From IMG/VR virus record IMGVR_UViG_3300031578_000065, positions 1-47,968 of that record: a stretch of DNA of 47,968 bases. One strand, given 5' to 3'. This stretch comes from a virus. This document shows, piece after piece, positions 1 through 47,968 of this stretch. The translations under genes were made by a program, and so were the position numbers. Each line of letters opens with the position of its first letter. The stretch's first letter is position 1. The notes under the pieces were generated by a model that had not been told where the DNA came from, searched no databases, and saw only the letters and a list, made by a program, of their open reading frames with translations.

Positions 1-641
1 TCATCCCTGCTTGCCAACCTAAGCTGACAAGTCTTGCAAACATAGACGCTTGGGTTGTTCGCAAGCCACACTCCCGGCTCGCCTATACGACCGCATGTCA
101 TGCAAGAACTTTCCTCATCCAACACAACCCTAGCAGGCGGGCGCACGGATTGCAAGGCGGCGCGCATGGCTCGGCGATATTCGATCCTTGTTTCCTCCGT
201 CATCGTCTTCCATGGCTCAAGCATCCCTAAACCCCTGATGCGCATATGCGTCTCAGCCGCGCGTTCCACATCCGCATCACTCGGCCACTCGGCCTGCTGT
301 TCGAGGGTGGCGGGCAGCGTTTCCAAGGCTCGGTATGCCATAGCGCGAACATCCCACAACGCATCAGGAACAGCAGGTCCGGTGCTTTTGTCGTGCACAA
401 ACTCTGCAATTTCCGTTAGCGCATCTCTGTGCAGACTGACAGCGTTCCATGCCTCCCAATCCGCCCCGCCATCGCCCTCGGCGTCGATGAGTGCCGCGTC
501 AAGCTTCTTGGCATTGAACTCGACAACTTCTTCATTCCATGCATGCCCCCAGCCTTCTCCATTCCATGAATGCCCCGATTCACCGCGCATAACAGTCTTG
601 CGCGTTCCGGTTTTTAGAAACTCCCTCAGCTTGTCTTTCAT
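1..641 (-). CDS. Hypothetical protein with C-terminal zinc-ribbon-like Cys pairs (3' end cut by window)
   Basis: An open frame runs from the ATG at 641 to the window edge without a stop (213 codons), so the protein is incomplete. It starts MKDKLREF, and near the cut end it has two Cys-x-x-Cys pairs (CMTC and CKTC about 20 residues apart), a likely small zinc ribbon. Function unknown. The ATG overlaps the stop of the upstream gene (ATGA) and is preceded by an AGGAG Shine-Dalgarno that lies inside the end of that gene. It is a mosaic paralogue of the gene at 47389-47751: both begin MKDKLRE, share a DAEGDGGA segment, a S-D-x-DVE segment and an M-R-A-A-L segment, but differ between these. Confidence 0.75.
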   Translation of the reverse strand, partial: MKDKLREFLKTGTRKTVMRGESGHSWNGEGWGHAWNEEVVEFNAKKLDAALIDAEGDGGADWEAWNAVSLHRDALTEIAEFVHDKSTGPAVPDALWDVRAMAYRALETLPATLEQQAEWPSDADVERAAETHMRIRGLGMLEPWKTMTEETRIEYRRAMRAALQSVRPPARVVLDEESSCMTCGRIGEPGVWLANNPSVYVCKTCQLRLASRD

Positions 642-934
642 GCCTGCTTCTCCTGTTCGTCGCGCATACGTTCCTTCAGTTCATGCTTCCAGCGAAGACG
701 CAGGCCGTGTTGTTCTGCGCATGCCACGCCAAGACCTATGACCTTGCGCACTTCCTCAAGTGCGGCATTATCGTTTGGCGATCCCGACCATGCTTCCTTG
801 GCCTGACGCAGCGCGTTTTCCATCAACAGAATCCAGCCGCCAACTTCATGCGGATGCTGGTCAATGGCTCCCCACTTGCGATCCTGATAATCCCGCTCGG
901 AATCCACTGCGGCATACACGTCAATTCGATTCAT
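638..934 (-). CDS. Small conserved phage protein (98 aa), unknown function
   Basis: It starts at the ATG at 934 (MNRIDVYAAVDSERDYQD), behind an AGGAG supplied by the repeated junction sequence at 940-953. The pattern of an acidic YAAVDSERDYQDRKWG start, HPHEVGGW, and a closing GVACAEQHG helix resembles a family of small phage proteins that I cannot tie to a function; it is faintly like the all-alpha nucleotide pyrophosphohydrolase helices but lacks a clear EExxE. It overlaps the upstream gene by 14 nt and the downstream gene by 4 nt. The C-terminus RDEQEKQA is encoded by the shared junction repeat. Confidence 0.7.
   Translation of the reverse strand: MNRIDVYAAVDSERDYQDRKWGAIDQHPHEVGGWILLMENALRQAKEAWSGSPNDNAALEEVRKVIGLGVACAEQHGLRLRWKHELKERMRDEQEKQA
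648..661 (-). repeat. Junction repeat copy (GACGAACAGGAGAA on the minus strand)
   Basis: One of four exact copies of a 14-nt sequence at the boundaries of small genes (648-661, 940-953, 1179-1192, 47758-47771). It encodes DEQEK at the end of the upstream gene and supplies the AGGAG ribosome-binding site for the next gene. Confidence 0.85.
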
Positions 935-1172
935 CACCTTTCTCCTGTTCGTCATGCGGGGCAGCAGTGGCGATACGCATGCTGTTGCATTTGTGGCACG
1001 GGACGAGGACATAGTTGCTGTAGTGCAAAACCTTCCACGCTTTCGCTTCTTCGATACCGTGCTCATTGATGGCATCGTTGATGTGTTCGTGGCACGCCTG
1101 CGTGTAACTAGCGCAATAAATCGGCTGTCCAGTTTCGTCTTGAACGATGAAAACCTCGGAAGATTCGTTCAT
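921..1172 (-). CDS. Hypothetical protein (83 aa) with His/Cys residues
   Basis: It starts at the ATG at 1172, overlapping the stop of the upstream gene (ATGA). No family recognised. It contains C-x-x-C (PCHKC) and a CHEHIND segment that could hold a metal. It ends HDEQEKGDESN, where DEQEK comes from the junction repeat at 940-953. It lies in a run of tightly overlapped accessory genes in the minus block, between the 122-aa gene and the 98-aa gene; this pair of genes is absent from the second copy of the locus at the right end of the window. Confidence 0.7.
   Translation of the reverse strand: MNESSEVFIVQDETGQPIYCASYTQACHEHINDAINEHGIEEAKAWKVLHYSNYVLVPCHKCNSMRIATAAPHDEQEKGDESN
940..953 (-). 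repeat. Junction repeat copy
   Basis: Exact copy of the 14-nt junction sequence at the 83-aa/98-aa gene boundary. It carries the Shine-Dalgarno for the ATG at 934. Confidence 0.85.
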
Positions 1173-1537
1173 TCACCTTTCTCCTGTTCGTCGCGGTAGC
1201 ACATGGCGGCTTGCCATGCAAACCAGCGGTCATTGACGCGGAAATCGTTGTAGCTGCCATCTGCATTTTGTCGAAGGTGCATCGGCTTGCCGCGCTGCTT
1301 GCACGCTTTCCATCCGGCAGTCGTCTGCACCCACTGCTCGAAAGCTTCTCGGCTTGTACCAACCGTGGCAGCATGACTGCGAAGATCGAGACCACAAGCA
1401 TCAATGACGGCCTTTATGCCGATTTCAATTGACGCGTCAAACTGATGGTTATTCGGATCGCCATTCATCCCGACCATCTCAGACAGCGCTGTGACCGAGG
1501 CGACTTTATAAAGGTGCACGTATTGCTGAAGATTCAT
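1169..1537 (-). CDS. Hypothetical protein (122 aa), duplicated at the right end of the window
   Basis: The start is the ATG at 1537, 6 nt behind a GAGGAG and overlapping the stop of the J-domain gene (ATGA). The protein has no family I can name; the C-terminal half is Trp-rich (EQWVQTTAGWKACKQRG, then NDRWFAWQAA). A second copy of its C-terminal 72 codons is present at 47748-47968; the nucleotide sequences are identical over 127 bp and differ at scattered bases beyond. It ends YRDEQEKGE, encoded by the junction repeat. The 'KPMHLRQNADGSYND' segment could be a beta-hairpin displaying Trp residues; this is speculation. Confidence 0.75.
   Translation of the reverse strand: MNLQQYVHLYKVASVTALSEMVGMNGDPNNHQFDASIEIGIKAVIDACGLDLRSHAATVGTSREAFEQWVQTTAGWKACKQRGKPMHLRQNADGSYNDFRVNDRWFAWQAAMCYRDEQEKGE
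1179..1192 (-). repeat. Junction repeat copy
   Basis: Exact copy of the 14-nt junction sequence at the end of the 122-aa gene; it provides the ribosome-binding site for the ATG at 1172. Confidence 0.85.
1263..1389. repeat. Exact 127-bp direct repeat, internal copy
   Basis: Base for base identical to 47842-47968. The match is broken at its left edge by a T/C difference (1262 versus 47841) and at the right only by the window end. It lies inside the 122-aa gene. The length equals a common largest k-mer of short-read assemblers, so the repeat probably marks where the assembly graph branches. Confidence 0.9.
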
Positions 1538-1842
1538 GGCATTCTCCTCTGGCCTGAACCGCGGCAGGTCTTGCACGTCATAAGCAGGCTGCCGCCGAAG
1601 GATGCCTTGCCCGGTATACTCCGCTTACCCGATCCGCCGCAGTCAGCGCATGGCTTCGGCAGCATCACGTGACGGCGGGCCATGTCGTAGGCTGTCTTCA
1701 TCTGGTGGAAGGTAGTTGCCGACCCACCTGGCTTATCGGGGTGCGTGGCGCTCCTCTGAGCCCGCCACGCGGTTTCGACGTCCAGGACAGACGCAGTATC
1801 AGGGTCCAAGCCCAGCAGCGTGAAAGCGGCGCTCGTTCTCAC
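1534..1842 (-). CDS. Small J-domain protein with zinc-finger CxxCxGxG motifs (DnaJ-like)
   Basis: 102 aa. Residues 7-58 read as a J domain: a helix (FTLLGLDPD), a basic helix with AWRAQRSATHPDK containing the HPD tripeptide at 34-36 that stimulates DnaK ATPase in the family, then a helix ending AYDMARRH. Residues 65-98 carry two CxxCxGSG repeats (CADCGGSG and CKTCRGSG), half of the usual DnaJ zinc-finger region. There is no Gly/Phe linker or substrate-binding domain. It starts with GTG at 1842, overlapping the upstream stop (GTGA). It probably recruits host DnaK to a phage target or titrates it; the target is not evident. Confidence 0.85.
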   Translation of the reverse strand: MRTSAAFTLLGLDPDTASVLDVETAWRAQRSATHPDKPGGSATTFHQMKTAYDMARRHVMLPKPCADCGGSGKRSIPGKASFGGSLLMTCKTCRGSGQRRMP

Positions 1843-2051
1843 TTGACCATCCTCGGCTTGTTGATGACTCGCGACGGGTAACTATCACGGCCGAAGTCCT
1901 TGATCGCCTTTAGCGGCTGAGCGCTGGCGCCAGGTGGCAACCGTTGAATCCAGCCGCCCTGATCCAGGAAGTTGGCGATATCCCGCCCGACGCTTGTCAT
2001 TTGGGGTTCATCCTTTTGCGGGTAATCGTAATCACGACGTTTCCTTGACAT
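1839..2051 (-). CDS. Hypothetical protein (70 aa)
   Basis: The ATG at 2051 (MSRKRRDYDYPQKDE) is chosen because GGGGAG lies just upstream; the longer open frame has no such signal. It is a basic N-terminus followed by a helix (GRDIANFLDQGGWIQRL) and a basic tail. No family recognised. It overlaps the start of the J-domain gene by 4 nt and so is probably co-translated with it. Confidence 0.65.
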   Translation of the reverse strand: MSRKRRDYDYPQKDEPQMTSVGRDIANFLDQGGWIQRLPPGASAQPLKAIKDFGRDSYPSRVINKPRMVK

Positions 2052-2052
2052 G

Positions 2053-2211
2053 TCACGCTCCCCACAAGAATGAACGGCGCTGAGAACGAGCAGCCAAGAC
2101 TTCATCGTCAGTGCGGACAGGTCGGCGGGCCTGAGCCGCCCGAGCGCGCTCCAGCTTCTTGCGGGCACGCTTCAGTTGATCGGGTGTCGGGTTAGGCATT
2201 GACTTAGCCAT
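2053..2211 (-). CDS. Hypothetical basic protein (52 aa)
   Basis: Starts at the ATG at 2211 (MAKSMPNPT). It is strongly basic and helical (QLKRARKKLERARAAQARR), consistent with a coiled-coil or nucleic-acid-binding peptide. It sits 4 nt after the upstream gene and 1 nt before the next start. Function unknown. Confidence 0.6.
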   Translation of the reverse strand: MAKSMPNPTPDQLKRARKKLERARAAQARRPVRTDDEVLAARSQRRSFLWGA

Positions 2212-2215
2212 CAGG

Positions 2216-2449
2216 TCAATTCTCCGGTGGTGTGTAATCAAGAAAACTGTCCTCGACTTCACCAAGTAAATCGTTGATGAATGGAATCAGGTCGCGGACA
2301 ACGATCGGCAGACAGCACGGCTCGACGGTGCCGCTGGTCTTGGGCATCGCCAATTCGTTCGCCAGGTTCTTGCGGGCTCGCTCAGCTTGGGGAACCGTAG
2401 GGGCGAAACGAATGTAGCCACCGACTGTGACGCGGTAGACGTTTGCCAT
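2216..2449 (-). CDS. Hypothetical protein (77 aa)
   Basis: MANVYRVTVGG begins at 2449. It is a short beta-like start followed by an acidic C-terminal helix (NDLLGEVEDSFLDYTPPE). It has no recognised family. The Shine-Dalgarno is weak compared with its neighbours. It is the first gene after the terminator at 2473-2510, so its expression probably depends on read-through or on a promoter not seen here. Confidence 0.6.
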   Translation of the reverse strand: MANVYRVTVGGYIRFAPTVPQAERARKNLANELAMPKTSGTVEPCCLPIVVRDLIPFINDLLGEVEDSFLDYTPPEN

Positions 2450-2472
2450 GGATTTGGTACTCAGCCAGGAAG

Positions 2473-2510
2473 AAAAAAGCCCGCAACGTCAAGGGGTGAA
2501 CATTGCGGGC
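2473..2510 (-). terminator. Rho-independent terminator, minus strand
   Basis: On the minus strand, GCCCGCAA pairs with TTGCGGGC (8 bp, 16-nt loop) and is followed at once by six T residues (plus-strand A run 2473-2478). It stops leftward transcription before the small accessory genes, and it may end the short transcript described at 2473-2622. Confidence 0.8.
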
Positions 2511-2622
2511 AAGGGCCACTGCCAGCGGCCTCGGAGATGTTCATGCATAAAGGTCAGAACTACAACGCGGCCCTGGCGCGATGGTCTACATGGCGAGCTC
2601 CCGCAAGGTTAAAGAAAGAGGA
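2473..2622 (-). ncRNA. Candidate small RNA between promoter-like and terminator sequences
   Basis: This 217-nt gap between genes has a promoter-like pair at 2629-2657 and an intrinsic terminator at its left end, which would give a ~150-nt RNA read leftward. Inside is a second hairpin, GGCCGCT paired with AGTGGCC with a 3-nt loop. No convincing tRNA cloverleaf is present. Two weak alternatives are a 27-codon reading frame on the same strand (MNIS..., with a CPQC motif, stop just upstream of the gene at 2449) that lacks a Shine-Dalgarno, or a simple attenuator for the downstream genes. No expression evidence is available. Confidence 0.35.
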
Positions 2623-2628
2623 GGTCTG

Positions 2629-2657
2629 ATCGTAGGCTGACGGGTCTTTTTTGTAAA
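2629..2657 (-). promoter_or_regulatory. Putative sigma70-type promoter, minus strand
   Basis: TTTACA (2657-2652) and TACGAT (2634-2629) are separated by 17 nt. The -35 box differs from consensus at one base and the -10 box at two. It lies just after the primase-helicase stop. A similar GTTTACAA box occurs at 38571-38576. Confidence 0.4.
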
Positions 2658-2666
2658 CGTGGAGTT

Positions 2667-4781
2667 TTAATATCCGGCTCGCCGAGCCTTCCCGCCTTTG
2701 GTCGGTGCATCCAGGTGCACGACGACTTCCGCCGGCGTAGCCTTGGCCCATCGCTCGGGGTTCCTGAGGATGTAATAGCGGTCTTGCCCGGCCTTCGTCT
2801 TGATAGGCCTGCCGTCCAGAACCTGGATCGCTCCAGCGCGCCTCAACTCGCGCCCCAGCCCATTCGCCGTCGTCCCTGTCCTGCCCGTCGGATCGTACAG
2901 CATCAACAGGTCTTTGTTGGTGAACAAATCCTTTTGGATGGCTATCTCGCCGACCTTCAGCACGACATCCGGTGATTCGAGCAAGTGCCGCGTCCATGAG
3001 CCCAGGTCCGAACGAACGTCGGCGATCATCCGCTCCTTCGCATTGGTATTGAGCGCCGGTGCATTCGGGTTGAAGTCGCCGAGGTCCAGGTTCATGAGGT
3101 AATCGAAGACCGCCGATGCACCGCCCGATGCAAGCCAGAGTCCGTATTCCATGTAGAACTCCTCAGGCAACGGAGCCACCATCACTTCATGGATGAAAAA
3201 TCGCCGGTCGTCGTCTTCAAGAAAAAACGAGTCGGCGTGATTGGAGGTGAACAGGTAGTTGATGCAGTCGCGCACCTCGTAGCTGGGCACGTACTTCGGA
3301 TTGACCCGGTTCATCTTCTGAGTAATCAGCTTCTTCAGGATGTCGTTATCCTGGCGCTTGTTCGACCCGGTAACATCGTCACCCATCACGAATTGCCGGT
3401 TCTCAGCCCACTCGTTGAAATTCGTATGCAGGTCGTCCTGCTTGATTTCCGTGAAGTTGACACCATATATCTCAGCCATGGTGTAACCGACCAGTGATTT
3501 GCCCGTACCGTGCCGACGACCGTGGATGACAGCGGATGAAAACACCTTGGACCCTGGATACTGCAGCGGGTAGGCGAGCCATCGCTCGAACCATTGCCTG
3601 GTTGCCTTGTTGGTTCCGGTGAACAGGTGATCGAGTAGTTTGCGGAATGGCGTGACGTCGCCCTTGACTGGCTTGCATCCCCAACCTGCCCATGTGTTGT
3701 ATCCCACGAGCCCGTTCTCGGTCACCAGGCGGCTGCCGCCAGGCGCGTATGTAATCCTGTGTACCTCAGCCCGCAATGGCCACTTCATCCACTCAGCGCC
3801 GGCACTGACCCGCTTGTAACGAACCAGGCCCTCGGCCGTGAGTTCTTTGATGCTGGTCGTCAGCGGAGCCGCGAGATGCGACTTCAATGCATCTGGCTTA
3901 TGCTTGGCCTGAGTCACCTTGTCGATCAAGAGACCTGGATTTGCCACGTAGACATAGCGCTCGTTCAACTCGAACAAGGATTTCGTCAGACCCAGCGCAT
4001 CGGCGTCATGCAAGAGCGCCGTGAATTCAGCTTCAGCGCTGGCGCCATGGAACACGAGGAAGTCATCGAGGCCGACCTTGGTATCTGGACCGAGGACTTC
4101 AGGCAGCCAGGCAAGGTAGACGAAGGCACCGCGCCGCTCCAGTTCGACTGCCAGCTGGCGCAGCGCAGCGACGACGCCCTCCTTCGTGCTGAGGTCAGAA
4201 TCGAACACGACATATACATTGCGGCGCCGCCAGTCGAAATCTTCGAGCGCGGGCAGCAGGTCCATGCCGTATTTGCTGCAACGGAAGTTCCATACACCAC
4301 CGAGGCCCATGACGGGGAACCCGGCCTTGACGCCCGCGGCAGCCTTGAGTTCGCCCTCCGTGATAATGAGACTGATGTCTGTGTCGGGCAGCGCATCAGC
4401 CCAGTTGTACGTGCGCGGGAGATACAGGCAAGGCAGCGAGCCAGGTAATTGAACATAGCGCCGGTCTTTCGACCGGTCGGCGATCGCGGCGAACTCGATA
4501 GTTGAACCGAGATACCTCAGCCGGTAGAAAGGATCAGACGCTGGCCAATCCGCCATGGGTTTTCCCCATGCGTCGAAGTAGTTGAGGCGCAGCGCGGGCT
4601 TCGCGTCGAAGCTGAAATTCAATGCAGCGGTATCGGCTGGCGCCACGGGCTCGATACCCAATGCGATGGCGTCGCCCTGGTCGAGCCCGGACAGTGCCAG
4701 CTTCTCAAGAAACAGGTCCATGGTGACAGGGTCAACAGGCGCCGCAACTTTGCGTGATTTCATAATTGTGCTCGATGACAT
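2667..4781 (-). CDS. Primase-helicase: Toprim-like (DUF3854) plus D5/P4-type helicase (DUF5906)
   Basis: 704 aa. The N-terminal third looks like a Toprim-type domain: LIITEGELKA (Glu142) and VVFDSDLS (Asp194, Asp196) are the acidic motifs that hold metal in such primases. The C-terminal half is an SF3/D5-like ATPase: Walker A GRRHGTGKS at 421-429, then a VMGDDVTG acidic motif and a FTSNH sensor-like segment. Together they are expected to unwind the fork and prime or assist phage DNA synthesis. It starts at the ATG at 4781; the Shine-Dalgarno is weak. It lies alone between two long intergenic regions in the minus block, downstream of the putative HTH gene, while the DNA polymerase is in the right arm of the same strand. 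Confidence 0.85.
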   Translation of the reverse strand: MSSSTIMKSRKVAAPVDPVTMDLFLEKLALSGLDQGDAIALGIEPVAPADTAALNFSFDAKPALRLNYFDAWGKPMADWPASDPFYRLRYLGSTIEFAAIADRSKDRRYVQLPGSLPCLYLPRTYNWADALPDTDISLIITEGELKAAAGVKAGFPVMGLGGVWNFRCSKYGMDLLPALEDFDWRRRNVYVVFDSDLSTKEGVVAALRQLAVELERRGAFVYLAWLPEVLGPDTKVGLDDFLVFHGASAEAEFTALLHDADALGLTKSLFELNERYVYVANPGLLIDKVTQAKHKPDALKSHLAAPLTTSIKELTAEGLVRYKRVSAGAEWMKWPLRAEVHRITYAPGGSRLVTENGLVGYNTWAGWGCKPVKGDVTPFRKLLDHLFTGTNKATRQWFERWLAYPLQYPGSKVFSSAVIHGRRHGTGKSLVGYTMAEIYGVNFTEIKQDDLHTNFNEWAENRQFVMGDDVTGSNKRQDNDILKKLITQKMNRVNPKYVPSYEVRDCINYLFTSNHADSFFLEDDDRRFFIHEVMVAPLPEEFYMEYGLWLASGGASAVFDYLMNLDLGDFNPNAPALNTNAKERMIADVRSDLGSWTRHLLESPDVVLKVGEIAIQKDLFTNKDLLMLYDPTGRTGTTANGLGRELRRAGAIQVLDGRPIKTKAGQDRYYILRNPERWAKATPAEVVVHLDAPTKGGKARRAGY

Positions 4782-4992
4782 CGCCAGTGGAACGATGCTA
4801 TTGGTTAACCCGGCTCCTCAGCACGAAGCCACTCCGGGTCTTGCGCTTACTCAGCAAAGCGAAAGGCGCCACCCCGGCCATACCTTGGCTGAGGAGGTGC
4901 GCAAGCTACGGCGGCCCAATGGGTGGCAGCTTACGCGACCGGGGTGGCAGACGAATCGTACTAAAACGAAAAATTGGAAGATACGTGGATGC
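4782..4992. other. Intergenic leader of the primase-helicase gene
   Basis: 211 nt without a gene. It holds a nested inverted repeat (separate entry) and, 30 nt before the primase start, a GCTGAGGAG sequence on the minus strand that matches the ribosome-binding sites of several other genes but is not followed by a start codon. No convincing promoter was seen. Confidence 0.5.
4868..4948. repeat. Nested inverted repeat (possible structured leader or origin element)
   Basis: The outer arms GCCACCCCGG (4868-4877) and CCGGGGTGGC (4939-4948) are perfectly complementary over 10 bp. Inside, GCGCAAGCT (4899-4907) pairs with AGCTTACGC (4928-4936) at 8 of 9 positions, with a 20-nt loop. The strands also carry GGGTGGCAG twice (4921 and 4942). 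It could fold in the leftward transcript or be a protein-binding site. Confidence 0.55.
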
Positions 4993-5514
4993 TCAGTAGC
5001 GAAGTCGGCCGTCGGGGAAATGAGTATAGCGGCGAAGTGCCTCGTCGAGTCGATCGAACGACTTGACACCTGAGGCTTCCACCTTGTCGGCGTCTGACCG
5101 GAAAAACGACACTTGCCCATGAGGGAAGTGTTTGTGTTTGATAATGCTTGAGTAACCTGATTTCGATTGCTCTGCCGTCATCAGCCGCAGGTCGATCGTT
5201 CGCACTGTGACACCACAGAACTTGGCGAGCTGGTTGCGCGACGCAGCGAAGCGCCCGAGCTCGTTCATGTTTTCGATCGTACCGATGTCGACGATCAGGT
5301 CGACGACGTCGTAGGCAGTGACGTGGTGCTTGGACGCGGCTGGATTATTCCACTCCGGTCGACGACCAACGAGAAACTTGTTTTCGCTCAGCGACGAACC
5401 GCAGGCTTTGAGGACCGTATCGAACTCACTGCCCAGCGACGCACGCTGCTGATGCGGAATCGCGTTGCTGAGCTTTGCGAGGGCGAGAACCAGAGTTGGA
5501 TCGAGCTTTGACAT
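4993..5514 (-). CDS. Putative DNA-binding protein (173 aa), possible early regulator
   Basis: First gene of the leftward block. The ATG at 5514 (MSKLDPTLVLALAKL) is chosen for the GGAG 6 nt upstream; the longer frame to 5586 lacks one. Residues around 90-115 (GRFAASRNQLAKFCGVTVRTIDLRL) look like a helix-turn-helix, with the Ala-x-x-x-Gly-Val-x-x-x-Thr-Ile pattern. The C-terminus is mixed charged. Its position next to the divergent AT-rich region and upstream of the primase suits a regulator or a replication initiator helper. The family was not recognised. Confidence 0.6.
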   Translation of the reverse strand: MSKLDPTLVLALAKLSNAIPHQQRASLGSEFDTVLKACGSSLSENKFLVGRRPEWNNPAASKHHVTAYDVVDLIVDIGTIENMNELGRFAASRNQLAKFCGVTVRTIDLRLMTAEQSKSGYSSIIKHKHFPHGQVSFFRSDADKVEASGVKSFDRLDEALRRYTHFPDGRLRY

Positions 5515-5912
5515 GGAAGGCTCCAGGTAAGGAAGTCGCGCGGATCGTACGACCCAGGCGGATAATTGAGGAACGTGTAATTTCATGTGAGGCTGAAGAA
5601 ACGGGATAAGACCGGGGATTCTGAGGGACCAAGCGCGCTGTTACAGAAAAGCAGGATACAGGGGCTAACTTCTTTCTATCTCTTCCTTTCTTCTTCCTTA
5701 TATTTATTATAAAGAAGATTAAGCTTAAAGAGAAAGAGTTAGGGGGTGTATCTGTCTTTTCTGTATCGGCGCTTGATTTCGCCAGTTTAGTCCTCCACAT
5801 GTCAGTGGAAAAAACTTCGGTCTAAGATCTCCGCCGATATCGATGATTCGCCCCCATGAGCACAGCGCGGTGAGTCACAGGCTGAAAATTACCAATCACA
5901 TCTGGAGTTGAT
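5515..5912. other. Divergent intergenic region between early (minus) and late (plus) blocks
   Basis: 398 nt without a convincing gene. The centre (about 5670-5740) is very AT-rich for this genome. The minus strand carries a perfect TATAAT at 5711-5706 but with a poor -35 partner. The plus strand holds CTGGAG just ahead of the endolysin ATG. This is the natural place for early and late promoters and possibly a replication origin. Confidence 0.55.
5655..5751. repeat. Imperfect inverted repeat flanking a polypyrimidine/polypurine AT-rich core
   Basis: The left arm GATACA-GGGG-CTAACT-TCTTTCT (5655-5677) is mirrored by the right arm AGAAAG-AGTTAG-GGGG-TGTATC (5731-5752 approx.). The GATACA, CTAACT and CTTTCT blocks pair and the G4 blocks face each other. 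Between the arms a ~30-nt almost pure pyrimidine run is followed by a purine run, with TTATATTTATTATAA at the centre. This is typical of an easily melted site such as an origin or strong promoter. Confidence 0.5.
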
Positions 5913-6401
5913 ATGTCGCCCATTGAGCTTGGTGTCCAGATAATCAACGACACGTTATCAAATCATCTCCCATTCACACTTGACTCCCGCGCCGCACGCA
6001 TTCAACTGCTCAGCACAGGATTGCAGGAATCAGGATTCACCCACCGGGTGCAAATGGGTGGCGGCCCAGCTCACAGCTTCTGGCAGATCGAAGGCGGCTC
6101 GATGTCTGGCATCGCCAACATCTTCACTCACCCCCACGCCCTGGCCATCCTTCAAGACGTCTGTGCGAAGTACGCCATACCGTGTACGCGTTTGGATGTC
6201 TATACGGCGATCGCGGCAAACGACTTGCTCGGCTGCGTCGTCGCCCGGCTCATATACCTGTGCAATCCCGACCCGTTTCCCACACCTGGAGATGAACAAG
6301 CTGCCTGGCACTACTACTTGGGCACGTGGCATCCAGGTCGCCCGCGCGTTGATTCATGGGCAACGAACTACGCGGCTGCGCTTCAGGCGTTCCCTGCATG
6401 A
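5913..6401 (+). CDS. Putative endolysin (lytic-transglycosylase/lysozyme-like)
   Basis: 162 aa. The segment LQESGFTHR (Glu39) followed by GGPAHSFWQIE (residues 50-60) follows the pattern of lytic transglycosylase-like muramidases, a catalytic Glu in ESGF and a later G-x-x-x-x-Q motif. No signal peptide is visible, so export would depend on the downstream holin. It is the first gene of the late plus block, with CTGGAG 6 nt upstream of the ATG. The next gene starts within its stop codon (ATGA). The family is not certain from sequence alone, but the position directly ahead of membrane and spanin genes supports lysis. Confidence 0.65.
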   Translation: MSPIELGVQIINDTLSNHLPFTLDSRAARIQLLSTGLQESGFTHRVQMGGGPAHSFWQIEGGSMSGIANIFTHPHALAILQDVCAKYAIPCTRLDVYTAIAANDLLGCVVARLIYLCNPDPFPTPGDEQAAWHYYLGTWHPGRPRVDSWATNYAAALQAFPA

Positions 6402-6742
6402 GCAATCCCGTCGACTTCTGGATGGGACTTAGCGCCAGGTTGAGCGCTGCCGCTGCCGGGTTGGCTGGTGGCATTGTTTCTTTGGCGTTCATTCAATCGC
6501 TGACCCTGCTTCAGGCGGCAACCTCAGTCGTCGTTGGTATGCTTACGGCGTACTACCTGACGCCCGCCGTCATCTTCGGCCTCGGTCTCGATACACACCT
6601 GCAGAATGCGATCGCCTTCGTCATCGGACTCAGTGCATTGAGCATCCTGCCGACGATCAAACAAGCCGCGATCCTCTGGGCACGGCACATAACGCGCGAA
6701 CCTCCAGAGCCACCCAACAAAGGCAAAGGAGAAAGCCCGTGA
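6398..6742 (+). CDS. Putative holin (multi-span membrane protein)
   Basis: 114 aa starting at the ATG at 6398, overlapping the endolysin stop. Three hydrophobic segments are visible: residues about 10-35 (AAAAGLAGGIVSLAFIQ), 40-60 (AATSVVVGMLTAYYL) and 70-92 (AIAFVIGLSALSIL), followed by a charged tail EPPEPPNKGKGESP. Small size, position and topology suit a class I holin that forms the inner-membrane hole. It could instead be the antiholin, with the next gene as the holin. Confidence 0.65.
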   Translation: MSNPVDFWMGLSARLSAAAAGLAGGIVSLAFIQSLTLLQAATSVVVGMLTAYYLTPAVIFGLGLDTHLQNAIAFVIGLSALSILPTIKQAAILWARHITREPPEPPNKGKGESP

Positions 6743-7059
6743 ACTATGAAGGATTCATTAACCTGGTCGACATCGTTTTCCTCGTCATCATCCTGGTCTG
6801 CGGATTCGACGAGGTCCGCCTGGTCAATGGGGTGCGTAACCCGATCAGAGCCACGGCATTCGGATTCATCACGCTCGGTGCGTTCGGCTGGATCAGCGCG
6901 GACATCTACGGCGCGACGTTGCATTGGTACATGATCTTGCTGCATGGCGGATTCGCCGTCGCTGCCATGATCCTCGCGCGTACGCACTACGCTCGCCGCC
7001 GGTCGACCGACAACCCATTCCGTCACCCGATCCAACGTCAATGGAGAAACCGCAAATGA
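6739..7059 (+). CDS. Second small membrane protein of lysis cassette (holin/antiholin candidate)
   Basis: 106 aa. Starts with GTG at 6739, inside the stop of the previous gene (GTGA). It has three predicted membrane segments (LVDIVFLVIILVCGF, AFGFITLGAFGWISADIYGA, MILLHGGFAVAAMILA) and a strongly basic C-terminal tail (HYARRRSTDNPFRH). It probably works with the 6398 gene product in timing lysis; which of the two is the holin cannot be decided here. Confidence 0.6.
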   Translation: MNYEGFINLVDIVFLVIILVCGFDEVRLVNGVRNPIRATAFGFITLGAFGWISADIYGATLHWYMILLHGGFAVAAMILARTHYARRRSTDNPFRHPIQRQWRNRK

Positions 7060-7358
7060 TCAGCTCGATTGTCGGCGCCATCATCAGCTGGCTGTTCAGT
7101 TTCCTCCAGGCCGAGCACCAGAAGAAGGTCGTGGAAAAGGCCATTGTCACCATGAACCAGGGCGGCGTGCTCGCTACCCACCAAGCGGAGCAAACAGATG
7201 TCCAAATCCAAACTGATCGTCAACAGAACCAGGCAGCATCGGATCATGTGGCTTCTCTCGGGCCTGATGCTCGCGGCCACGGTGGTAGCCTGCTCGAACA
7301 ATCCGCCGCTGCCCAGCGCAGCGTCGACGCGGCTAACAATCAACTGCCACGAGCATGA
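7056..7358 (+). CDS. Putative i-spanin (Rz-like)
   Basis: 100 aa. It starts at the ATG at 7056, in the stop of the previous gene (ATGA). One N-terminal membrane segment (ISSIVGAIISWLFSFLQ) is followed by a charged, Gln/Ala-rich periplasmic region of likely helical coiled coil (EHQKKVVEKA, QTDVQIQTDRQQNQAA). This is the topology of an Rz-type i-spanin. Its last 160 nt overlap in another frame with the lipoprotein gene at 7198, the classic Rz/Rz1 arrangement. Confidence 0.65.
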   Translation: MISSIVGAIISWLFSFLQAEHQKKVVEKAIVTMNQGGVLATHQAEQTDVQIQTDRQQNQAASDHVASLGPDARGHGGSLLEQSAAAQRSVDAANNQLPRA

Positions 7359-7587
7359 ACCCGATGAACTTCTTCCGCCGGTTCCTCAGCCGAATCCACT
7401 CGTTGACGCCGACCCTGGTGGTAACTACGCCCGCGCCGTTGCAATCATCGATGCCCTGCGCGCCTACGCCGGACAGCAGAATGTCTACATCACTCGAGCC
7501 GCTGGTGCCCTCCAGCTCGAACGTGAGAAACGCCACGGCACCGCAACCTGCCTCGATTCACTCCGAGCCCAAGGGCTCATCTACTGA
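7198..7587 (+). CDS. Putative o-spanin lipoprotein (Rz1-like)
   Basis: 129 aa in the +1 frame relative to the i-spanin. It has a basic N-terminus, a hydrophobic stretch (WLLSGLMLAATVV) and a lipobox ending in Cys (TVVAC-SNN), so signal peptidase II cleavage and outer-membrane anchoring are expected. A proline-rich stretch (ELLPPVPQPNP) follows, typical of Rz1. Longer than lambda Rz1: the C-terminal part (NYARAVAIIDALRAYAGQQ...) is extra. Together with the i-spanin it would fuse inner and outer membranes, which implies a Gram-negative host. Confidence 0.7.
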   Translation: MSKSKLIVNRTRQHRIMWLLSGLMLAATVVACSNNPPLPSAASTRLTINCHEHEPDELLPPVPQPNPLVDADPGGNYARAVAIIDALRAYAGQQNVYITRAAGALQLEREKRHGTATCLDSLRAQGLIY

Positions 7588-7603
7588 CCTGGAGTCAATG
7601 CTC

Positions 7604-7906
7604 ATGCAAATCTTCGCCCTGATCCTCAGCTTCATCACCCAACTCCCCGGCATCATCAAGCTCATCGACCAGGTCGTGTTGAGCGTCGAGGCGGCGTTCC
7701 CGACGGCCACCGGCAGCCAGAAGCTCGCAGCTGCAACGGCCAAGGTCAACACGATCCTCGGAGCGGCCGTGACCGACTCGCAGGCGCTCAGCAGTTTGAC
7801 GACCGTCGTCACGCCACTGATCAACGCATCCGTCGCGGCGTTCAATGCAGCAGGCACGTTTACCAAGCCTTCAACTGGCTCCGCACAGGCGGCGCCGACT
7901 GCCTGA
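7604..7906 (+). CDS. Small hydrophobic protein at end of lysis cassette
   Basis: 100 aa from the ATG at 7604, with GGAG 9 nt upstream. The frame is open back to an ATG at 7355 that overlaps the i-spanin stop, so a 183-aa form is possible, but the extra part is low complexity and overlaps the o-spanin. The N-terminus is a hydrophobic helix (IFALILSFITQLPGIIKLI), followed by Ala/Thr-rich helices and a small-residue tail. Function unknown; the place suggests a further membrane component of lysis. Confidence 0.6.
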   Translation: MQIFALILSFITQLPGIIKLIDQVVLSVEAAFPTATGSQKLAAATAKVNTILGAAVTDSQALSSLTTVVTPLINASVAAFNAAGTFTKPSTGSAQAAPTA

Positions 7907-7930
7907 TACCTGGTTGACAGCAATGCATCT

Positions 7931-7957
7931 AAGTGACCCTGACGATCAGGGTCACTT
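7931..7957. terminator. Hairpin terminator between lysis and packaging genes
   Basis: AAGTGACCCTG (7931-7941) and CAGGGTCACTT (7947-7957) form a perfect 11-bp stem with a 5-nt loop, followed by TTGCTC, so the U tract is short. It separates the lysis cassette from the packaging genes and may be partial. Confidence 0.7.
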
Positions 7958-7975
7958 TGCTCAAGGAGAGACGTG

Positions 7976-8074
7976 ATGAATACCAAGTATCAATGGCAAC
8001 TGAAACCGCTCGTCGTGTGCATCTGCCTGGCGCTATACGGCATTCCCATTCCCCTGGTTCTTCGCCCACACTGA
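7976..8074 (+). CDS. Very small membrane peptide (32 aa)
   Basis: A short frame beginning MNTKYQWQLKPLVV with an excellent AAGGAG 7 nt upstream of the ATG at 7976. Its core (LVVCICLALYGIPIPLVL) is one membrane span. It ends 2 nt before the terminase small subunit start, so translation may be coupled. It follows the hairpin terminator directly. Function unknown; a lysis regulator or a leader peptide for the packaging genes are both possible. Confidence 0.5.
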   Translation: MNTKYQWQLKPLVVCICLALYGIPIPLVLRPH

Positions 8075-8076
8075 TC

Positions 8077-8511
8077 ATGCCTGCCCGCATCAAACCAGCC
8101 GTGAAGAAAAAGGCGCCAGCCAAGAAGCCGGCGGCTGAGGTCGTCGTGCGCAAGCCGATCCTGAAGCCGGGCACGAAGGTCCAGCGCAAAATGTTGGCGA
8201 ACGAAGGCATCGACATCGTCAAGCGCAAGCGTGGCCGGCCGCCAGGTTCGAAGAACCAGCGCGCTGAGGAGTTGCTTGAAGTCATCGAGACGGAAGGCCT
8301 CACGCCGCTGGAGTACATGCTTGTCGAGATGCGCAACTCCAAGAATGACAAATCGACGCGCCTGAGTGCCGCGCGCGATGCTGCGCCATACCTGCATCCA
8401 CGGCTGTCCAGCATCATGCACCGTGGTGACCCCAAGGCTCCGCTGCTCCCGTCTGAAATCACGCCGGATGAATTCGAAACAGCAGCCAGGAAGTTGCTCG
8501 ATGAGATCTGA
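8077..8511 (+). CDS. terS: Terminase small subunit (putative)
   Basis: 144 aa from the ATG at 8077 (MPARIKPAVKKK). It begins with a Lys/Ala/Pro tail (KKKAPAKKPAAE), then a GRPPGSKNQRAEELLE segment resembling an AT-hook followed by a helix. The rest is helical and acidic at the end (ITPDEFETAARKLLDE). It is placed just before terL and overlaps it by 11 nt, as usual for the DNA-recognition subunit of the packaging motor. The assignment rests mainly on position, basic DNA-binding character and size. Confidence 0.7.
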   Translation: MPARIKPAVKKKAPAKKPAAEVVVRKPILKPGTKVQRKMLANEGIDIVKRKRGRPPGSKNQRAEELLEVIETEGLTPLEYMLVEMRNSKNDKSTRLSAARDAAPYLHPRLSSIMHRGDPKAPLLPSEITPDEFETAARKLLDEI

Positions 8512-9946
8512 ACTTCGCCGCGAATACACTCCGCACGAACAGTTCACCGCTGGTGTACTGGCTCGCGAGGACTTGTACTTCTTCAGCCGGTGGATGTTCC
8601 TGCAGCGCTATGGGTTCGCGTGGGTAGGAGCTGACCACCACCCCATCATCTGCAATGCATTGATGCGGGTATACCGTGGTGAGACTCAATTTCTCATCAT
8701 CAACATCCCGCCGCGGTACAGCAAGACTGAGCTGGCAGTCGTCAACTTCGTTTCCTGGTGCTTGGGCAAGGTGCCCGACAGCGAGTGGATTCTGCCCAGC
8801 TACGTCTCAGCCCTGGCCACGAAGAACAGTTACGCTATCCGCGAACTGTGCAAGCACGAAGCGTACGAGGCCATCTTTCCCGATGTCATCATCTCCAGTG
8901 ACTCGTCAGCGAAGGGCGACTGGGGAACAACTCAAGGCGGTCGTGTCTATGCGCCTGGTGTCGGTGGCCCGACGACTGGTATGGGCGCAGGCAAGATGCG
9001 CGATGGGTTCGGCGGCGCGATCATTATCGATGACCCGCACAAAGCCGATGAAGCACGATCTGATGTCATGCTGGCGAATGCAATCAGCTGGTATCACGAC
9101 ACGCTCCAGTCGCGCCGCAACAATCCAAAGACACCGATCATCCTGATCATGCAGCGACTGAATGAAGACGACCTGTCGGGTCACTTCCTTGGTGGAGGCA
9201 CGGGCGACAAGTGGGAACATCTATGCCTGCCAGCGATCAAAGCCGACGGCACGGCGCTGTGGCCCTGGAAACACAAGATTGAAGAACTCCGCACCATGGA
9301 GAAGGCTCGTCCCTTCATGTTTGCCGGTCAGTACATGCAGACACCGAGCTCAGCTCAGGGTCTCGTATTCAAGCCCGACAACATTGGCATCCTGCCCGCC
9401 ATGCCACTCGAGCGGATCAAGTGGGTGCGTGGTTGGGACTTCGCCAGCAGTGTCCCGGAGAAGGGCAAGACTGACCCCGATTGGACCGTCGGCGTACGTA
9501 TAGGCGAGCGCCCGAACGGCCGGTATGTCATCGCTGATGTCGCCCGCGACCAGGGAACCCCCGACACCGTCGAAACAATGCTGAAGGCGACGACCAAGCG
9601 CGATGGCACAGGCGTCAAGGTCGATCTTCCGCAAGACCCCGGCCAGGCAGGCAAATCACAGATCCTCGGGTTCACCAAGTTGCTCAAGGGATATCGCGTA
9701 TCGTCATCCCCGGAATCAGGCGACAAGATCACGCGGGCTGAGCCGTTCGCTGCTCAGGTCAATGTCGGCAACGTGGACATGATCGCCGGCGAGTGGAACG
9801 ACGCTTATGTTCATGAGTTGCGAGTCTTCCCGAATGGCAAGAAGGACGACCAGGTCGATGCCAGTTCACGGGCCTTCAACAAACTGACTGAGTCGCCGGC
9901 ACAAATGCACATCAGCGACGCTCTTCTCAGGAAAACAAGCAAATGA
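8501..9946 (+). CDS. terL: Terminase large subunit (packaging ATPase and nuclease)
   Basis: 481 aa from the ATG at 8501. The ATPase motifs are visible: a Walker A-like NIPPRYSKTE at about 68-77 and Walker B AIIIDDPHKADE at 173-184. The RNase H-like nuclease domain begins around GWDFAS (Asp313) and includes IADVARD, and a DDQVDASS motif near the C-terminus supplies a later acidic pair. It pumps DNA into the prohead and cuts the concatemer. It is the most useful gene for placing this phage and predicting its packaging mode. Confidence 0.95.
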   Translation: MRSELRREYTPHEQFTAGVLAREDLYFFSRWMFLQRYGFAWVGADHHPIICNALMRVYRGETQFLIINIPPRYSKTELAVVNFVSWCLGKVPDSEWILPSYVSALATKNSYAIRELCKHEAYEAIFPDVIISSDSSAKGDWGTTQGGRVYAPGVGGPTTGMGAGKMRDGFGGAIIIDDPHKADEARSDVMLANAISWYHDTLQSRRNNPKTPIILIMQRLNEDDLSGHFLGGGTGDKWEHLCLPAIKADGTALWPWKHKIEELRTMEKARPFMFAGQYMQTPSSAQGLVFKPDNIGILPAMPLERIKWVRGWDFASSVPEKGKTDPDWTVGVRIGERPNGRYVIADVARDQGTPDTVETMLKATTKRDGTGVKVDLPQDPGQAGKSQILGFTKLLKGYRVSSSPESGDKITRAEPFAAQVNVGNVDMIAGEWNDAYVHELRVFPNGKKDDQVDASSRAFNKLTESPAQMHISDALLRKTSK

Positions 9947-11547
9947 AAAAATTCTTCGCATGGTTGTCCAGGCTTTGTGTCAGCTCGCCACCTGCTGCAG
10001 ACGCTGCGCCAGCAAAGAAGCCTCAGAAGCGGCGCCGGATTCCGTGGGATAGATTGATATCCCTGGTAGCGCCGAAACTCACTGCGGCGCCTCAGTTGAA
10101 GCTAGCGCCGGCCAAACCGATGAAGGGTGTCATACCCGAATCAGCCTTGAAGGAAGTCCTGGCCTGCGACGCTACGCCGTACGACCAGTTCAATTCATCG
10201 GGGATGAGCCAATATGCATTCCCTGGCTACGCCTACCTGGCCGAACTGGCCCAGATTCCTGAATACCGCCGGCCAGGTGAAGTCATCGCTGAGGAGATGA
10301 CGCGGGAGGGCATCGACTTCCGCAGCACGGGCGATGATAACAAGAACGACAAAATCGCGAAGGTCGAAGCGTGGTTCACGAAGCACAAGGTCATGTCGAT
10401 CATGCGCGAGGCGCTGGAGCGCGATGCATGGTTCGGGCGCTGCCAGGTTTATCTTGATGTCACGATGCCGAACAGCAAGGCTCTGGCCTACGACGACCCG
10501 AAGGAATTGAATACTCCGCTGTCGCTGTCTGACAAGAAGATTACCAAAGATTCCTTTGTCGGTTTGCGACTGATCGAGCCCACCTGGAGTTATCCCGGCG
10601 TCTACAACAGCATCAACCCGCTCGCCGCCGATTATTACAAGCCGCAAAGTTGGTACGTGATGGGCAGCGTCGTCGACAGTTCGCGCTTGCTGATGATCTG
10701 CAGCAACCCGGTGCCTCAGCTTCTCAAGTCAGCATACAGTTTCGGTGGTGTCTCGCTGTCTCAGCTGGCGCAGCCTTACGTGAACAACTGGCTACGCACG
10801 CGCCAGGCAGTCAGCAACATGGTGCACAGTTACAGCACGTCAGGTCTCAAGACTGACATGGCATCACTGCTTCAATCGCCGGATGGCGACGACGGTGGCC
10901 AGGATGATGTCATCAAGCGATCCCAGCTGTTCGCCAACATGAAAGACAACTTAAGTCTGATGCTGGTCGACCAGGCGACTGAGGAGTTCTTCCAGTTCAA
11001 CGCCAGTATCGCCGGCCTGGACAAGCTGCAGGCTCAGAGCCAGGAACACATGAGCGCGGTAACACTGATTCCGCTCATCAAGTTGTTCGGTGTTACACCG
11101 TCCGGGCTGAACGCAAACAGCGACGGTGAAATCCGTGTGTTCTACGATCGCATAGCAGCGCGCCAGGAGAAGGACCTGCGTGGCCCGCTCCAGATGATTT
11201 TGAAGGTCGCCCAGCTCGATCTGTTTGGCAAGATCGATGAAGCCATCACCTTCGTCTTCAAACCGCTCTATCAACTGTCGGCGACTGAGGAAGCTGCAGT
11301 GCGCAAGACGGATGCCGACACCGCAGCTGTATTGATCAACGCTGCCGTGATTTCACCACTTGAAGAACGCGAACGTTTGTCGAAAGACCCAGATAGCCTT
11401 TACTCTGGGCTTGATATCAGCACAGGACCAGACGACGATGAGAACCCCGACGCAAATCCAGAACGTGCTCCGGAAGAAGAGGGTGAACCAACCAACCGAT
11501 CAGATACAAGGTCGGTTGCCGCGGACCATTCCAAACATCGGCATTGA
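9943..11547 (+). CDS. Portal protein (DUF1073 family)
   Basis: 534 aa, overlapping terL by 4 nt. The GYAYLAELAQIPEYRRPGEV region and the following long mixed domain match the DUF1073 phage portal family, a ring in the capsid vertex through which DNA passes. The first ~60 residues are basic and Ala/Pro-rich, and the last ~50 are acidic (PDDDENPDANPE). Its 3' end overlaps the MuF-like gene by 110 nt in another frame, an unusually long overlap. Confidence 0.85.
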   Translation: MKKFFAWLSRLCVSSPPAADAAPAKKPQKRRRIPWDRLISLVAPKLTAAPQLKLAPAKPMKGVIPESALKEVLACDATPYDQFNSSGMSQYAFPGYAYLAELAQIPEYRRPGEVIAEEMTREGIDFRSTGDDNKNDKIAKVEAWFTKHKVMSIMREALERDAWFGRCQVYLDVTMPNSKALAYDDPKELNTPLSLSDKKITKDSFVGLRLIEPTWSYPGVYNSINPLAADYYKPQSWYVMGSVVDSSRLLMICSNPVPQLLKSAYSFGGVSLSQLAQPYVNNWLRTRQAVSNMVHSYSTSGLKTDMASLLQSPDGDDGGQDDVIKRSQLFANMKDNLSLMLVDQATEEFFQFNASIAGLDKLQAQSQEHMSAVTLIPLIKLFGVTPSGLNANSDGEIRVFYDRIAARQEKDLRGPLQMILKVAQLDLFGKIDEAITFVFKPLYQLSATEEAAVRKTDADTAAVLINAAVISPLEERERLSKDPDSLYSGLDISTGPDDDENPDANPERAPEEEGEPTNRSDTRSVAADHSKHRH

Positions 11548-12280
11548 AGCCTGGTATCGTCGCCGGATCATTGACGAAATAGCTGCCATGAGAAAATCCG
11601 TTTTCTATTGGTTGACTGCTGCATATCGCGGCACGGGCCTGGCTGATGATGCACTGCCTAGCAATGAAATGCAGGACGCTTTGCGCAAACTCACTACCAA
11701 GTGGGAAGGCAGTTTCCAGCGCATGGGAGTCTGGCTCGCCCATTCTTTCGCTTCTGGTGTAGAATCCTACTCGGACAAAAGGCTTAATGCGGCATTGCGC
11801 GATCGAGGCATGACGGTTAAGTTCATTCAGACTGAGGAAACACGCGACGCGCTTCAAGCAGTGATCAACGAGAATATCGGGCTTATCAAAAGTATCCCCG
11901 AGCAGTGCCTCTCAGAAGTTCAAGGGTTGGTAATGCGATCAGTCGCCCGCGGGCGCGATCTGGGCTCATTGACGCAGGACTTGGAGAAACGCTTCAAGAT
12001 CACTCGTCGCCGCGCGGCATTCATTGCCCGCGATCAGAACAACAAAGCCACGAGTGTGATGGCTGCTGCCCGTCAGCAGCAACTGGGAATTGATGAAGGC
12101 GTATGGAAGCACAGCCATGCGGGTAAGACTCCGCGACCGAGCCATGTGGAAGCTGATGGAAAGCGATTCAAATTGAACAAGGGCATGTACCTGGATGGCA
12201 AATGGGTCATGCCTGGCGAAGAACCAAATTGTCGTTGCACATGGGAGCCGGTTCTTCCGAGTCTGGAGAGTGAACAATGA
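11438..12280 (+). CDS. Head morphogenesis protein (SPP1 gp7 / Mu F-like)
   Basis: 280 aa if started at the ATG at 11438 (MRTPTQIQNVLRKK), which lies 110 nt inside the portal gene; a longer frame reaches 11360. The C-terminal ~110 residues have the Mu F-type pattern: FIARDQNNKA, VWKHSHAGKTPRPSHVEADGK and a closing PNCRCTWEPVLP. These minor head proteins sit near the portal and help assembly or DNA ejection. The context between portal and DUF2213 protein is the standard place. Confidence 0.85.
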   Translation: MRTPTQIQNVLRKKRVNQPTDQIQGRLPRTIPNIGIEAWYRRRIIDEIAAMRKSVFYWLTAAYRGTGLADDALPSNEMQDALRKLTTKWEGSFQRMGVWLAHSFASGVESYSDKRLNAALRDRGMTVKFIQTEETRDALQAVINENIGLIKSIPEQCLSEVQGLVMRSVARGRDLGSLTQDLEKRFKITRRRAAFIARDQNNKATSVMAAARQQQLGIDEGVWKHSHAGKTPRPSHVEADGKRFKLNKGMYLDGKWVMPGEEPNCRCTWEPVLPSLESEQ

Positions 12281-14125
12281 ATGGCAACGGTAATACTTGA
12301 TATGCCCATCAAATCATGCAAGCTGCCAGGCGGCAAGGACGGGTTCCAGTGGGGCGACCACGGGACCTGCTATGTTGACCGCTCCAAGGCTGAAGCGCAG
12401 GCCGCTGCAGCCCATGCAAACGGGTTCGTAGGGGATTCTGGCGAGATGGCGGCAGGTATCGCGCTGATTCGTGACGGATCGGTTCTCTTGATGCAGCGCT
12501 CGGTAAGCAGTACGTACGGTGGTCTCTGGAGTTTGCCGGGTGGCAAGGTCGAGGAAGGTGAGCAACCTGATGACGCCGCGTGTCGTGAGTTGTACGAAGA
12601 GACGGGCATCTCGATCGAACCCGGCGACCTGCGCTACCTGAGCACTGACCCGGAAGGTGAGATGGACTTCTTGGCTTTCATTGCTCCGGCGCCAGCATCG
12701 GCCAATGTCGAAATCGACCAAGAGCATGGGTCGTTCGGCTGGTTCCCGCTGAATGCCTTGCCTCAGCCGCTGCACCCGAGCCTGGTCAAGAGTCTGGGCT
12801 CAGGCCTGTTGCACGCCGGTGTCATGGCACAGGACATCGAGACCTGTGCGATGGATCGCGACTCAGTCCGCGAGTACGACAAGGTCGGTCGCCTGCGTGT
12901 CGAGATGTCCAACATCAGCAAGGCGAACGTCTGCGATTACTACGGGCGTGAGATTCCACACTACAAAGAACTTGGGCTGAACCCCGACAAGATCTACAAG
13001 TTGCTGCGCGACCCGGTGGAACTGGCCAAGGCAGCACCGACGTTCAACGGTATTCAGCTTCTGTACACGCATACGCCTGTGAGTGCAGCCGACCCGAAGA
13101 AAGAATACGTGGTCGGCTGCACGGGCAGTGATGCCGTGTTCAACCCGCCTTACCTGCAAAACTCGTTGGTCTTCTGGGACAACGCCGCGATCGCGGCGAT
13201 CGAGACCTTCGAGATGAATCAATTGTCTTCGTCGTATCACTACGACGCGGACATGACGCCCGGCGACTATGAAGGTGTGGCCTACGACGGCCGCATGATA
13301 AATATCGTCGGCAACCACGTCGCCCTCGTAAAGGTGGGCCGTGCTGGCGCTGACGTTGTTGTCGGCGATTCTCAACCCCTGGAGCATAGCAACATGACCA
13401 AAAAGACAAGTGCCAAGGCGGTCGCCCAGCGCGCCGCCCTCGGAGCCTATCTGAGGCCTGCACTGGCCAACGATTCGGCCCCGATTCCGTACGATCGACT
13501 GCTGAAGGCCAACGCTTCGCCGTTGGTGACGGCGCGCGCCACTGCTGCACACTACAAGACCAAGTTCGAGGTCAACCCGAAGGAGCTGGCCAACATCCTG
13601 CAGCTGGCGGCCGATGAGGCCCCCGACGACGATGCCGAGGACGAGGAAGAGGAGACCGAGGAAGAGCGGAAGGAACGCGAAGCCAAGGAAATGGCGGCCA
13701 AGGACAAGAAGGCCAAGGACGAAGCTGATCCGAAAAAGCCGGTCGATCGTTCGCTCGGCAAGGACAAGGAAGAAGACGACGACGACAAGGACAAGGACAA
13801 GGAAGACCGTACTGCAGCCGATGCTGCTCTCGTGAAACGGATGCAGAACGACTTCAAGGCACTGCGCCAGGCCGAACGCGATGTCGCTCCACTCGTCGGC
13901 GAAGTCGCCGCCATGGACAGCGCTGAAGAAGTCTACCGCTACGCCCTGGGTCAGGTCGGCGTTCCGCACAAGGGCGTTCATACCAGTGCACTCGGTACGC
14001 TCGTCGGCATGGCCCGCACTCAGGCCAAGGCTCCCACACTCCGGGCTGTCCCGGCCATGGATTCCGATGCGCGTTCGGAGTTCTCCACCAAGTACGCTGG
14101 CGCCAGCCAGATCAAGAGGATCTGA
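12281..14125 (+). CDS. Fusion: Nudix hydrolase + DUF2213 head maturation domain + acidic scaffold-like tail
   Basis: 614 aa. Residues 1-48 hold a GGKDGFQWGDHGTCY motif. Residues 56-175 are a Nudix domain with a complete Nudix box (residues 88-110: G-x5-E-x7-REL-x-EE-x-G-I), so hydrolysis of a nucleoside diphosphate derivative is expected. Residues ~190-375 are a DUF2213 domain (DKVGRLRVEMSNISKANV, DYYGREIP, VGCTGSDA), the family thought to act as head maturation protease in these phages. Residues ~440-520 are a long Glu/Asp/Lys-rich stretch like a scaffold, followed by a helical end. The joining of a Nudix enzyme to a head maturation protein is unusual. There is one start and no internal stop. 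Confidence 0.85.
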   Translation: MATVILDMPIKSCKLPGGKDGFQWGDHGTCYVDRSKAEAQAAAAHANGFVGDSGEMAAGIALIRDGSVLLMQRSVSSTYGGLWSLPGGKVEEGEQPDDAACRELYEETGISIEPGDLRYLSTDPEGEMDFLAFIAPAPASANVEIDQEHGSFGWFPLNALPQPLHPSLVKSLGSGLLHAGVMAQDIETCAMDRDSVREYDKVGRLRVEMSNISKANVCDYYGREIPHYKELGLNPDKIYKLLRDPVELAKAAPTFNGIQLLYTHTPVSAADPKKEYVVGCTGSDAVFNPPYLQNSLVFWDNAAIAAIETFEMNQLSSSYHYDADMTPGDYEGVAYDGRMINIVGNHVALVKVGRAGADVVVGDSQPLEHSNMTKKTSAKAVAQRAALGAYLRPALANDSAPIPYDRLLKANASPLVTARATAAHYKTKFEVNPKELANILQLAADEAPDDDAEDEEEETEEERKEREAKEMAAKDKKAKDEADPKKPVDRSLGKDKEEDDDDKDKDKEDRTAADAALVKRMQNDFKALRQAERDVAPLVGEVAAMDSAEEVYRYALGQVGVPHKGVHTSALGTLVGMARTQAKAPTLRAVPAMDSDARSEFSTKYAGASQIKRI

Positions 14126-14127
14126 AC

Positions 14128-14841
14128 ATGAGCTTTCAGAAGACAGTCAATATCACTCCGGCGCCGGCCATCGAAGGTGATTTCGCTTCGGCGAATCCGC
14201 GCGCCAGCGCATGTGCCGGTCCTGGCGAGCTGGTTGCCGATGCAGCTGGCGTCACGGTCGGCCGTTTCGCGTGGTCCGACACCAACGGGCTCGTGCTGAA
14301 CTCCGGTTCAGGCGTCCCGACCGGTTTCGTGCACCGCGACATGCAGGCGCTCATCACGACCTGGTTGGGCGAAGCGTCCATGCTGATCCCGCAAGGCCAG
14401 CCCGTCACGCTGATGTCCCAGGGCGACTTCTGGGCGCGCTCCGGCAATGCGGCCGTTGGCAAGCAGAAGGTCTTTGCCAACCTGGCCGATGGCACCGTTC
14501 TGTGCGATACGGCGGGCGCCACCGTCGGTGCAACGGCGTTCACTGCCAGCATCGCGGCAGGCGTAGGTGGTGCGCTCAGCGTCATGAGCGTTTCCGCTGT
14601 TTCTTCCGGTACGCTCGTTGCGGGCCAGGAAGTTTCCGGCGCCAGCGTTGCACCCGGTACGACCCTCGTTGCATTGCTGTCCGGTGTCGCAACTGGTGTC
14701 GGCACATGGAGCGTCAGTGTCGACCAAGTCGTCGCCAGCGAAGCCATGACGACCGCCGGCTACGTCGAGACAAAATGGTCCGTGCCCGCAGGTTTCTCTT
14801 GCGGTGCCGGTGAACTCGTCAAGATCACTTCCTGGAACTGA
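14128..14841 (+). CDS. Capsid cement/decoration protein (Gp24-like)
   Basis: 237 aa. A Gly/Ala/Thr/Val-rich beta protein with the FVHRDMQALIT segment, lying directly upstream of the major capsid gene; size, place and composition match the structural cement proteins of AP22-type phages. A repeat-rich insert (residues ~130-215, AGVGGALSVMSVSAVSSG...) interrupts the usual domain and resembles an added beta domain. It probably stabilises the expanded head. Confidence 0.7.
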   Translation: MSFQKTVNITPAPAIEGDFASANPRASACAGPGELVADAAGVTVGRFAWSDTNGLVLNSGSGVPTGFVHRDMQALITTWLGEASMLIPQGQPVTLMSQGDFWARSGNAAVGKQKVFANLADGTVLCDTAGATVGATAFTASIAAGVGGALSVMSVSAVSSGTLVAGQEVSGASVAPGTTLVALLSGVATGVGTWSVSVDQVVASEAMTTAGYVETKWSVPAGFSCGAGELVKITSWN

Positions 14842-14846
14842 TTACC

Positions 14847-15887
14847 ATGGACCACATCGAAGAACTGCACATCCTGGCCCAGGATTACGGTATCCAGTTC
14901 GTGGATACACGTATCGAGGGCTATCTCGACCGAGCGAAGTTCGGTGGCAATTTCGGCCTCGCAGCCGACGCGCAGCCGACGCTCATCTCCACCAGTAATG
15001 CCGGTATCCCGGCCTACCTGGCCAACTACCTCGACCCGAAGCTCATCGCTGTCTTGGTCTCGCCGATGAAGGCAGCCAAGATCATCGGCGAGACCAAGAA
15101 GGGCGATTGGACCACCCTCACGGCTCAGTTCCCGATCGTCGAATCGACGGGCGAAGTGTCATCCTACGGCGATTACAGCAACAACGGTCAGTCGTCCGTC
15201 AATGTCAACTGGGTGCCACGTCAGTCGTACCACTTCCAGACCGTCACCAACTGGGGCGAGCGGGAGCTGGATATCGCCGGTGAAGCACGCATCGACTACG
15301 CCGCACGACTCAACATCAGTTCGGCACTGACCATCAACAAGGCAGCGAACAAGATCGCTTTCTTCGGCGTGGCCGGCCTGCAGAACTATGGCCTGCTGAA
15401 CGATCCCGATCTGCCGACACCGATCAGCCCAGCGCCGACCGGTACGGGCTCCAGCGTCCTCTGGAGTACCAAGACGGCTGATTTGATCTATGCCGATATC
15501 CTGGCTCTGTTCACGCAGCTGATGAACCAGGCGAACGGCACGATCGACCAGGAGCAGAGCATGAAGCTCGTCCTGTCGCCGACCCTCAGCACCAACCTCA
15601 ACAAGACCAACACGTACAACGTCAACGTCAACGACCAGATCAAGAAGAACTTTCCGAACCTGGTTATCGAGACGGCGGTGGAGTACGACACGGCAGGCGG
15701 CCAGCTGATGCAGCTGATTGCCACGGAAGTCGAAGGGCAGGAGACGGCGACTTCGTGCTTCACCGAAAAGATGCGCGCTCACCCGGTCAAGGTTGGCCTG
15801 TCCAGCTTCAAGCAGAAGAAGTCGGCTGGCAGCTGGGGCTCGATCATCTTCCGGCCGTTCCTGATCGCCGGCATGTTGGGGATGTAA
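14847..15887 (+). CDS. Major capsid protein (DUF2184-like)
   Basis: 346 aa. It contains the GIPAYLANYLDPKLIAVLVSP and TNWGERELDIAG segments typical of the DUF2184-type HK97-fold capsid proteins of this group, and a QETATSCFTEKMRAHPV ending. It forms the head shell. No separate delta domain is needed because scaffold-like sequence is in the DUF2213 fusion upstream. A terminator-like hairpin follows at 15921-15948, as expected for an abundant product. Confidence 0.85.
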   Translation: MDHIEELHILAQDYGIQFVDTRIEGYLDRAKFGGNFGLAADAQPTLISTSNAGIPAYLANYLDPKLIAVLVSPMKAAKIIGETKKGDWTTLTAQFPIVESTGEVSSYGDYSNNGQSSVNVNWVPRQSYHFQTVTNWGERELDIAGEARIDYAARLNISSALTINKAANKIAFFGVAGLQNYGLLNDPDLPTPISPAPTGTGSSVLWSTKTADLIYADILALFTQLMNQANGTIDQEQSMKLVLSPTLSTNLNKTNTYNVNVNDQIKKNFPNLVIETAVEYDTAGGQLMQLIATEVEGQETATSCFTEKMRAHPVKVGLSSFKQKKSAGSWGSIIFRPFLIAGMLGM

Positions 15888-15920
15888 TCCGGCTATACCT
15901 GAACGCACATGCGTCATCAC

Positions 15921-15948
15921 AAGCGCCCACTCACATGGGTGGGCGCTT
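15921..15948. terminator. Terminator-like hairpin after the capsid gene
   Basis: AAGCGCCCAC (15921-15930) pairs perfectly with GTGGGCGCTT (15939-15948) around an 8-nt loop, followed by TTACTC. The U tract is poor, so it may be a partial terminator or an RNA-stabilising 3' end for capsid mRNA. Confidence 0.65.
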
Positions 15949-15969
15949 TACTCGAGAAAGGAGCAATTC

Positions 15970-16410
15970 ATGTCAAAGCAATCAGTACAGATGCAGACTC
16001 GCCAGGGCAACCAGCCTCAGCCGAACCCCGTCGTCAAAGACCCGTCCGGTTCCAAGGTTCTGGTCGGTTGCAAACTGCCGCAGGGTCTTCATCTTCACCT
16101 CGGCGAAGCCCGTGTTACGCTGAATGGCACGAACAGTGCACGTATCATTGGCGGTTACGGGTTGACCGAAGTCGACGCTTCCTTCATGGAGACGTGGCTC
16201 AAGAACCACGCGGATACCCGCGCAGTCAAGAACGGTTTCATCTTCGTGCAGAGCAAGTTGAACGACGCCGAAGCAGAAGCGCGGGACAACACCGAGAACA
16301 AAAACGGGTTCGAAGGCGTGAATCCGAAGGAACCGGTCAAAGGTACCAAGGGCATCACCAAGATAAAAGAAAATGGTGATACTGATAACGACAATGACAA
16401 GGAGGATTGA
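15970..16410 (+). CDS. Hypothetical protein downstream of capsid (146 aa)
   Basis: Starts at 15970 behind AAAGGAG. A beta-rich central part (KVLVGCKLPQGLHLHL, ARVTLNG...RIIGGYGLTEVDASFMETWLKNH) is followed by a disordered, charged tail rich in Asn, Asp and Lys. Similar small proteins occur between capsid and neck genes in related phages; the function is unknown. It could be a minor head or assembly protein. Confidence 0.65.
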   Translation: MSKQSVQMQTRQGNQPQPNPVVKDPSGSKVLVGCKLPQGLHLHLGEARVTLNGTNSARIIGGYGLTEVDASFMETWLKNHADTRAVKNGFIFVQSKLNDAEAEARDNTENKNGFEGVNPKEPVKGTKGITKIKENGDTDNDNDKED

Positions 16411-16413
16411 TCC

Positions 16414-16656
16414 ATGAACAAGGTACGAGCCAAGTTCAAGTGCATCCACTCCGTCCAGCATGCCCATTGGGAAAAGGGCAAGCAGGGTTCTCACCACGAG
16501 TACCACTTCGATGCCGTGTGCGCCGATGAAGTGCCGGAAAATCAGCGGTTCCACAAGGCCACACCGAGCGGGAAGCTGAGCATGTACGTCGATAACGGCG
16601 CCGTCTCGTTCGAGCCGGGCAAGTCGTATTACCTTGACTTCACCGAAGCGGAGTAA
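16414..16656 (+). CDS. Hypothetical protein (80 aa)
   Basis: MNKVRAKFKCIHSVQHAHW starts 3 nt after the previous stop, with AAGGAGG upstream. It is a small beta-like domain containing two Cys and several His and ending KSYYLDFTEAE. It lies in the head-to-neck interval. Family not recognised. Confidence 0.65.
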   Translation: MNKVRAKFKCIHSVQHAHWEKGKQGSHHEYHFDAVCADEVPENQRFHKATPSGKLSMYVDNGAVSFEPGKSYYLDFTEAE

Positions 16657-16659
16657 CCC

Positions 16660-17100
16660 ATGACCACAGGTGTCGTTACTTTCGTGACTGCGGATTTCAT
16701 CATCCGCTATCCGGAATTCACTGCGATACAAGCAGCACTGCCATCGTACTTCGGTGAGGCGACCCTGTACCTGGACAATTCTGTCAATAGCCGTGTCGTC
16801 AATGTCGAGACACGGTTGCCTCTTTTGTGGATGCTGACTGCTCATATCGCCGCCTTGAATGGTGGGGTGAATGGGCAGGCAGCAACCCCATTAGTTGGAA
16901 GGATCAGCACGGCCAGCGAAGGCTCAGTATCCGTCGCTGCAGAAATGCCTGGCGCTGACGCGAGTTCGGCTTGGTTCATGCAAACCAAATATGGCGCGGC
17001 ATACTGGCAAGCGACGACTCGCTTTCGCCGGATGCGTTATGTCTTGGCTTGCAATCCTCAGGCCGGAGCTCCGGCTCCATTCCCGCAAAGGCAGCAGTGA
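16660..17100 (+). CDS. Head-tail connector (DUF4054-like)
   Basis: 146 aa. The N-terminal helices (TADFIIRYPEFTAIQA, YFGEATLYLDNS) followed by LPLLWMLTAHIAALNG match the DUF4054 adaptor family that binds under the portal. The stop overlaps the next start (TGATG). First gene of the neck set. Confidence 0.75.
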   Translation: MTTGVVTFVTADFIIRYPEFTAIQAALPSYFGEATLYLDNSVNSRVVNVETRLPLLWMLTAHIAALNGGVNGQAATPLVGRISTASEGSVSVAAEMPGADASSAWFMQTKYGAAYWQATTRFRRMRYVLACNPQAGAPAPFPQRQQ

Positions 17101-17696
17101 TGACTGACGGGCTCAAAGGCGGTCAGAAGCTTCAGGCTTACCTGGATGGGCTTCTCAAGCGCGTGAGCACGGCTCAGGCGGTACGTGTCGGGTTCCTTGA
17201 AGGGTCGACTTACCCGGATGGCACGCCGACTGCCAAAGTGGCTGCTGCTCAGGAGTTCGGTGCAACGATCGAAATGCCTGCACGGCAACAGACCATCTAC
17301 CGCAAAGTTGACAAGTCTGGAGAGTTCCTCAAAAATGGTCGGTTCGTTACCGCAGCCAAATCGAACTTCGCAACTACGCATGAAGTGGAAGCTCACACAA
17401 TTACGATCCCGGCTCGCCCATACTTCAGACGGATGATTGCCGCGAAGTCCAACGAGTGGGGCGCAGCAAGTGGGCGATACCTCGTGGCTTCTCAGTTTGA
17501 TGCTGCGAAAGCGTTGGCGCTGATGGGCGAATTGATCCGCGGGCAATTGCAAGGTTCAATTCGTGAGCTGACTGACCCACCGTTGGCCGCCAGTACGATC
17601 AAGGCGAAAGGATTTGCCAAACCTTTGATTGCCTCAGGGCATATGCTCAATAGCGTCGATTACGAGGTCACGGAGAAACTTGATGGACCTGCATAA
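17100..17696 (+). CDS. Neck/tail completion protein (HK97 gp10-like)
   Basis: 198 aa from the ATG at 17100, which overlaps the previous stop (TGATG). It contains VRVGFLEGSTYPDG, AAAQEFGA and IPARPYFRRMI, the pattern of gp10-type and Mu-type virion morphogenesis proteins; the LTDPPLAASTIKAKG segment near the end is also typical (full-length 'T-x-x-x-K' region). It probably joins the neck or completes the tail top. Confidence 0.65.
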   Translation: MTDGLKGGQKLQAYLDGLLKRVSTAQAVRVGFLEGSTYPDGTPTAKVAAAQEFGATIEMPARQQTIYRKVDKSGEFLKNGRFVTAAKSNFATTHEVEAHTITIPARPYFRRMIAAKSNEWGAASGRYLVASQFDAAKALALMGELIRGQLQGSIRELTDPPLAASTIKAKGFAKPLIASGHMLNSVDYEVTEKLDGPA

Positions 17697-18054
17697 TATC
17701 GTCTCAGGTGCTATCGGTACGATCAATCCATTCATCTCGGCTGAGGTCTACCAATCGAGTGGATATACCACCACAGGTGATGGCAGTCGTACGCCGACCT
17801 ATGCGGCAGTGGTAGATTTGCAAATTCAAAAGCAAGAGTTGTCATTCAAGGAACTGAAGCAGATTGAAGGGCTCAATCTGCAAGGGATTTTCTGCACGGT
17901 TTACCTGGAGGGTCAGATCTTCGGTGTTGATCGCGGGACAGCGAAGGGCGGAGACAAGTTCGTCTTCAATTCTCAAACCTGGTTAGTCGTTGCCGTGCCC
18001 GAGCAATGGCCTGACTGGTGCAAAGTAATTTTGTGCTTGCAGGTAACTTCATGA
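17683..18054 (+). CDS. Putative head closure/neck protein (123 aa)
   Basis: The start at 17683 (MDLHNIVSGAIG) overlaps the previous gene by 14 nt and is favoured because the longer frame adds only out-of-frame sequence of that gene. It is a beta-rich small protein with 'VVDLQIQKQELSFKELKQIEGL' and 'TWLVVAVPEQW'. Place between gp10-like and tail terminator genes suggests head closure; sequence alone does not prove it. Confidence 0.6.
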   Translation: MDLHNIVSGAIGTINPFISAEVYQSSGYTTTGDGSRTPTYAAVVDLQIQKQELSFKELKQIEGLNLQGIFCTVYLEGQIFGVDRGTAKGGDKFVFNSQTWLVVAVPEQWPDWCKVILCLQVTS

Positions 18055-18596
18055 CCGCTCCGACGATTTCGATTACTGACGTTCAACTGCGGACTGCCGT
18101 ACGGAGTTTCTTGCTCCCGTTGATACCTGCTGGTTGGGAAGTCATCAGGTCACAAGACAATCGAGTTCCCATGCCCGCTGGTAATTTCGTTGAGATATTG
18201 ATTGCGACGACGAAGGCTCTTTCGACCAACAAGACAGCCTACACAGATCCAGGTTCTAACCCGGGCGTGCAAGGAAACACTGCCAGCATGGAGGCACGTA
18301 TACAACTGGATTTCTATGGCGCGGCCGCACCGGACGTGGCCCAGACAGTGAGTCGACTGATCCGCACCGATTACGCCTGCCAGCAGTTCGCTGCTTCAGG
18401 TGTAGACATGCAACCGCTCTACTCAGAAGAACCACGCAATACGACGATGCTCAATGCAGAGTCACAATATCAAGAGCGATGGACGATGGACCTCATCGCT
18501 CAGTTCAACCCCATCGTTGAAGTACCGATGGATTTCGCAGCTCAACTCGCGATCAACCTTGTTGATGTAGACGTTAAATACCCACCCTTAGGATGA
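18051..18596 (+). CDS. Tail terminator / neck protein (LIC_12616-like)
   Basis: 181 aa from the ATG at 18051 (ATGA overlap). It shows PAGWEVIRSQDNRVPMPAGNFVEI, the long FYG...AQTVSRLIRTDYACQQF helix and QERWTMDLIAQFNP, as in the LIC_12616/neck terminator family. It should cap the tail tube and sheath top. It lies immediately before the sheath gene, as in related myoviruses. Confidence 0.75.
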   Translation: MTAPTISITDVQLRTAVRSFLLPLIPAGWEVIRSQDNRVPMPAGNFVEILIATTKALSTNKTAYTDPGSNPGVQGNTASMEARIQLDFYGAAAPDVAQTVSRLIRTDYACQQFAASGVDMQPLYSEEPRNTTMLNAESQYQERWTMDLIAQFNPIVEVPMDFAAQLAINLVDVDVKYPPLG

Positions 18597-18603
18597 CACC
18601 ACC

Positions 18604-20082
18604 ATGATCAATGTCCGCAGTATCGTTCAAGTCAATCCGGCTGTTCTTGCAGCGGCGGGTAGTGCCGTCGACCTCAATGGCCTCTTCCTCACTCAGTCTC
18701 CTTACCCTCCGATTGGTACGGCTCCGAGTTTCGTCAGCGCTGCTGACGTCGGCGCGTACTTCGGGCTGTCCAGCAACGAATACAAGGCCGCGCAGATTTA
18801 CTTCACTGGCCCGGTCAACGCAACCAAGACACCGGGCAAGATGTATTTTGCCCAGTATGCTGAAGTGGCGGTTAGTGCGTACCTGCGTGGCGGCAGTGTG
18901 TTAGGTCTCTCGCTTGCCCAGTTGCAGGCGCTGACCGGTACATTGATCATCACGGCCGATGGTACGGCTAATACCTCGGCTTCCATCAACTTGTCGGCAG
19001 CGACCAGTTTCTCGAATGCAGCCACGATCATCCTGGCAGCGTTCACCACGCCGACGTTCAGTATCACCTACGATGCTCAGCATGGTGCCTTCGTCTTCAC
19101 GAGCGGTACAACTGGTGTAACATCCACCATGGCGGAGGCAGGCGGAACCCTGGCTGCTGATTTGAAGCTGACGACGGCTACAGGCGCCGTTCTGTCGGCC
19201 GGAGCGGATATCGCTACGCCGTCATCGGCCATGACCGCCCTGACGGCCATCACGCAGGACTGGGGTGGCTTCGCGACGATATGGGAGCCCGTACTCGCCG
19301 ACAAGGAAGCATTTTCGGCCTGGACGGCAGCGCAGAACGATCGTTACCTGTACGCTGGCGCTGACAGCGATGTCACGGCGCTCACTTCGGGTTCTACCAC
19401 CACGTGGGCTTACGCTGTTGGTCAGTTGAAGGAAGACGGCACCGCTCCCATCTTCGGCGACTACACCCACAGCGCGTTCTTGCTGGGTCAGATCGCATCG
19501 CTGGATTTCACCCGGCTGAACGGTCGCGCGACGAGTGCGTTCAAGCAGAGTAGCGCCGGTCTGGTTCCGCCAGTCTCCACCGATGCGAACTCTGCCGCAC
19601 TGCTCGCCAACGGCTACAACTTCTACGGCACTTACGCCACGGGCAACCAGAGCTTCACCTGGTTCTACCCTGGCAGCATGCTCGGTCAGTGGAAATGGAT
19701 TGACAGTTATGTCAACCAAATCTGGCTGAACGCTCAATTGCAGCTGGCCATGATCAACCTGCTGCTTGCTGTTGGATCGATTCCGTATAACCAGGAAGGC
19801 TATGCCCTGGTCGATGCGGCGTGCTTGGACCCGATCGCTGCTGCCGTCAACTTCGGCGCCATCCGCACCGGTGTCCAGTTGTCCAGTGCTCAGGCGGCAG
19901 AATTGCAGAATGCCCTCGGCGTCGACGTTTCCAACATCATGTACCAAAACGGTTGGTACCTGCAGATTCTCCCGGCGCCTGCAGGCGTTCGCGCAGCCCG
20001 CACCAGTCCGCCAATGACGCTGTATTACATGGATGGCGGTAGCGTCCAGCAGCTCGTTCTCGCCTCCATCGAAATCCAGTAA
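18604..20082 (+). CDS. Tail sheath protein (DUF3383)
   Basis: 492 aa. Starts INVRSIVQVNPAVLAAAG and ends in a beta domain (GGSVQQLVLASIEIQ); the middle has repeated Ala/Thr/Ser segments. Size, family features and the tube gene directly downstream identify the contractile sheath. It proves a contractile tail. An A+T-poor coding stretch with no internal signals. Confidence 0.85.
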   Translation: MINVRSIVQVNPAVLAAAGSAVDLNGLFLTQSPYPPIGTAPSFVSAADVGAYFGLSSNEYKAAQIYFTGPVNATKTPGKMYFAQYAEVAVSAYLRGGSVLGLSLAQLQALTGTLIITADGTANTSASINLSAATSFSNAATIILAAFTTPTFSITYDAQHGAFVFTSGTTGVTSTMAEAGGTLAADLKLTTATGAVLSAGADIATPSSAMTALTAITQDWGGFATIWEPVLADKEAFSAWTAAQNDRYLYAGADSDVTALTSGSTTTWAYAVGQLKEDGTAPIFGDYTHSAFLLGQIASLDFTRLNGRATSAFKQSSAGLVPPVSTDANSAALLANGYNFYGTYATGNQSFTWFYPGSMLGQWKWIDSYVNQIWLNAQLQLAMINLLLAVGSIPYNQEGYALVDAACLDPIAAAVNFGAIRTGVQLSSAQAAELQNALGVDVSNIMYQNGWYLQILPAPAGVRAARTSPPMTLYYMDGGSVQQLVLASIEIQ

Positions 20083-20094
20083 GGAACCCGACCC

Positions 20095-20526
20095 ATGAAA
20101 ACCCTCACCTCTGCAAACTCCGTTTTTGCACTCGCCATCACCGGCCTCTATCCGTCGCCGCAGATCCTGAAGGGATACACCACCGACGACGCGTTTACCA
20201 GTGAAGTCGTGGAGAACGCCGAGACGATGCAAGGCCTGGACGGCAGGCTGTCGGCAGGTTTCATCTTCAACCCGACCAAGCAGTTGATCACGCTCCAGGC
20301 CGACTCGGATTCGCTGGACGTCTTCAACAACTGGGTGTTGGCGATGAAAGCTACTCGCGAAGTTCTGGTTGCCAATGCCAGCGTATACCTGCCGGCGATC
20401 AACAAGAAGTATGTCATGACGCGTGGGTTCCTCACCTCGCACACGGCGATCCCCGATGTCAAGAAACTGCTTCAGCCGGTGAAGTACCAGATCACCTGGG
20501 AGCAGGTCGCCGGAGCAAGCGTGTAA
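20095..20526 (+). CDS. Tail tube protein (DUF3277)
   Basis: 143 aa. The SPQILKGYTTDDAFTSEVVENAE and GRLSAGFIFNPTKQ segments match the DUF3277 tube family. It forms the inner tube inside the sheath. The stop overlaps the chaperone start (TAATG). Confidence 0.85.
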   Translation: MKTLTSANSVFALAITGLYPSPQILKGYTTDDAFTSEVVENAETMQGLDGRLSAGFIFNPTKQLITLQADSDSLDVFNNWVLAMKATREVLVANASVYLPAINKKYVMTRGFLTSHTAIPDVKKLLQPVKYQITWEQVAGASV

Positions 20527-20963
20527 TGGCTCGCAAGATTGTCAAGTACGTCGTACAGGACGAAGGACGAGACAAGGGCAAGGTGTTTGTCATCACTGAG
20601 CTCCCATCGGCGCGCGCTGAGCGTTGGGCTCTGCGTGCGTTTCTGGCGCTGTCCCAGAATGGGGTTGACATCCCTGACGATGTCAGCAAGGGAGGCATGG
20701 GTGGTCTCGCAGCTTACGGCCTCAGTGTATTGGGACACATTCCATTCGCTGAAGCTGAGGTGTTGTTTTCTGAGATGTTCGAGTGCATCCAGATCCAGCC
20801 CAATCCTGCAGACCAGGCGATTGTGCGGGGATTGGTTCCCGACGACATCGAGGAAATCAGTACGAGGATGAAGTTGCGCATGGAGGTTTTCAAACTCCAT
20901 GTGGATTTTTTGCTGGCCGGCGCGCCATCGACCTCGGGCAAGGTAGTGCCGGCGGGTCAGTAG
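20526..20963 (+). CDS. Tail assembly chaperone, short form
   Basis: 145 aa, read without frameshifting. It is a mainly helical protein with VFVITELPSARAERWALRAF at its start. By analogy with lambda G/GT, P2 E/E' and the equivalents in other myoviruses it binds the tape measure during tail assembly. The heptamer T TTT TTG at 20906-20912 lies near its 3' end. Confidence 0.8.
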   Translation: MARKIVKYVVQDEGRDKGKVFVITELPSARAERWALRAFLALSQNGVDIPDDVSKGGMGGLAAYGLSVLGHIPFAEAEVLFSEMFECIQIQPNPADQAIVRGLVPDDIEEISTRMKLRMEVFKLHVDFLLAGAPSTSGKVVPAGQ

Positions 20964-21136
20964 AACTCGCTGAATACCGCAACGTGTCAAACAATGTGGC
21001 GACGGTCGTTTCATCCGGCCTAGCCACGTTGCATGAACTTGATACGGTCTACGGGACAGAAGACTTGTGGGACTTGCTCGAGATTAACGCGGTCAACAGT
21101 TACAACAAACAACAACTTGGAAGGGCACCCCAGTGA
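20526..21136 (+). CDS. Tail assembly chaperone, -1 frameshifted long form
   Basis: Ribosomes that slip back one base at 20906-20912 would join 129 codons of the upstream frame to 74 codons of the -1 frame (which includes VELAEYRNVSNNVATV and ends at 21136), giving ~203 aa. The downstream frame has no start with a Shine-Dalgarno of its own and ends in the start of the tape measure gene (GTGA). This is the standard organisation for such chaperone pairs. Confidence 0.75.
20906..20912 (+). promoter_or_regulatory. Slippery heptamer for -1 ribosomal frameshift (T TTT TTG)
   Basis: The zero frame reads GAT TTT TTG CTG at 20904-20915; the heptamer fits X XXY YYZ and both tRNAs can re-pair after a -1 slip. 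It lies within the overlap of the two chaperone frames. The same heptamer is known from phage P2 tail genes. Confidence 0.75.
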
Positions 21137-23112
21137 ATATCATTGACGCGCTTGTTGTTACATTGGGGTTGGATACTGAAGACTTCGTTTCTCGGCGCAA
21201 GGACGCTGAGACCGGTATCAAGCAACTATCAGCTGTTGCGACAAAAGCATCCAAGGAGAAACAGGATGCAGCAATCAAAGCCAAGCGGGCTGCGACTGAC
21301 GCCGAGAAGCAAGAACGTGAGCATGAAAAGAAGTTGCGCGAGTCCATCCGGTCTGTGCGCAATGAAGTCGTCGCCTTGTTTGCTACCATGGGCGCTGCGA
21401 TCGGTTTCAAGACCTTCCTGGCCGACACCATCAACAGCCAGGCTCAACTCGGTCGTCTAGGGGTTAATCTGGGCCTCTCTGCCCGTCGTCTGGAAGCCTG
21501 GGGCGTAGTAGCGACGGAAATGGGGGGTTCAGCCACGGACGCATTTGGGGCCTTGCAGGCGGTTGCCGGAGGGCTAGCGGAGGCGTCCATTAAAGGGCAT
21601 TCAGCATTGACTGACCTGGCCAACGCAAATGGCGTTGCTCTGAAGGACGCCAAGGGTAATGTTCTGAGCGCCGAGGACGCCCTCATAAGCATCTCTGCTC
21701 GGATGCGCCAGCTGCCTCGTCAGCAGGCTCTGTGGTTGGCGAATCAATTGGGCGTCGGCTCCATGTTCAATCAACTGGAGCAAGGACCTGATGTATTGCG
21801 CAAACAACTCGACGCCGCCTATAGTCTGTCCAGAGTCACGGACGCCAGCGTTGCCAGCGCGCAACGACTCCAGGCCCAGTGGGCTTTGATTCAGCAGCGG
21901 TTCAAGGAGACAAGCGAACTCGTCTTCACCAAGTTGGCGCCGATCCTCGAGAAGCTGGCATTGAGGTTCGCAGACTTCCTTGATTCAGTCGACTGGGATT
22001 CAGTCATCAAGAAACTTGGTAACCTGGTCGAGACTGTCGGCAATGTCATCAAGGCGTTCGGTGGTTGGCAGACAGTTGCCTATGGCCTCGGTGCGATTCT
22101 GGCACTCAAGGTATTGTCGCCCGTGCTCGCCTTGGTCAGCGGGTTGATACGACTGATCCCGTTACTCGCCTCCAGCACTGCCGGTTTGGCTGGCCTGGCT
22201 GTCGCCGGGTCTGCTATCGTCGGTTGGAAGATCGGTAGCTTTGTCAGTGACCAGTTGGCAGGAACGAAAGCGGGCGATTGGCTTGGCCGGTTCGAAGGTC
22301 ACATCATGGCGGGCCTTGGCAATAACAAAGCATGGACAGCTGAGCAAGAAGATGAATGGGGAAACCTGAGCCCAGCGAACCGCAAACAGATAGCGCTGAT
22401 GTACAATTCCATGACGGCTGGTGACAAGGCAACCTACGACAAGAAGAATCCGAGATTTGCTCAATTGATTCAGTCTGAACTGGCTACACGCAAACGAGCG
22501 AGCCAGGTGAGCCAGGCAAGGGCTACGTCTGGTGCTGATCCGATGCATTCGCAGATCTTCGGCACGAACAAGGAATTGTTTGACAGTCTTGAGTCGCGAT
22601 TCAATCTGCCATCCGGTTTACTCAATCGAGTTTTCCAAAAGGAATCTTCAGGCGGTAAGCATCTGGTTTCGCCGGCAGGCGCACTCGGCCCGATGCAGTT
22701 CATGCCGAAGACGGCAGCTTCACTCGGACTGCAAGGAAACGAGGTTAACGACCTGGATCACTCTGCAGCGGCAGCAGCCCAGTACTTCGCCAAATTGATG
22801 AAGCAGTTTCACGGCGACCAGGCAAAGGCGATCGCTGCCTATAACTGGGGTCCCGGAAACGTCACCAAGTATGGACTGGGCGCAGCACCGAAGGAAACAC
22901 GCGATTATGTTGCTGCCGTCCAGGGTTCAGCCGGGCGGGTAGCATCGTCCCGCGAGAATAACACGACGTCATCAGTTCGCACGTCTCAAACTCACATCGG
23001 GAAAATCGAGGTTTCGACGAAAGCCACCAATGCAGAAGAACTCGCATCTGACCTGCCGCGCGCGCTATCGCGTAATTCTCTTATCGCTCAAGTTGATTCG
23101 GGGATGAACTAA
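21133..23112 (+). CDS. Tail tape measure protein with lytic transglycosylase domain
   Basis: 659 aa from the GTG at 21133, overlapping the frameshift frame stop. The N-terminal ~110 residues are charged and coiled-coil (KASKEKQDAAIKAKRAATDAEKQ). The middle holds hydrophobic stretches (ALKVLSPVLALVSGLIRLIPLLA) that may insert in the host membrane. Residues ~505-610 are an SLT domain: catalytic Glu in FQKESSGG, then GALGPMQFMPKTAASLG and AIAAYNWGPGNV. It sets tail length and probably opens peptidoglycan locally during DNA entry. Short for a tape measure, consistent with a short tail. Confidence 0.9.
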   Translation: MNIIDALVVTLGLDTEDFVSRRKDAETGIKQLSAVATKASKEKQDAAIKAKRAATDAEKQEREHEKKLRESIRSVRNEVVALFATMGAAIGFKTFLADTINSQAQLGRLGVNLGLSARRLEAWGVVATEMGGSATDAFGALQAVAGGLAEASIKGHSALTDLANANGVALKDAKGNVLSAEDALISISARMRQLPRQQALWLANQLGVGSMFNQLEQGPDVLRKQLDAAYSLSRVTDASVASAQRLQAQWALIQQRFKETSELVFTKLAPILEKLALRFADFLDSVDWDSVIKKLGNLVETVGNVIKAFGGWQTVAYGLGAILALKVLSPVLALVSGLIRLIPLLASSTAGLAGLAVAGSAIVGWKIGSFVSDQLAGTKAGDWLGRFEGHIMAGLGNNKAWTAEQEDEWGNLSPANRKQIALMYNSMTAGDKATYDKKNPRFAQLIQSELATRKRASQVSQARATSGADPMHSQIFGTNKELFDSLESRFNLPSGLLNRVFQKESSGGKHLVSPAGALGPMQFMPKTAASLGLQGNEVNDLDHSAAAAAQYFAKLMKQFHGDQAKAIAAYNWGPGNVTKYGLGAAPKETRDYVAAVQGSAGRVASSRENNTTSSVRTSQTHIGKIEVSTKATNAEELASDLPRALSRNSLIAQVDSGMN

Positions 23113-23756
23113 TGTCTGCTTCCTTGGTTGCCCTGGCTGCAGAAGTCGGCGATGTCGTCGGCATCGACCTGCTCAATCCTCAGTCGTCGCAATGGCAAGT
23201 ACTGGATGGGTCGACCGGTTCGATTATCATCACTCCCGATACCGTAACCAGGTTCGAGTTCAAAGGTTCACGAAACATATCCGACTATCCGGTTGAGCAA
23301 GGTGCCTTCGCGACTTACAACAAAGTCAAGGAACCTTACGAAATCCGCATGGTGATGATCTGTGCCGGGTTGAATTACGCCCAAAGCGCATTTGATGCAC
23401 TTGGGCTGAACCTCGGTGCTAGCTACATGGATAAGAGCGACTTCATTGACACTTTGGAGTATATGCTCGATACAACCGACGTTTTCAGCATCGTCACCCC
23501 TGAGCGTACTTACGAAAATGCCAACCTGATCCGGATGGATTATCGGCGCGAAGCTCGTGAAGGCGCGACGATGCTCATCGTTGATATGACATTTGAGGAA
23601 GTACGACAAGTCTCGTCGGCGCTCTACACGAATTCGCTGGCGCCTACAGTAAACAGTGCTTCGCCCGATGCCGCTGATAACCAGAGTCTAGGCACGGTGC
23701 AAACATACCCGTTCGGTAATGGCCCAGTAGTACCGAGCATCGGAGTGTTTCAGTGA
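23112..23756 (+). CDS. Dit-like baseplate/tail protein
   Basis: 214 aa. The start overlaps the tape-measure stop (TAATG). It shows SIIITPDTVTRFEFKGSRNISDYPVEQGAFATYNKV, a pattern of the Dit-like N-terminal domain that caps the tail tube in these phages. Its C-terminal ~50 residues are low-complexity (NSASPDAADNQS). It probably links tube and baseplate hub. Confidence 0.7.
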   Translation: MSASLVALAAEVGDVVGIDLLNPQSSQWQVLDGSTGSIIITPDTVTRFEFKGSRNISDYPVEQGAFATYNKVKEPYEIRMVMICAGLNYAQSAFDALGLNLGASYMDKSDFIDTLEYMLDTTDVFSIVTPERTYENANLIRMDYRREAREGATMLIVDMTFEEVRQVSSALYTNSLAPTVNSASPDAADNQSLGTVQTYPFGNGPVVPSIGVFQ

Positions 23757-24055
23757 ATATCATCCCATGCCAACCAATACCGGCTCAGTCGTTCAATGTC
23801 ACATTGGGCGGTCAGTCCTGCAACATCTCGTTGTATCAGAAGACAACTGGCATATTCATAGACTTGAAATTGAATGGGGTTCCTTTGCTGACTGGCGTTC
23901 TCTGCCGGCAGCGCGTCCTGCTGGTGCGGCAGGCGTATCTCGGTTTCTTCGGTGACATCTCCTTCATCGATACTTCAGGTTTCGACGATCCGTCCTACAC
24001 CGGGCTTGGTACTCGTTGGCAATTGGTATACCTGCAGCCCTCGGAGCTCGTATGA
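23753..24055 (+). CDS. Baseplate plug protein (Pam3 gp18-like)
   Basis: 100 aa from the GTG at 23753 (GTGA overlap). A compact all-beta protein (SFNVTLGGQSCNISLYQKTTG, FIDLKLNGVPLL) matching the baseplate plug family of simple myoviruses. It is expected to fill the tube end until contraction. Confidence 0.7.
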   Translation: MNIIPCQPIPAQSFNVTLGGQSCNISLYQKTTGIFIDLKLNGVPLLTGVLCRQRVLLVRQAYLGFFGDISFIDTSGFDDPSYTGLGTRWQLVYLQPSELV

Positions 24056-24975
24056 GCCTCATCACTCGCGACATCCAAGTGAAGTTAGCTCTGAACGGAG
24101 ATACTTTCGACGGCAGTTCTGACACGCTGACGCTGTCCGGGTTACGCTGCAGGGTGAAAACACTCAGCTACTCAGGCAGCGTGTCATCATTCAATTCCCA
24201 AGTCCAGCTACGCATTAGCGGGATGCTCGATCGCGACATGGCCAAACTCAGCACGCTCGGGTTCCAGGATGCGATCTACACGAAGAACAGTATCCAGGTA
24301 CTAGCCGGTGACAGTGAGATGGGTATGACCCAAATCTTCTCAGGATCGATTACGTCGGGCCTTGTTGATTACAACGCAATGCCCGATGTTGGCGTTGACA
24401 TCGTTGCCTTCGCCGGGATGAATGAACAACTCACTCCCATCGCTGCCAGTAGTTACAAAGGCACGATGGATGTCGCAACTATGGTCCAAGGTATTTGTGC
24501 GTCGGTCGGGCTGCAATTCGTCAATCACGGCGTAACCCAGAAACTGATGAACCATGCATGCGGTGGGACAGCCATTGACCAAATCCGTGACATCTGTCTC
24601 GCTGCTGGCGTGTTGTGCCTCATAAAAGAAAAGACGGTTAATATCTGGCCCGAGGGCAAGGCCCTGGACGAGACACCAATTTTGCTGTCGGCCGCAACTG
24701 GTCTTGTCGGATACCCACGATATGAATTGAATGCAGGACTTAATGTCACGAGTGTATTCAATCCTCAGATTGTCGTCGGGGGTCTCGTCCAGACTGTGAG
24801 CTCCATTCCAAAACCAGGTCCAGGCGCTCCAAAAATCAATGGACAGCCGGCACCTGGCGCTACGGGTATTTATTACGTTTGGTCTGTTGAACATGAACTT
24901 GCTAGCCAAGATCCCAAAGGACCGTGGTTCACCCATGCACATATGTCAGTGAATAACTTCAATGCCCACGTCTAA
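24052..24975 (+). CDS. Baseplate hub protein (gp27/Mu gp44-like)
   Basis: 307 aa from the ATG at 24052 (ATGA overlap). It begins MSLITRDIQVKLAL, has SYSGSVSSFNSQVQLRISGM and repeated alpha/beta hub-like segments, and its context between plug and spike genes fits the hub on which the spike sits. The C-terminus overlaps the spike gene by 14 nt. Confidence 0.65.
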   Translation: MSLITRDIQVKLALNGDTFDGSSDTLTLSGLRCRVKTLSYSGSVSSFNSQVQLRISGMLDRDMAKLSTLGFQDAIYTKNSIQVLAGDSEMGMTQIFSGSITSGLVDYNAMPDVGVDIVAFAGMNEQLTPIAASSYKGTMDVATMVQGICASVGLQFVNHGVTQKLMNHACGGTAIDQIRDICLAAGVLCLIKEKTVNIWPEGKALDETPILLSAATGLVGYPRYELNAGLNVTSVFNPQIVVGGLVQTVSSIPKPGPGAPKINGQPAPGATGIYYVWSVEHELASQDPKGPWFTHAHMSVNNFNAHV

Positions 24976-25672
24976 TACAACTCGCAGTCGCGATGGAGCC
25001 ACGGGAGCCAATGATGCTTCCCAGATGCTGTATCTGGTGAAGCGTCAGTTAGGCCGCGTGCGAACGACGACGCTCGTGCGGGTGATATCCTGCACAAATT
25101 CGGGTGGAGTCTCACCTGTGGGCACAGTGGACGTTCAGCCGTTGATTCAGCAGGTGGACGGTCAAGGCAACCTTGTAGATTTGCCTCCGTTGTTCGGGCT
25201 GCCATATGTACGTCTTCAAGGTGGCACTAATGCCATCATCCTCGATCCTCAACCAGGCGACATCGGTCTTGCTATGTTCAGCGACCGAGACTTGTCTGCG
25301 GCGATCGCAGGCAAGACGGTTTCCCCGCCAGGTTCCCGGCGCCAGCATAGCCTCGCGGACGGGCTTTACATCGGCGGCGTACTGAACGGTACTCCAGAAC
25401 AGTATGTTCAATTCGAGGCAAGCGGCATTGTGATCAACTCGCCTCTCAAGGTTACAGTCAATGCTCCGAACGTCGATATCAACGCATCGACTCAGTTCAA
25501 AGTCGTTTCTCCTGATATTCAACTTGATGGACCTGTTCATATCACTGGCGCTCAGACGAATGACAGCACAATCGTTGCCAGCGGCGATGTCACGGGCCAA
25601 GGCACCAGCTTGCACACCCACGTCCATAGCGGAGTTCAATCCGGTGGCAGTAATTCTGGCCCGCCGGCTTAA
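24962..25672 (+). CDS. Central tail spike (Gp138 N-terminal domain-like)
   Basis: 236 aa. An OB-like N-terminal domain (RTTTLVRVISCTNSGG...GTVDVQPLIQQ) precedes a beta-helical part with repeated short strands (VTVNAPNVDINASTQ, SPDIQLDG) and a tip with His-Thr-His-Val-His followed by Gly/Ser. HxH tips that bind iron are known from phage spikes of this type. It pierces the outer membrane on contraction. Confidence 0.8.
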   Translation: MPTSNTTRSRDGATGANDASQMLYLVKRQLGRVRTTTLVRVISCTNSGGVSPVGTVDVQPLIQQVDGQGNLVDLPPLFGLPYVRLQGGTNAIILDPQPGDIGLAMFSDRDLSAAIAGKTVSPPGSRRQHSLADGLYIGGVLNGTPEQYVQFEASGIVINSPLKVTVNAPNVDINASTQFKVVSPDIQLDGPVHITGAQTNDSTIVASGDVTGQGTSLHTHVHSGVQSGGSNSGPPA

Positions 25673-25681
25673 GGAATCAAT

Positions 25682-26038
25682 ATGCCAACCCTTACGTTAC
25701 CACTCAATGATTCATGGGGCCTGCAGTTGAATCCTGCTGGCGATTTGGAATTGACTGACCAGGATTCATCCATTGCTCAGGACGTAGCAAGTGCCATTCA
25801 AACATTTCTTGGAGAATGCTGGTACGACCAGACACTTGGACTGCCGTACTTTCAGAAGATACTGGGCCAACGCCCGCCCGCGTCGTTCGTGCGCGCCAAA
25901 TTGATCGCAGCGGCTTTCACAGTCGTCGGTGTCGAGTCAGTACGTATAGCTGCACTGGCGCTGAAGGATCGTCGATTGACCGGAACCATCTTCGTCACCT
26001 CCATCTATAACCCGATCCCCCTACAGGTAATCTTCTGA
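25682..26038 (+). CDS. Baseplate wedge protein (GPW/gp25-like)
   Basis: 118 aa. The pattern DLELTDQDSSIAQDVASAIQTFLGECWYDQTLGLPYFQKILGQ is typical of GPW/gp25-related wedge proteins. The stop overlaps the baseplate J start (TGATG). Confidence 0.8.
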   Translation: MPTLTLPLNDSWGLQLNPAGDLELTDQDSSIAQDVASAIQTFLGECWYDQTLGLPYFQKILGQRPPASFVRAKLIAAAFTVVGVESVRIAALALKDRRLTGTIFVTSIYNPIPLQVIF

Positions 26039-27252
26039 TGACCACGAGCGTGCCTCCTATCGTTTTCTCGCCAACGGGCGCTGCTGTGCCTGCCGAGTCC
26101 GCTATCCTTGCTGGCGTTCTGACTGACATGAATGCCGCATTTGGTGGTGGCATGAGTACTTCGTTGAGTTCACCGCAAGGCCAGATCGCTCAAAGTCTCA
26201 CTGCTATCGTTGGTGACAAGAACAGCGAGGTGCTGGAGATAGTCAATCAGATCAACCCGGATATTGCCAGTGGTCGCTGGCAGGACGCTATCGGGCGCGT
26301 CTACTTCATTGACCGGATCGCTGCGTCCGGTACTTTGGTTACGGCGACCTGCATCGGCCTGGTCGGTACTGTCATCCCTGCTGCAACGTTGGCACAGGAC
26401 ACATCTGGATATCAGTACGCATCACTGAACTCAGCTACGATCGGCGCAGGCGGTACGGTCGATATCGACTTCCAGTGCTTGACGACCGGCCCGATTGTAT
26501 GTCCAATTGGCGCGCTGAATATCATTTACAAGGGCATCGTCGGTTGGGACTCTCTGAGCAATGCTGCTGCAGGCACGCCGGGCGTGAATGTCGAAAGCCG
26601 CAGTGACTTCGAGTTCCGTCGCAAGAACTCCGTCGGCATCAATTCGCTGAATTCAATTCAGGCTGTTCGGGCTGCCATCCTCTCAGTTGTCGATGTCCTT
26701 GACGCATACGTTGACGATAACTCGACCAACGCTGTGGTCAATAAAGGTTCGACAAGTTTCCCGATGGCAGCGAACTCGATCTATGTCGCGGTTGCTGGTG
26801 GCGTGGCGGCAGATGTAGCCTACGCCATCTGGAGCAAGAAATCACTGGGCTGTCAGTACAACGGATCGACGACGTACACCTACACGGACACCTCAGGCGG
26901 AGTTATCCCGTACCCGACCTACGTCATCAATTGGGTGACTCCAGCGGCGCTGCCCATTTACTTCGCTGTCAGCATCACCAACAATCTGGCGCTGCCGTCG
27001 AATATCATCACGCTTATCAAGCAGGCCATCGTCGATGCGTTCAATGGTGTCGATGGCGGTACGCGGGCACGTATCGGTTCGACTCTGGTTTCTGGCCGGT
27101 ACTACGCCGGAGTCAACGCCACGGACACCAACGTGGAAATCCTTTCTATTTTCCTGGGGCCGGCGGCATCACCAACTGGCACGTCGCTCGCTGTCGGTAT
27201 TGATCAGCGGCCGACTCTCGATTCTGCGAATATCGCCGTGACCTTGGTGTAA
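26038..27252 (+). CDS. Baseplate J-like wedge protein
   Basis: 404 aa. It shows the baseplate J features: SPQGQIAQSLTAIVGDKNSEVLE near the start, AAGTPGVNVESRSDFEFRRKN in the middle and a beta-rich end. It forms the wedge with the gp25-like and DUF2612 proteins on either side. Confidence 0.9.
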   Translation: MTTSVPPIVFSPTGAAVPAESAILAGVLTDMNAAFGGGMSTSLSSPQGQIAQSLTAIVGDKNSEVLEIVNQINPDIASGRWQDAIGRVYFIDRIAASGTLVTATCIGLVGTVIPAATLAQDTSGYQYASLNSATIGAGGTVDIDFQCLTTGPIVCPIGALNIIYKGIVGWDSLSNAAAGTPGVNVESRSDFEFRRKNSVGINSLNSIQAVRAAILSVVDVLDAYVDDNSTNAVVNKGSTSFPMAANSIYVAVAGGVAADVAYAIWSKKSLGCQYNGSTTYTYTDTSGGVIPYPTYVINWVTPAALPIYFAVSITNNLALPSNIITLIKQAIVDAFNGVDGGTRARIGSTLVSGRYYAGVNATDTNVEILSIFLGPAASPTGTSLAVGIDQRPTLDSANIAVTLV

Positions 27253-27256
27253 GGCG

Positions 27257-27823
27257 ATGAACAACTATCAGCAAACAATCCTCAGCCAGTACGCCAACGA
27301 CCCGGCATTGACGGCGTTGATTGCTTTCTTCAATGACTGGCTAGACCCGTCGACGGACTGGGACAACTTCTACAATACGGTATGGAACATCCAAACGGCT
27401 GTCGGGTTCGGGTTGGACTTTTGGGGAAAGGTCGTTGATATCCCGCGTCAGATCAAGGTAACGGCGCCACCTGATTACCTCGGGTTCGAAGAAGCGCTGC
27501 CAGGATCTGAGCCGTTCGACGTTGCGCCGTTCTACGCTGGCCCACCGACATCGACGACTTACGTTCTTGGCGACGACGCTTATCGTGTCCTCATCATGAC
27601 GAAGGCATTGGCCAACATCTCCAATTTCACTGCGCCCAGTGTCAATGCACTGCTGCAATACTTGTTCGCCGGTCGTGGTAGTTGCTACGTCTTGGAAATC
27701 AACCCGATGCAAATTGAGTATGTATTCAATTTCGCATTGGCTTCGTGGGAAGCTGCTGTGCTACTTCAACCGACACTCATGCCGCGCCCTGCCGGTGTCG
27801 GTGTCACGATCATCGTTGTTTAA
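27257..27823 (+). CDS. Baseplate/tail protein (DUF2612, tail protein I-like)
   Basis: 188 aa. NFYNTVWNIQTAVGFGLDFWGKVVDIPRQI and DDAYRVLIMTKALANISNFT are typical of DUF2612 proteins at the baseplate rim. It should attach the fibres encoded next. It ends with beta strands and a VGVTIIVV tail. Confidence 0.8.
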   Translation: MNNYQQTILSQYANDPALTALIAFFNDWLDPSTDWDNFYNTVWNIQTAVGFGLDFWGKVVDIPRQIKVTAPPDYLGFEEALPGSEPFDVAPFYAGPPTSTTYVLGDDAYRVLIMTKALANISNFTAPSVNALLQYLFAGRGSCYVLEINPMQIEYVFNFALASWEAAVLLQPTLMPRPAGVGVTIIVV

Positions 27824-27837
27824 CTCAGGATTCAACT

Positions 27838-29523
27838 ATGGACATCGCAACCCTTCCCACTCGTCAACCCATTCCATTCGCTGAATCTGCGCCCGCCGGC
27901 AATCGCCAGGTTATCCCTCAGACATCGCAGATCGGCATCACGGCTGGCGCTGCTTCTTACCCGGATGGATTCCCGCCGGTCTGCTTGATCCCGATTGCCA
28001 GCGGCGGTACTCCGCCTTGGGGCCGGGACGTGAATGGCATTCTCTACAACCTGACCCTGGCGGCACGTTACATCCAGGCTGGTGGCAACTACCCTTATGA
28101 CTCCACGTTCTCCACGGCCGTAGGCGGATATCCCAAGGGTTCCTTGCTGTTGCGGTCAGACGCTGCCGGCCAGTGGCTCAGTACAGCCGACAACAATACG
28201 ACTGATCCGGATTCCACTGCTTCAGCAGGGTGGATTGCTGTGCGAGCGAATACAGGAGCCCAGACGATCGCCATGGCGTCAGGCGCCAACGTGCCGACGG
28301 CAAACCAGCTCGGCGCTCAGGTCCTCTTGCTGACCGGTACGTTGACCGCGAATGCGACGCTGACACTCCCGCTTCGTGCAGGTGCTCAGTGGACCGTAGT
28401 CAACAATACGACGGGCGCTTTCACTGTGACGGTTCAAGGCGCCACAGGTGCCGGCGTCAGCGTTACGCAAGGAACGGGTATCATTGCATACACTGATGGC
28501 ACGAACTTCTACGCCATCAGTGCAGCAGTCTCTGGAGCGTACTTGCCCATTGGTGGTACGGCCGTTGCAGCAACGAAATTGGCAACGGCCAGGGCGTTCA
28601 ACCTGTCGGGGATAGTGACGACTGCGGGCGCTGTCAATTTTGATGGCACGGCGAACGTCACGATAAATATCACTGATATCGCGTTGACCGCAGCTGAAGT
28701 CAACACTGGCCTTGGTTATACAGCTGCAGATGACTCGAATGTCGTTCACAAAACAGGCACCGAGACGATCGGCGGAACGAAAACGTTTAGCGCTAGTATC
28801 AGTGCAGCCAATTTCACTGGTAGTAGTTCAGGCACGAATACAGGCGACCAGAACTTAGCACCTTATGCCTTGGTCGCCAGTCCACGATTGAGTTCTAATG
28901 TTGCTGCAAGTTCAAACGTTGCAGACACCTCTGCTTCTCGCGCTGACGCCCCTGGTATTCAAAATGGTGGTGGTAGTGGCGTCGGTGGCACTTTGTTATT
29001 TGGTGCTGGTTCTATTAATTTCGGTTATATCAAAGGATATTTCACGGACGGATCAAATAACGGCCTAGGGCGTATTTGTATCGGTACAAGAACGAATGCT
29101 ACAGATACATCCATGACTGTGAAACTGACGATTGCCGAAAACGGCGCAATCACCGCCACGAGTTCTATTACTGCAACAGGCGGGTTCCAAAGTTCTGATC
29201 GTCGACTGAAGAAGAATATCGTGGCGCGCGCGGTGCAACGCGGGTTTGCTTTGAAGATTGCCCAGATGTTCAGTGAGTGGGACCGGATCGCTGATGGCAT
29301 TCACGACGTCGGCCTGGTCGCCCAGAAGGTCAAGGCGTATGCAGCCCGTTATGTCTTGGTGGGCGATACCAAAAAGAAAATACTCGCCATCGACAAGTCA
29401 GGCATTGCCCTGGAGGCGAGTATGGATTGTGCGCTCCAGCTGGAGGAGCAGAAGATGCAATTGAAAGAGCAGGCCAAAACCATCAAGGCGCTGATGCGCC
29501 GCATCGAGAAACTGGAGAAGTGA
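27838..29523 (+). CDS. Tail fibre with C-terminal peptidase S74 intramolecular chaperone
   Basis: 561 aa from the ATG at 27838 (a longer frame to 27745 is in the previous gene). The N-terminal ~100 residues look like a baseplate-attachment domain (PIASGGTPPWGRDVNGILYNLT), then Thr/Ala/Gly-rich repeated strands typical of fibre shafts. The last ~110 residues are an S74 chaperone: SSDRRLKKNI at about 452-461 is the expected self-cleavage site (Ser-Asp), ending in a Leu/Lys coiled coil (MQLKEQAKTIKALMRRIEKL). The chaperone would be cut off after trimer folding. It is the main host-range determinant. Confidence 0.85.
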   Translation: MDIATLPTRQPIPFAESAPAGNRQVIPQTSQIGITAGAASYPDGFPPVCLIPIASGGTPPWGRDVNGILYNLTLAARYIQAGGNYPYDSTFSTAVGGYPKGSLLLRSDAAGQWLSTADNNTTDPDSTASAGWIAVRANTGAQTIAMASGANVPTANQLGAQVLLLTGTLTANATLTLPLRAGAQWTVVNNTTGAFTVTVQGATGAGVSVTQGTGIIAYTDGTNFYAISAAVSGAYLPIGGTAVAATKLATARAFNLSGIVTTAGAVNFDGTANVTINITDIALTAAEVNTGLGYTAADDSNVVHKTGTETIGGTKTFSASISAANFTGSSSGTNTGDQNLAPYALVASPRLSSNVAASSNVADTSASRADAPGIQNGGGSGVGGTLLFGAGSINFGYIKGYFTDGSNNGLGRICIGTRTNATDTSMTVKLTIAENGAITATSSITATGGFQSSDRRLKKNIVARAVQRGFALKIAQMFSEWDRIADGIHDVGLVAQKVKAYAARYVLVGDTKKKILAIDKSGIALEASMDCALQLEEQKMQLKEQAKTIKALMRRIEKLEK

Positions 29524-29524
29524 G

Positions 29525-29887
29525 ATGACCACGAATGCACGCATTACCACTTTGGCTGCCGGTATCACAGCAGAGATGATCGCCGAACAGACGCATATGT
29601 TTTACGACCCAGCCACAGGCGGCGGCAGTGTCTCGTTCCAAGCACGTCCCAATCTGTTCATCAATGGAGTGCATCAGCCACTCAGTGGAGATACCTACGA
29701 TATTCTGCAAACAGATCTCGCACCTATTGCGACGCGGATCTTCGCTGCTGTCGGTACGTTGGACCCAGTGACGAAAATCGATCTTTCCACCGTTAGTGCC
29801 GCCGGGGTGACGGTGATCCTCAAAGCAGTCTACGACGTTCTCTACAATGAACGCGCTGCTGCTATTGCTTCTGCTCCGGCCGGTTAA
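29525..29887 (+). CDS. Hypothetical tail-fibre-region protein (120 aa)
   Basis: Starts one base after the fibre stop. A helical-beta small protein (MTTNARITTLAAGITAEMIAEQTH, then FINGVHQPLSGDTYDILQTD). No family recognised; its position between two surface proteins suggests a fibre adaptor or a minor baseplate part. Confidence 0.6.
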   Translation: MTTNARITTLAAGITAEMIAEQTHMFYDPATGGGSVSFQARPNLFINGVHQPLSGDTYDILQTDLAPIATRIFAAVGTLDPVTKIDLSTVSAAGVTVILKAVYDVLYNERAAAIASAPAG

Positions 29888-29889
29888 TT

Positions 29890-30582
29890 ATGACTGACGG
29901 ATACCGCAATCCCTCAGGCGTAGATGCAAGCGCTCTATATGATCCTGACGTGATAGGTGATGGGTACAATGCAACATTCCTGAAACGTTCAGATGGTTCG
30001 ACGCTCAAGTATGCATTGGCATCCTACGGCACACCAGGTTCAACGCTTGGATCCCGTGATTCAGGTGGTGCTGATGTCGGTCCGAAGTGGGCAGCGATCG
30101 GAACCGCTCACTACAGTATTGCTGGCTTGCAAGGCAACAGCTATTCCGTCACAGGCACAGCTTCAGGCGTATCCGGGCAGCCAGGAGCCAGTGTTAATTG
30201 TTCCATTGCGTTCAATAACACAGGCGCCTATTCACTCACTGCGACTGTCATCACCAGTGGTGGTGGAAGTGGAACAATTATCGGCTTCCCAACCTCAGGC
30301 ACATGGCTGCCGCCCGGTTGGACTGTTGCAGATACCCAGATTCAATTCGGGTACAGTGAAACGATTCTTGAAACGGGGGCGGCATCGAAAACGAATCCTG
30401 CGCCGACTTACACATCACTCAGCGCGTCACAAGCGTTCCTCATGAGTGCGGGTTGTGCTGCCGCAAGTCCGAACGGCCACGGTTCCCTGCTTGCTATGAC
30501 AGTTCTTCTCAAGCGGGTTTCAACAGGGACAGTCATCACAACCACTTTCAATGTTACCTGTGATGCCGCATCGGGCGTATAA
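29890..30582 (+). CDS. Hypothetical receptor/fibre-like protein (230 aa)
   Basis: Last gene of the plus block. It is Gly/Ser/Thr-rich with many short beta stretches (TVITSGGGSGTIIGFP, TVADTQIQFGYSETILE). The composition and place suggest a virion surface or fibre tip protein, but no family is recognised. It ends just before the bidirectional terminator. Confidence 0.6.
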   Translation: MTDGYRNPSGVDASALYDPDVIGDGYNATFLKRSDGSTLKYALASYGTPGSTLGSRDSGGADVGPKWAAIGTAHYSIAGLQGNSYSVTGTASGVSGQPGASVNCSIAFNNTGAYSLTATVITSGGGSGTIIGFPTSGTWLPPGWTVADTQIQFGYSETILETGAASKTNPAPTYTSLSASQAFLMSAGCAAASPNGHGSLLAMTVLLKRVSTGTVITTTFNVTCDAASGV

Positions 30583-30595
30583 ACGCTAATCTGAG

Positions 30596-30627
30596 GCCCT
30601 AGCCCTGGCTATCGTCCAGGCTAGGGC
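30596..30627. terminator. Bidirectional terminator between convergent blocks
   Basis: GCCCTAGCC-C-TGG (30596-30608) pairs with CCAGGCTAGGGC (30616-30627): 12 bp with one bulged C and a 7-nt loop. It lies between the last plus gene and the last minus gene. The U tracts are weak on both sides. Confidence 0.65.
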
Positions 30628-30639
30628 TCGGAGGACGTT

Positions 30640-31227
30640 CTAGCCCCCTTTTTGGAGGCCTGGCAGCAGCTCAAAGGTCCTTCCGGCCTGGCGCCAGAGG
30701 TCCAGGGCCTCAGTATGCGGATACATCTCGCTAAATACCAGCCGTCCGCATGAGGTATTCAGCAGCAACTTGACACAGGTCATGCAGGGCGAACAGGTCG
30801 TATAACAAACGGCGATCGCCTGAACGTCCCGGCACTGCAGCAAGGCATTTTGCTCTGCGTGGATTGCCTGGCAAGCATCCAGGTTCGTGCCACTCGGCGA
30901 CTGAGCCCCGGCGCAGGCATTGGCAAAGACCTGGTCGAACCCGACACACTGGCGATCGCCGAAGTTCAACCTCATCTTGTCAGTCACCCTATTGTTGAAC
31001 AGCCAAAACGTGCCTTTGTCTTCAACGCGTGGATCGTCGTTATAGACTGGTGTCTCAGTCAGTTCATTGCAATGAGGCAGGCCAGCTGCCACGCCGTTAT
31101 AACCCGTTGCCAGAACGTGGCCTAGGCCATCGATCAGAACACACCCGACAGCCCGGCGACAACAGGTGGACCGGCGAGCCGTGACTTCAGCCAGTTGCAG
31201 TGCCCATTGATCGCGTGAGATTCTCAT
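30640..31227 (-). CDS. Deoxycytidylate (dCMP) deaminase
   Basis: 195 aa from the ATG at 31227 (the ATG overlaps the stop of the upstream gene). The zinc motifs are intact: AIHAEQNAL (His123, Glu125) and TCSPCMTC (Cys148, Cys151). It should convert dCMP to dUMP. A ~55-residue insertion (about residues 58-112, VYNDDPRVEDKG...ACAGAQSPSG) lies between the first strand region and the HAE motif, longer than I expect from the T4-type enzyme. It is the last gene of the modification cassette. Confidence 0.85.
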   Translation of the reverse strand: MRISRDQWALQLAEVTARRSTCCRRAVGCVLIDGLGHVLATGYNGVAAGLPHCNELTETPVYNDDPRVEDKGTFWLFNNRVTDKMRLNFGDRQCVGFDQVFANACAGAQSPSGTNLDACQAIHAEQNALLQCRDVQAIAVCYTTCSPCMTCVKLLLNTSCGRLVFSEMYPHTEALDLWRQAGRTFELLPGLQKGG

Positions 31228-32066
31228 GGCGCCAGCTCCCACCACCGATCGCGCCTGCCGGGTTGATCGCGGATCGCAGCCAACTTGGTAAGCACCGCCT
31301 TGCCAGAGTGAAACAGTTCTTTGGGCGTTTCCAAGTCAGCCACTGTCTCCAACGACGCCAGACAGGCGCGGGCCGTTTCCAGGTCGCGCTCGTACAGATG
31401 GCTTGACGCCGCCGTCAAGAACAGCGAACCGGGCTCGATATCGTCGGGCTCGGCTTTGTTGTTCCTGGCGGCGCTGCCACGCCGGTGCTGGTTCAGGAAC
31501 CCGCAGACCTGGTGGGCAATCATGCTGAAGTTGAACGTGTCATAGGGGAGACCGAGCCACGCATCCGAACTACGCATGAATACATGGCAGTTCAACTTGT
31601 CATTGCGAATCTGGAAGAAGAGCGCAATCGTGCAGGGGACGTCCTTCGTTTCCGGTGGACACGGGCGCCAGAGAGTCAGGCCGGCCTGGCGGGTATCCGG
31701 GTCGTTCATGAGTTTGTTCACGACATAGGGGAGTTGTGCAACGTAACGTGGCCCATAGGCGCCAAAGAATGTCTTGCCGTCGTCGCTGAATTGGGCGATA
31801 CGTGAATTCCATGGGGCGATGGTCTCGACCCGGTCTTCACCTTCCAGAATCCACAGCGCCTCGGCCGCCATGAAGCGATAGTTCAACGAGCGCTGTGGCG
31901 TCATCAGAACTGGATGCCGCATGTCAGTGATGAATGTCAACTGAGGCAGTTCGATTGTTTTCTGCCCGCGCGGTGCAATCGGTTCGCCGTAGCCGATTAA
32001 CCGGCGTAGCGTTTCGAGCCAGGTTTCAGTGACGGTTGCAATTTTGAACTGAGGATCAGATTTCAT
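31224..32066 (-). CDS. Thymidylate synthase family enzyme, predicted dCMP-specific (hydroxymethylase-like)
   Basis: 280 aa from the ATG at 32066. It keeps the catalytic Cys (KDVPCTIALFFQI, Cys145), the phosphate-binding Arg and Asp in RSSDAWLG (165-168) and HLY (223-225). At the position of E. coli ThyA Asn177, which selects uracil, it has Asp176 (LGLPYDTFNFS instead of LGLPFNIASYA). Replacement of this Asn by Asp is the known difference in T4 dCMP hydroxymethylase. I therefore infer a dCMP 5-hydroxymethylase or 5-methylase rather than a plain thymidylate synthase. The His normally next to the Cys is Thr here. It is read between the kinase and deaminase genes and overlaps both. Confidence 0.75.
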   Translation of the reverse strand: MKSDPQFKIATVTETWLETLRRLIGYGEPIAPRGQKTIELPQLTFITDMRHPVLMTPQRSLNYRFMAAEALWILEGEDRVETIAPWNSRIAQFSDDGKTFFGAYGPRYVAQLPYVVNKLMNDPDTRQAGLTLWRPCPPETKDVPCTIALFFQIRNDKLNCHVFMRSSDAWLGLPYDTFNFSMIAHQVCGFLNQHRRGSAARNNKAEPDDIEPGSLFLTAASSHLYERDLETARACLASLETVADLETPKELFHSGKAVLTKLAAIRDQPGRRDRWWELAP

Positions 32067-33000
32067 GATTGAGGTCTCTTTTGAGTAGTTCGATGAGGGG
32101 ATATGACTGGTTCGCCGACTGAGGTGTCTTGAACCATTCATACGGATGGTCCACGAGCTGGAACTCCTGGCCCGGCACTTCCCGCAACGCCATCGCAGCC
32201 TCGTCGCCAAGGGCGTAGAAGATTTTATTGCTCGCCAGACTTTCACCGACCAGGTCGAATCGGTCAAGATCTATCCACAACAATTCGTCTTCTCCAATGC
32301 CATGAACGTTGAGCTGCCCAGTCAGCCAGTGCTCATAACCGATCCGACGAAAAGACCCGAATGGCCATTGATACATCAAATCGGACTCTGCTATATCACG
32401 CGGCTTGCCGCTGACCAGGACAACCTTGGCCGCAGGATTACCACCGCTGAGAGAATCCAATCGATGAACGAGAGGCCGGAGTCGATCGAGTCCAGCCATC
32501 ACGCTCGCGGCCTGGTCGCCGAAGCATTTGGTGTAATCGAACTCCAACATGTTCAACGCCGTGTTTGGCTCGCCATATGCCTGATAAACATTAGCCAACT
32601 GGTCAGTAGTAGTCAACATCTCCTGTGCTCGCCGGCTGAGATAGTTCTCCTTGACGACTTCCCATGACGGCCGGCAATTGACGACCTGAGCCGCACAGCG
32701 CCACGCCAGCCGATCGAGCATCCGCATGTCGACTGGGCTCAACCTGGAATAGCCGCCCCTGAATGCATCGCCGTAGATTGGCTCGGACAGCCAAGACCGG
32801 TCAAGCACCACGTTGCGGTAGCCGAGCAGCGCCGGCAGCATGGCTTCAGCGTAGAGCCGGCCGAGGTTGAACGTCACATTAGGAAAAGGCCCACAGTGAA
32901 CGTATACAGCGTCGATATCCTTGGCAACGGCTTTTGCCAGGGTAGTCTTGCCGGCGCCATCAGGGCCTTCGAAAATAACGACCCGCTTGCAGTAATTCAT
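32056..33000 (-). CDS. Deoxynucleoside monophosphate kinase with unusual C-terminal domain
   Basis: 314 aa. Residues 1-190 are a thymidylate-kinase-like P-loop kinase (FEGPDGAGKTTLA at 10-22; VLDRSWLSEPIYGDAF; LID-like SRRAQEML). It should raise dNMP, perhaps modified dCMP, to the diphosphate. Residues ~195-314 are an added domain: a strand (KVVLVSGKP), then 'SLASNKIFYALGDEAAMAL' and a closing 'HPYEW...SYPLIELLK'. The last part is reminiscent of uracil-DNA-glycosylase-fold proteins (a LG-x-E-A-x-x-AL helix and a HP motif), but this is only an impression. It overlaps the next gene by 11 nt. Confidence 0.75.
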   Translation of the reverse strand: MNYCKRVVIFEGPDGAGKTTLAKAVAKDIDAVYVHCGPFPNVTFNLGRLYAEAMLPALLGYRNVVLDRSWLSEPIYGDAFRGGYSRLSPVDMRMLDRLAWRCAAQVVNCRPSWEVVKENYLSRRAQEMLTTTDQLANVYQAYGEPNTALNMLEFDYTKCFGDQAASVMAGLDRLRPLVHRLDSLSGGNPAAKVVLVSGKPRDIAESDLMYQWPFGSFRRIGYEHWLTGQLNVHGIGEDELLWIDLDRFDLVGESLASNKIFYALGDEAAMALREVPGQEFQLVDHPYEWFKTPQSANQSYPLIELLKRDLNHEI

Positions 33001-33563
33001 GGTTCCATCCCCGCGTCTGTCGGTTCCTCAGACAGGATATCATCGGCGCATCTGGCCTCGTCGATATCAGCTGAGCCAGCACCAGCGAAATCGGCCCACT
33101 GATACCCGGAACCAGCCAGGATTGCCGTGCCATCCGGTCCACGCCAGCCTGGCGGCTTCATCAGGTCCCGCCGGTGGCCGCGCTTGGTCGGGCCAGGGAC
33201 TTTCTCCATGTTCGCCCGCTGGACGTCATCCCACAAGGTCTGCCAGGGCAATCCCATCATGACGGCCGTACCGATGGCGAAGTAGACCAGGTCCACGAGC
33301 GCATCGGCCTGGTCAGCGAGATGACCTTGTGGTCGTCTGACGGATATATTGATTTTGTCCGGCGCGATCTGGTCTTCATCATGCTGTGTCTGAAATTTAA
33401 GCCCGCTTGCATCGGCGAACTCTGTCAGCTCCTCCAGCATGCACTCGATCCGCTCCTTGAGCTTGCGTTGGGTCAGGTGTTGGGGCTTGTGACCAACCAT
33501 CAGGCCGAACTTCCGGTTGAATTCCGCGATGTCCTGCTCGTGAGTATTTTTGCCGTTGCTCAT
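32997..33563 (-). CDS. MazG-type nucleotide pyrophosphohydrolase (PRA-PH-like)
   Basis: 188 aa from the ATG at 33563 (ATGA overlap). The all-alpha metal-binding pattern is visible: ERIECMLEELTEFADAS and DALVDLVYFAIGTAVMMGLPW, then DDVQRANMEKVPG, as in phage MazG-like enzymes. It should cleave a (d)NTP to the monophosphate; in this cassette a dCTPase/dUTPase role, like T4 gp56, is the natural guess. The C-terminal ~60 residues (ADFAGAGSADIDEARCADD) are acidic and of unknown use. Confidence 0.75.
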   Translation of the reverse strand: MSNGKNTHEQDIAEFNRKFGLMVGHKPQHLTQRKLKERIECMLEELTEFADASGLKFQTQHDEDQIAPDKINISVRRPQGHLADQADALVDLVYFAIGTAVMMGLPWQTLWDDVQRANMEKVPGPTKRGHRRDLMKPPGWRGPDGTAILAGSGYQWADFAGAGSADIDEARCADDILSEEPTDAGMEP

Positions 33564-34915
33564 GATTGTGACTCCTTCTGTTTGCGTAGACGATTGCGTT
33601 GCCAAGCCACGTCGCTGAGGGTGGCCTTGGAGTTGGGGAACTGGCGATGGACTTCCGCCAGGATCTTGTCGGGATGGTCGCCGCGCTCCAGACATTCACG
33701 AATGAACTCGCCGCTGCCCATCTTCTGCAGGCCAGACTTCTTGCTGACCGGATTGCCCGGTGCTCGTGGCGACCTGATGCGCACCCTGGCCGCCGGCGCC
33801 GGTTCCTGGCTCCACTGGCGGACATCGCCGAACTGAGAATCAGGCGCAGCCAATTGCTCCTCGGCAAAGACCTTGTCAGGCCCTCCAGAACAGTCATAGA
33901 GGGTGTAGACCGGGCGACGAGGCAGTCGCTTGCCCGTAGTAATCCCGGCAGCAACGGCCGTCGCCAGCCACTTGCCTACGGGTGGCATGACGGCACGGGA
34001 CAACATGATGAAGTCTGACCCGTTGCCGCCACCGGCGCCTCGCCAGTCAGGCGGCAGCCCACACAAGCGAAGTTGCTCTGACCAGGTGAGCATGCGCGGT
34101 TCGAACGGATGGAGCAGATTGACCCGATCCAGGTTCACCGGTGCGGGCTGATCGGGGAGAAGTCGCCGACTGAAGAACCCAGGTCGCCGACTGACTTTCA
34201 GTGCAGTAACTTCCTTGGTGTCGAGGGCTTGCCACGACCGACGCATTTTGCCGTGGTTCTCAGACAGCTCCCACAACTTATCCCAGCCGGTTGCCGTGAC
34301 CTCAGCTTCGATCTTCTCGCCCTTGCTGATCCTCAGTCCCTTGAGCGCCTGGCGCACCGTGATTGGTGCAGTCAGGTCCGGGTAGATCAATGGATAGCGA
34401 TGAGCAACGACCAGGATACGCGGCCGGTTCTGAGGCGTACCGAGATACATGTTGTTTTGCTTGATCACAGTCACATGATACCCGGCTGCCATCCAGGCCT
34501 GAGCAATCCGGTCGATGAATCCGCGACCGTGGCGCCAGGCATTGGTGACAGACTCCCAAACCCACGCATCGGGCCTCAGGTCGATACCGTATGTGGCCAG
34601 GTTATCGATGTACCCGAGGCGTTCGGTGTGTTCTTGCCACGACCCCTTCTTGCTGGCCCTGGCCGACGACCAGGCAGCGCAGGGCGGATTGCAGAACATC
34701 AGGTTGACCTTGCCGAAGGTCTTGGGCTCAGGCCAATCGGATGGATACATCCAGACCCGGCCGACCAGCTCCGGGTGATTCAACTGGGCAGTTGCAACGC
34801 CATAGTTGCTATGCTCCAGGTGACCGAGGACCTTGTAGCCGGCTTGCTTGACACCGACGGTAAACAGGCCAGCGAAGATATCCCCGCCGAGAGCGGTTAG
34901 TGGATATTTAGCCAC
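33560..34915 (-). CDS. Divergent C5-cytosine DNA methyltransferase homologue with C-terminal module
   Basis: 451 aa from the GTG at 34915 (overlaps the previous stop). It has the family motifs in order but altered: motif I DIFAGLFTVGVKQAGY (no FxGxGG), motif IV NPPCAAWSS with the catalytic Cys79, motif VI WVWESV where ENV is usual, motif VIII QNRPRIL (162-166) and motif X SRAVMPPVG. The catalytic Cys and Glu remain, so it may be active, on cytosine or on an already modified cytosine. The last ~50 residues (GEFIRECLERGDHPDKI... VAWQRNRLRKQ) are a separate module also present in the proteins encoded at 36022 and 37151. Ends within the MazG-like start. Confidence 0.75.
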   Translation of the reverse strand: MAKYPLTALGGDIFAGLFTVGVKQAGYKVLGHLEHSNYGVATAQLNHPELVGRVWMYPSDWPEPKTFGKVNLMFCNPPCAAWSSARASKKGSWQEHTERLGYIDNLATYGIDLRPDAWVWESVTNAWRHGRGFIDRIAQAWMAAGYHVTVIKQNNMYLGTPQNRPRILVVAHRYPLIYPDLTAPITVRQALKGLRISKGEKIEAEVTATGWDKLWELSENHGKMRRSWQALDTKEVTALKVSRRPGFFSRRLLPDQPAPVNLDRVNLLHPFEPRMLTWSEQLRLCGLPPDWRGAGGGNGSDFIMLSRAVMPPVGKWLATAVAAGITTGKRLPRRPVYTLYDCSGGPDKVFAEEQLAAPDSQFGDVRQWSQEPAPAARVRIRSPRAPGNPVSKKSGLQKMGSGEFIRECLERGDHPDKILAEVHRQFPNSKATLSDVAWQRNRLRKQKESQS

Positions 34916-35138
34916 GAGTCACCTCCGAAATCGGGTATTTGATAAATTTCTCCGCTTCCTGATCAGTTTGCATAAAGTGAAGTAACGCGCCAACCTTCAG
35001 TTTGCGAAGGTTGGTGACTTTGACGTCTTTCCAAAGCCAGTCCTGGAAAGGACGAGATGCTTTAACCTCGCTGGTTTTCTCGTCTATATCCCACTCGAGA
35101 AAGTCCTGCCCGTGATCTTCGAACTTCACAGTGATCAT
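34908..35138 (-). CDS. Hypothetical protein (76 aa) between the two methyltransferase genes
   Basis: MITVKFEDHGQDFLEW starts at 35138 in the stop of the upstream methyltransferase gene (ATGA). It is a small charged alpha/beta protein with a VTNLRKLKVGALLHF middle. Similar short proteins often accompany phage enzymes; no family recognised. Co-translated with both neighbours, so likely part of the same function. Confidence 0.65.
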   Translation of the reverse strand: MITVKFEDHGQDFLEWDIDEKTSEVKASRPFQDWLWKDVKVTNLRKLKVGALLHFMQTDQEAEKFIKYPISEVTRG

Positions 35139-35932
35139 GCCGGCCTCCGGCAAATCCACAGGTTGTTGCGAGCTACATCGGGATAGAGCGGAGCGAAGAT
35201 CGCCGAGAGGGCGTCGTTGTCGTAGTAGTCAGCAAGTGCCTGCTTCATACGATGAACTTGTCGATGGTCAACCAGGTTCTCAGGATCAACGAATTGGTTT
35301 TGGATTCCCTTCCCGATATCCCTCACATTCATGAATGTACCGAACCGGCGTTCGACGATGAAGCCGGCCTTCTCCACCATCTTCTGGAGCTCAGGCACCG
35401 TGTACTCGTGGATATGGTTCGCAGCGTGATGCTTGCCGTCGTAGACTGGAGTGGACATCAGCATCACGCCTCCGGGCCTGAGCAGTTCGAAGCAGCCCTT
35501 CAGCAACTTCTTACCGTGCTCGACCTTCATGTGCTCGATGACTTCCATGTGAACGGCGACGTCGAACCCATGGCTGGCGCCAGGTTCGCCCGGTCGCGGA
35601 ATCTGCCGCCAGTTCTTGGTGAAGTCGAATTCGCCGAGCAGGGTGGATTGCTTGTGACCTGATCCCAGCCCGGTCAACTTGTTCAGATCTACTCCGGTGT
35701 AGGACGCTGCCAGCTGGAACGACCCGTGAAACAGCATCCGCCACAACGGTCGCTCAGGCCCACAACCGACTTCCAGAACGTGGTCGGTTTTCTTGATCCA
35801 GCGTCGGGCAAAGGACCAGCGGTGCCAGTGAGCTGTGTAGTCGCGATGGAGTTTTGCGCCCTCCATATTGGCGTGCAGGGATGTCTGATCGAACTCGCGA
35901 TCATCCCTGCGCTTCTCGCGCGGTGTCTTCAT
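35135..35932 (-). CDS. Class I SAM-dependent methyltransferase
   Basis: 265 aa. A Rossmann-type methyltransferase: motif I HVLEVGCGPE, then YTGVDLN, MEVIEHMK and LLRPGGVMLMSTPV. No DNA-specific NPPY or PC motif is seen, so it resembles methyltransferases acting on small molecules or on modified bases. Start at 35932 with GAGG upstream. It follows a strong hairpin. Its place in the dCMP cassette makes a role in base modification attractive but unproven. Confidence 0.75.
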   Translation of the reverse strand: MKTPREKRRDDREFDQTSLHANMEGAKLHRDYTAHWHRWSFARRWIKKTDHVLEVGCGPERPLWRMLFHGSFQLAASYTGVDLNKLTGLGSGHKQSTLLGEFDFTKNWRQIPRPGEPGASHGFDVAVHMEVIEHMKVEHGKKLLKGCFELLRPGGVMLMSTPVYDGKHHAANHIHEYTVPELQKMVEKAGFIVERRFGTFMNVRDIGKGIQNQFVDPENLVDHRQVHRMKQALADYYDNDALSAIFAPLYPDVARNNLWICRRPA

Positions 35933-35962
35933 GGGAAGTCCTCAGGACAGAAACAGGAAAGG

Positions 35963-35997
35963 CCAGCATTGATCGGCGTGAGCACGATCAATGCCGG
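35963..35997. terminator. Intercistronic hairpin before the modification cassette
   Basis: GCATTGATCG (35966-35975) and CGATCAATGC (35985-35994) pair perfectly with a 9-nt loop, and two more flanking pairs extend it. On the minus strand it is followed by CTTTCCTGTTTCTG. It could be a weak terminator or an RNA-processing site separating upstream genes from the cassette. Confidence 0.55.
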
Positions 35998-36021
35998 GAA
36001 GCCGTAGTCGGCTGCAGCCGG

Positions 36022-36780
36022 TCAGGCCTTGATGGCGTCCGGCACCTTGGCGCCGCCCTTGCGCAAGTGGTTCCGGTACCAACTGACGTACGCACGCTTC
36101 TTGTCATCCAGGCCAAAGGCCTTCTGGACCTTGGCGAAGATCGCGTCATCGGTCAGCTTGCCTTCCATGATGAGGCTCTGGAACATGGACGAGGCGCTTT
36201 CCTTGCGCGCGCCCTTCTCCTTGGGCTCAGCCTTCTCCTTGCTCTTGCCCTTCGCCGCCGGAGCGGCCTTGCCCTTGCCCTTGCTACCCGAGGCCGGATT
36301 GGCCGGCTTGGTGGGGAGCTGCTTGACCTTCGGTGCACTGTTCGCCGGCAGGTCGGTCTTCTTGGTGCCGGTCTTGACTGAGGCCTCGAGGGCTGCAGTC
36401 TCGTTGGTCGGTCCCTTGCCCTTCAGGCTACTGGAGCCTTTGGCGGCGGGTTTGGTCTTCGGCTTGGCAGTGTTGGCGGTTTTCTTGGCGGTAGCCATGG
36501 TGATATCCTCTTTGGTGACGGTGGTTACGTGCCCGAGATAATCAAGGGCATCGCGGGTTGCGCCGATCTGGCGCGCATAACCGACATAGAGCCGGGCGGC
36601 TCGTTCTGCCGGGTAATCCTTGAGCGGTTGGAACTCAGCATCGAATTCAGTCGCTCGCCGGTCTTCCACATCGAGGCCTTCCTCGACATTCAACCGGATG
36701 ATCTTGACTTCACTTTTTGTTCTGGCGACGACCAGGCAGCTTCTGCGCTGGCGGTCGACGCACGCGACGACCTGATTCAT
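36022..36780 (-). CDS. Basic protein with N-terminal domain, Lys/Ala/Pro linker and C-terminal WYRN module; possible internal start
   Basis: 252 aa from the ATG at 36780 (GGAGG 7 nt upstream). Residues 1-93 are a small domain (VACVDRQRRSCLVVARTKSEVKII, ending DYLGHVTTVTKEDI). A second ATG at 36498 (MATAKKTANTAK) is in the same frame and has its own AGAGG about 9 nt upstream, so a 158-aa product may also be made, or the reading frame joins two ancestral genes. The middle is histone-H1-like (Lys, Ala, Pro, Thr). The last ~45 residues (SMFQSLIMEGKLTDDAIF...VSWYRNHLRKG) are the module shared with the C5-methyltransferase homologue and the 37151 protein. Confidence 0.7.
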   Translation of the reverse strand: MNQVVACVDRQRRSCLVVARTKSEVKIIRLNVEEGLDVEDRRATEFDAEFQPLKDYPAERAARLYVGYARQIGATRDALDYLGHVTTVTKEDITMATAKKTANTAKPKTKPAAKGSSSLKGKGPTNETAALEASVKTGTKKTDLPANSAPKVKQLPTKPANPASGSKGKGKAAPAAKGKSKEKAEPKEKGARKESASSMFQSLIMEGKLTDDAIFAKVQKAFGLDDKKRAYVSWYRNHLRKGGAKVPDAIKA

Positions 36781-37009
36781 TTGTGAGCCTCCAAGCCAGA
36801 TCATCAGCAGTGACCGAGAGTTCAAGCATGCCTTCCAGCATTGCTTTGGCCTCAGCCCACTGGATCGGGCCACAGATGTTGAAGTTGAAATGGACTTGCT
36901 TGTTGCCGATGACTTCGACGATTGCGATACGCTGAGCGGTTCCTACACTCAGCGAGTACCGCTCGTTCTCAGCCGTCGACTCGTCGCTGATCCTCACGAG
37001 GTTTACCAT
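36710..37009 (-). CDS. Hypothetical protein (99 aa)
   Basis: Starts at the ATG at 37009 (MVNLVRISDESTAENE), 9 nt after GAAGG. A small alpha/beta protein (AIVEVIGNKQVHFNFNICGP; EAKAMLEGMLELSVTADD) with a basic tail (RRVRRPPAQKLPGRRQNKK). It overlaps the start of the 252-aa gene by 71 nt and the previous gene by 41 nt. Function unknown. Confidence 0.65.
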   Translation of the reverse strand: MVNLVRISDESTAENERYSLSVGTAQRIAIVEVIGNKQVHFNFNICGPIQWAEAKAMLEGMLELSVTADDLAWRLTNESGRRVRRPPAQKLPGRRQNKK

Positions 37010-37148
37010 GGTCAATGACCTTCAGGAACTTGAGCGTGCTGGAGGGATGCTGAACCTGAGCCGCCTCGACGACCTTGGCCAGCGTGGTATTTGGAGTGCA
37101 GATGACCTTGGCTTTGTGGCCATCGCGATAGAGTGCTTCAACGAGCAT
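36969..37148 (-). CDS. Hypothetical protein (59 aa)
   Basis: Starts MLVEALYRDGHKAKV at 37148 after AGGAAGG. The short sequence has one alpha/beta repeat and a basic end (DHGKPREDQRR). Two nt separate it from the upstream gene. Function unknown. Confidence 0.6.
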   Translation of the reverse strand: MLVEALYRDGHKAKVICTPNTTLAKVVEAAQVQHPSSTLKFLKVIDHGKPREDQRRVDG

Positions 37149-37150
37149 GA

Positions 37151-37696
37151 TTAGTCCTTCCTCGGTGGGAGTTTGCCAATCCGGCGGAAATGACACCGGT
37201 ACCAACTGACGTAGTGAGCGCGGTCGTCCCCAAGCTGCCAGCGAACCCGGACGGTATCCCAGACTTCCTGGTTGGTCTTACCCTTCAGGAACAAAGCCAG
37301 ACAGTCACCGGCGCAACTGGCTGCCCGCGGCTTGCGCTTCGGGATGGTAACGGGTTTCTGCTGGGCCACCTCAGGATTGGAGGTTTCCACGGCGACGGCC
37401 GCCTCGACGACGTTCACCTGATACCGGCCGTCGGCCAGCTTGTGGGTAAACTTCTTGTGATACTTCTTGTTCACGCCCAGCTTCAGCAGCATGGTAGTGG
37501 CGTGAGTCTGGTCCTTCGCGATCCGCGACCCCAAGGGGGCGCGCGGAGCAGACTTGACTTCGGGAGTCACGTGACGACGAGCGGGCTTCCGCACCGTAGC
37601 GCGGACTGGCCGGGCAGGTTTGGCCGGGGTGGCCTGAGTCTTGCGGGTGGATTTCGGCGCCGCCGTGGCAGCAGCCTTCGACTTCTTGGCTTTCAT
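37151..37696 (-). CDS. Basic protein with C-terminal WYR module (181 aa)
   Basis: MKAKKSKAAATAAPK begins at 37696, after GGCTGAGGAGGAG. The first ~55 residues are an H1-like Lys/Arg/Ala/Pro tail. A middle segment (THATTMLLKLGVNKKYHKKFTHKLADGRYQVNVVEA) looks like a small folded part. The last ~50 residues (CAGDCLALFLKGKTNQEVWDTV... YVSWYRCHFRRIG) are the shared module. DNA binding is likely from its charge; the target is unknown. Confidence 0.7.
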   Translation of the reverse strand: MKAKKSKAAATAAPKSTRKTQATPAKPARPVRATVRKPARRHVTPEVKSAPRAPLGSRIAKDQTHATTMLLKLGVNKKYHKKFTHKLADGRYQVNVVEAAVAVETSNPEVAQQKPVTIPKRKPRAASCAGDCLALFLKGKTNQEVWDTVRVRWQLGDDRAHYVSWYRCHFRRIGKLPPRKD

Positions 37697-37737
37697 GTCA
37701 TTCTCCTCCTCAGCCGAGGATCATATTTGATCGGATT

Positions 37738-37923
37738 CTATCCTTTCGACTGGGCAGTCGTAAGGGTGATATTTTGAGCGAGCCGAGCGATATACGCCTC
37801 AGTCTGCTCAGCCTTGCGCAGGTAGTTCTTCCGTGCGTCCGGCAAGCTCAGTCGCTTGGCTACCTCAGCCTTGCGCCGGTACTCGGCAGCTTCCCGCTGC
37901 AGGAACTCGATGCGCCAGTTCAT
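37738..37923 (-). CDS. Small helical protein (61 aa)
   Basis: MNWRIEFLQREAAEYRRKAEVAKRL begins at 37923 in the stop of the upstream gene (ATGA). It is one long charged helix or helical hairpin (AYIARLAQNITLT). Unknown function. Confidence 0.6.
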   Translation of the reverse strand: MNWRIEFLQREAAEYRRKAEVAKRLSLPDARKNYLRKAEQTEAYIARLAQNITLTTAQSKG

Positions 37924-38216
37924 GCGCGCAGTACCGTCTGCCAGTCTTCCATGTACCAATAGTTGTCGCGGGCCAGATCCCATGCTTCATTGAAGAGGTC
38001 CATCGCATCCATCAGCTCGTAGTCGTCCTCGCCGATCCCGGCAAGCGTCTGATACGCCTCCATCATGTTGACGTTTGCGTCCATGTAATCGTGCGAAACG
38101 CAGCAGGGATTCTCCCGCGGGTTCTGCAGCAGCTTCTTGAGCTGATGGTATTCCAACTGGTCGTTGACGGATTTCGCGAAAGCGCGGGCCAGTTCTTCAG
38201 CCGTAACAGTTTTCAT
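37920..38216 (-). CDS. Hypothetical protein (98 aa), Tyr/Asp-rich
   Basis: MKTVTAEELARAFAKSVNDQL begins at 38216 (ATGA overlap with the upstream stop). It is all helical and acidic at the end (DLFNEAWDLARDNYWYMEDWQ). It has two adjacent Cys (NPCCVSHDY). Family unknown. Confidence 0.65.
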   Translation of the reverse strand: MKTVTAEELARAFAKSVNDQLEYHQLKKLLQNPRENPCCVSHDYMDANVNMMEAYQTLAGIGEDDYELMDAMDLFNEAWDLARDNYWYMEDWQTVLRA

Positions 38217-38503
38217 GACTTCATCCCCTTCGTGTTGAGCAGCATGATCATGGCGTCCTTCCAGTCTTTGCGACTGAAGGCTGACCAGTCCGTCGCCTTC
38301 TCATACGCTTCCATGGCGATAACCAGTTGAGTCTTTGAGATGTCCGCGGGCGTAACGACTGTGAAGTCTTGTTCAGCGATCAGCCGCGTGACTTTCTCTG
38401 CCGCCTCAGTCGTCGGCATCATGACGACGCGGGCGTGTGGGCCGATCCAGTTGTTGAAGGCATTGGCGATCATCGTTAGCGCCGCCAGTTGATTCTTGTT
38501 CAT
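38213..38503 (-). CDS. Hypothetical protein (96 aa)
   Basis: The ATG at 38503 (MNKNQLAALTMIANAFNNW) is preceded by GGCTGAGGAG, which sets the start over a longer frame. It is helical with a GPHARVVMMPTTEAAEKVTRL alpha/beta segment. Unknown function. It follows the putative promoter at 38548-38576. Confidence 0.65.
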   Translation of the reverse strand: MNKNQLAALTMIANAFNNWIGPHARVVMMPTTEAAEKVTRLIAEQDFTVVTPADISKTQLVIAMEAYEKATDWSAFSRKDWKDAMIMLLNTKGMKS

Positions 38504-38547
38504 GCCGTTCTCCTCAGCCGCCGGCCGTGTGGTTGGCCGTTGTGAGT

Positions 38548-38576
38548 AAGTTAGTGTGAACTCCACATCTTGTAAA
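38548..38576 (-). promoter_or_regulatory. Putative sigma70-type promoter, minus strand
   Basis: TTTACA (38576-38571) and TAACTT (38553-38548) are 17 nt apart, after the helicase stop and an AT-rich stem (TTTTCAA/TTGAAAA at 38583-38601). It would drive the small-gene/modification group leftward. It shares the GTTTACAA box with the 2652-2657 site. Confidence 0.4.
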
Positions 38577-38601
38577 CCCCCTTTTTCAAAATAATTGAAA
38601 A

Positions 38602-40110
38602 TTAAATGTGTGGACAAGCCCTACGGCGTTGCTGTAGGGCCTTGAGACCCGTGAACAAGGCCTGCTGGCCGGTCGCCTTTCCATGCAGCGATGCGACGAT
38701 TACTTCATCGACGGAATCCGTGACGACCAGCAAGTGACTGAAGATTCGCTTGTGCTTGCTGCCCGACCTCAGCAGCCGCCGGATGAACTGATCGTAAAGT
38801 TCGTAGTCCCACGTCGGCGCGAACCAGATGACGTGCTGCCCGGATTCCTGCAGGTTCAGCCCATGGGCGATCGACATGGGATGGGCAGCCAGCAGCGGCA
38901 ACTCCCCGCGGTTCCAAGCGTCCTCCAGAGCCTTGCCTTGTTTAACGCTGACCCCATGCCCGATATAGGGCAGCGCTTCGCCGTGCTCGCCCTTCAGGCG
39001 GGCCTGCAGGCGGGCCAGGTCATGTTGAAACTCGTAGGCGATCAGCGCAGGTTGGCCTTGCAGCTCCTCGACCAGGTCAACCAGGGCATCGAGTTTCGCG
39101 TCATGAATTTCCGTGAAGTCGCGCTTGGACTTCTGAATCTTGATCAGTTCGCCCAGTCCGCTCTCGTGATAGATCGCGCCGTTGGCTACCTGGCGGCACT
39201 TGCCGAGCGCAACACCGATGTTCTTCGCCGTAACCTCGCCATCCTGGAGCTCAGCGAACAAGTCTTTTTCCAACCCGTCGTAGATTTTCCGGGCTGGCGC
39301 CGGAAGTTCAACCGGGACGACGTTCTCGACCAGCTTGGGCAATTCCAAGTAGTCGTCGCCCGCCATGCGCAAGACAACGGGAGCGATCGCCTCATAGATC
39401 TTCTCAGCTGACCCATTCAGCAACGTGTAATCAAATCCGTTGAAGCTCGGCACGAAGTACTTTCGCCGGTAGTGCGTGATGTACTGGCCCAGCGACCGGC
39501 CCAGATCCAGCATCAGCATCTGACCAAACAATCCCATCAGCCCATTGGCGGCGGGCGAGCCGGTCAACCCCCAACGGCGGGCGAACGTCGGGAGTACCTG
39601 CTTCAGCGCTCGCGACCGTATGGCGCTGTAGTTCTTGAACTTGGTCAGCTCGTCAAGTACGAGTACGTCGAACCCGAATTGCTTGAACCGTCGAACGTCG
39701 ACACTGATTGATACCTTTTTGCCTTTCTTGATCTTCGTCGGCTGAAGCAACCAGTCCAGCCCTTCAGGGTTGATCAAATAGATGTCTACATCTTGCTTCA
39801 GCAGTTCATCCTTCTTTGGACCATGCAAGACGACGTGCGTCAATCCGTTGAAGTCCGACCACTTCTTCAGCTCATTGGGCCAGGTCGAGTGGGATACCCG
39901 CAACGGAGCGACGACCAACACCTTGTTGATCATCTTCTTTCGCTTGAGCAGCAGGATCGCCGCCAGCGTGATAGACGTCTTGCGCAGTCCTGGATCAAGG
40001 AACAGACCGGCGCACGCCTGGCTTATCAGGAACTTCACGGCCTTTTTCATGTACGGCAGCGGAACCCATGGCACGGGCGATGGCTTTAATGGCGAGGTGA
40101 GCTTGGTCAT
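38602..40110 (-). CDS. SNF2-like SF2 helicase
   Basis: 502 aa. Helicase motifs in order: motif I region LFLDPGLRKTSITLA, where the usual G-x-GK[ST] reads GLRKT; motif II VLDELTKFKN; motif III LTGSPAANGL; motif VI QFIRRLLRSGSK. It resembles the phage SNF2/SWI2 group that works next to VRR-NUC nucleases in replication or recombination. The first 116 nt overlap the VRR-NUC gene. Confidence 0.85.
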   Translation of the reverse strand: MTKLTSPLKPSPVPWVPLPYMKKAVKFLISQACAGLFLDPGLRKTSITLAAILLLKRKKMINKVLVVAPLRVSHSTWPNELKKWSDFNGLTHVVLHGPKKDELLKQDVDIYLINPEGLDWLLQPTKIKKGKKVSISVDVRRFKQFGFDVLVLDELTKFKNYSAIRSRALKQVLPTFARRWGLTGSPAANGLMGLFGQMLMLDLGRSLGQYITHYRRKYFVPSFNGFDYTLLNGSAEKIYEAIAPVVLRMAGDDYLELPKLVENVVPVELPAPARKIYDGLEKDLFAELQDGEVTAKNIGVALGKCRQVANGAIYHESGLGELIKIQKSKRDFTEIHDAKLDALVDLVEELQGQPALIAYEFQHDLARLQARLKGEHGEALPYIGHGVSVKQGKALEDAWNRGELPLLAAHPMSIAHGLNLQESGQHVIWFAPTWDYELYDQFIRRLLRSGSKHKRIFSHLLVVTDSVDEVIVASLHGKATGQQALFTGLKALQQRRRACPHI

Positions 40111-40381
40111 GAGTTTCTACCTTGTACCCGTTGCGTTTCAGGAAGCGGTGAACGTAAGCCTGGCGCTTCTTCAGCGATTCGCCAGGCTGCTTGAATTCAA
40201 TGAGTAAAGGCAGGCCGCCGGGAATGAAGAAAATCCGGTCGGGCCAGCCCGTGTCGCCGCGGGGAGTGAACTTCAGTCCTTCCACTCCCCACAGCCGCTT
40301 GGCTTCCGCGACGACCCAGTCTTCCAGGTCGTACTCGTCGCGGAAGACTAGAGCATCACCTGCCTTGTGACGAAGGGTCAT
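39995..40381 (-). CDS. VRR-NUC domain nuclease
   Basis: 128 aa from the ATG at 40381 (MTLRHKAGDALVFR). The PD-(D/E)xK core of the family is seen as DTGWPDRIFFIPGG, LLIEFKQPGE and KKRQAYVHRFL. It probably cuts branched DNA with the helicase next to it. It overlaps the exonuclease gene by 26 nt and the helicase gene by 116 nt. Confidence 0.85.
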   Translation of the reverse strand: MTLRHKAGDALVFRDEYDLEDWVVAEAKRLWGVEGLKFTPRGDTGWPDRIFFIPGGLPLLIEFKQPGESLKKRQAYVHRFLKRNGYKVETHDQAHLAIKAIARAMGSAAVHEKGREVPDKPGVRRSVP

Positions 40382-40970
40382 TGAGGTAAACCTGATCGCC
40401 GGCCAGGGCATGGTTGACAGACCTCAGAAGCTTCATCGCATGAAGCGCCTGGCTCTTGGCGTCGTCCAAAGCATTGTGGTAAGTCCCGACGCGCTCCAGA
40501 CTGGCACCCGGAACAAGATTCTTCAGCGTGCGATAGCAGCGGTTGTTGTAGAACCGCCACACCGGCCTGACACGCCAGGATGATGCATCGAACATCCCAG
40601 CGAGGATGGGTTGATCGAAATCCGAACCGTTGCCCCAAATCTTGAGCTCCTTCACCTCTATGCGTTGCGACTGGGCATGCGTAGCCAAATAACCGTTGAC
40701 GGCGATGCATGCGTCATTGACTGTTACGGCTGATTTTTCTGCAGCCCGCAAGACTTCTTGAGCTTCAGGCGATTGCCGGCTCCACCATTGAACGGTGTCA
40801 GGATCTTCCCTGAGCCCAGACAGGCGCGAGTCGTCACGGTTAACAACCAGGTACAGCTCAGAACCCAGAATGTCGGCGTGCGGCGTAAAGGCGACCATCC
40901 CGATTGATAGCACCGTGGCGCCAGCACTCGTGCCCAGAGTCTCCAGGTCCAGCATGATGTTGTCGTACAT
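40356..40970 (-). CDS. DEDD 3'-5' exonuclease
   Basis: 204 aa from the ATG at 40970 (MYDNIMLDLETLG), after AAGGAG. Exo motif I is LDLETLG (Asp, Glu), Exo III is HNALDDAKSQA with the DEDDh His. The SFxQP segment (FDQPILAGMF) may supply motif II. It resembles the RNase T/ExoX-like phage exonucleases. It could trim DNA or RNA ends during replication. Confidence 0.8.
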   Translation of the reverse strand: MYDNIMLDLETLGTSAGATVLSIGMVAFTPHADILGSELYLVVNRDDSRLSGLREDPDTVQWWSRQSPEAQEVLRAAEKSAVTVNDACIAVNGYLATHAQSQRIEVKELKIWGNGSDFDQPILAGMFDASSWRVRPVWRFYNNRCYRTLKNLVPGASLERVGTYHNALDDAKSQALHAMKLLRSVNHALAGDQVYLNDPSSQGR

Positions 40971-40984
40971 GATTTGCTCCTTGG

Positions 40985-41740
40985 TCAGAACTTGCACGGG
41001 CCAGCGGGTTTGGATTGTTTATTCTTTCCCCAGCCGTACTCCGTGCTCTTGTTGAAATAGCAACCGGGACAATACCAACCTGGCCGGGGAGAAAACTTCG
41101 CATCGTTGAGCATCGCCCGTGTCCGCTTCGCCCATGCTTTCTTCAGTCGAGGGATATCAGCACGGGTGTAAGTGACCGGATTGGGCGGGTAGGAGAATCC
41201 GGCGTCGATGTAGTACAGATCGGGAATGACGTACTCAGCGTGCGGGTAGACCAGCAAAGCAGCCAGCGCGTACAAGTCAAGCTGTTCTTGGTATTCCTCG
41301 CTGGAGTTCTCGCTGAACTTCCCGCTCTTCCAATCACGGATGCGGAATGTATTTTCGTCCAGCCAGAACCCGATATCCAGCTTCACCCGCAGGACGCATC
41401 TAACCCAATCATCCCAACGGGTCAGTGTCCATTCAGCCGTGAAGGCCCATGTGTCTTCAACGACAGGAGCCATGCCCTTAGTACCAAGCTTGAGCCTGGC
41501 CGCCCAGAGTTTCTTGATTTTGTCCAGTTCCTTCTTGGCTGGCTTCAGATCAGCGCTCAATGTTTTCTTCTCGCCTTTGATGTAAGCCTCGGCTTCATCG
41601 TGCATATCCGCACCGCGCTTCATGCCCGCATTGGGTGGCTCCTTCCGTTTCTCGAGGATCGTCAACTTCGCTTTGTACGGACACTGGCTATAAGCTGAGT
41701 ACCGCGAGAACGACCATGCCTTGATCTTATTTGCCGTCAT
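40985..41740 (-). CDS. Cas4/RecB-like PD-(D/E)xK exonuclease with four-Cys iron-sulfur pattern
   Basis: 251 aa. WSFSRYSAYSQCPYKAKL at the start, LDIGFW, RIRDWKSGK and EYQEQLDLYALA give the PD-(D/E)xK core. One Cys near the N-terminus (Cys20) and three near the C-terminus (YCPGCYF and GPCKF) repeat the 1+3 arrangement that holds a 4Fe-4S cluster in Cas4/AddB enzymes. A 5'-3' or bidirectional ssDNA exonuclease role in recombination is expected. It overlaps the polymerase gene by 14 nt. Confidence 0.8.
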   Translation of the reverse strand: MTANKIKAWSFSRYSAYSQCPYKAKLTILEKRKEPPNAGMKRGADMHDEAEAYIKGEKKTLSADLKPAKKELDKIKKLWAARLKLGTKGMAPVVEDTWAFTAEWTLTRWDDWVRCVLRVKLDIGFWLDENTFRIRDWKSGKFSENSSEEYQEQLDLYALAALLVYPHAEYVIPDLYYIDAGFSYPPNPVTYTRADIPRLKKAWAKRTRAMLNDAKFSPRPGWYCPGCYFNKSTEYGWGKNKQSKPAGPCKF

Positions 41741-43682
41741 ACATCACCTCTCCTTTCTTGTCGTAAGTTGTCATTGCCGCCCAGTTGTCTGCAGTCCAAT
41801 CGCCTTCAGTCAGCATAGGAACATCAAACTCAATCCCTTCCATGACCTGGCGCTGGATTTCCATGGCCTGACGCAGATCAGACCGCGGAACGCTCATGAC
41901 AAGTTGGTCATGCACGTTCAACACGATGAACCAGATATCACGCTTACCATGTTTGACGATTTCAGCATCGAGCCGGATGATCGCCTCTTTGGTGCAATCA
42001 GCAGCCGAACCCTGGATGAGGATATTCACGAGCTTGTAGTCGAATTTCAGCCACCGGCCTTTGAACAAGATCGGAGCTTCGCAGTAATACTCACGACCTC
42101 CCCATGTTCTGATCGGCATGTTGTTATCGGCCCGTTGCCTCATGTCCTTGTACATTTCTTTCAGGCCGGGATACAGAAGCAAGATGGCGTCCTTCAAGGT
42201 CTTGGCTTCTGCAACCGTCATGTCGTTCTTGGCGGCGAGTTTACCAACGCCCATGCCATAAATCAAACCAAGATTTGTGTTCTTGACTGGCTTGCGCTCG
42301 TAGAACAATCCCACCTTCGCCAGCTCAGCCTTTGCGAAATCATGGAAGTCGATCCACGGCTCGTCATTGTATTTGATCATCAGTGACCCACCATCGAAGT
42401 GGGCCAAGATACGTGGTTCCTGCTGCGAGTAATCCCGATCGCAGAAAACGTGACCAGCGAACGGGATGATGTACCCGCGGCACATAGGCAAGTCGGGTAA
42501 TCCCTTCAACGGGCAGATCGGCAACGCCTTGGCTTTCTTCGGGTCGTCGACCTGGTGCCGCCAGAGCGGAGTGAATTCTTTGGGCATGTTCATGAACCAG
42601 GTTGCCGACAGCCGGCCAGTCCGGGTTCCGGCAGATGCATCGCCCTTTGGGGCCTTAACCTGGTTCCAAGTCGTATAGATTCGACCCGTAGGGCCAGACA
42701 TCCGCGCCCAGGGCTCCATGAAGGTACCTAGACAGGTCTTCAAGGCTGCCCTATGGCGTAGCATAGTCAGAAGCTGGGCGTCGCTGACTGCGCCATGCAA
42801 TGCCTCGTTGCTGGTAGCGACCCGGCCGCCCTCGGTTACGCCCAGATCATCCTCGTTGGCTAACCCGGCTTTGATCAATGCTTTGACGAGCTGAGGACCT
42901 GAGTCAAGGTTCAAATCGGCTGGCGCCTTGATTCGTTTGATGATCCACTTTCCAATCTGATCGAACCAGCGACGATGCGTAGTGATGTCTGCAGTGAGTC
43001 GCTTGGTTGCTATGGCAACGCCGACGCGTTCCATGCCCAGCAGGATCGGAAGCAGTTTCAATTCGCGTTCGTAAGCGCCGAGCATTCCGCGCTTCTTGAT
43101 GCTTGACCAAAGCAAATCGAACAACGCCGCCGTGCGGTCAGTGTCGCCTATAGCGTATGGACCGGTAACGGTGCCGGGCGCGAACGCAACGAAGGCACCG
43201 GCATATGGATTCTTGCCGCCTTTGGCGGCTGTCAACTTGACGCCCTGGTTCATCAATGGCTGATGAGCCAGAAGCCAATCGATAACCAAATCGCGCTCCT
43301 CAGGCGCCCAGTCAAGCAGTCGTTCAGCCGACGGCTTCAGCCCGAGTTCACGCTGGTGAGGATCGTCAAGGAACAGCAGCAACATGGTGTCGTGAATCTG
43401 CTGCCATGGTAGCACGGGCAGCCCGAACTCGACTTCGGCGACATCGATGTCAAACTTGGCATTCTGGAATAGCAGACCGTCCTTGTGCTTATATGCCTGG
43501 ATCAGCGCGGCCTTGGCCTCAGGCCAGGTCGAGTTATTTCCTTCAGGATGTCCCCAGCCGTAATACCGGCTCTTCTTTCCAGGGTACTTGATAGAAACGC
43601 CAACGGCTGGCGGTGGATACGCTGGCCGGTCTTCGATGGGTAAAGTCTCGAAGTCGATTGTGACTGGGTGGGGAGCCTTCAT
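41727..43682 (-). CDS. polA: Family A DNA polymerase (PolA) with 3'-5' exonuclease
   Basis: 651 aa. Proofreading motifs: Exo I TIDFETL (Asp10, Glu12), Exo II LFQNAKFDID (Asn74, Asp78), Exo III YAIGD (Asp180). Polymerase motif A DYSQQEPR (Asp417); motif B KNTNLGLIYG has Leu471 at the place of E. coli Phe762; motif C is VHDQ (591-593), where E. coli has HDE. All catalytic Asp are present. It replicates phage DNA with the primase-helicase at 2667. The Leu form of motif B has been associated with temperate or slow phages; this is a trend, not proof. It overlaps neighbours by 4 and 14 nt. Confidence 0.95.
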   Translation of the reverse strand: MKAPHPVTIDFETLPIEDRPAYPPPAVGVSIKYPGKKSRYYGWGHPEGNNSTWPEAKAALIQAYKHKDGLLFQNAKFDIDVAEVEFGLPVLPWQQIHDTMLLLFLDDPHQRELGLKPSAERLLDWAPEERDLVIDWLLAHQPLMNQGVKLTAAKGGKNPYAGAFVAFAPGTVTGPYAIGDTDRTAALFDLLWSSIKKRGMLGAYERELKLLPILLGMERVGVAIATKRLTADITTHRRWFDQIGKWIIKRIKAPADLNLDSGPQLVKALIKAGLANEDDLGVTEGGRVATSNEALHGAVSDAQLLTMLRHRAALKTCLGTFMEPWARMSGPTGRIYTTWNQVKAPKGDASAGTRTGRLSATWFMNMPKEFTPLWRHQVDDPKKAKALPICPLKGLPDLPMCRGYIIPFAGHVFCDRDYSQQEPRILAHFDGGSLMIKYNDEPWIDFHDFAKAELAKVGLFYERKPVKNTNLGLIYGMGVGKLAAKNDMTVAEAKTLKDAILLLYPGLKEMYKDMRQRADNNMPIRTWGGREYYCEAPILFKGRWLKFDYKLVNILIQGSAADCTKEAIIRLDAEIVKHGKRDIWFIVLNVHDQLVMSVPRSDLRQAMEIQRQVMEGIEFDVPMLTEGDWTADNWAAMTTYDKKGEVMYDGK

Positions 43683-43900
43683 TGGTTGTCCCCAAACAAC
43701 TCACGCTGTTCGCGGATAAACCGCAGTCGATTATGACGGCTGCGGATGCGCTTCAGGAAGACACGGCGAGCGCGGCCCAGCATCTCGGCCTTCCAAAGTT
43801 TCTCGATGTCCGCCTCGGTCGTCTCTGGTGCCATGAGGACATCGTTCAAGGCGATCCAGGTCTTCAATGACGGATTGGTAACAGGTTTCTTGGTTATCAT
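43679..43900 (-). CDS. Hypothetical protein (73 aa)
   Basis: Starts MITKKPVTNPSLKTW at 43900 after GGAG; the longer frame has only Arg-rich out-of-frame sequence. Helical, basic C-terminal half (LGRARRVFLKRIRSRHNRLRF) suggests nucleic-acid contact. It lies just before polA (ATGA overlap) and could help the polymerase, but nothing proves it. Confidence 0.6.
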   Translation of the reverse strand: MITKKPVTNPSLKTWIALNDVLMAPETTEADIEKLWKAEMLGRARRVFLKRIRSRHNRLRFIREQRELFGDNQ

Positions 43901-43914
43901 GCTCAGACTCCAGA

Positions 43915-43937
43915 ACCGGGCTCGAAATGAGCCCGGT
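43915..43937. terminator. Intercistronic hairpin
   Basis: ACCGGGCTC (43915-43923) and GAGCCCGGT (43929-43937) form a perfect 9-bp stem with a 5-nt loop. It separates the 292-aa gene from the 73-aa gene. No clear U tract follows, so a processing or attenuation role is as likely as termination. Confidence 0.6.
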
Positions 43938-43952
43938 ATGTCGCAGGTGGAA

Positions 43953-44831
43953 TCAATACTTCTTGCGAGCGTTGCCGGTGGCTGTCTTGGCAGCAGGTTT
44001 CTTGCTCGTCGCCTTACCGCCTTTCTTCGGCGCGGCTTCTTCCTGGTCGTCGGCAACCAGGCTGAACGGGACCATGATCAATTCTTCGGCTTCTTCGTGT
44101 CGCTTGATGATGGTACCGATCAACTCGGCCGGCAGTTCTTCGATGGCTTCGAACGTGACCAGGAACTGACTCTTGGCATCGGGCACAACCTTGACTCGCG
44201 TGACGACGGCGAACGGCGGCCGGTTCAACGATCCCTTCAGCTGCTTGACGTAGCGGGCATATCCCTGAGCCGACATGACGGGCAGGTTGAGGAATGCTCC
44301 TTGCGCCTGCTCGTAATGCGATTCGTCTTCGATCATCTTGAACTCGCCCGACCGCTTGTCGAACGTGCCCGCCGGAATCACGATGAGCCGACGACGGTTG
44401 CCGCAAGCCTTGCCACGGCCCTTCGCGGCTGAACCGAATTCGTTCATCAGGCAACCCTGGCACGTTGCATGCTGAGCCTGCCCAGCAGCGACGACCGATT
44501 CATGCGGCGCCATGGCGATGGCGTCCCGACCCAAGGCGAAACATGCCCGCGGCTGAGGCGTATCCGGGTCGTAGTCCGTATCGAAATACTCGTTCGCGAG
44601 AATGTGATCGAGGATGATCACGGCCATCTCGCTATTGGGCAATGCCTCGCCATCGAACGACAGCACGCCGGACTTCAGCGCGAACGACTTCATACCAGAG
44701 CCGGTATTTGCCTCGGTCGCTGCCGCCTGCTCCGCGTACTTGGCAAGCTGCTCATCCCACGCTGCCATGCTGGTTCCGGGTTTCTTGGTTGCCGTTGCCT
44801 TCTTCGCAGCGGGTTTCTTCTGTGTTGCCAT
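43953..44831 (-). CDS. Conserved replication-region protein with Cys motifs; possible ssDNA-binding protein
   Basis: 292 aa. Both ends are Lys/Ala-rich (KKPAAKKATATKKPG; KKPAAKTATGNARKKY). The core has YFDTDYDPDTPQPRACFALG, ATCQGCLMNEFGSA and GKACGNRRRLIV, giving four Cys that could hold zinc. Such proteins are found next to PolA genes in related phages; a single-stranded DNA-binding role is my inference from place and composition, not proven. The acidic middle and the beta strands (SQFLVTFEAIEELP) are compatible with an OB-like fold. Confidence 0.6.
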   Translation of the reverse strand: MATQKKPAAKKATATKKPGTSMAAWDEQLAKYAEQAAATEANTGSGMKSFALKSGVLSFDGEALPNSEMAVIILDHILANEYFDTDYDPDTPQPRACFALGRDAIAMAPHESVVAAGQAQHATCQGCLMNEFGSAAKGRGKACGNRRRLIVIPAGTFDKRSGEFKMIEDESHYEQAQGAFLNLPVMSAQGYARYVKQLKGSLNRPPFAVVTRVKVVPDAKSQFLVTFEAIEELPAELIGTIIKRHEEAEELIMVPFSLVADDQEEAAPKKGGKATSKKPAAKTATGNARKKY

Positions 44832-44889
44832 GGGTATCTCTCCTAGCTAGTTGAACCGGCGGCCGCCGGCGGTAGAACATCGATATGGA

Positions 44890-45315
44890 TCAAACCTTGT
44901 TGAGGGAAACCTTGATGATGTTGAAGGTCTCGACACCGGGCGGAATCTTGCCCTCGTCGAACATCGCCGTGAGTACCGACATGTCGATGGCTGGTGCTGC
45001 GATCAGGGCTCCCCACTTCTTCGGGTTCCGCTTGATCGCCTTCCACAGCGCGTCGCTGTCCTTGATCGTCGGAACAGGTGTCTTCGTGATCGTGACCCGG
45101 GCGATCTTGCCGGCAACGCCTGATGCATCGCCCTTGGGCAACGTATCAATCAGATAGTTCTTGAGTGCCGTCTCATCCTCGGCCAATTCCTTGACGGCCG
45201 TGTTCTCGCTCAACCGCTGGGCCTTCAGCTTGTACAGCAGGTCGGCGCAGGCGGCAAGGGACTTCGGAATCTTGAGCTTGGGGTGGACCCGCTTGGCGGG
45301 TTTCGCCGCGCTCAA
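44890..45315 (-). CDS. Hypothetical replication-region protein (141 aa)
   Basis: It starts MSAAKPAKRVHPKLKIPKSLA at 45315 in the stop of the upstream gene (ATGA). It is helical at first (ACADLLYKLKAQRLSENTAVKELAEDE), then has beta strands (KIARVTITKTPVPTI). It ends VETFNIIKVSLNKV. No family recognised. Neighbours imply a role in DNA metabolism. Confidence 0.65.
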   Translation of the reverse strand: MSAAKPAKRVHPKLKIPKSLAACADLLYKLKAQRLSENTAVKELAEDETALKNYLIDTLPKGDASGVAGKIARVTITKTPVPTIKDSDALWKAIKRNPKKWGALIAAPAIDMSVLTAMFDEGKIPPGVETFNIIKVSLNKV

Positions 45316-45785
45316 TGCTTTGTCCTCAGAACCGAATCCTTAACCTGGCTGGGTACCTTTTCAACTTCAGCCGGCGACATGGCCTGTACCATCTCCTCCG
45401 TCGGGTGGCGTACTCCACAATCTTCGCACATCGACCACAGGTTGACATCGACTGACGTATCCGCGGTCGGTTCTTCAATGGTCACGTCGTCGAACCCGCT
45501 ATTGTGCTTTTCCATCAAGCCGCGCATGCCAGCGCTGAGCAGATAGGCCAGGATGCCAGGATCGCCGACCAGGGTCGTCTTCAGATTCACGGTAACCTTG
45601 ACGGCATCCTCCGCTTCCTCCACCGCATAAACCATGGCGATGGCGCGGATCTTGGACGGGTCGTAAGCAACCAGCTCGCGTTGTGCACCCTTGTTTGCGG
45701 TAGCGTGACCTTCGGGAACCGGGTCACGCAGTTCCTTCGTCATCAACATTTTGAAGGCCAGATCGGCCAATTCATGAGTATCCAT
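45312..45785 (-). CDS. Hypothetical protein (157 aa) with CxxC motif
   Basis: Begins MDTHELADLAFKMLMTKEL at 45785, behind GCTGAGGAG. A C-terminal CEDCGVRHP motif could bind zinc together with other residues; the middle has acidic beta strands (DAVKVTVNLKTTLVGDPGI). Unknown function. Confidence 0.65.
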   Translation of the reverse strand: MDTHELADLAFKMLMTKELRDPVPEGHATANKGAQRELVAYDPSKIRAIAMVYAVEEAEDAVKVTVNLKTTLVGDPGILAYLLSAGMRGLMEKHNSGFDDVTIEEPTADTSVDVNLWSMCEDCGVRHPTEEMVQAMSPAEVEKVPSQVKDSVLRTKH

Positions 45786-45796
45786 GGTGTATCTCC

Positions 45797-46057
45797 TCAG
45801 CGGTTGGGGTGAAAGAAAACTATTGATGCCTTGAACTGTTCAACCGCCTCAGCGGCGACATCCTTCGGCACGGGTGGCGGTTTAACCAATTTGTTGCCTG
45901 GCAGAAGCGGTTTCGGCCAGATCAGCTTGCGACGGTTGTTCTTGTCGGTCTCAGCCAGGGATGCCAGCACAACCAAGGCAGCAAGCGTCGCCGTCGTCAG
46001 CCTGAATGTGTAATCAAGCTCGACCTTGCCCGACTTCCGTTTGATACTGACGAACAT
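45797..46057 (-). CDS. Hypothetical protein (86 aa)
   Basis: Starts MFVSIKRKSGKVELDY at 46057, one base within the previous stop (TGATG). The N-terminus has beta character, then a hydrophobic stretch (LTTATLAALVVLASLA) that may be a membrane segment, and a basic Pro-rich end. Unknown function. Confidence 0.6.
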   Translation of the reverse strand: MFVSIKRKSGKVELDYTFRLTTATLAALVVLASLAETDKNNRRKLIWPKPLLPGNKLVKPPPVPKDVAAEAVEQFKASIVFFHPNR

Positions 46058-46422
46058 CACTGAATACCTGCTTCGCCATAGATGCACGCCCGCTCGACGA
46101 TCTGGCTCAACTTTTTCGGGCTGAGCCGGCGGTCTGAATTGGATACATAGACGTACCAGATAGCAGCCCGCTCGATTTCACGAGCTTGCTCGCTGTATTC
46201 CGTCGCCGCCAACTGCTCCAGCTGGAACGAAGTCATCCCTCGTTCCCTGGCTTCAGATACCCGGATAACCTGGTCGGCGACGATGCGGCACACCGGGCTT
46301 TCAGGAAGCTGAGGCTGCTCGGCTGCCTTCGCCGACGAGCACCAGATGACTGCAATGACATATAGCGTCAGAGCCAGAAACAGCCATATGACAAAACGCG
46401 AAAACGACTTAAGTGATTTCAT
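46057..46422 (-). CDS. Exported or membrane-anchored small protein (121 aa)
   Basis: Residues 1-35 are a basic start and a hydrophobic stretch (FVIWLFLALTLYVIAVIW) followed by SSAKAAEQ, a plausible signal-peptidase I site (AKA-A). The mature part is helical (CRIVADQVIRVSEARERG; SPKKLSQIVERAC) with two Cys. Periplasmic proteins in phage early regions may act in superinfection exclusion; this is speculative. Confidence 0.65.
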   Translation of the reverse strand: MKSLKSFSRFVIWLFLALTLYVIAVIWCSSAKAAEQPQLPESPVCRIVADQVIRVSEARERGMTSFQLEQLAATEYSEQAREIERAAIWYVYVSNSDRRLSPKKLSQIVERACIYGEAGIQ

Positions 46423-46907
46423 GGCACGAACTCCTCCAGTGGAGTGGAATAAGGAAGCATCAGGGGATGCCGCGGGTCGCCGAGCTTAGTCAGCCCAAAA
46501 CACTTGAGCGGGCGGTTGTGATCGTTCAACATCATGCGCTCCACTGCGATCGCCGTTCGCAGCCGCTCAGGTACTTTCATGCGACTACCCCACATCAGGA
46601 TGACAAGATCAGCGTCACGATAAATCTGGTCGAGTACCTTCCGGTTGTAGGGCCCAGATGGGTCACTGGCCATAGCCAGTTCATTGACATCAGTTGCACA
46701 GTATGCGAAAACATTTCTGACTGTGAACCGCGCTGCACCGAACTGATAAGCAAATGTCATCAGCTTCCGCAGCGTTGCATCATTATCGACTTCATTTGCC
46801 TTCGACGGATTGATGCCGATGAAAGCAACGGTCCTGCCGATTTTCCGTGGCAAGATCCTGTCGAGCCGATACCGATACATCCTGCCCTCAGAGAACACGG
46901 CGCTCAT
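46419..46907 (-). CDS. DUF1643 family protein
   Basis: 162 aa. The pattern AFIGINPSKANEVDNDATLRKL, NVFAYCATDVNEL, LVILMWGS and a closing GLTKLGDPRHPLML is typical of DUF1643, a family of unknown function common in phages and mobile elements. It starts at 46907 (ATGA overlap with the upstream stop). Confidence 0.8.
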   Translation of the reverse strand: MSAVFSEGRMYRYRLDRILPRKIGRTVAFIGINPSKANEVDNDATLRKLMTFAYQFGAARFTVRNVFAYCATDVNELAMASDPSGPYNRKVLDQIYRDADLVILMWGSRMKVPERLRTAIAVERMMLNDHNRPLKCFGLTKLGDPRHPLMLPYSTPLEEFVP

Positions 46908-47392
46908 GATTTTTGCTCCGTCTGTGCATCGCCAATGGCGGCGCTGAGTTTGTCGGCTTGCTCAACGTCAAACCTATGACCCTTTTGCATGTACGCGATC
47001 ACCTCCCGCACCGCATCCTCCAGCGCGGTGGGCTGGGCTGGCGGCGCGATGGTGGACCCAATGGATACCCATCCTTCCGGCGGCGCGCTGCCTTCCATCT
47101 GCCCGGGCCATGCCGGAGCGCCGAGACGTATGTCATCCACCTGCGCCGCCTGTGCTGGCGGGTGCGAGGCTCGATCACTTATCGCATTCCACATTCCCTT
47201 GAAGTCGATTTTTTGCTTAGGCGCCTCATCCGCCTTGATGTGCTCGGCAGTCTGCGAGATGTGGCGGGTGATGGTGTCGGCCATAGCCCCAAGTTCACCG
47301 CAGGCTTTCACATCTAGGCATGCCTCAGAGCCGCCGTACCAGCTCCGCAACTTGTCCCGCACCTGCTCAAGCGTCATCGTCTTGTCGGTCAT
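46904..47392 (-). CDS. Hypothetical protein (162 aa)
   Basis: MTDKTMTLEQVRDKLRSWYGG starts at 47392 (overlaps the upstream stop). Helical N- and C-terminal parts (LEDAVREVIAYMQKGHRF) flank a Pro/Ala-rich linker (APPAQPTALE). Unknown function. Confidence 0.65.
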   Translation of the reverse strand: MTDKTMTLEQVRDKLRSWYGGSEACLDVKACGELGAMADTITRHISQTAEHIKADEAPKQKIDFKGMWNAISDRASHPPAQAAQVDDIRLGAPAWPGQMEGSAPPEGWVSIGSTIAPPAQPTALEDAVREVIAYMQKGHRFDVEQADKLSAAIGDAQTEQKS

Positions 47393-47751
47393 TTCCTGTT
47401 CCTCACGAAAGTCTCAAGGGCGGCGCGCATGGCTTCTGTTATTCCTGTACTTCCATCATCGGCCGCCACGAATGCAGAGCGCGACGCCTCCACATCCTCA
47501 TCACTCACCACGCCAGATCGCGCGGGGTGGGGGAAAAGGGGAATCCAGCCGTCTTTAGCCCACGATCCCTCGGGGCATGCCATCACTGTTCGCGCGTCAC
47601 GGAAGGAGCTATCATAACCCTCGTCAGATGGGCGCATCCAAGCCACCGCCCCGCCATCGCCCTCGGCGTCGAGGATTTCGGTTAGCGCATAAGCGCAATG
47701 GCCGTTGATGCTGCGCATCCACTCCGCCAACTCCCTCAGCTTGTCTTTCAT
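47389..47751 (-). CDS. Hypothetical protein (120 aa), paralogue of the gene at 1-641
   Basis: The start at 47751 (MKDKLRELAEWMRS) is used because of the AGGAG in the junction repeat and the ATGA overlap with the upstream stop. It shares MKDKLRE, DAEGDGGA, a SD-x-DVE segment and MRAALE with the 1-641 gene, interspersed with different sequence. Function unknown. Confidence 0.75.
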   Translation of the reverse strand: MKDKLRELAEWMRSINGHCAYALTEILDAEGDGGAVAWMRPSDEGYDSSFRDARTVMACPEGSWAKDGWIPLFPHPARSGVVSDEDVEASRSAFVAADDGSTGITEAMRAALETFVRNRK

Positions 47752-47968
47752 GCCTGCTTCTCCTGTTCGTCGCGATAGCGCGTGGCGGCTTGCCATGCAA
47801 ACCAGCGGTCATTGACGCGGAAATCGTTGTAGCTGCCATCCGCATTTTGTCGAAGGTGCATCGGCTTGCCGCGCTGCTTGCACGCTTTCCATCCGGCAGT
47901 CGTCTGCACCCACTGCTCGAAAGCTTCTCGGCTTGTACCAACCGTGGCAGCATGACTGCGAAGATCGA
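47748..47968 (-). CDS. Partial copy of the 122-aa gene (5' end cut by window)
   Basis: Reads in frame from the window edge (DLRSHAATVGTS...) to the stop at 47748, with C-terminus RYRDEQEKQA. It matches the gene at 1169-1537 over its last 72 codons with only a few changes. The first ~50 codons lie outside the window. It is followed directly by the MKDKLRE-type gene, whereas in the left copy two other genes lie between. Confidence 0.75.
   Translation of the reverse strand, partial: DLRSHAATVGTSREAFEQWVQTTAGWKACKQRGKPMHLRQNADGSYNDFRVNDRWFAWQAATRYRDEQEKQA
47758..47771 (-). repeat. Junction repeat copy
   Basis: Fourth exact copy of the 14-nt junction sequence; it supplies the ribosome-binding site for the ATG at 47751. 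Confidence 0.85.
47842..47968. repeat. Exact 127-bp direct repeat, terminal copy
   Basis: Identical to 1263-1389; it ends exactly at the window edge. Confidence 0.9.

Follow-up and report, generated by a model that had tools for sequence, protein, structure and literature searches.

Comparison of a 47,968-base viral contig with related contigs supports gene shuffling in phage gene arrays, with breakpoints at a 14-bp sequence (GACGAACAGGAGAA) that ends one gene and provides the ribosome-binding site of the next; independent contigs outside the one analyzed back this conclusion. The analyzed contig, which is the whole IMG/VR record IMGVR_UViG_3300031578_000065, is referred to below as the window. 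The recurrence of the junctions, the one-sided homology around them, the ends of homologous blocks at the junction, and the different genomic settings in which it lies are directly supported by the alignments described here, and the action of recombination enzymes at the shared sequence would account for this pattern.

Junctions in the window

The window has PHROG matches to thymidylate synthase, DNA methyltransferase, helicase, DNA polymerase, two exonucleases, primase, terminase, and head-maturation protease, and neither tRNA genes nor Rfam families were found in it. Its nearest named DNA matches are the primase genes of Stenotrophomonas and Pseudoxanthomonas phages (68-70%); a blastn search with window 1-8000 against 50,697 phage records returned primase matches only, in 4 records, and a tblastn search of named phage collections with the 120-aa and 122-aa proteins described below returned none. 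From matches to Stenotrophomonas, Xanthomonas, and Luteibacter phages, a host among the Xanthomonadales may be guessed. The gene adjoining that of the DNA polymerase encodes a 292-aa protein (43953-44831, minus strand) with lysine- and alanine-rich ends, for which only the uncharacterized PHROGs phrog_27714 and phrog_23155 were found.

As claimed in the preliminary description, the 14-mer lies at four gene boundaries. The window contains four exact copies, compared with a mean of 0.36 in 100 shuffles (largest count, 3), and the sequence is not common throughout this genome, as no further match with up to two mismatches was found in the window. The pattern read backwards had no match anywhere searched. 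All four copies are on the minus strand, like the genes that they join. At the left end, a 122-aa gene (1169-1537), an 83-aa gene (921-1172), a 98-aa gene (638-934), and a gene starting with MKDKLRE (1-641; at least 213 aa, running off the contig end) follow one another in the order originally described, and they are joined by the copies at 1179-1192 (tail DEQEKGE, with AGGAG and an ATGA overlap), 940-953 (tail DEQEKGDESN), and 648-661 (tail DEQEKQA, with an ATGA overlap), respectively. At the right end, the copy at 47758-47771 joins a second copy of the 122-aa gene (47748-47968) to another MKDKLRE gene (47389-47751, 120 aa). The direct joining of these two genes had also been noted, and the junction is indeed present, but only the last 72 residues of this 122-aa gene are there, since it is cut by the contig end. 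Every copy is translated as DEQEK followed by QA, GDESN, or GE and a stop codon, and every copy supplies AGGAG to the following gene, whose start overlaps the stop; the spacing from AGGAG to the next ATG is approximately 6-7 bases in 4/4 copies, i.e., that of a Shine-Dalgarno core before a start codon. The proposed dual role of the sequence, as the end of one protein and as the ribosome-binding site of the next gene, therefore holds at all four copies, and the remaining 13 exact copies, which are in other stretches, lie at boundaries of the same type.

The two junctions with MKDKLRE genes form an extended junction composed of the 14-mer, GCAGGC, and the MKDKLRE start (619-664, minus strand), which is identical over 46 bp to 47729-47774. 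The left and right MKDKLRE genes have in common their first 23 bases, which sit within this 46-bp stretch, and a 30-bp internal linker; they are different in between and are not the same gene. The nearest match of the right version is a related locus, L131, in which another gene lies upstream; the MKDKLRE junction and the first part of the gene are 97.7% identical to it over 131 bp. Pfam gave no match for the 98-, 83-, or 122-aa protein or the two MKDKLRE proteins. The 122-aa protein has one weak PHROG match (phrog_343, E = 0.00086), the 98-, 83-, and 120-aa proteins have none, and nine cassette proteins of other loci yielded a single weak one. The AlphaFold model of the 98-aa protein, predicted from a single sequence, is mediocre (mean pLDDT, 68.3), and a PDB search with it returned nothing below an E value of 0.001.

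The two ends of the window had been described as two loci in one genome, which was not confirmed. Window 1165-1389 recurs at 47744-47968, with an identity that is free of mismatches from 1263 up to the contig end, and the next base differs. No suffix of the contig longer than its last 127 bases (47842-47968, equal to 1263-1389) is repeated. JGI assemblies end at k = 127, and the simplest reading of an exact 127-base suffix repeat is that the assembly closed on itself at a 127-base k-mer, with 1263-1389 as the closure point. What lies at the left and right ends is probably a single locus in two alternative versions, on a circular map of approximately 46.6 kb, in which positions 1-1262 are probably a variant tip or branch of the right-end locus; the two versions most likely represent genotypes that coexist there. 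Two true paralogous loci at both ends of one linear genome would agree with the presence of both on one contig and with the contig ends that IMG/VR classes as linear. This alternative is unlikely, because a suffix repeat of exactly 127 bases with differences from the next base is what a circular assembly meeting a variant would produce, and the class of linear is itself expected, as the repeat copy starts 1262 bases inside the contig and is missed by an end-repeat detector. The suggestion of cassette insertion or deletion at the shared sequence stands with respect to the breakpoint at the 14-mer, but removing two genes from the left version would not simply yield the right one, as the downstream MKDKLRE genes differ. 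Two further contigs break inside arrays, at contig position 1 (L202) and at the contig end (L126), which is expected if several versions coexist. From such contigs, we infer junction variants within one population. Assembled phage contigs can end in arrays, so that the variants of one locus may be read as two loci.

Ends of homology in related arrays

Related loci were retrieved by searches with the 122-aa protein (L005 and L006), with the 98-aa protein (L126, L127, and L128), and with DNA patterns (L102, from the same record as L005, and L130, L131, L151, L192, L202, and L231). The source datasets are 3300031669 (L005, L126, L131, and L151), 3300031578 (L130 and L202), 3300050120 (L192), and 3300006804 (L231). 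Nine array stretches were compared, namely, the left and right ends of the window and L005, L126, L130, L131, L151, L192, and L202; one more copy of the 14-mer, in L231, is outside the nine-stretch counts. When whole fetched stretches were compared, L130, L131, L192, L202, and L006 belonged to one phage group, whereas the window, L005/L102, L126, L151, and L231 have less than 0.7 kb of DNA in common with that group or with each other. The arrays occupy six genomic settings, which are not six proven phage genera, as most of the records are fragments.

The nine stretches contain 17 exact copies of the 14-mer, and the gene orders around them differ. In 17/17 copies, a stop codon follows 21-30 bases after the copy start in the frame that carries DEQE. 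Among the 136 possible pairs of copies, homology (identity above 70% over 45 bases, ungapped) is confined to a single side in 12, covers both sides in none, and is lacking on either side in 124. The 98-aa gene of the window is 99.0% identical to that of L126 over 306 bp, extending exactly from the first base of one 14-mer to the last base of the next, and its neighbors differ on both sides. The window is also the same as L126 over 220 bp that end at the last base of a 14-mer. In L126, four copies bound successive genes of 95, 98, 48, and 68 aa, which are followed by an MKDKLRE gene. The 48-aa genes of L126, L005, and L130 match one another at 92-96%, with bounds within four bases of the 14-mers, except that the match of L005 and L130 continues into their common MKDKLRE start.

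Modules upstream (U) and downstream (D) of the joint were classified over 84 bases on each side, including variant copies with up to four mismatches. The C-terminal module of the 122-aa gene, U0, is joined to D0, D3, and D6 among the loci compared, U2 to D2 and D6, U5 to D7, D11, and D17, and U19 to D3 and D24; conversely, D6 is preceded by U0, U2, and U16. The tail of the 122-aa gene thus meets three downstream modules, the 98-aa gene two, and the 48-aa gene three. The 21 homologous blocks of at least 80 bp have 65 internal ends, 22 of which are no more than 12 bases away from the edge of a 14-mer. In 5000 random shifts, which test random placement rather than alternative gene boundaries, this number averaged 1.36 and never exceeded 12. 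For all 141 blocks, 89/371 ends are at a 14-mer compared with 7.3 expected, a figure to which short blocks partly made by the joint itself contribute. No named linker fits 18 of the 65 long-block ends; several of these 18 lie where a contig ends or a stretch was cut.

Besides the 14-mer there are further conserved linkers, and some of them are inside genes. On the minus strand of the window, internal linker A (DAEGDGGA) lies in the left (463-488) and right (47648-47673) MKDKLRE genes, linker B (PARSGVVSDED) at 47492-47526, and linker D (QPTxLEDAVR) at 47007-47035 in the gene that follows the right MKDKLRE gene. Counted with mismatch limits, DAEGDGGA occurs in 8 of the nine stretches, PARSGVVSDED in 5, and QPTxLEDAVR in 4; in 8 stretches, the first gene has the tail WQAAxRYR. 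These linkers were picked from the same sequences, so their counts are descriptive, whereas the definition of the 14-mer came solely from the window. A second joint of like design, CGACGCACACCGGAG, has eight copies in four loci (L005:7594, 8164, 8435, and 8883; L151:8457 and 8654; L131:5286; and L130, reverse strand, 3746). Read by eye, most of these copies encode the protein tail DRRTPE and give GGAG to a GTG or ATG that overlaps the stop; for L130 and L131, the overlap has no listed gene after it. At L131:4314-4631 and in the first array gene of L192, a variant of the 14-mer joint (RDEQDQ or RDEQEQ) is read through, and the first gene continues as a fusion into the following module, whose own end is DEQEKQA. 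In an unrelated 91-kb phage contig (L190), the near-identical sequence CCGACGAACAGGAGAAC is present on the reverse strand at approximately 1674 and 3406, at two gene boundaries, and is read in another frame than the 14-mer.

Most array contigs were fetched with patterns that hold the junction, so the presence of the 14-mer in every array is partly built in. Among the five loci fetched by protein alone, the 14-mer is present in two (L005 and L126, both from one dataset) and absent from L006, L127, and L128. L006 has the same flanking genes as the L130 group but other genes inside, the core of the 122-aa protein being set in another gene, and it contains neither the 14-mer nor internal repeats. 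In this relative, which lacks the junction, the gene order is not preserved. On the other hand, L006 varies without the 14-mer, so the joint is unnecessary for variation of the locus, and it belongs to a subset of these phages.

The 14-mer alone is no marker of arrays: a viral scan placed it at a loosely defined boundary in 18 of at least 118 unrelated loci and elsewhere in the rest. Gene-boundary repeats were found in 19 of the 222 stretches compared, and 8 of the 19 are the window and array loci. A genome scan with a degenerate joint gave three loci, two in Oceanimonas and one in a deltaproteobacterial MAG, none of which is array-like, judged by the genes at the match only. In the Oceanimonas loci L224 and L226, a gene ending in DEQEKQA lies directly before ATGAA, apparently outside an array. 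The L151 and L005 arrays matched named collections in short pieces only, in 4 and 2 records, respectively; two of these records (L232 and L233) showed nothing array-like by eye in their feature tables and no boundary repeats.

Proposed recombination at the linkers and alternative explanations

We consider it likely that phage genes are shuffled at short, translation-preserving linkers by homologous recombination or strand annealing. The region would be a hypervariable accessory-gene locus of small exchangeable modules, joined to one another by a handful of short and highly conserved DNA linkers, of which the 14-mer is the commonest. As the 14-mer combines a gene end (the DEQEK tail) with the Shine-Dalgarno site of the next gene just before the overlapping stop and start, a crossover or annealing event inside it would leave the upstream protein complete and the downstream gene translatable, whichever genes are involved. 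Phages of the same host could swap, insert, and delete genes at such linkers with the help of phage or host recombinases, and selection may keep the linkers since both translation and exchangeability are preserved. The enzyme, the direction of the events, the sharing of hosts, and selection for exchangeability as such are parts of this proposal that we infer.

Candidate enzymes are encoded close to two arrays. L126 has an ERF-family annealing recombinase gene (L126:1201-1947) approximately 1.5 kb before its array, and the L151 record has a RecT-family match (contig 15628-16119) approximately 1.5 kb before its own; the window record gave no ERF, RecT, or Enc34-type match, the Enc34-type search having been run without a positive control. 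The open reading frame after the ERF gene of L126 resembles a YqaJ-type exonuclease by eye. Segment sizes of 31-34 bp for RecA and 23-27 bp for Red beta have been described (PMC3945230). Copies on the same contig have only 14-20 exact bases in common (12/12 pairs), which is below these sizes and counts against exchange at the short joint. The extended MKDKLRE joint, with 44-47 exact bp, alone exceeds them. Exchange may mostly use the longer joints, and deletions might occur at the shorter ones at a low rate.

A further, tentative possibility, which we rate as more doubtful than probable, is that unrelated phages with hosts in common maintain the same plug, a recombinase-free counterpart of the integron cassette, and that exchange itself is under selection. 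The plug would consist of the C-terminal tail, the ribosome-binding site, and the overlapping start (14-46 bp), so that any small gene bearing it could be dropped into any array and translated at once. There would be at least two plug types, DEQEK and DRRTPE, and the selected exchange might, e.g., keep anti-host or anti-defense genes changing.

Several other explanations of the shared junction were weighed against shuffling at linkers. The 14-mer could be no more than a favored translation signal, its tails and ribosome-binding sites having converged or been copied, in a mosaic produced elsewhere by illegitimate recombination and subsequent selection. Its core, CAGGAG, is a Shine-Dalgarno site, and cluster K mycobacteriophages are described as having a conserved start-associated 13-mer (PMC3203893). 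We nevertheless regard this explanation as improbable: GACGAAC, which lies outside the Shine-Dalgarno core, is kept in variants that were not selected by the exact 14-mer (the RDEQ and RDER forms in L130, L131, L192, and L126), homologous blocks stop at the 14-mer, and conserved linkers also occur inside genes, where there is no start. That the assembler chimerically joined unrelated phages through the repeat is very unlikely. The window contig does end in an array, like those of L126 and L202, and its 127-bp self-overlap suggests a branch in the graph; however, the joints are mostly 14-48 bp, below the inferred k of 127, reading frames are intact across them, and the 48-aa cassette followed by an MKDKLRE gene was found in different surroundings in L005 (3300031669) and L130 (3300031578).

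The movement of cassettes by a site-specific recombinase that recognizes the 14-mer, in the manner of an integron or an invertase, would suit tandem arrays such as that of L126, which superficially resemble integrons. It is, however, extremely unlikely, given that neither PF00589 (controls positive in 14/14 genomes) nor PF00239 was detected in any of the eight records profiled, of which seven are shorter than 23 kb and probably fragments. Moreover, the sequences at the four junctions fold no better than shuffled ones (z-scores of -0.36 to 1.49), and several unrelated linkers are in use.

Comparison with known systems

In integrons, small exchangeable genes are arrayed one after another and separated by a site that recurs, and the present arrays have the same layout. 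They differ in that the tyrosine recombinase (IntI; PF00589) was found in 0/8 records, mostly short and probably fragments, and in that no foldable site is present at the four junctions. The PeSL promoter-terminator cassettes of T4-like phages (Arbiol 2010; Comeau 2014) are reportedly repeated regulatory pieces that take part in modular shuffling. PeSL, a promoter plus a stem-loop at a junction, is a transcriptional element, whereas the joint described here is coding. No promoter-like sites were detected in window 1-2000 or 46800-47968, and terminator-like sites numbered none in the former and one in the latter, which is inside a gene, away from any junction, and is no more than obtained in shuffles.

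The Start-Associated Sequences of cluster K phages are described as a repeated asymmetric 13-mer with AGGAG just before start codons, sometimes with the upstream stop codon inside, and as occurring genome-wide with a proposed role in translation and not in gene shuffling (PMC3203893). The 14-mer likewise holds a Shine-Dalgarno core just before the start codon (4/4 window copies), and the cluster K consensus GGGATAGGAGCCC has no match in the window with up to two mismatches. The nearest single precedent is the gene 67-68 junction of phages Island3 and Brujita, where the C-terminal 18 residues and a 60-bp 3' end are common to neighbors and where gene gain or loss is ascribed to recombination at that repeat (PMC3029335). 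It concerns one event in one phage pair, and the description of this junction mentions no recurring array, unrelated backbones, or role in ribosome binding.

The conserved boundary sequences of lambdoid phages, for which Susskind and Botstein (1978) and Clark et al. (2001; HK620) are reportedly the sources to be credited, are among the closest known parallels. They are short sequences shared at junctions and were proposed as recombination points (cited in PMC3029335). As in the lambdoid case, a short sequence is common to the junctions of otherwise unrelated modules (17 exact copies), and homology stops on one side at this shared sequence (12/136 pairs and 22/65 block ends). In contrast to the lambdoid case, a linker of 14-46 bp appears as many as four times within one tandem array, is found in about six genomic settings, and is at once a protein tail, a ribosome-binding site, and a start overlap. 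No description of such a tail-plus-ribosome-binding-site joint was found in the literature searched by title and abstract start, a search of partial coverage. Whether phage mosaicism arises from shared linkers or from blind illegitimate joining is a long-standing question. The contigs compared here form a natural collection in which a single linker is found repeatedly and the breaks coincide with it; the survival of recombinants would be explained by the linker's two functions. The linker idea also becomes testable through the synonymous bases of one joint of 14-46 bp. In our best reading, the 14-mer arrays are a variant of the mosaicism known from conserved boundary sequences.

Follow-up and report, generated by a model that had tools for sequence, protein, structure and literature searches.

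What would a virus gain from placing genes for cytosine nucleotide chemistry in the same overlapping run as two methyltransferase homologues? The window, meaning the whole stretch of 47,968 nucleotides analyzed here, comes from a virus of bacteria and carries such a run on its minus strand. The same cassette was found again in dozens of other phages. The answer developed below, to which we give an even chance of being right, is a two-stage hypermodification of cytosine: hydroxymethylcytosine (hmC) would be made at the nucleotide level and then O-methylated by a SAM methyltransferase, with a second mark from a CmoX-like enzyme in a subset of phages.

Gene content of the cassette

The seven overlapping genes described in the initial annotation are all present and intact between positions 30640 and 35932, as judged by Pfam and PHROGs matches and by the reading frames. 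They contain no internal stops and overlap by 4 to 22 bases. Read downward from 35932, they are:

35135..35932, minus strand: class I SAM methyltransferase, 265 aa, module core, predicted O-methyltransferase of a hydroxymethyl group (PF13489, Methyltransf_23, 2e-10)
34908..35138, minus strand: 76-aa protein (PHROG_27241, 9e-16; only uncharacterised PHROGs)
33560..34915, minus strand: C5-cytosine-MTase homologue, 451 aa, CmoX-like, accessory in the module; Cys79, Glu121, Arg307 (PF00145, 2e-13)
32997..33563, minus strand: PRA-PH/MazG-type NTP pyrophosphohydrolase, 188 aa, presumably acting as a dCTPase (PF01503, 9e-14; PHROG_671, 2e-23)
32056..33000, minus strand: two-domain P-loop protein, 314 aa, TMPK/YorR-like nucleotide kinase (1-180) and putative uracil-DNA-glycosylase-like domain (about 185-314) (PHROG_761, 3e-17)
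31224..32066, minus strand: thymidylate-synthase (TS) homologue, 280 aa, predicted dCMP 5-hydroxymethylase; Cys145, Asp142, Asp176 (PF00303, 1e-18; PHROG thymidylate synthase, 9e-42)
30640..31245, minus strand: dCMP deaminase, 201 aa, HAE ... PCxxC zinc site (PF00383, 3e-16; PHROG_174, 2e-34)

The start of the TS homologue is the ATG at 32066 and not the TTG upstream of it. Relatives of the 76-aa protein occur in BcepF1 and in Pseudoxanthomonas phage PW916, in the latter elsewhere in the genome and outside the cassette, and it shows no tie to the module elsewhere. The absence of a glucosyltransferase, also claimed initially, agrees with our finding that no glycosyltransferase is identifiable among window open reading frames longer than 200 aa. 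Carbamoylation of hmC and glycine ligation were both rejected, because neither a carbamoyltransferase (PF02543) nor an Asn-synthase-type ligase (PF00733) was matched. A search for TET/JBP oxidation enzymes gave no match, but its control was silent as well, so such enzymes may still be present. No similar DNA was found on plasmids.

A predicted route to hydroxymethyl-dCMP

The residue criteria for a dCMP hydroxymethylase, two Asp positions, were taken from PMC6400193. D176 of the TS homologue, the dCMP-type Asp that had been claimed for it, is equivalent to T4 D179 and to position 177 in E. coli, the site of cytosine specificity, while D142 corresponds to T4 D145, the hydroxymethylation position three residues ahead of the catalytic Cys. 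Both the cytosine-specificity Asp and the catalytic Cys (C145 in the window) are kept in 41 of 41 relatives. The double Asp signature, which the window protein has, recurs in 72 of the 73 distinct TS proteins found alongside the SAM methyltransferase, and also in the TS of one record where that gene sits far from the module. The closest PDB match is the CMP 5-hydroxymethylase MilA. T4 Ser94 belongs to the published hydroxymethylase signature; its equivalent is Gly102 in all 41 relatives, with Tyr104 (T4 Tyr96) retained, and on account of this Gly the homologue was filed as dCH-like rather than as a T4-type dCH. With Asp in each of the two published positions, the enzyme is likely to yield 5hm-dCMP, and the same residues indicate that it does not yield 5mC or hmU. 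Thymidine hypermodification through hmU would need Asn at position 177, where the window protein has Asp.

Two isolated phages bear on the other possible products. Stenotrophomonas phage AXL3 and PW916 have the SAM methyltransferase, MazG, kinase, TS and deaminase genes in the same order as the window, with 42-57% identical proteins; unlike the window, their genomes have no C5-MTase homologue and their cassettes no 76-aa gene, and AXL3, unlike the window phage, is a siphovirus. AXL3 DNA resists 35 of 37 restriction enzymes and is cut at A/T sites only (PMC7504290). Two of those 35, KpnI and Eam1105I, do have their recognition sites cut when the DNA is the 5mC-containing DNA of Xp12 (PMC7653180). 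This resistance, the residue pattern of the TS homologue (Asp, no Trp) and the absence of DHFR (missing in 20 of 20 module records) led us to reject an Xp12-like dCMP methylase that makes 5mC. The module genes of AXL3 and PW916 have been annotated as ordinary thymidylate synthesis and a DNA methyltransferase (PMC7504290, PMC9414467), and a plain thymidylate supply next to an unrelated methyltransferase would agree with that annotation. We consider it very improbable, since published mutants indicate that Asp at 177 disfavors dUMP as substrate, a second Asp accompanies it, and AXL3, whose DNA is modified, encodes a ThyX-type protein besides the core module.

The initial annotation had matched the deaminase, TS homologue, kinase and MazG-type enzyme to T4 cd, gp42, gp1 and gp56. 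The roles are supported as regards nucleotide-level 5hm-dCMP synthesis, dCTP removal and rephosphorylation; the likeness to gp1 and gp56 may be one of function only. The kinase is a thymidylate-kinase-type P-loop protein whose AF2 model (pLDDT 90) aligns with YorR (2axp; Z 16.6, rmsd 3.0, 164 aligned), and its nearest relatives among the families compared by sequence and structure are TMPK/YorR. It also has an extra C-terminal domain, for which there is no match in Pfam, nor in PDB by sequence; a single hhalign comparison with a UDG profile (84%) supports a putative uracil-DNA-glycosylase-like fold. The kinase was not found in 15 loci, where a 130-aa protein of another family takes its place in those inspected. 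The PRA-PH enzyme would be a functional analogue of gp56, not necessarily a relative.

The two methyltransferases and their distribution

A profile of the SAM methyltransferase recovered partner loci in viral contigs, whereas a search of these contigs with a single C5-MTase sequence gave no match. Across some 70 viral records, the SAM methyltransferase is in most cases accompanied by TS, MazG and deaminase. Where enough flanking sequence was available, 57 of 68 loci show SAM-MazG-(kinase)-TS-deaminase on one strand with the order mostly kept, and in a further five TS lies at another place in the record; the six records with no TS are all possibly fragments. The gene is present in 5 of 50,697 phage records, and all five carry the module, which also adjoins unrelated polymerases (25-26% identity; L005, L051). 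The C5-MTase homologue, by contrast, is absent from 33 of 35 records with the SAM module, including four complete phage genomes; the CmoX-like enzyme is present in the window phage and in roughly one in five related phages, and it accompanies most early branches of the SAM tree. The survey of gene neighborhoods suggested at the outset bears out the co-occurrence of the pathway genes, but their conserved partner is the SAM methyltransferase; the C5-MTase homologue, stressed in the initial annotation, is missing from most related phages.

The SAM methyltransferase, as yet uncharacterised, is predicted to decorate hmC in place of a glucosyl- or carbamoyltransferase. Its profile matches include UbiG (2e-10) and Hen1 (4e-9), and E130, E133, H134, H173 and E176 are invariant in 90 of 90 relatives. 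The ExxEH motif aligns with that of Hen1 and UbiG, and His173 is a putative metal ligand. As these Hen1/UbiG-type O-methyltransferase residues (ExxEH...H) are kept, the leading guess from the sequence is that it O-methylates hmC. Fold matches of its AF2 model (pLDDT 85) are generic, with 50 matches within Z 16.6-19.0 and CmoM on top but tied, so the substrate is a guess. In one phage (L138), the C5 enzyme is fused to the SAM methyltransferase in a single chain, which suggests action on DNA. That fusion, and neighbors that are nucleotide-modification enzymes and not RNA-repair genes, speak against a rather unlikely alternative in which hmC is made as proposed and the SAM enzyme acts on N4 of hmC, another base or RNA (Hen1-like 2'-O); in its favor, Hen1 relatives methylate RNA ribose and the fold does not fix the substrate.

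The C5-MTase homologue retains the catalytic Cys and Glu, with motifs PCA, ESV and SRAV compared with the canonical PCQ, ENV and GN[AS]V, and Ala and Ser replace the canonical pocket Gln and Asn. It matches the profile of SpCmoX (8yf3) at 1.1e-21, and R307 is equivalent to SpCmoX R350 at the M.HhaI Asn304 position, where Arg or Lys occurs in 14 of 15 module-linked homologues. Arg at this position makes CmoX use carboxy-SAM, as published in December 2025, and host CmoA could supply that cofactor, as demonstrated in E. coli (PMC12783734). The first motif is NPPC in the window and SPPC in CmoX, with N, H or T ahead of PPC elsewhere; as SPPC is lacking, the enzyme is called CmoX-like. By these residues it is not a normal 5mC enzyme, and its altered cofactor/target pocket speaks for carboxy-SAM as the cofactor, in the manner of CmoX, rather than for hmC as the substrate.

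The latter had been the initial suggestion, and the pocket does have room for hmC, but PCA, ESV and the Arg favor the former. Action on hmC itself, in which the Cys would activate the base so that its C5 substituent can be added to or exchanged, would make sense of an enzyme encoded by phages that should have hmC in place of every C; we regard it as quite improbable, since carboxy-SAM accounts for the Arg in CmoX (PMC12783734) and most phages with the hmC module lack the enzyme. Also improbable is a joint carboxymethyl pathway: 5-carboxymethylcytosine would come from the C5 enzyme, and the SAM enzyme would either esterify its carboxyl, like CmoM in tRNA, or produce the carboxy-SAM. The Arg/Lys position, the tied CmoM match, the L138 fusion and the early branches all agree with it, but the 33 records with no C5-MTase homologue mean that this cannot be the SAM enzyme's main role, and CmoA (TIGR00740) gave no match above cut-off in any of 15 records. 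No CmoY-type ligase was found in the records tested.

From gene content, signature residues and co-occurrence we infer the following reactions for the preferred reading, hmC formation followed by O-methylation. The TS homologue would put a hydroxymethyl group on dCMP, the kinase would help phosphorylate 5hm-dCMP on its way to the triphosphate, dCTP would be cleared by the PRA-PH/MazG protein, the deaminase would convert surplus dCMP to dUMP, and the polymerase would then incorporate hmC into DNA. The SAM methyltransferase would next methylate the hydroxymethyl oxygen, giving 5-methoxymethylcytosine. In the window phage and the fifth of relatives that have it, the CmoX-like enzyme may use host-made carboxy-SAM to place a second mark, probably carboxymethyl, on cytosines that escaped replacement. 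That this phage group carries 5-methoxymethylcytosine as an unreported base, with carboxymethyl-type marks in the subset that has the CmoX-like enzyme in the operon, is a tentative and somewhat doubtful proposal; no report of this base in phage DNA was found in the part of the literature covered. If true, a widespread O-methyl hmC would amount to a minimal cap, and genes annotated so far as thymidylate synthesis would account for DNA that almost no type II enzyme can cut. The window would also bring newly found carboxymethyl chemistry and hmC chemistry together in a single operon. As an isolated phage, AXL3 makes the hypothesis directly testable by LC-MS.

Comparison with known systems

That hmC can serve as a handle for glucosylation and for carbamoylation is already known. 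The cassette resembles the T4 hmC pathway (cd, gp42, gp1, gp56) in its deaminase, two-Asp TS-family hydroxymethylase, nucleotide kinase, dCTP-hydrolysing role and predicted modification before polymerisation; it differs in the Gly for Ser94, in a kinase and pyrophosphohydrolase closest to other families, and in the SAM methyltransferase that stands in place of the T4 glucosyltransferases. In the 5-carbamoyloxymethylcytosine systems found by MetaGPA, TS with Asp177, PRA-PH and dCMP deaminase domains likewise co-occur on cytosine-modified viral contigs, but the tailoring enzyme there is a carbamoyltransferase, which was not found in the window (PMC8670742). CmoX of Synechococcus phage S-B43 (PMC12783734, PDB 8YF3) shares with the window enzyme the C5-MTase fold, Arg in place of M.HhaI Asn304 and a catalytic Cys followed by a small residue, whereas the window enzyme has NPPC instead of SPPC and ESV instead of ENV, and lies within an hmC cassette. 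The Xp12-type 5-methylcytosine phages, such as AXL1, also have a TS-family enzyme with Asp177 and an adjoining deaminase and pyrophosphohydrolase; AXL1 differs in that Asn precedes its catalytic Cys, its folate pocket contains a Trp and it has a DHFR, and the product in Xp12 is 5mC.

Architecture of the cassette

The window, a 47,968-base IMG/VR virus record of a contractile-tailed phage, carries seven co-directional genes that overlap by 4-22 bases and contain no internal stops. From 35932 downwards they encode a SAM methyltransferase, a 76-aa protein, a C5-MTase homologue, a PRA-PH/MazG protein, a P-loop kinase, a thymidylate synthase (TS) homologue and a dCMP deaminase. The gene families were checked against Pfam and PHROGs, which agree, and the overlapping seven-gene cassette proposed in the initial annotation is present and intact.

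Features of the window
12281-14125 (+), head maturation protease whose reading frame also encodes an N-terminal Nudix/MutT-like domain
18604-20082, tail sheath gene
35932 down to 30640 (-), seven-gene cassette
32056-32450 (-), kinase C-terminal domain, with conserved YQWPFaSf..GCS.WLt and HPQ.WKRF
33560-34915 (-), C5-MTase homologue
36022-36873 (-), upstream protein with C-terminal ...VSWYRNHLRK and a Lys/Ala-rich histone H1-like stretch
37151-37696 (-), upstream protein with the same C-terminal motif

The C-terminal end of the C5-MTase homologue is similar to the motif shared by the two upstream proteins, and all three products match PHROG_17205, two of them weakly.

Kinase residues 1-180 have a fold like that of thymidylate kinases and YorR, and residues 185-314 form a second domain, found in most kinase-bearing relatives and missing in some, for which a single profile comparison (84%) suggests a uracil-DNA-glycosylase-like fold. 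The kinase was not detected in 15 loci, and a 130-aa protein replaces it in all eight kinase-less loci inspected. In viral loci L071, L075, L078, L082 and L088 a 130-aa protein with RGGHPGALA..ALLC..KSQDYN lies between MazG and TS; one kinase-replacing protein matches PHROG_18404 'hydrolase'.

Probable hydroxymethylation of cytosine

The closest solved structure to the TS homologue is MilA, a CMP hydroxymethylase. In the T4 enzyme, Asp179 is the signature for cytosine, and addition of water rather than hydride is marked by an Asp at the third position ahead of the catalytic Cys (PMC6400193). The dCMP-type Asp predicted earlier for the window protein was found (D176), together with the second signature residue (D142); the deoxyribose-type Ser and Arg are present and the position of T4 Ser94 is Gly. 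Both Asp occur in 72 of the 73 distinct TS proteins accompanying the SAM methyltransferase, and in one further TS examined separately. SPO1 gp29, an hmU-forming enzyme, carries Asn at 177 and keeps the Asp ahead of the Cys; the TS of AXL1, belonging to the Xp12 group (all C is 5mC in its type phage), has Asp at 177, Asn before Cys and Trp in the folate pocket. DHFR, required for methylation and not for hydroxymethylation (PMC6400193), is annotated in the AXL1 genome and found no match in any of the 20 module records searched. MetaGPA independently identified Asp177 TS, PRA-PH and dCMP deaminase as markers of cytosine-modified viral DNA (PMC8670742). Given the signature residues and the lack of a DHFR match in the 20 module records, 5hm-dCMP is the likely product, judging from sequence, and hmC is very probably made at the nucleotide level.

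Stenotrophomonas phage AXL3 has the same core module, and its restriction phenotype can be set beside that of Xp12, AhdI being an isoschizomer of Eam1105I. Those who described AXL3 took the genes for thymidylate synthesis, even though a ThyX-type protein is encoded as well; of 37 enzymes only TasI and Tru1I, both with A/T-only sites, cut its DNA, KpnI and Eam1105I failing (PMC7504290). Since KpnI and AhdI cut Xp12 5mC DNA completely (PMC7653180), AXL3 DNA is probably other than plain 5mC. T4gt hmC DNA is resistant to 81.9% of a larger, different panel, at which rate 35/35 resistance would have a chance of about 0.001; because the panels differ, this lends weak support to a mark beyond hmC in AXL3.

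The SAM methyltransferase as conserved partner

Among relatives of the SAM methyltransferase collected from viral contigs, TS lies within a few genes in 57 of the 68 loci having enough flank, and elsewhere on the record in five remaining records. Wherever both were present (63 loci), the detected module genes all share a strand, and their usual order is SAM, MazG, kinase, TS, deaminase. The SAM gene occurs in 5 of 50,697 phage records, all five with the module. As many records share polymerase and helicase, this co-occurrence is owed in part to common descent, but in viral records L005 and L051 the module stands beside a polymerase of only 25-26% identity.

Contigs binned as Chromatiales (L054) and Lentisphaera (L055) genomes carry the full module and are probably prophages or phage contigs; the L055 SAM protein is identical to that of viral contig L090. 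An annotated G:T/U DNA glycosylase lies near the module in L005 (16211-16699, MW202510). Just upstream of the module genes, L124 (4892-5962) and L129 (about 7158-8276) encode a PHROG_14998 protein of 340-370 aa, which might be a candidate glycosyltransferase.

Predicted chemistry of the two methyltransferases

The C5-MTase homologue is accessory to the module: among 35 module records 33 lack it, and those 33 include four complete phage genomes. It is nevertheless tied to the system: several divergent phages carry it adjacent to the SAM gene, it is fused with the SAM methyltransferase in one viral locus (L138, 843 aa), and it is scattered on the SAM tree such that several gains or losses are needed, the details being unsure given long branches. 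The catalytic Cys and Glu are retained, with PCA vs PCQ and ESV vs ENV in the motifs, and Arg307 takes the position of M.HhaI Asn304; Arg or Lys is found there in 14 of 15 module-linked homologues, and Asn in three ordinary phage enzymes. The profile matches SpCmoX (PDB 8YF3) at 1e-21, and Arg307 falls opposite the Arg in VGRMV of that enzyme, taken to be R350, which binds the carboxyl of carboxy-SAM (PMC12783734). The label is kept at 'CmoX-like' because the strict SPPC motif reads NPPC in the window and a profile search of 15 records, with a cut-off applied, found no CmoA; such an activity is predicted with slightly better than even confidence. In DNA built with hmC, a C5 enzyme may meet free C5 positions where replacement of C is incomplete, or its substrate may be a different one.

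The top profile matches of the SAM methyltransferase are UbiG and bacterial Hen1, with whose ExxEH its Glu130, Glu133 and His134 align; these three, His173 and Glu176 are invariant among 90 relatives. In Hen1 a metal bound by those residues activates a hydroxyl. A good AlphaFold model was obtained for the SAM methyltransferase (pLDDT 85), and its best structural match is CmoM (Z 19.0, rmsd 4.3, 214 residues), which is a hint only, as 49 further structures score Z 16.6-18.2. O-methylation of hmC by this enzyme is tentatively predicted, and would yield 5-methoxymethylcytosine, of which a partial literature search found no report. CmoM itself is an O-methyltransferase acting on the C5 substituent of a uridine in tRNA. 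5-Methoxymethylcytosine would be one candidate new base in a variant of an already known type of cassette.
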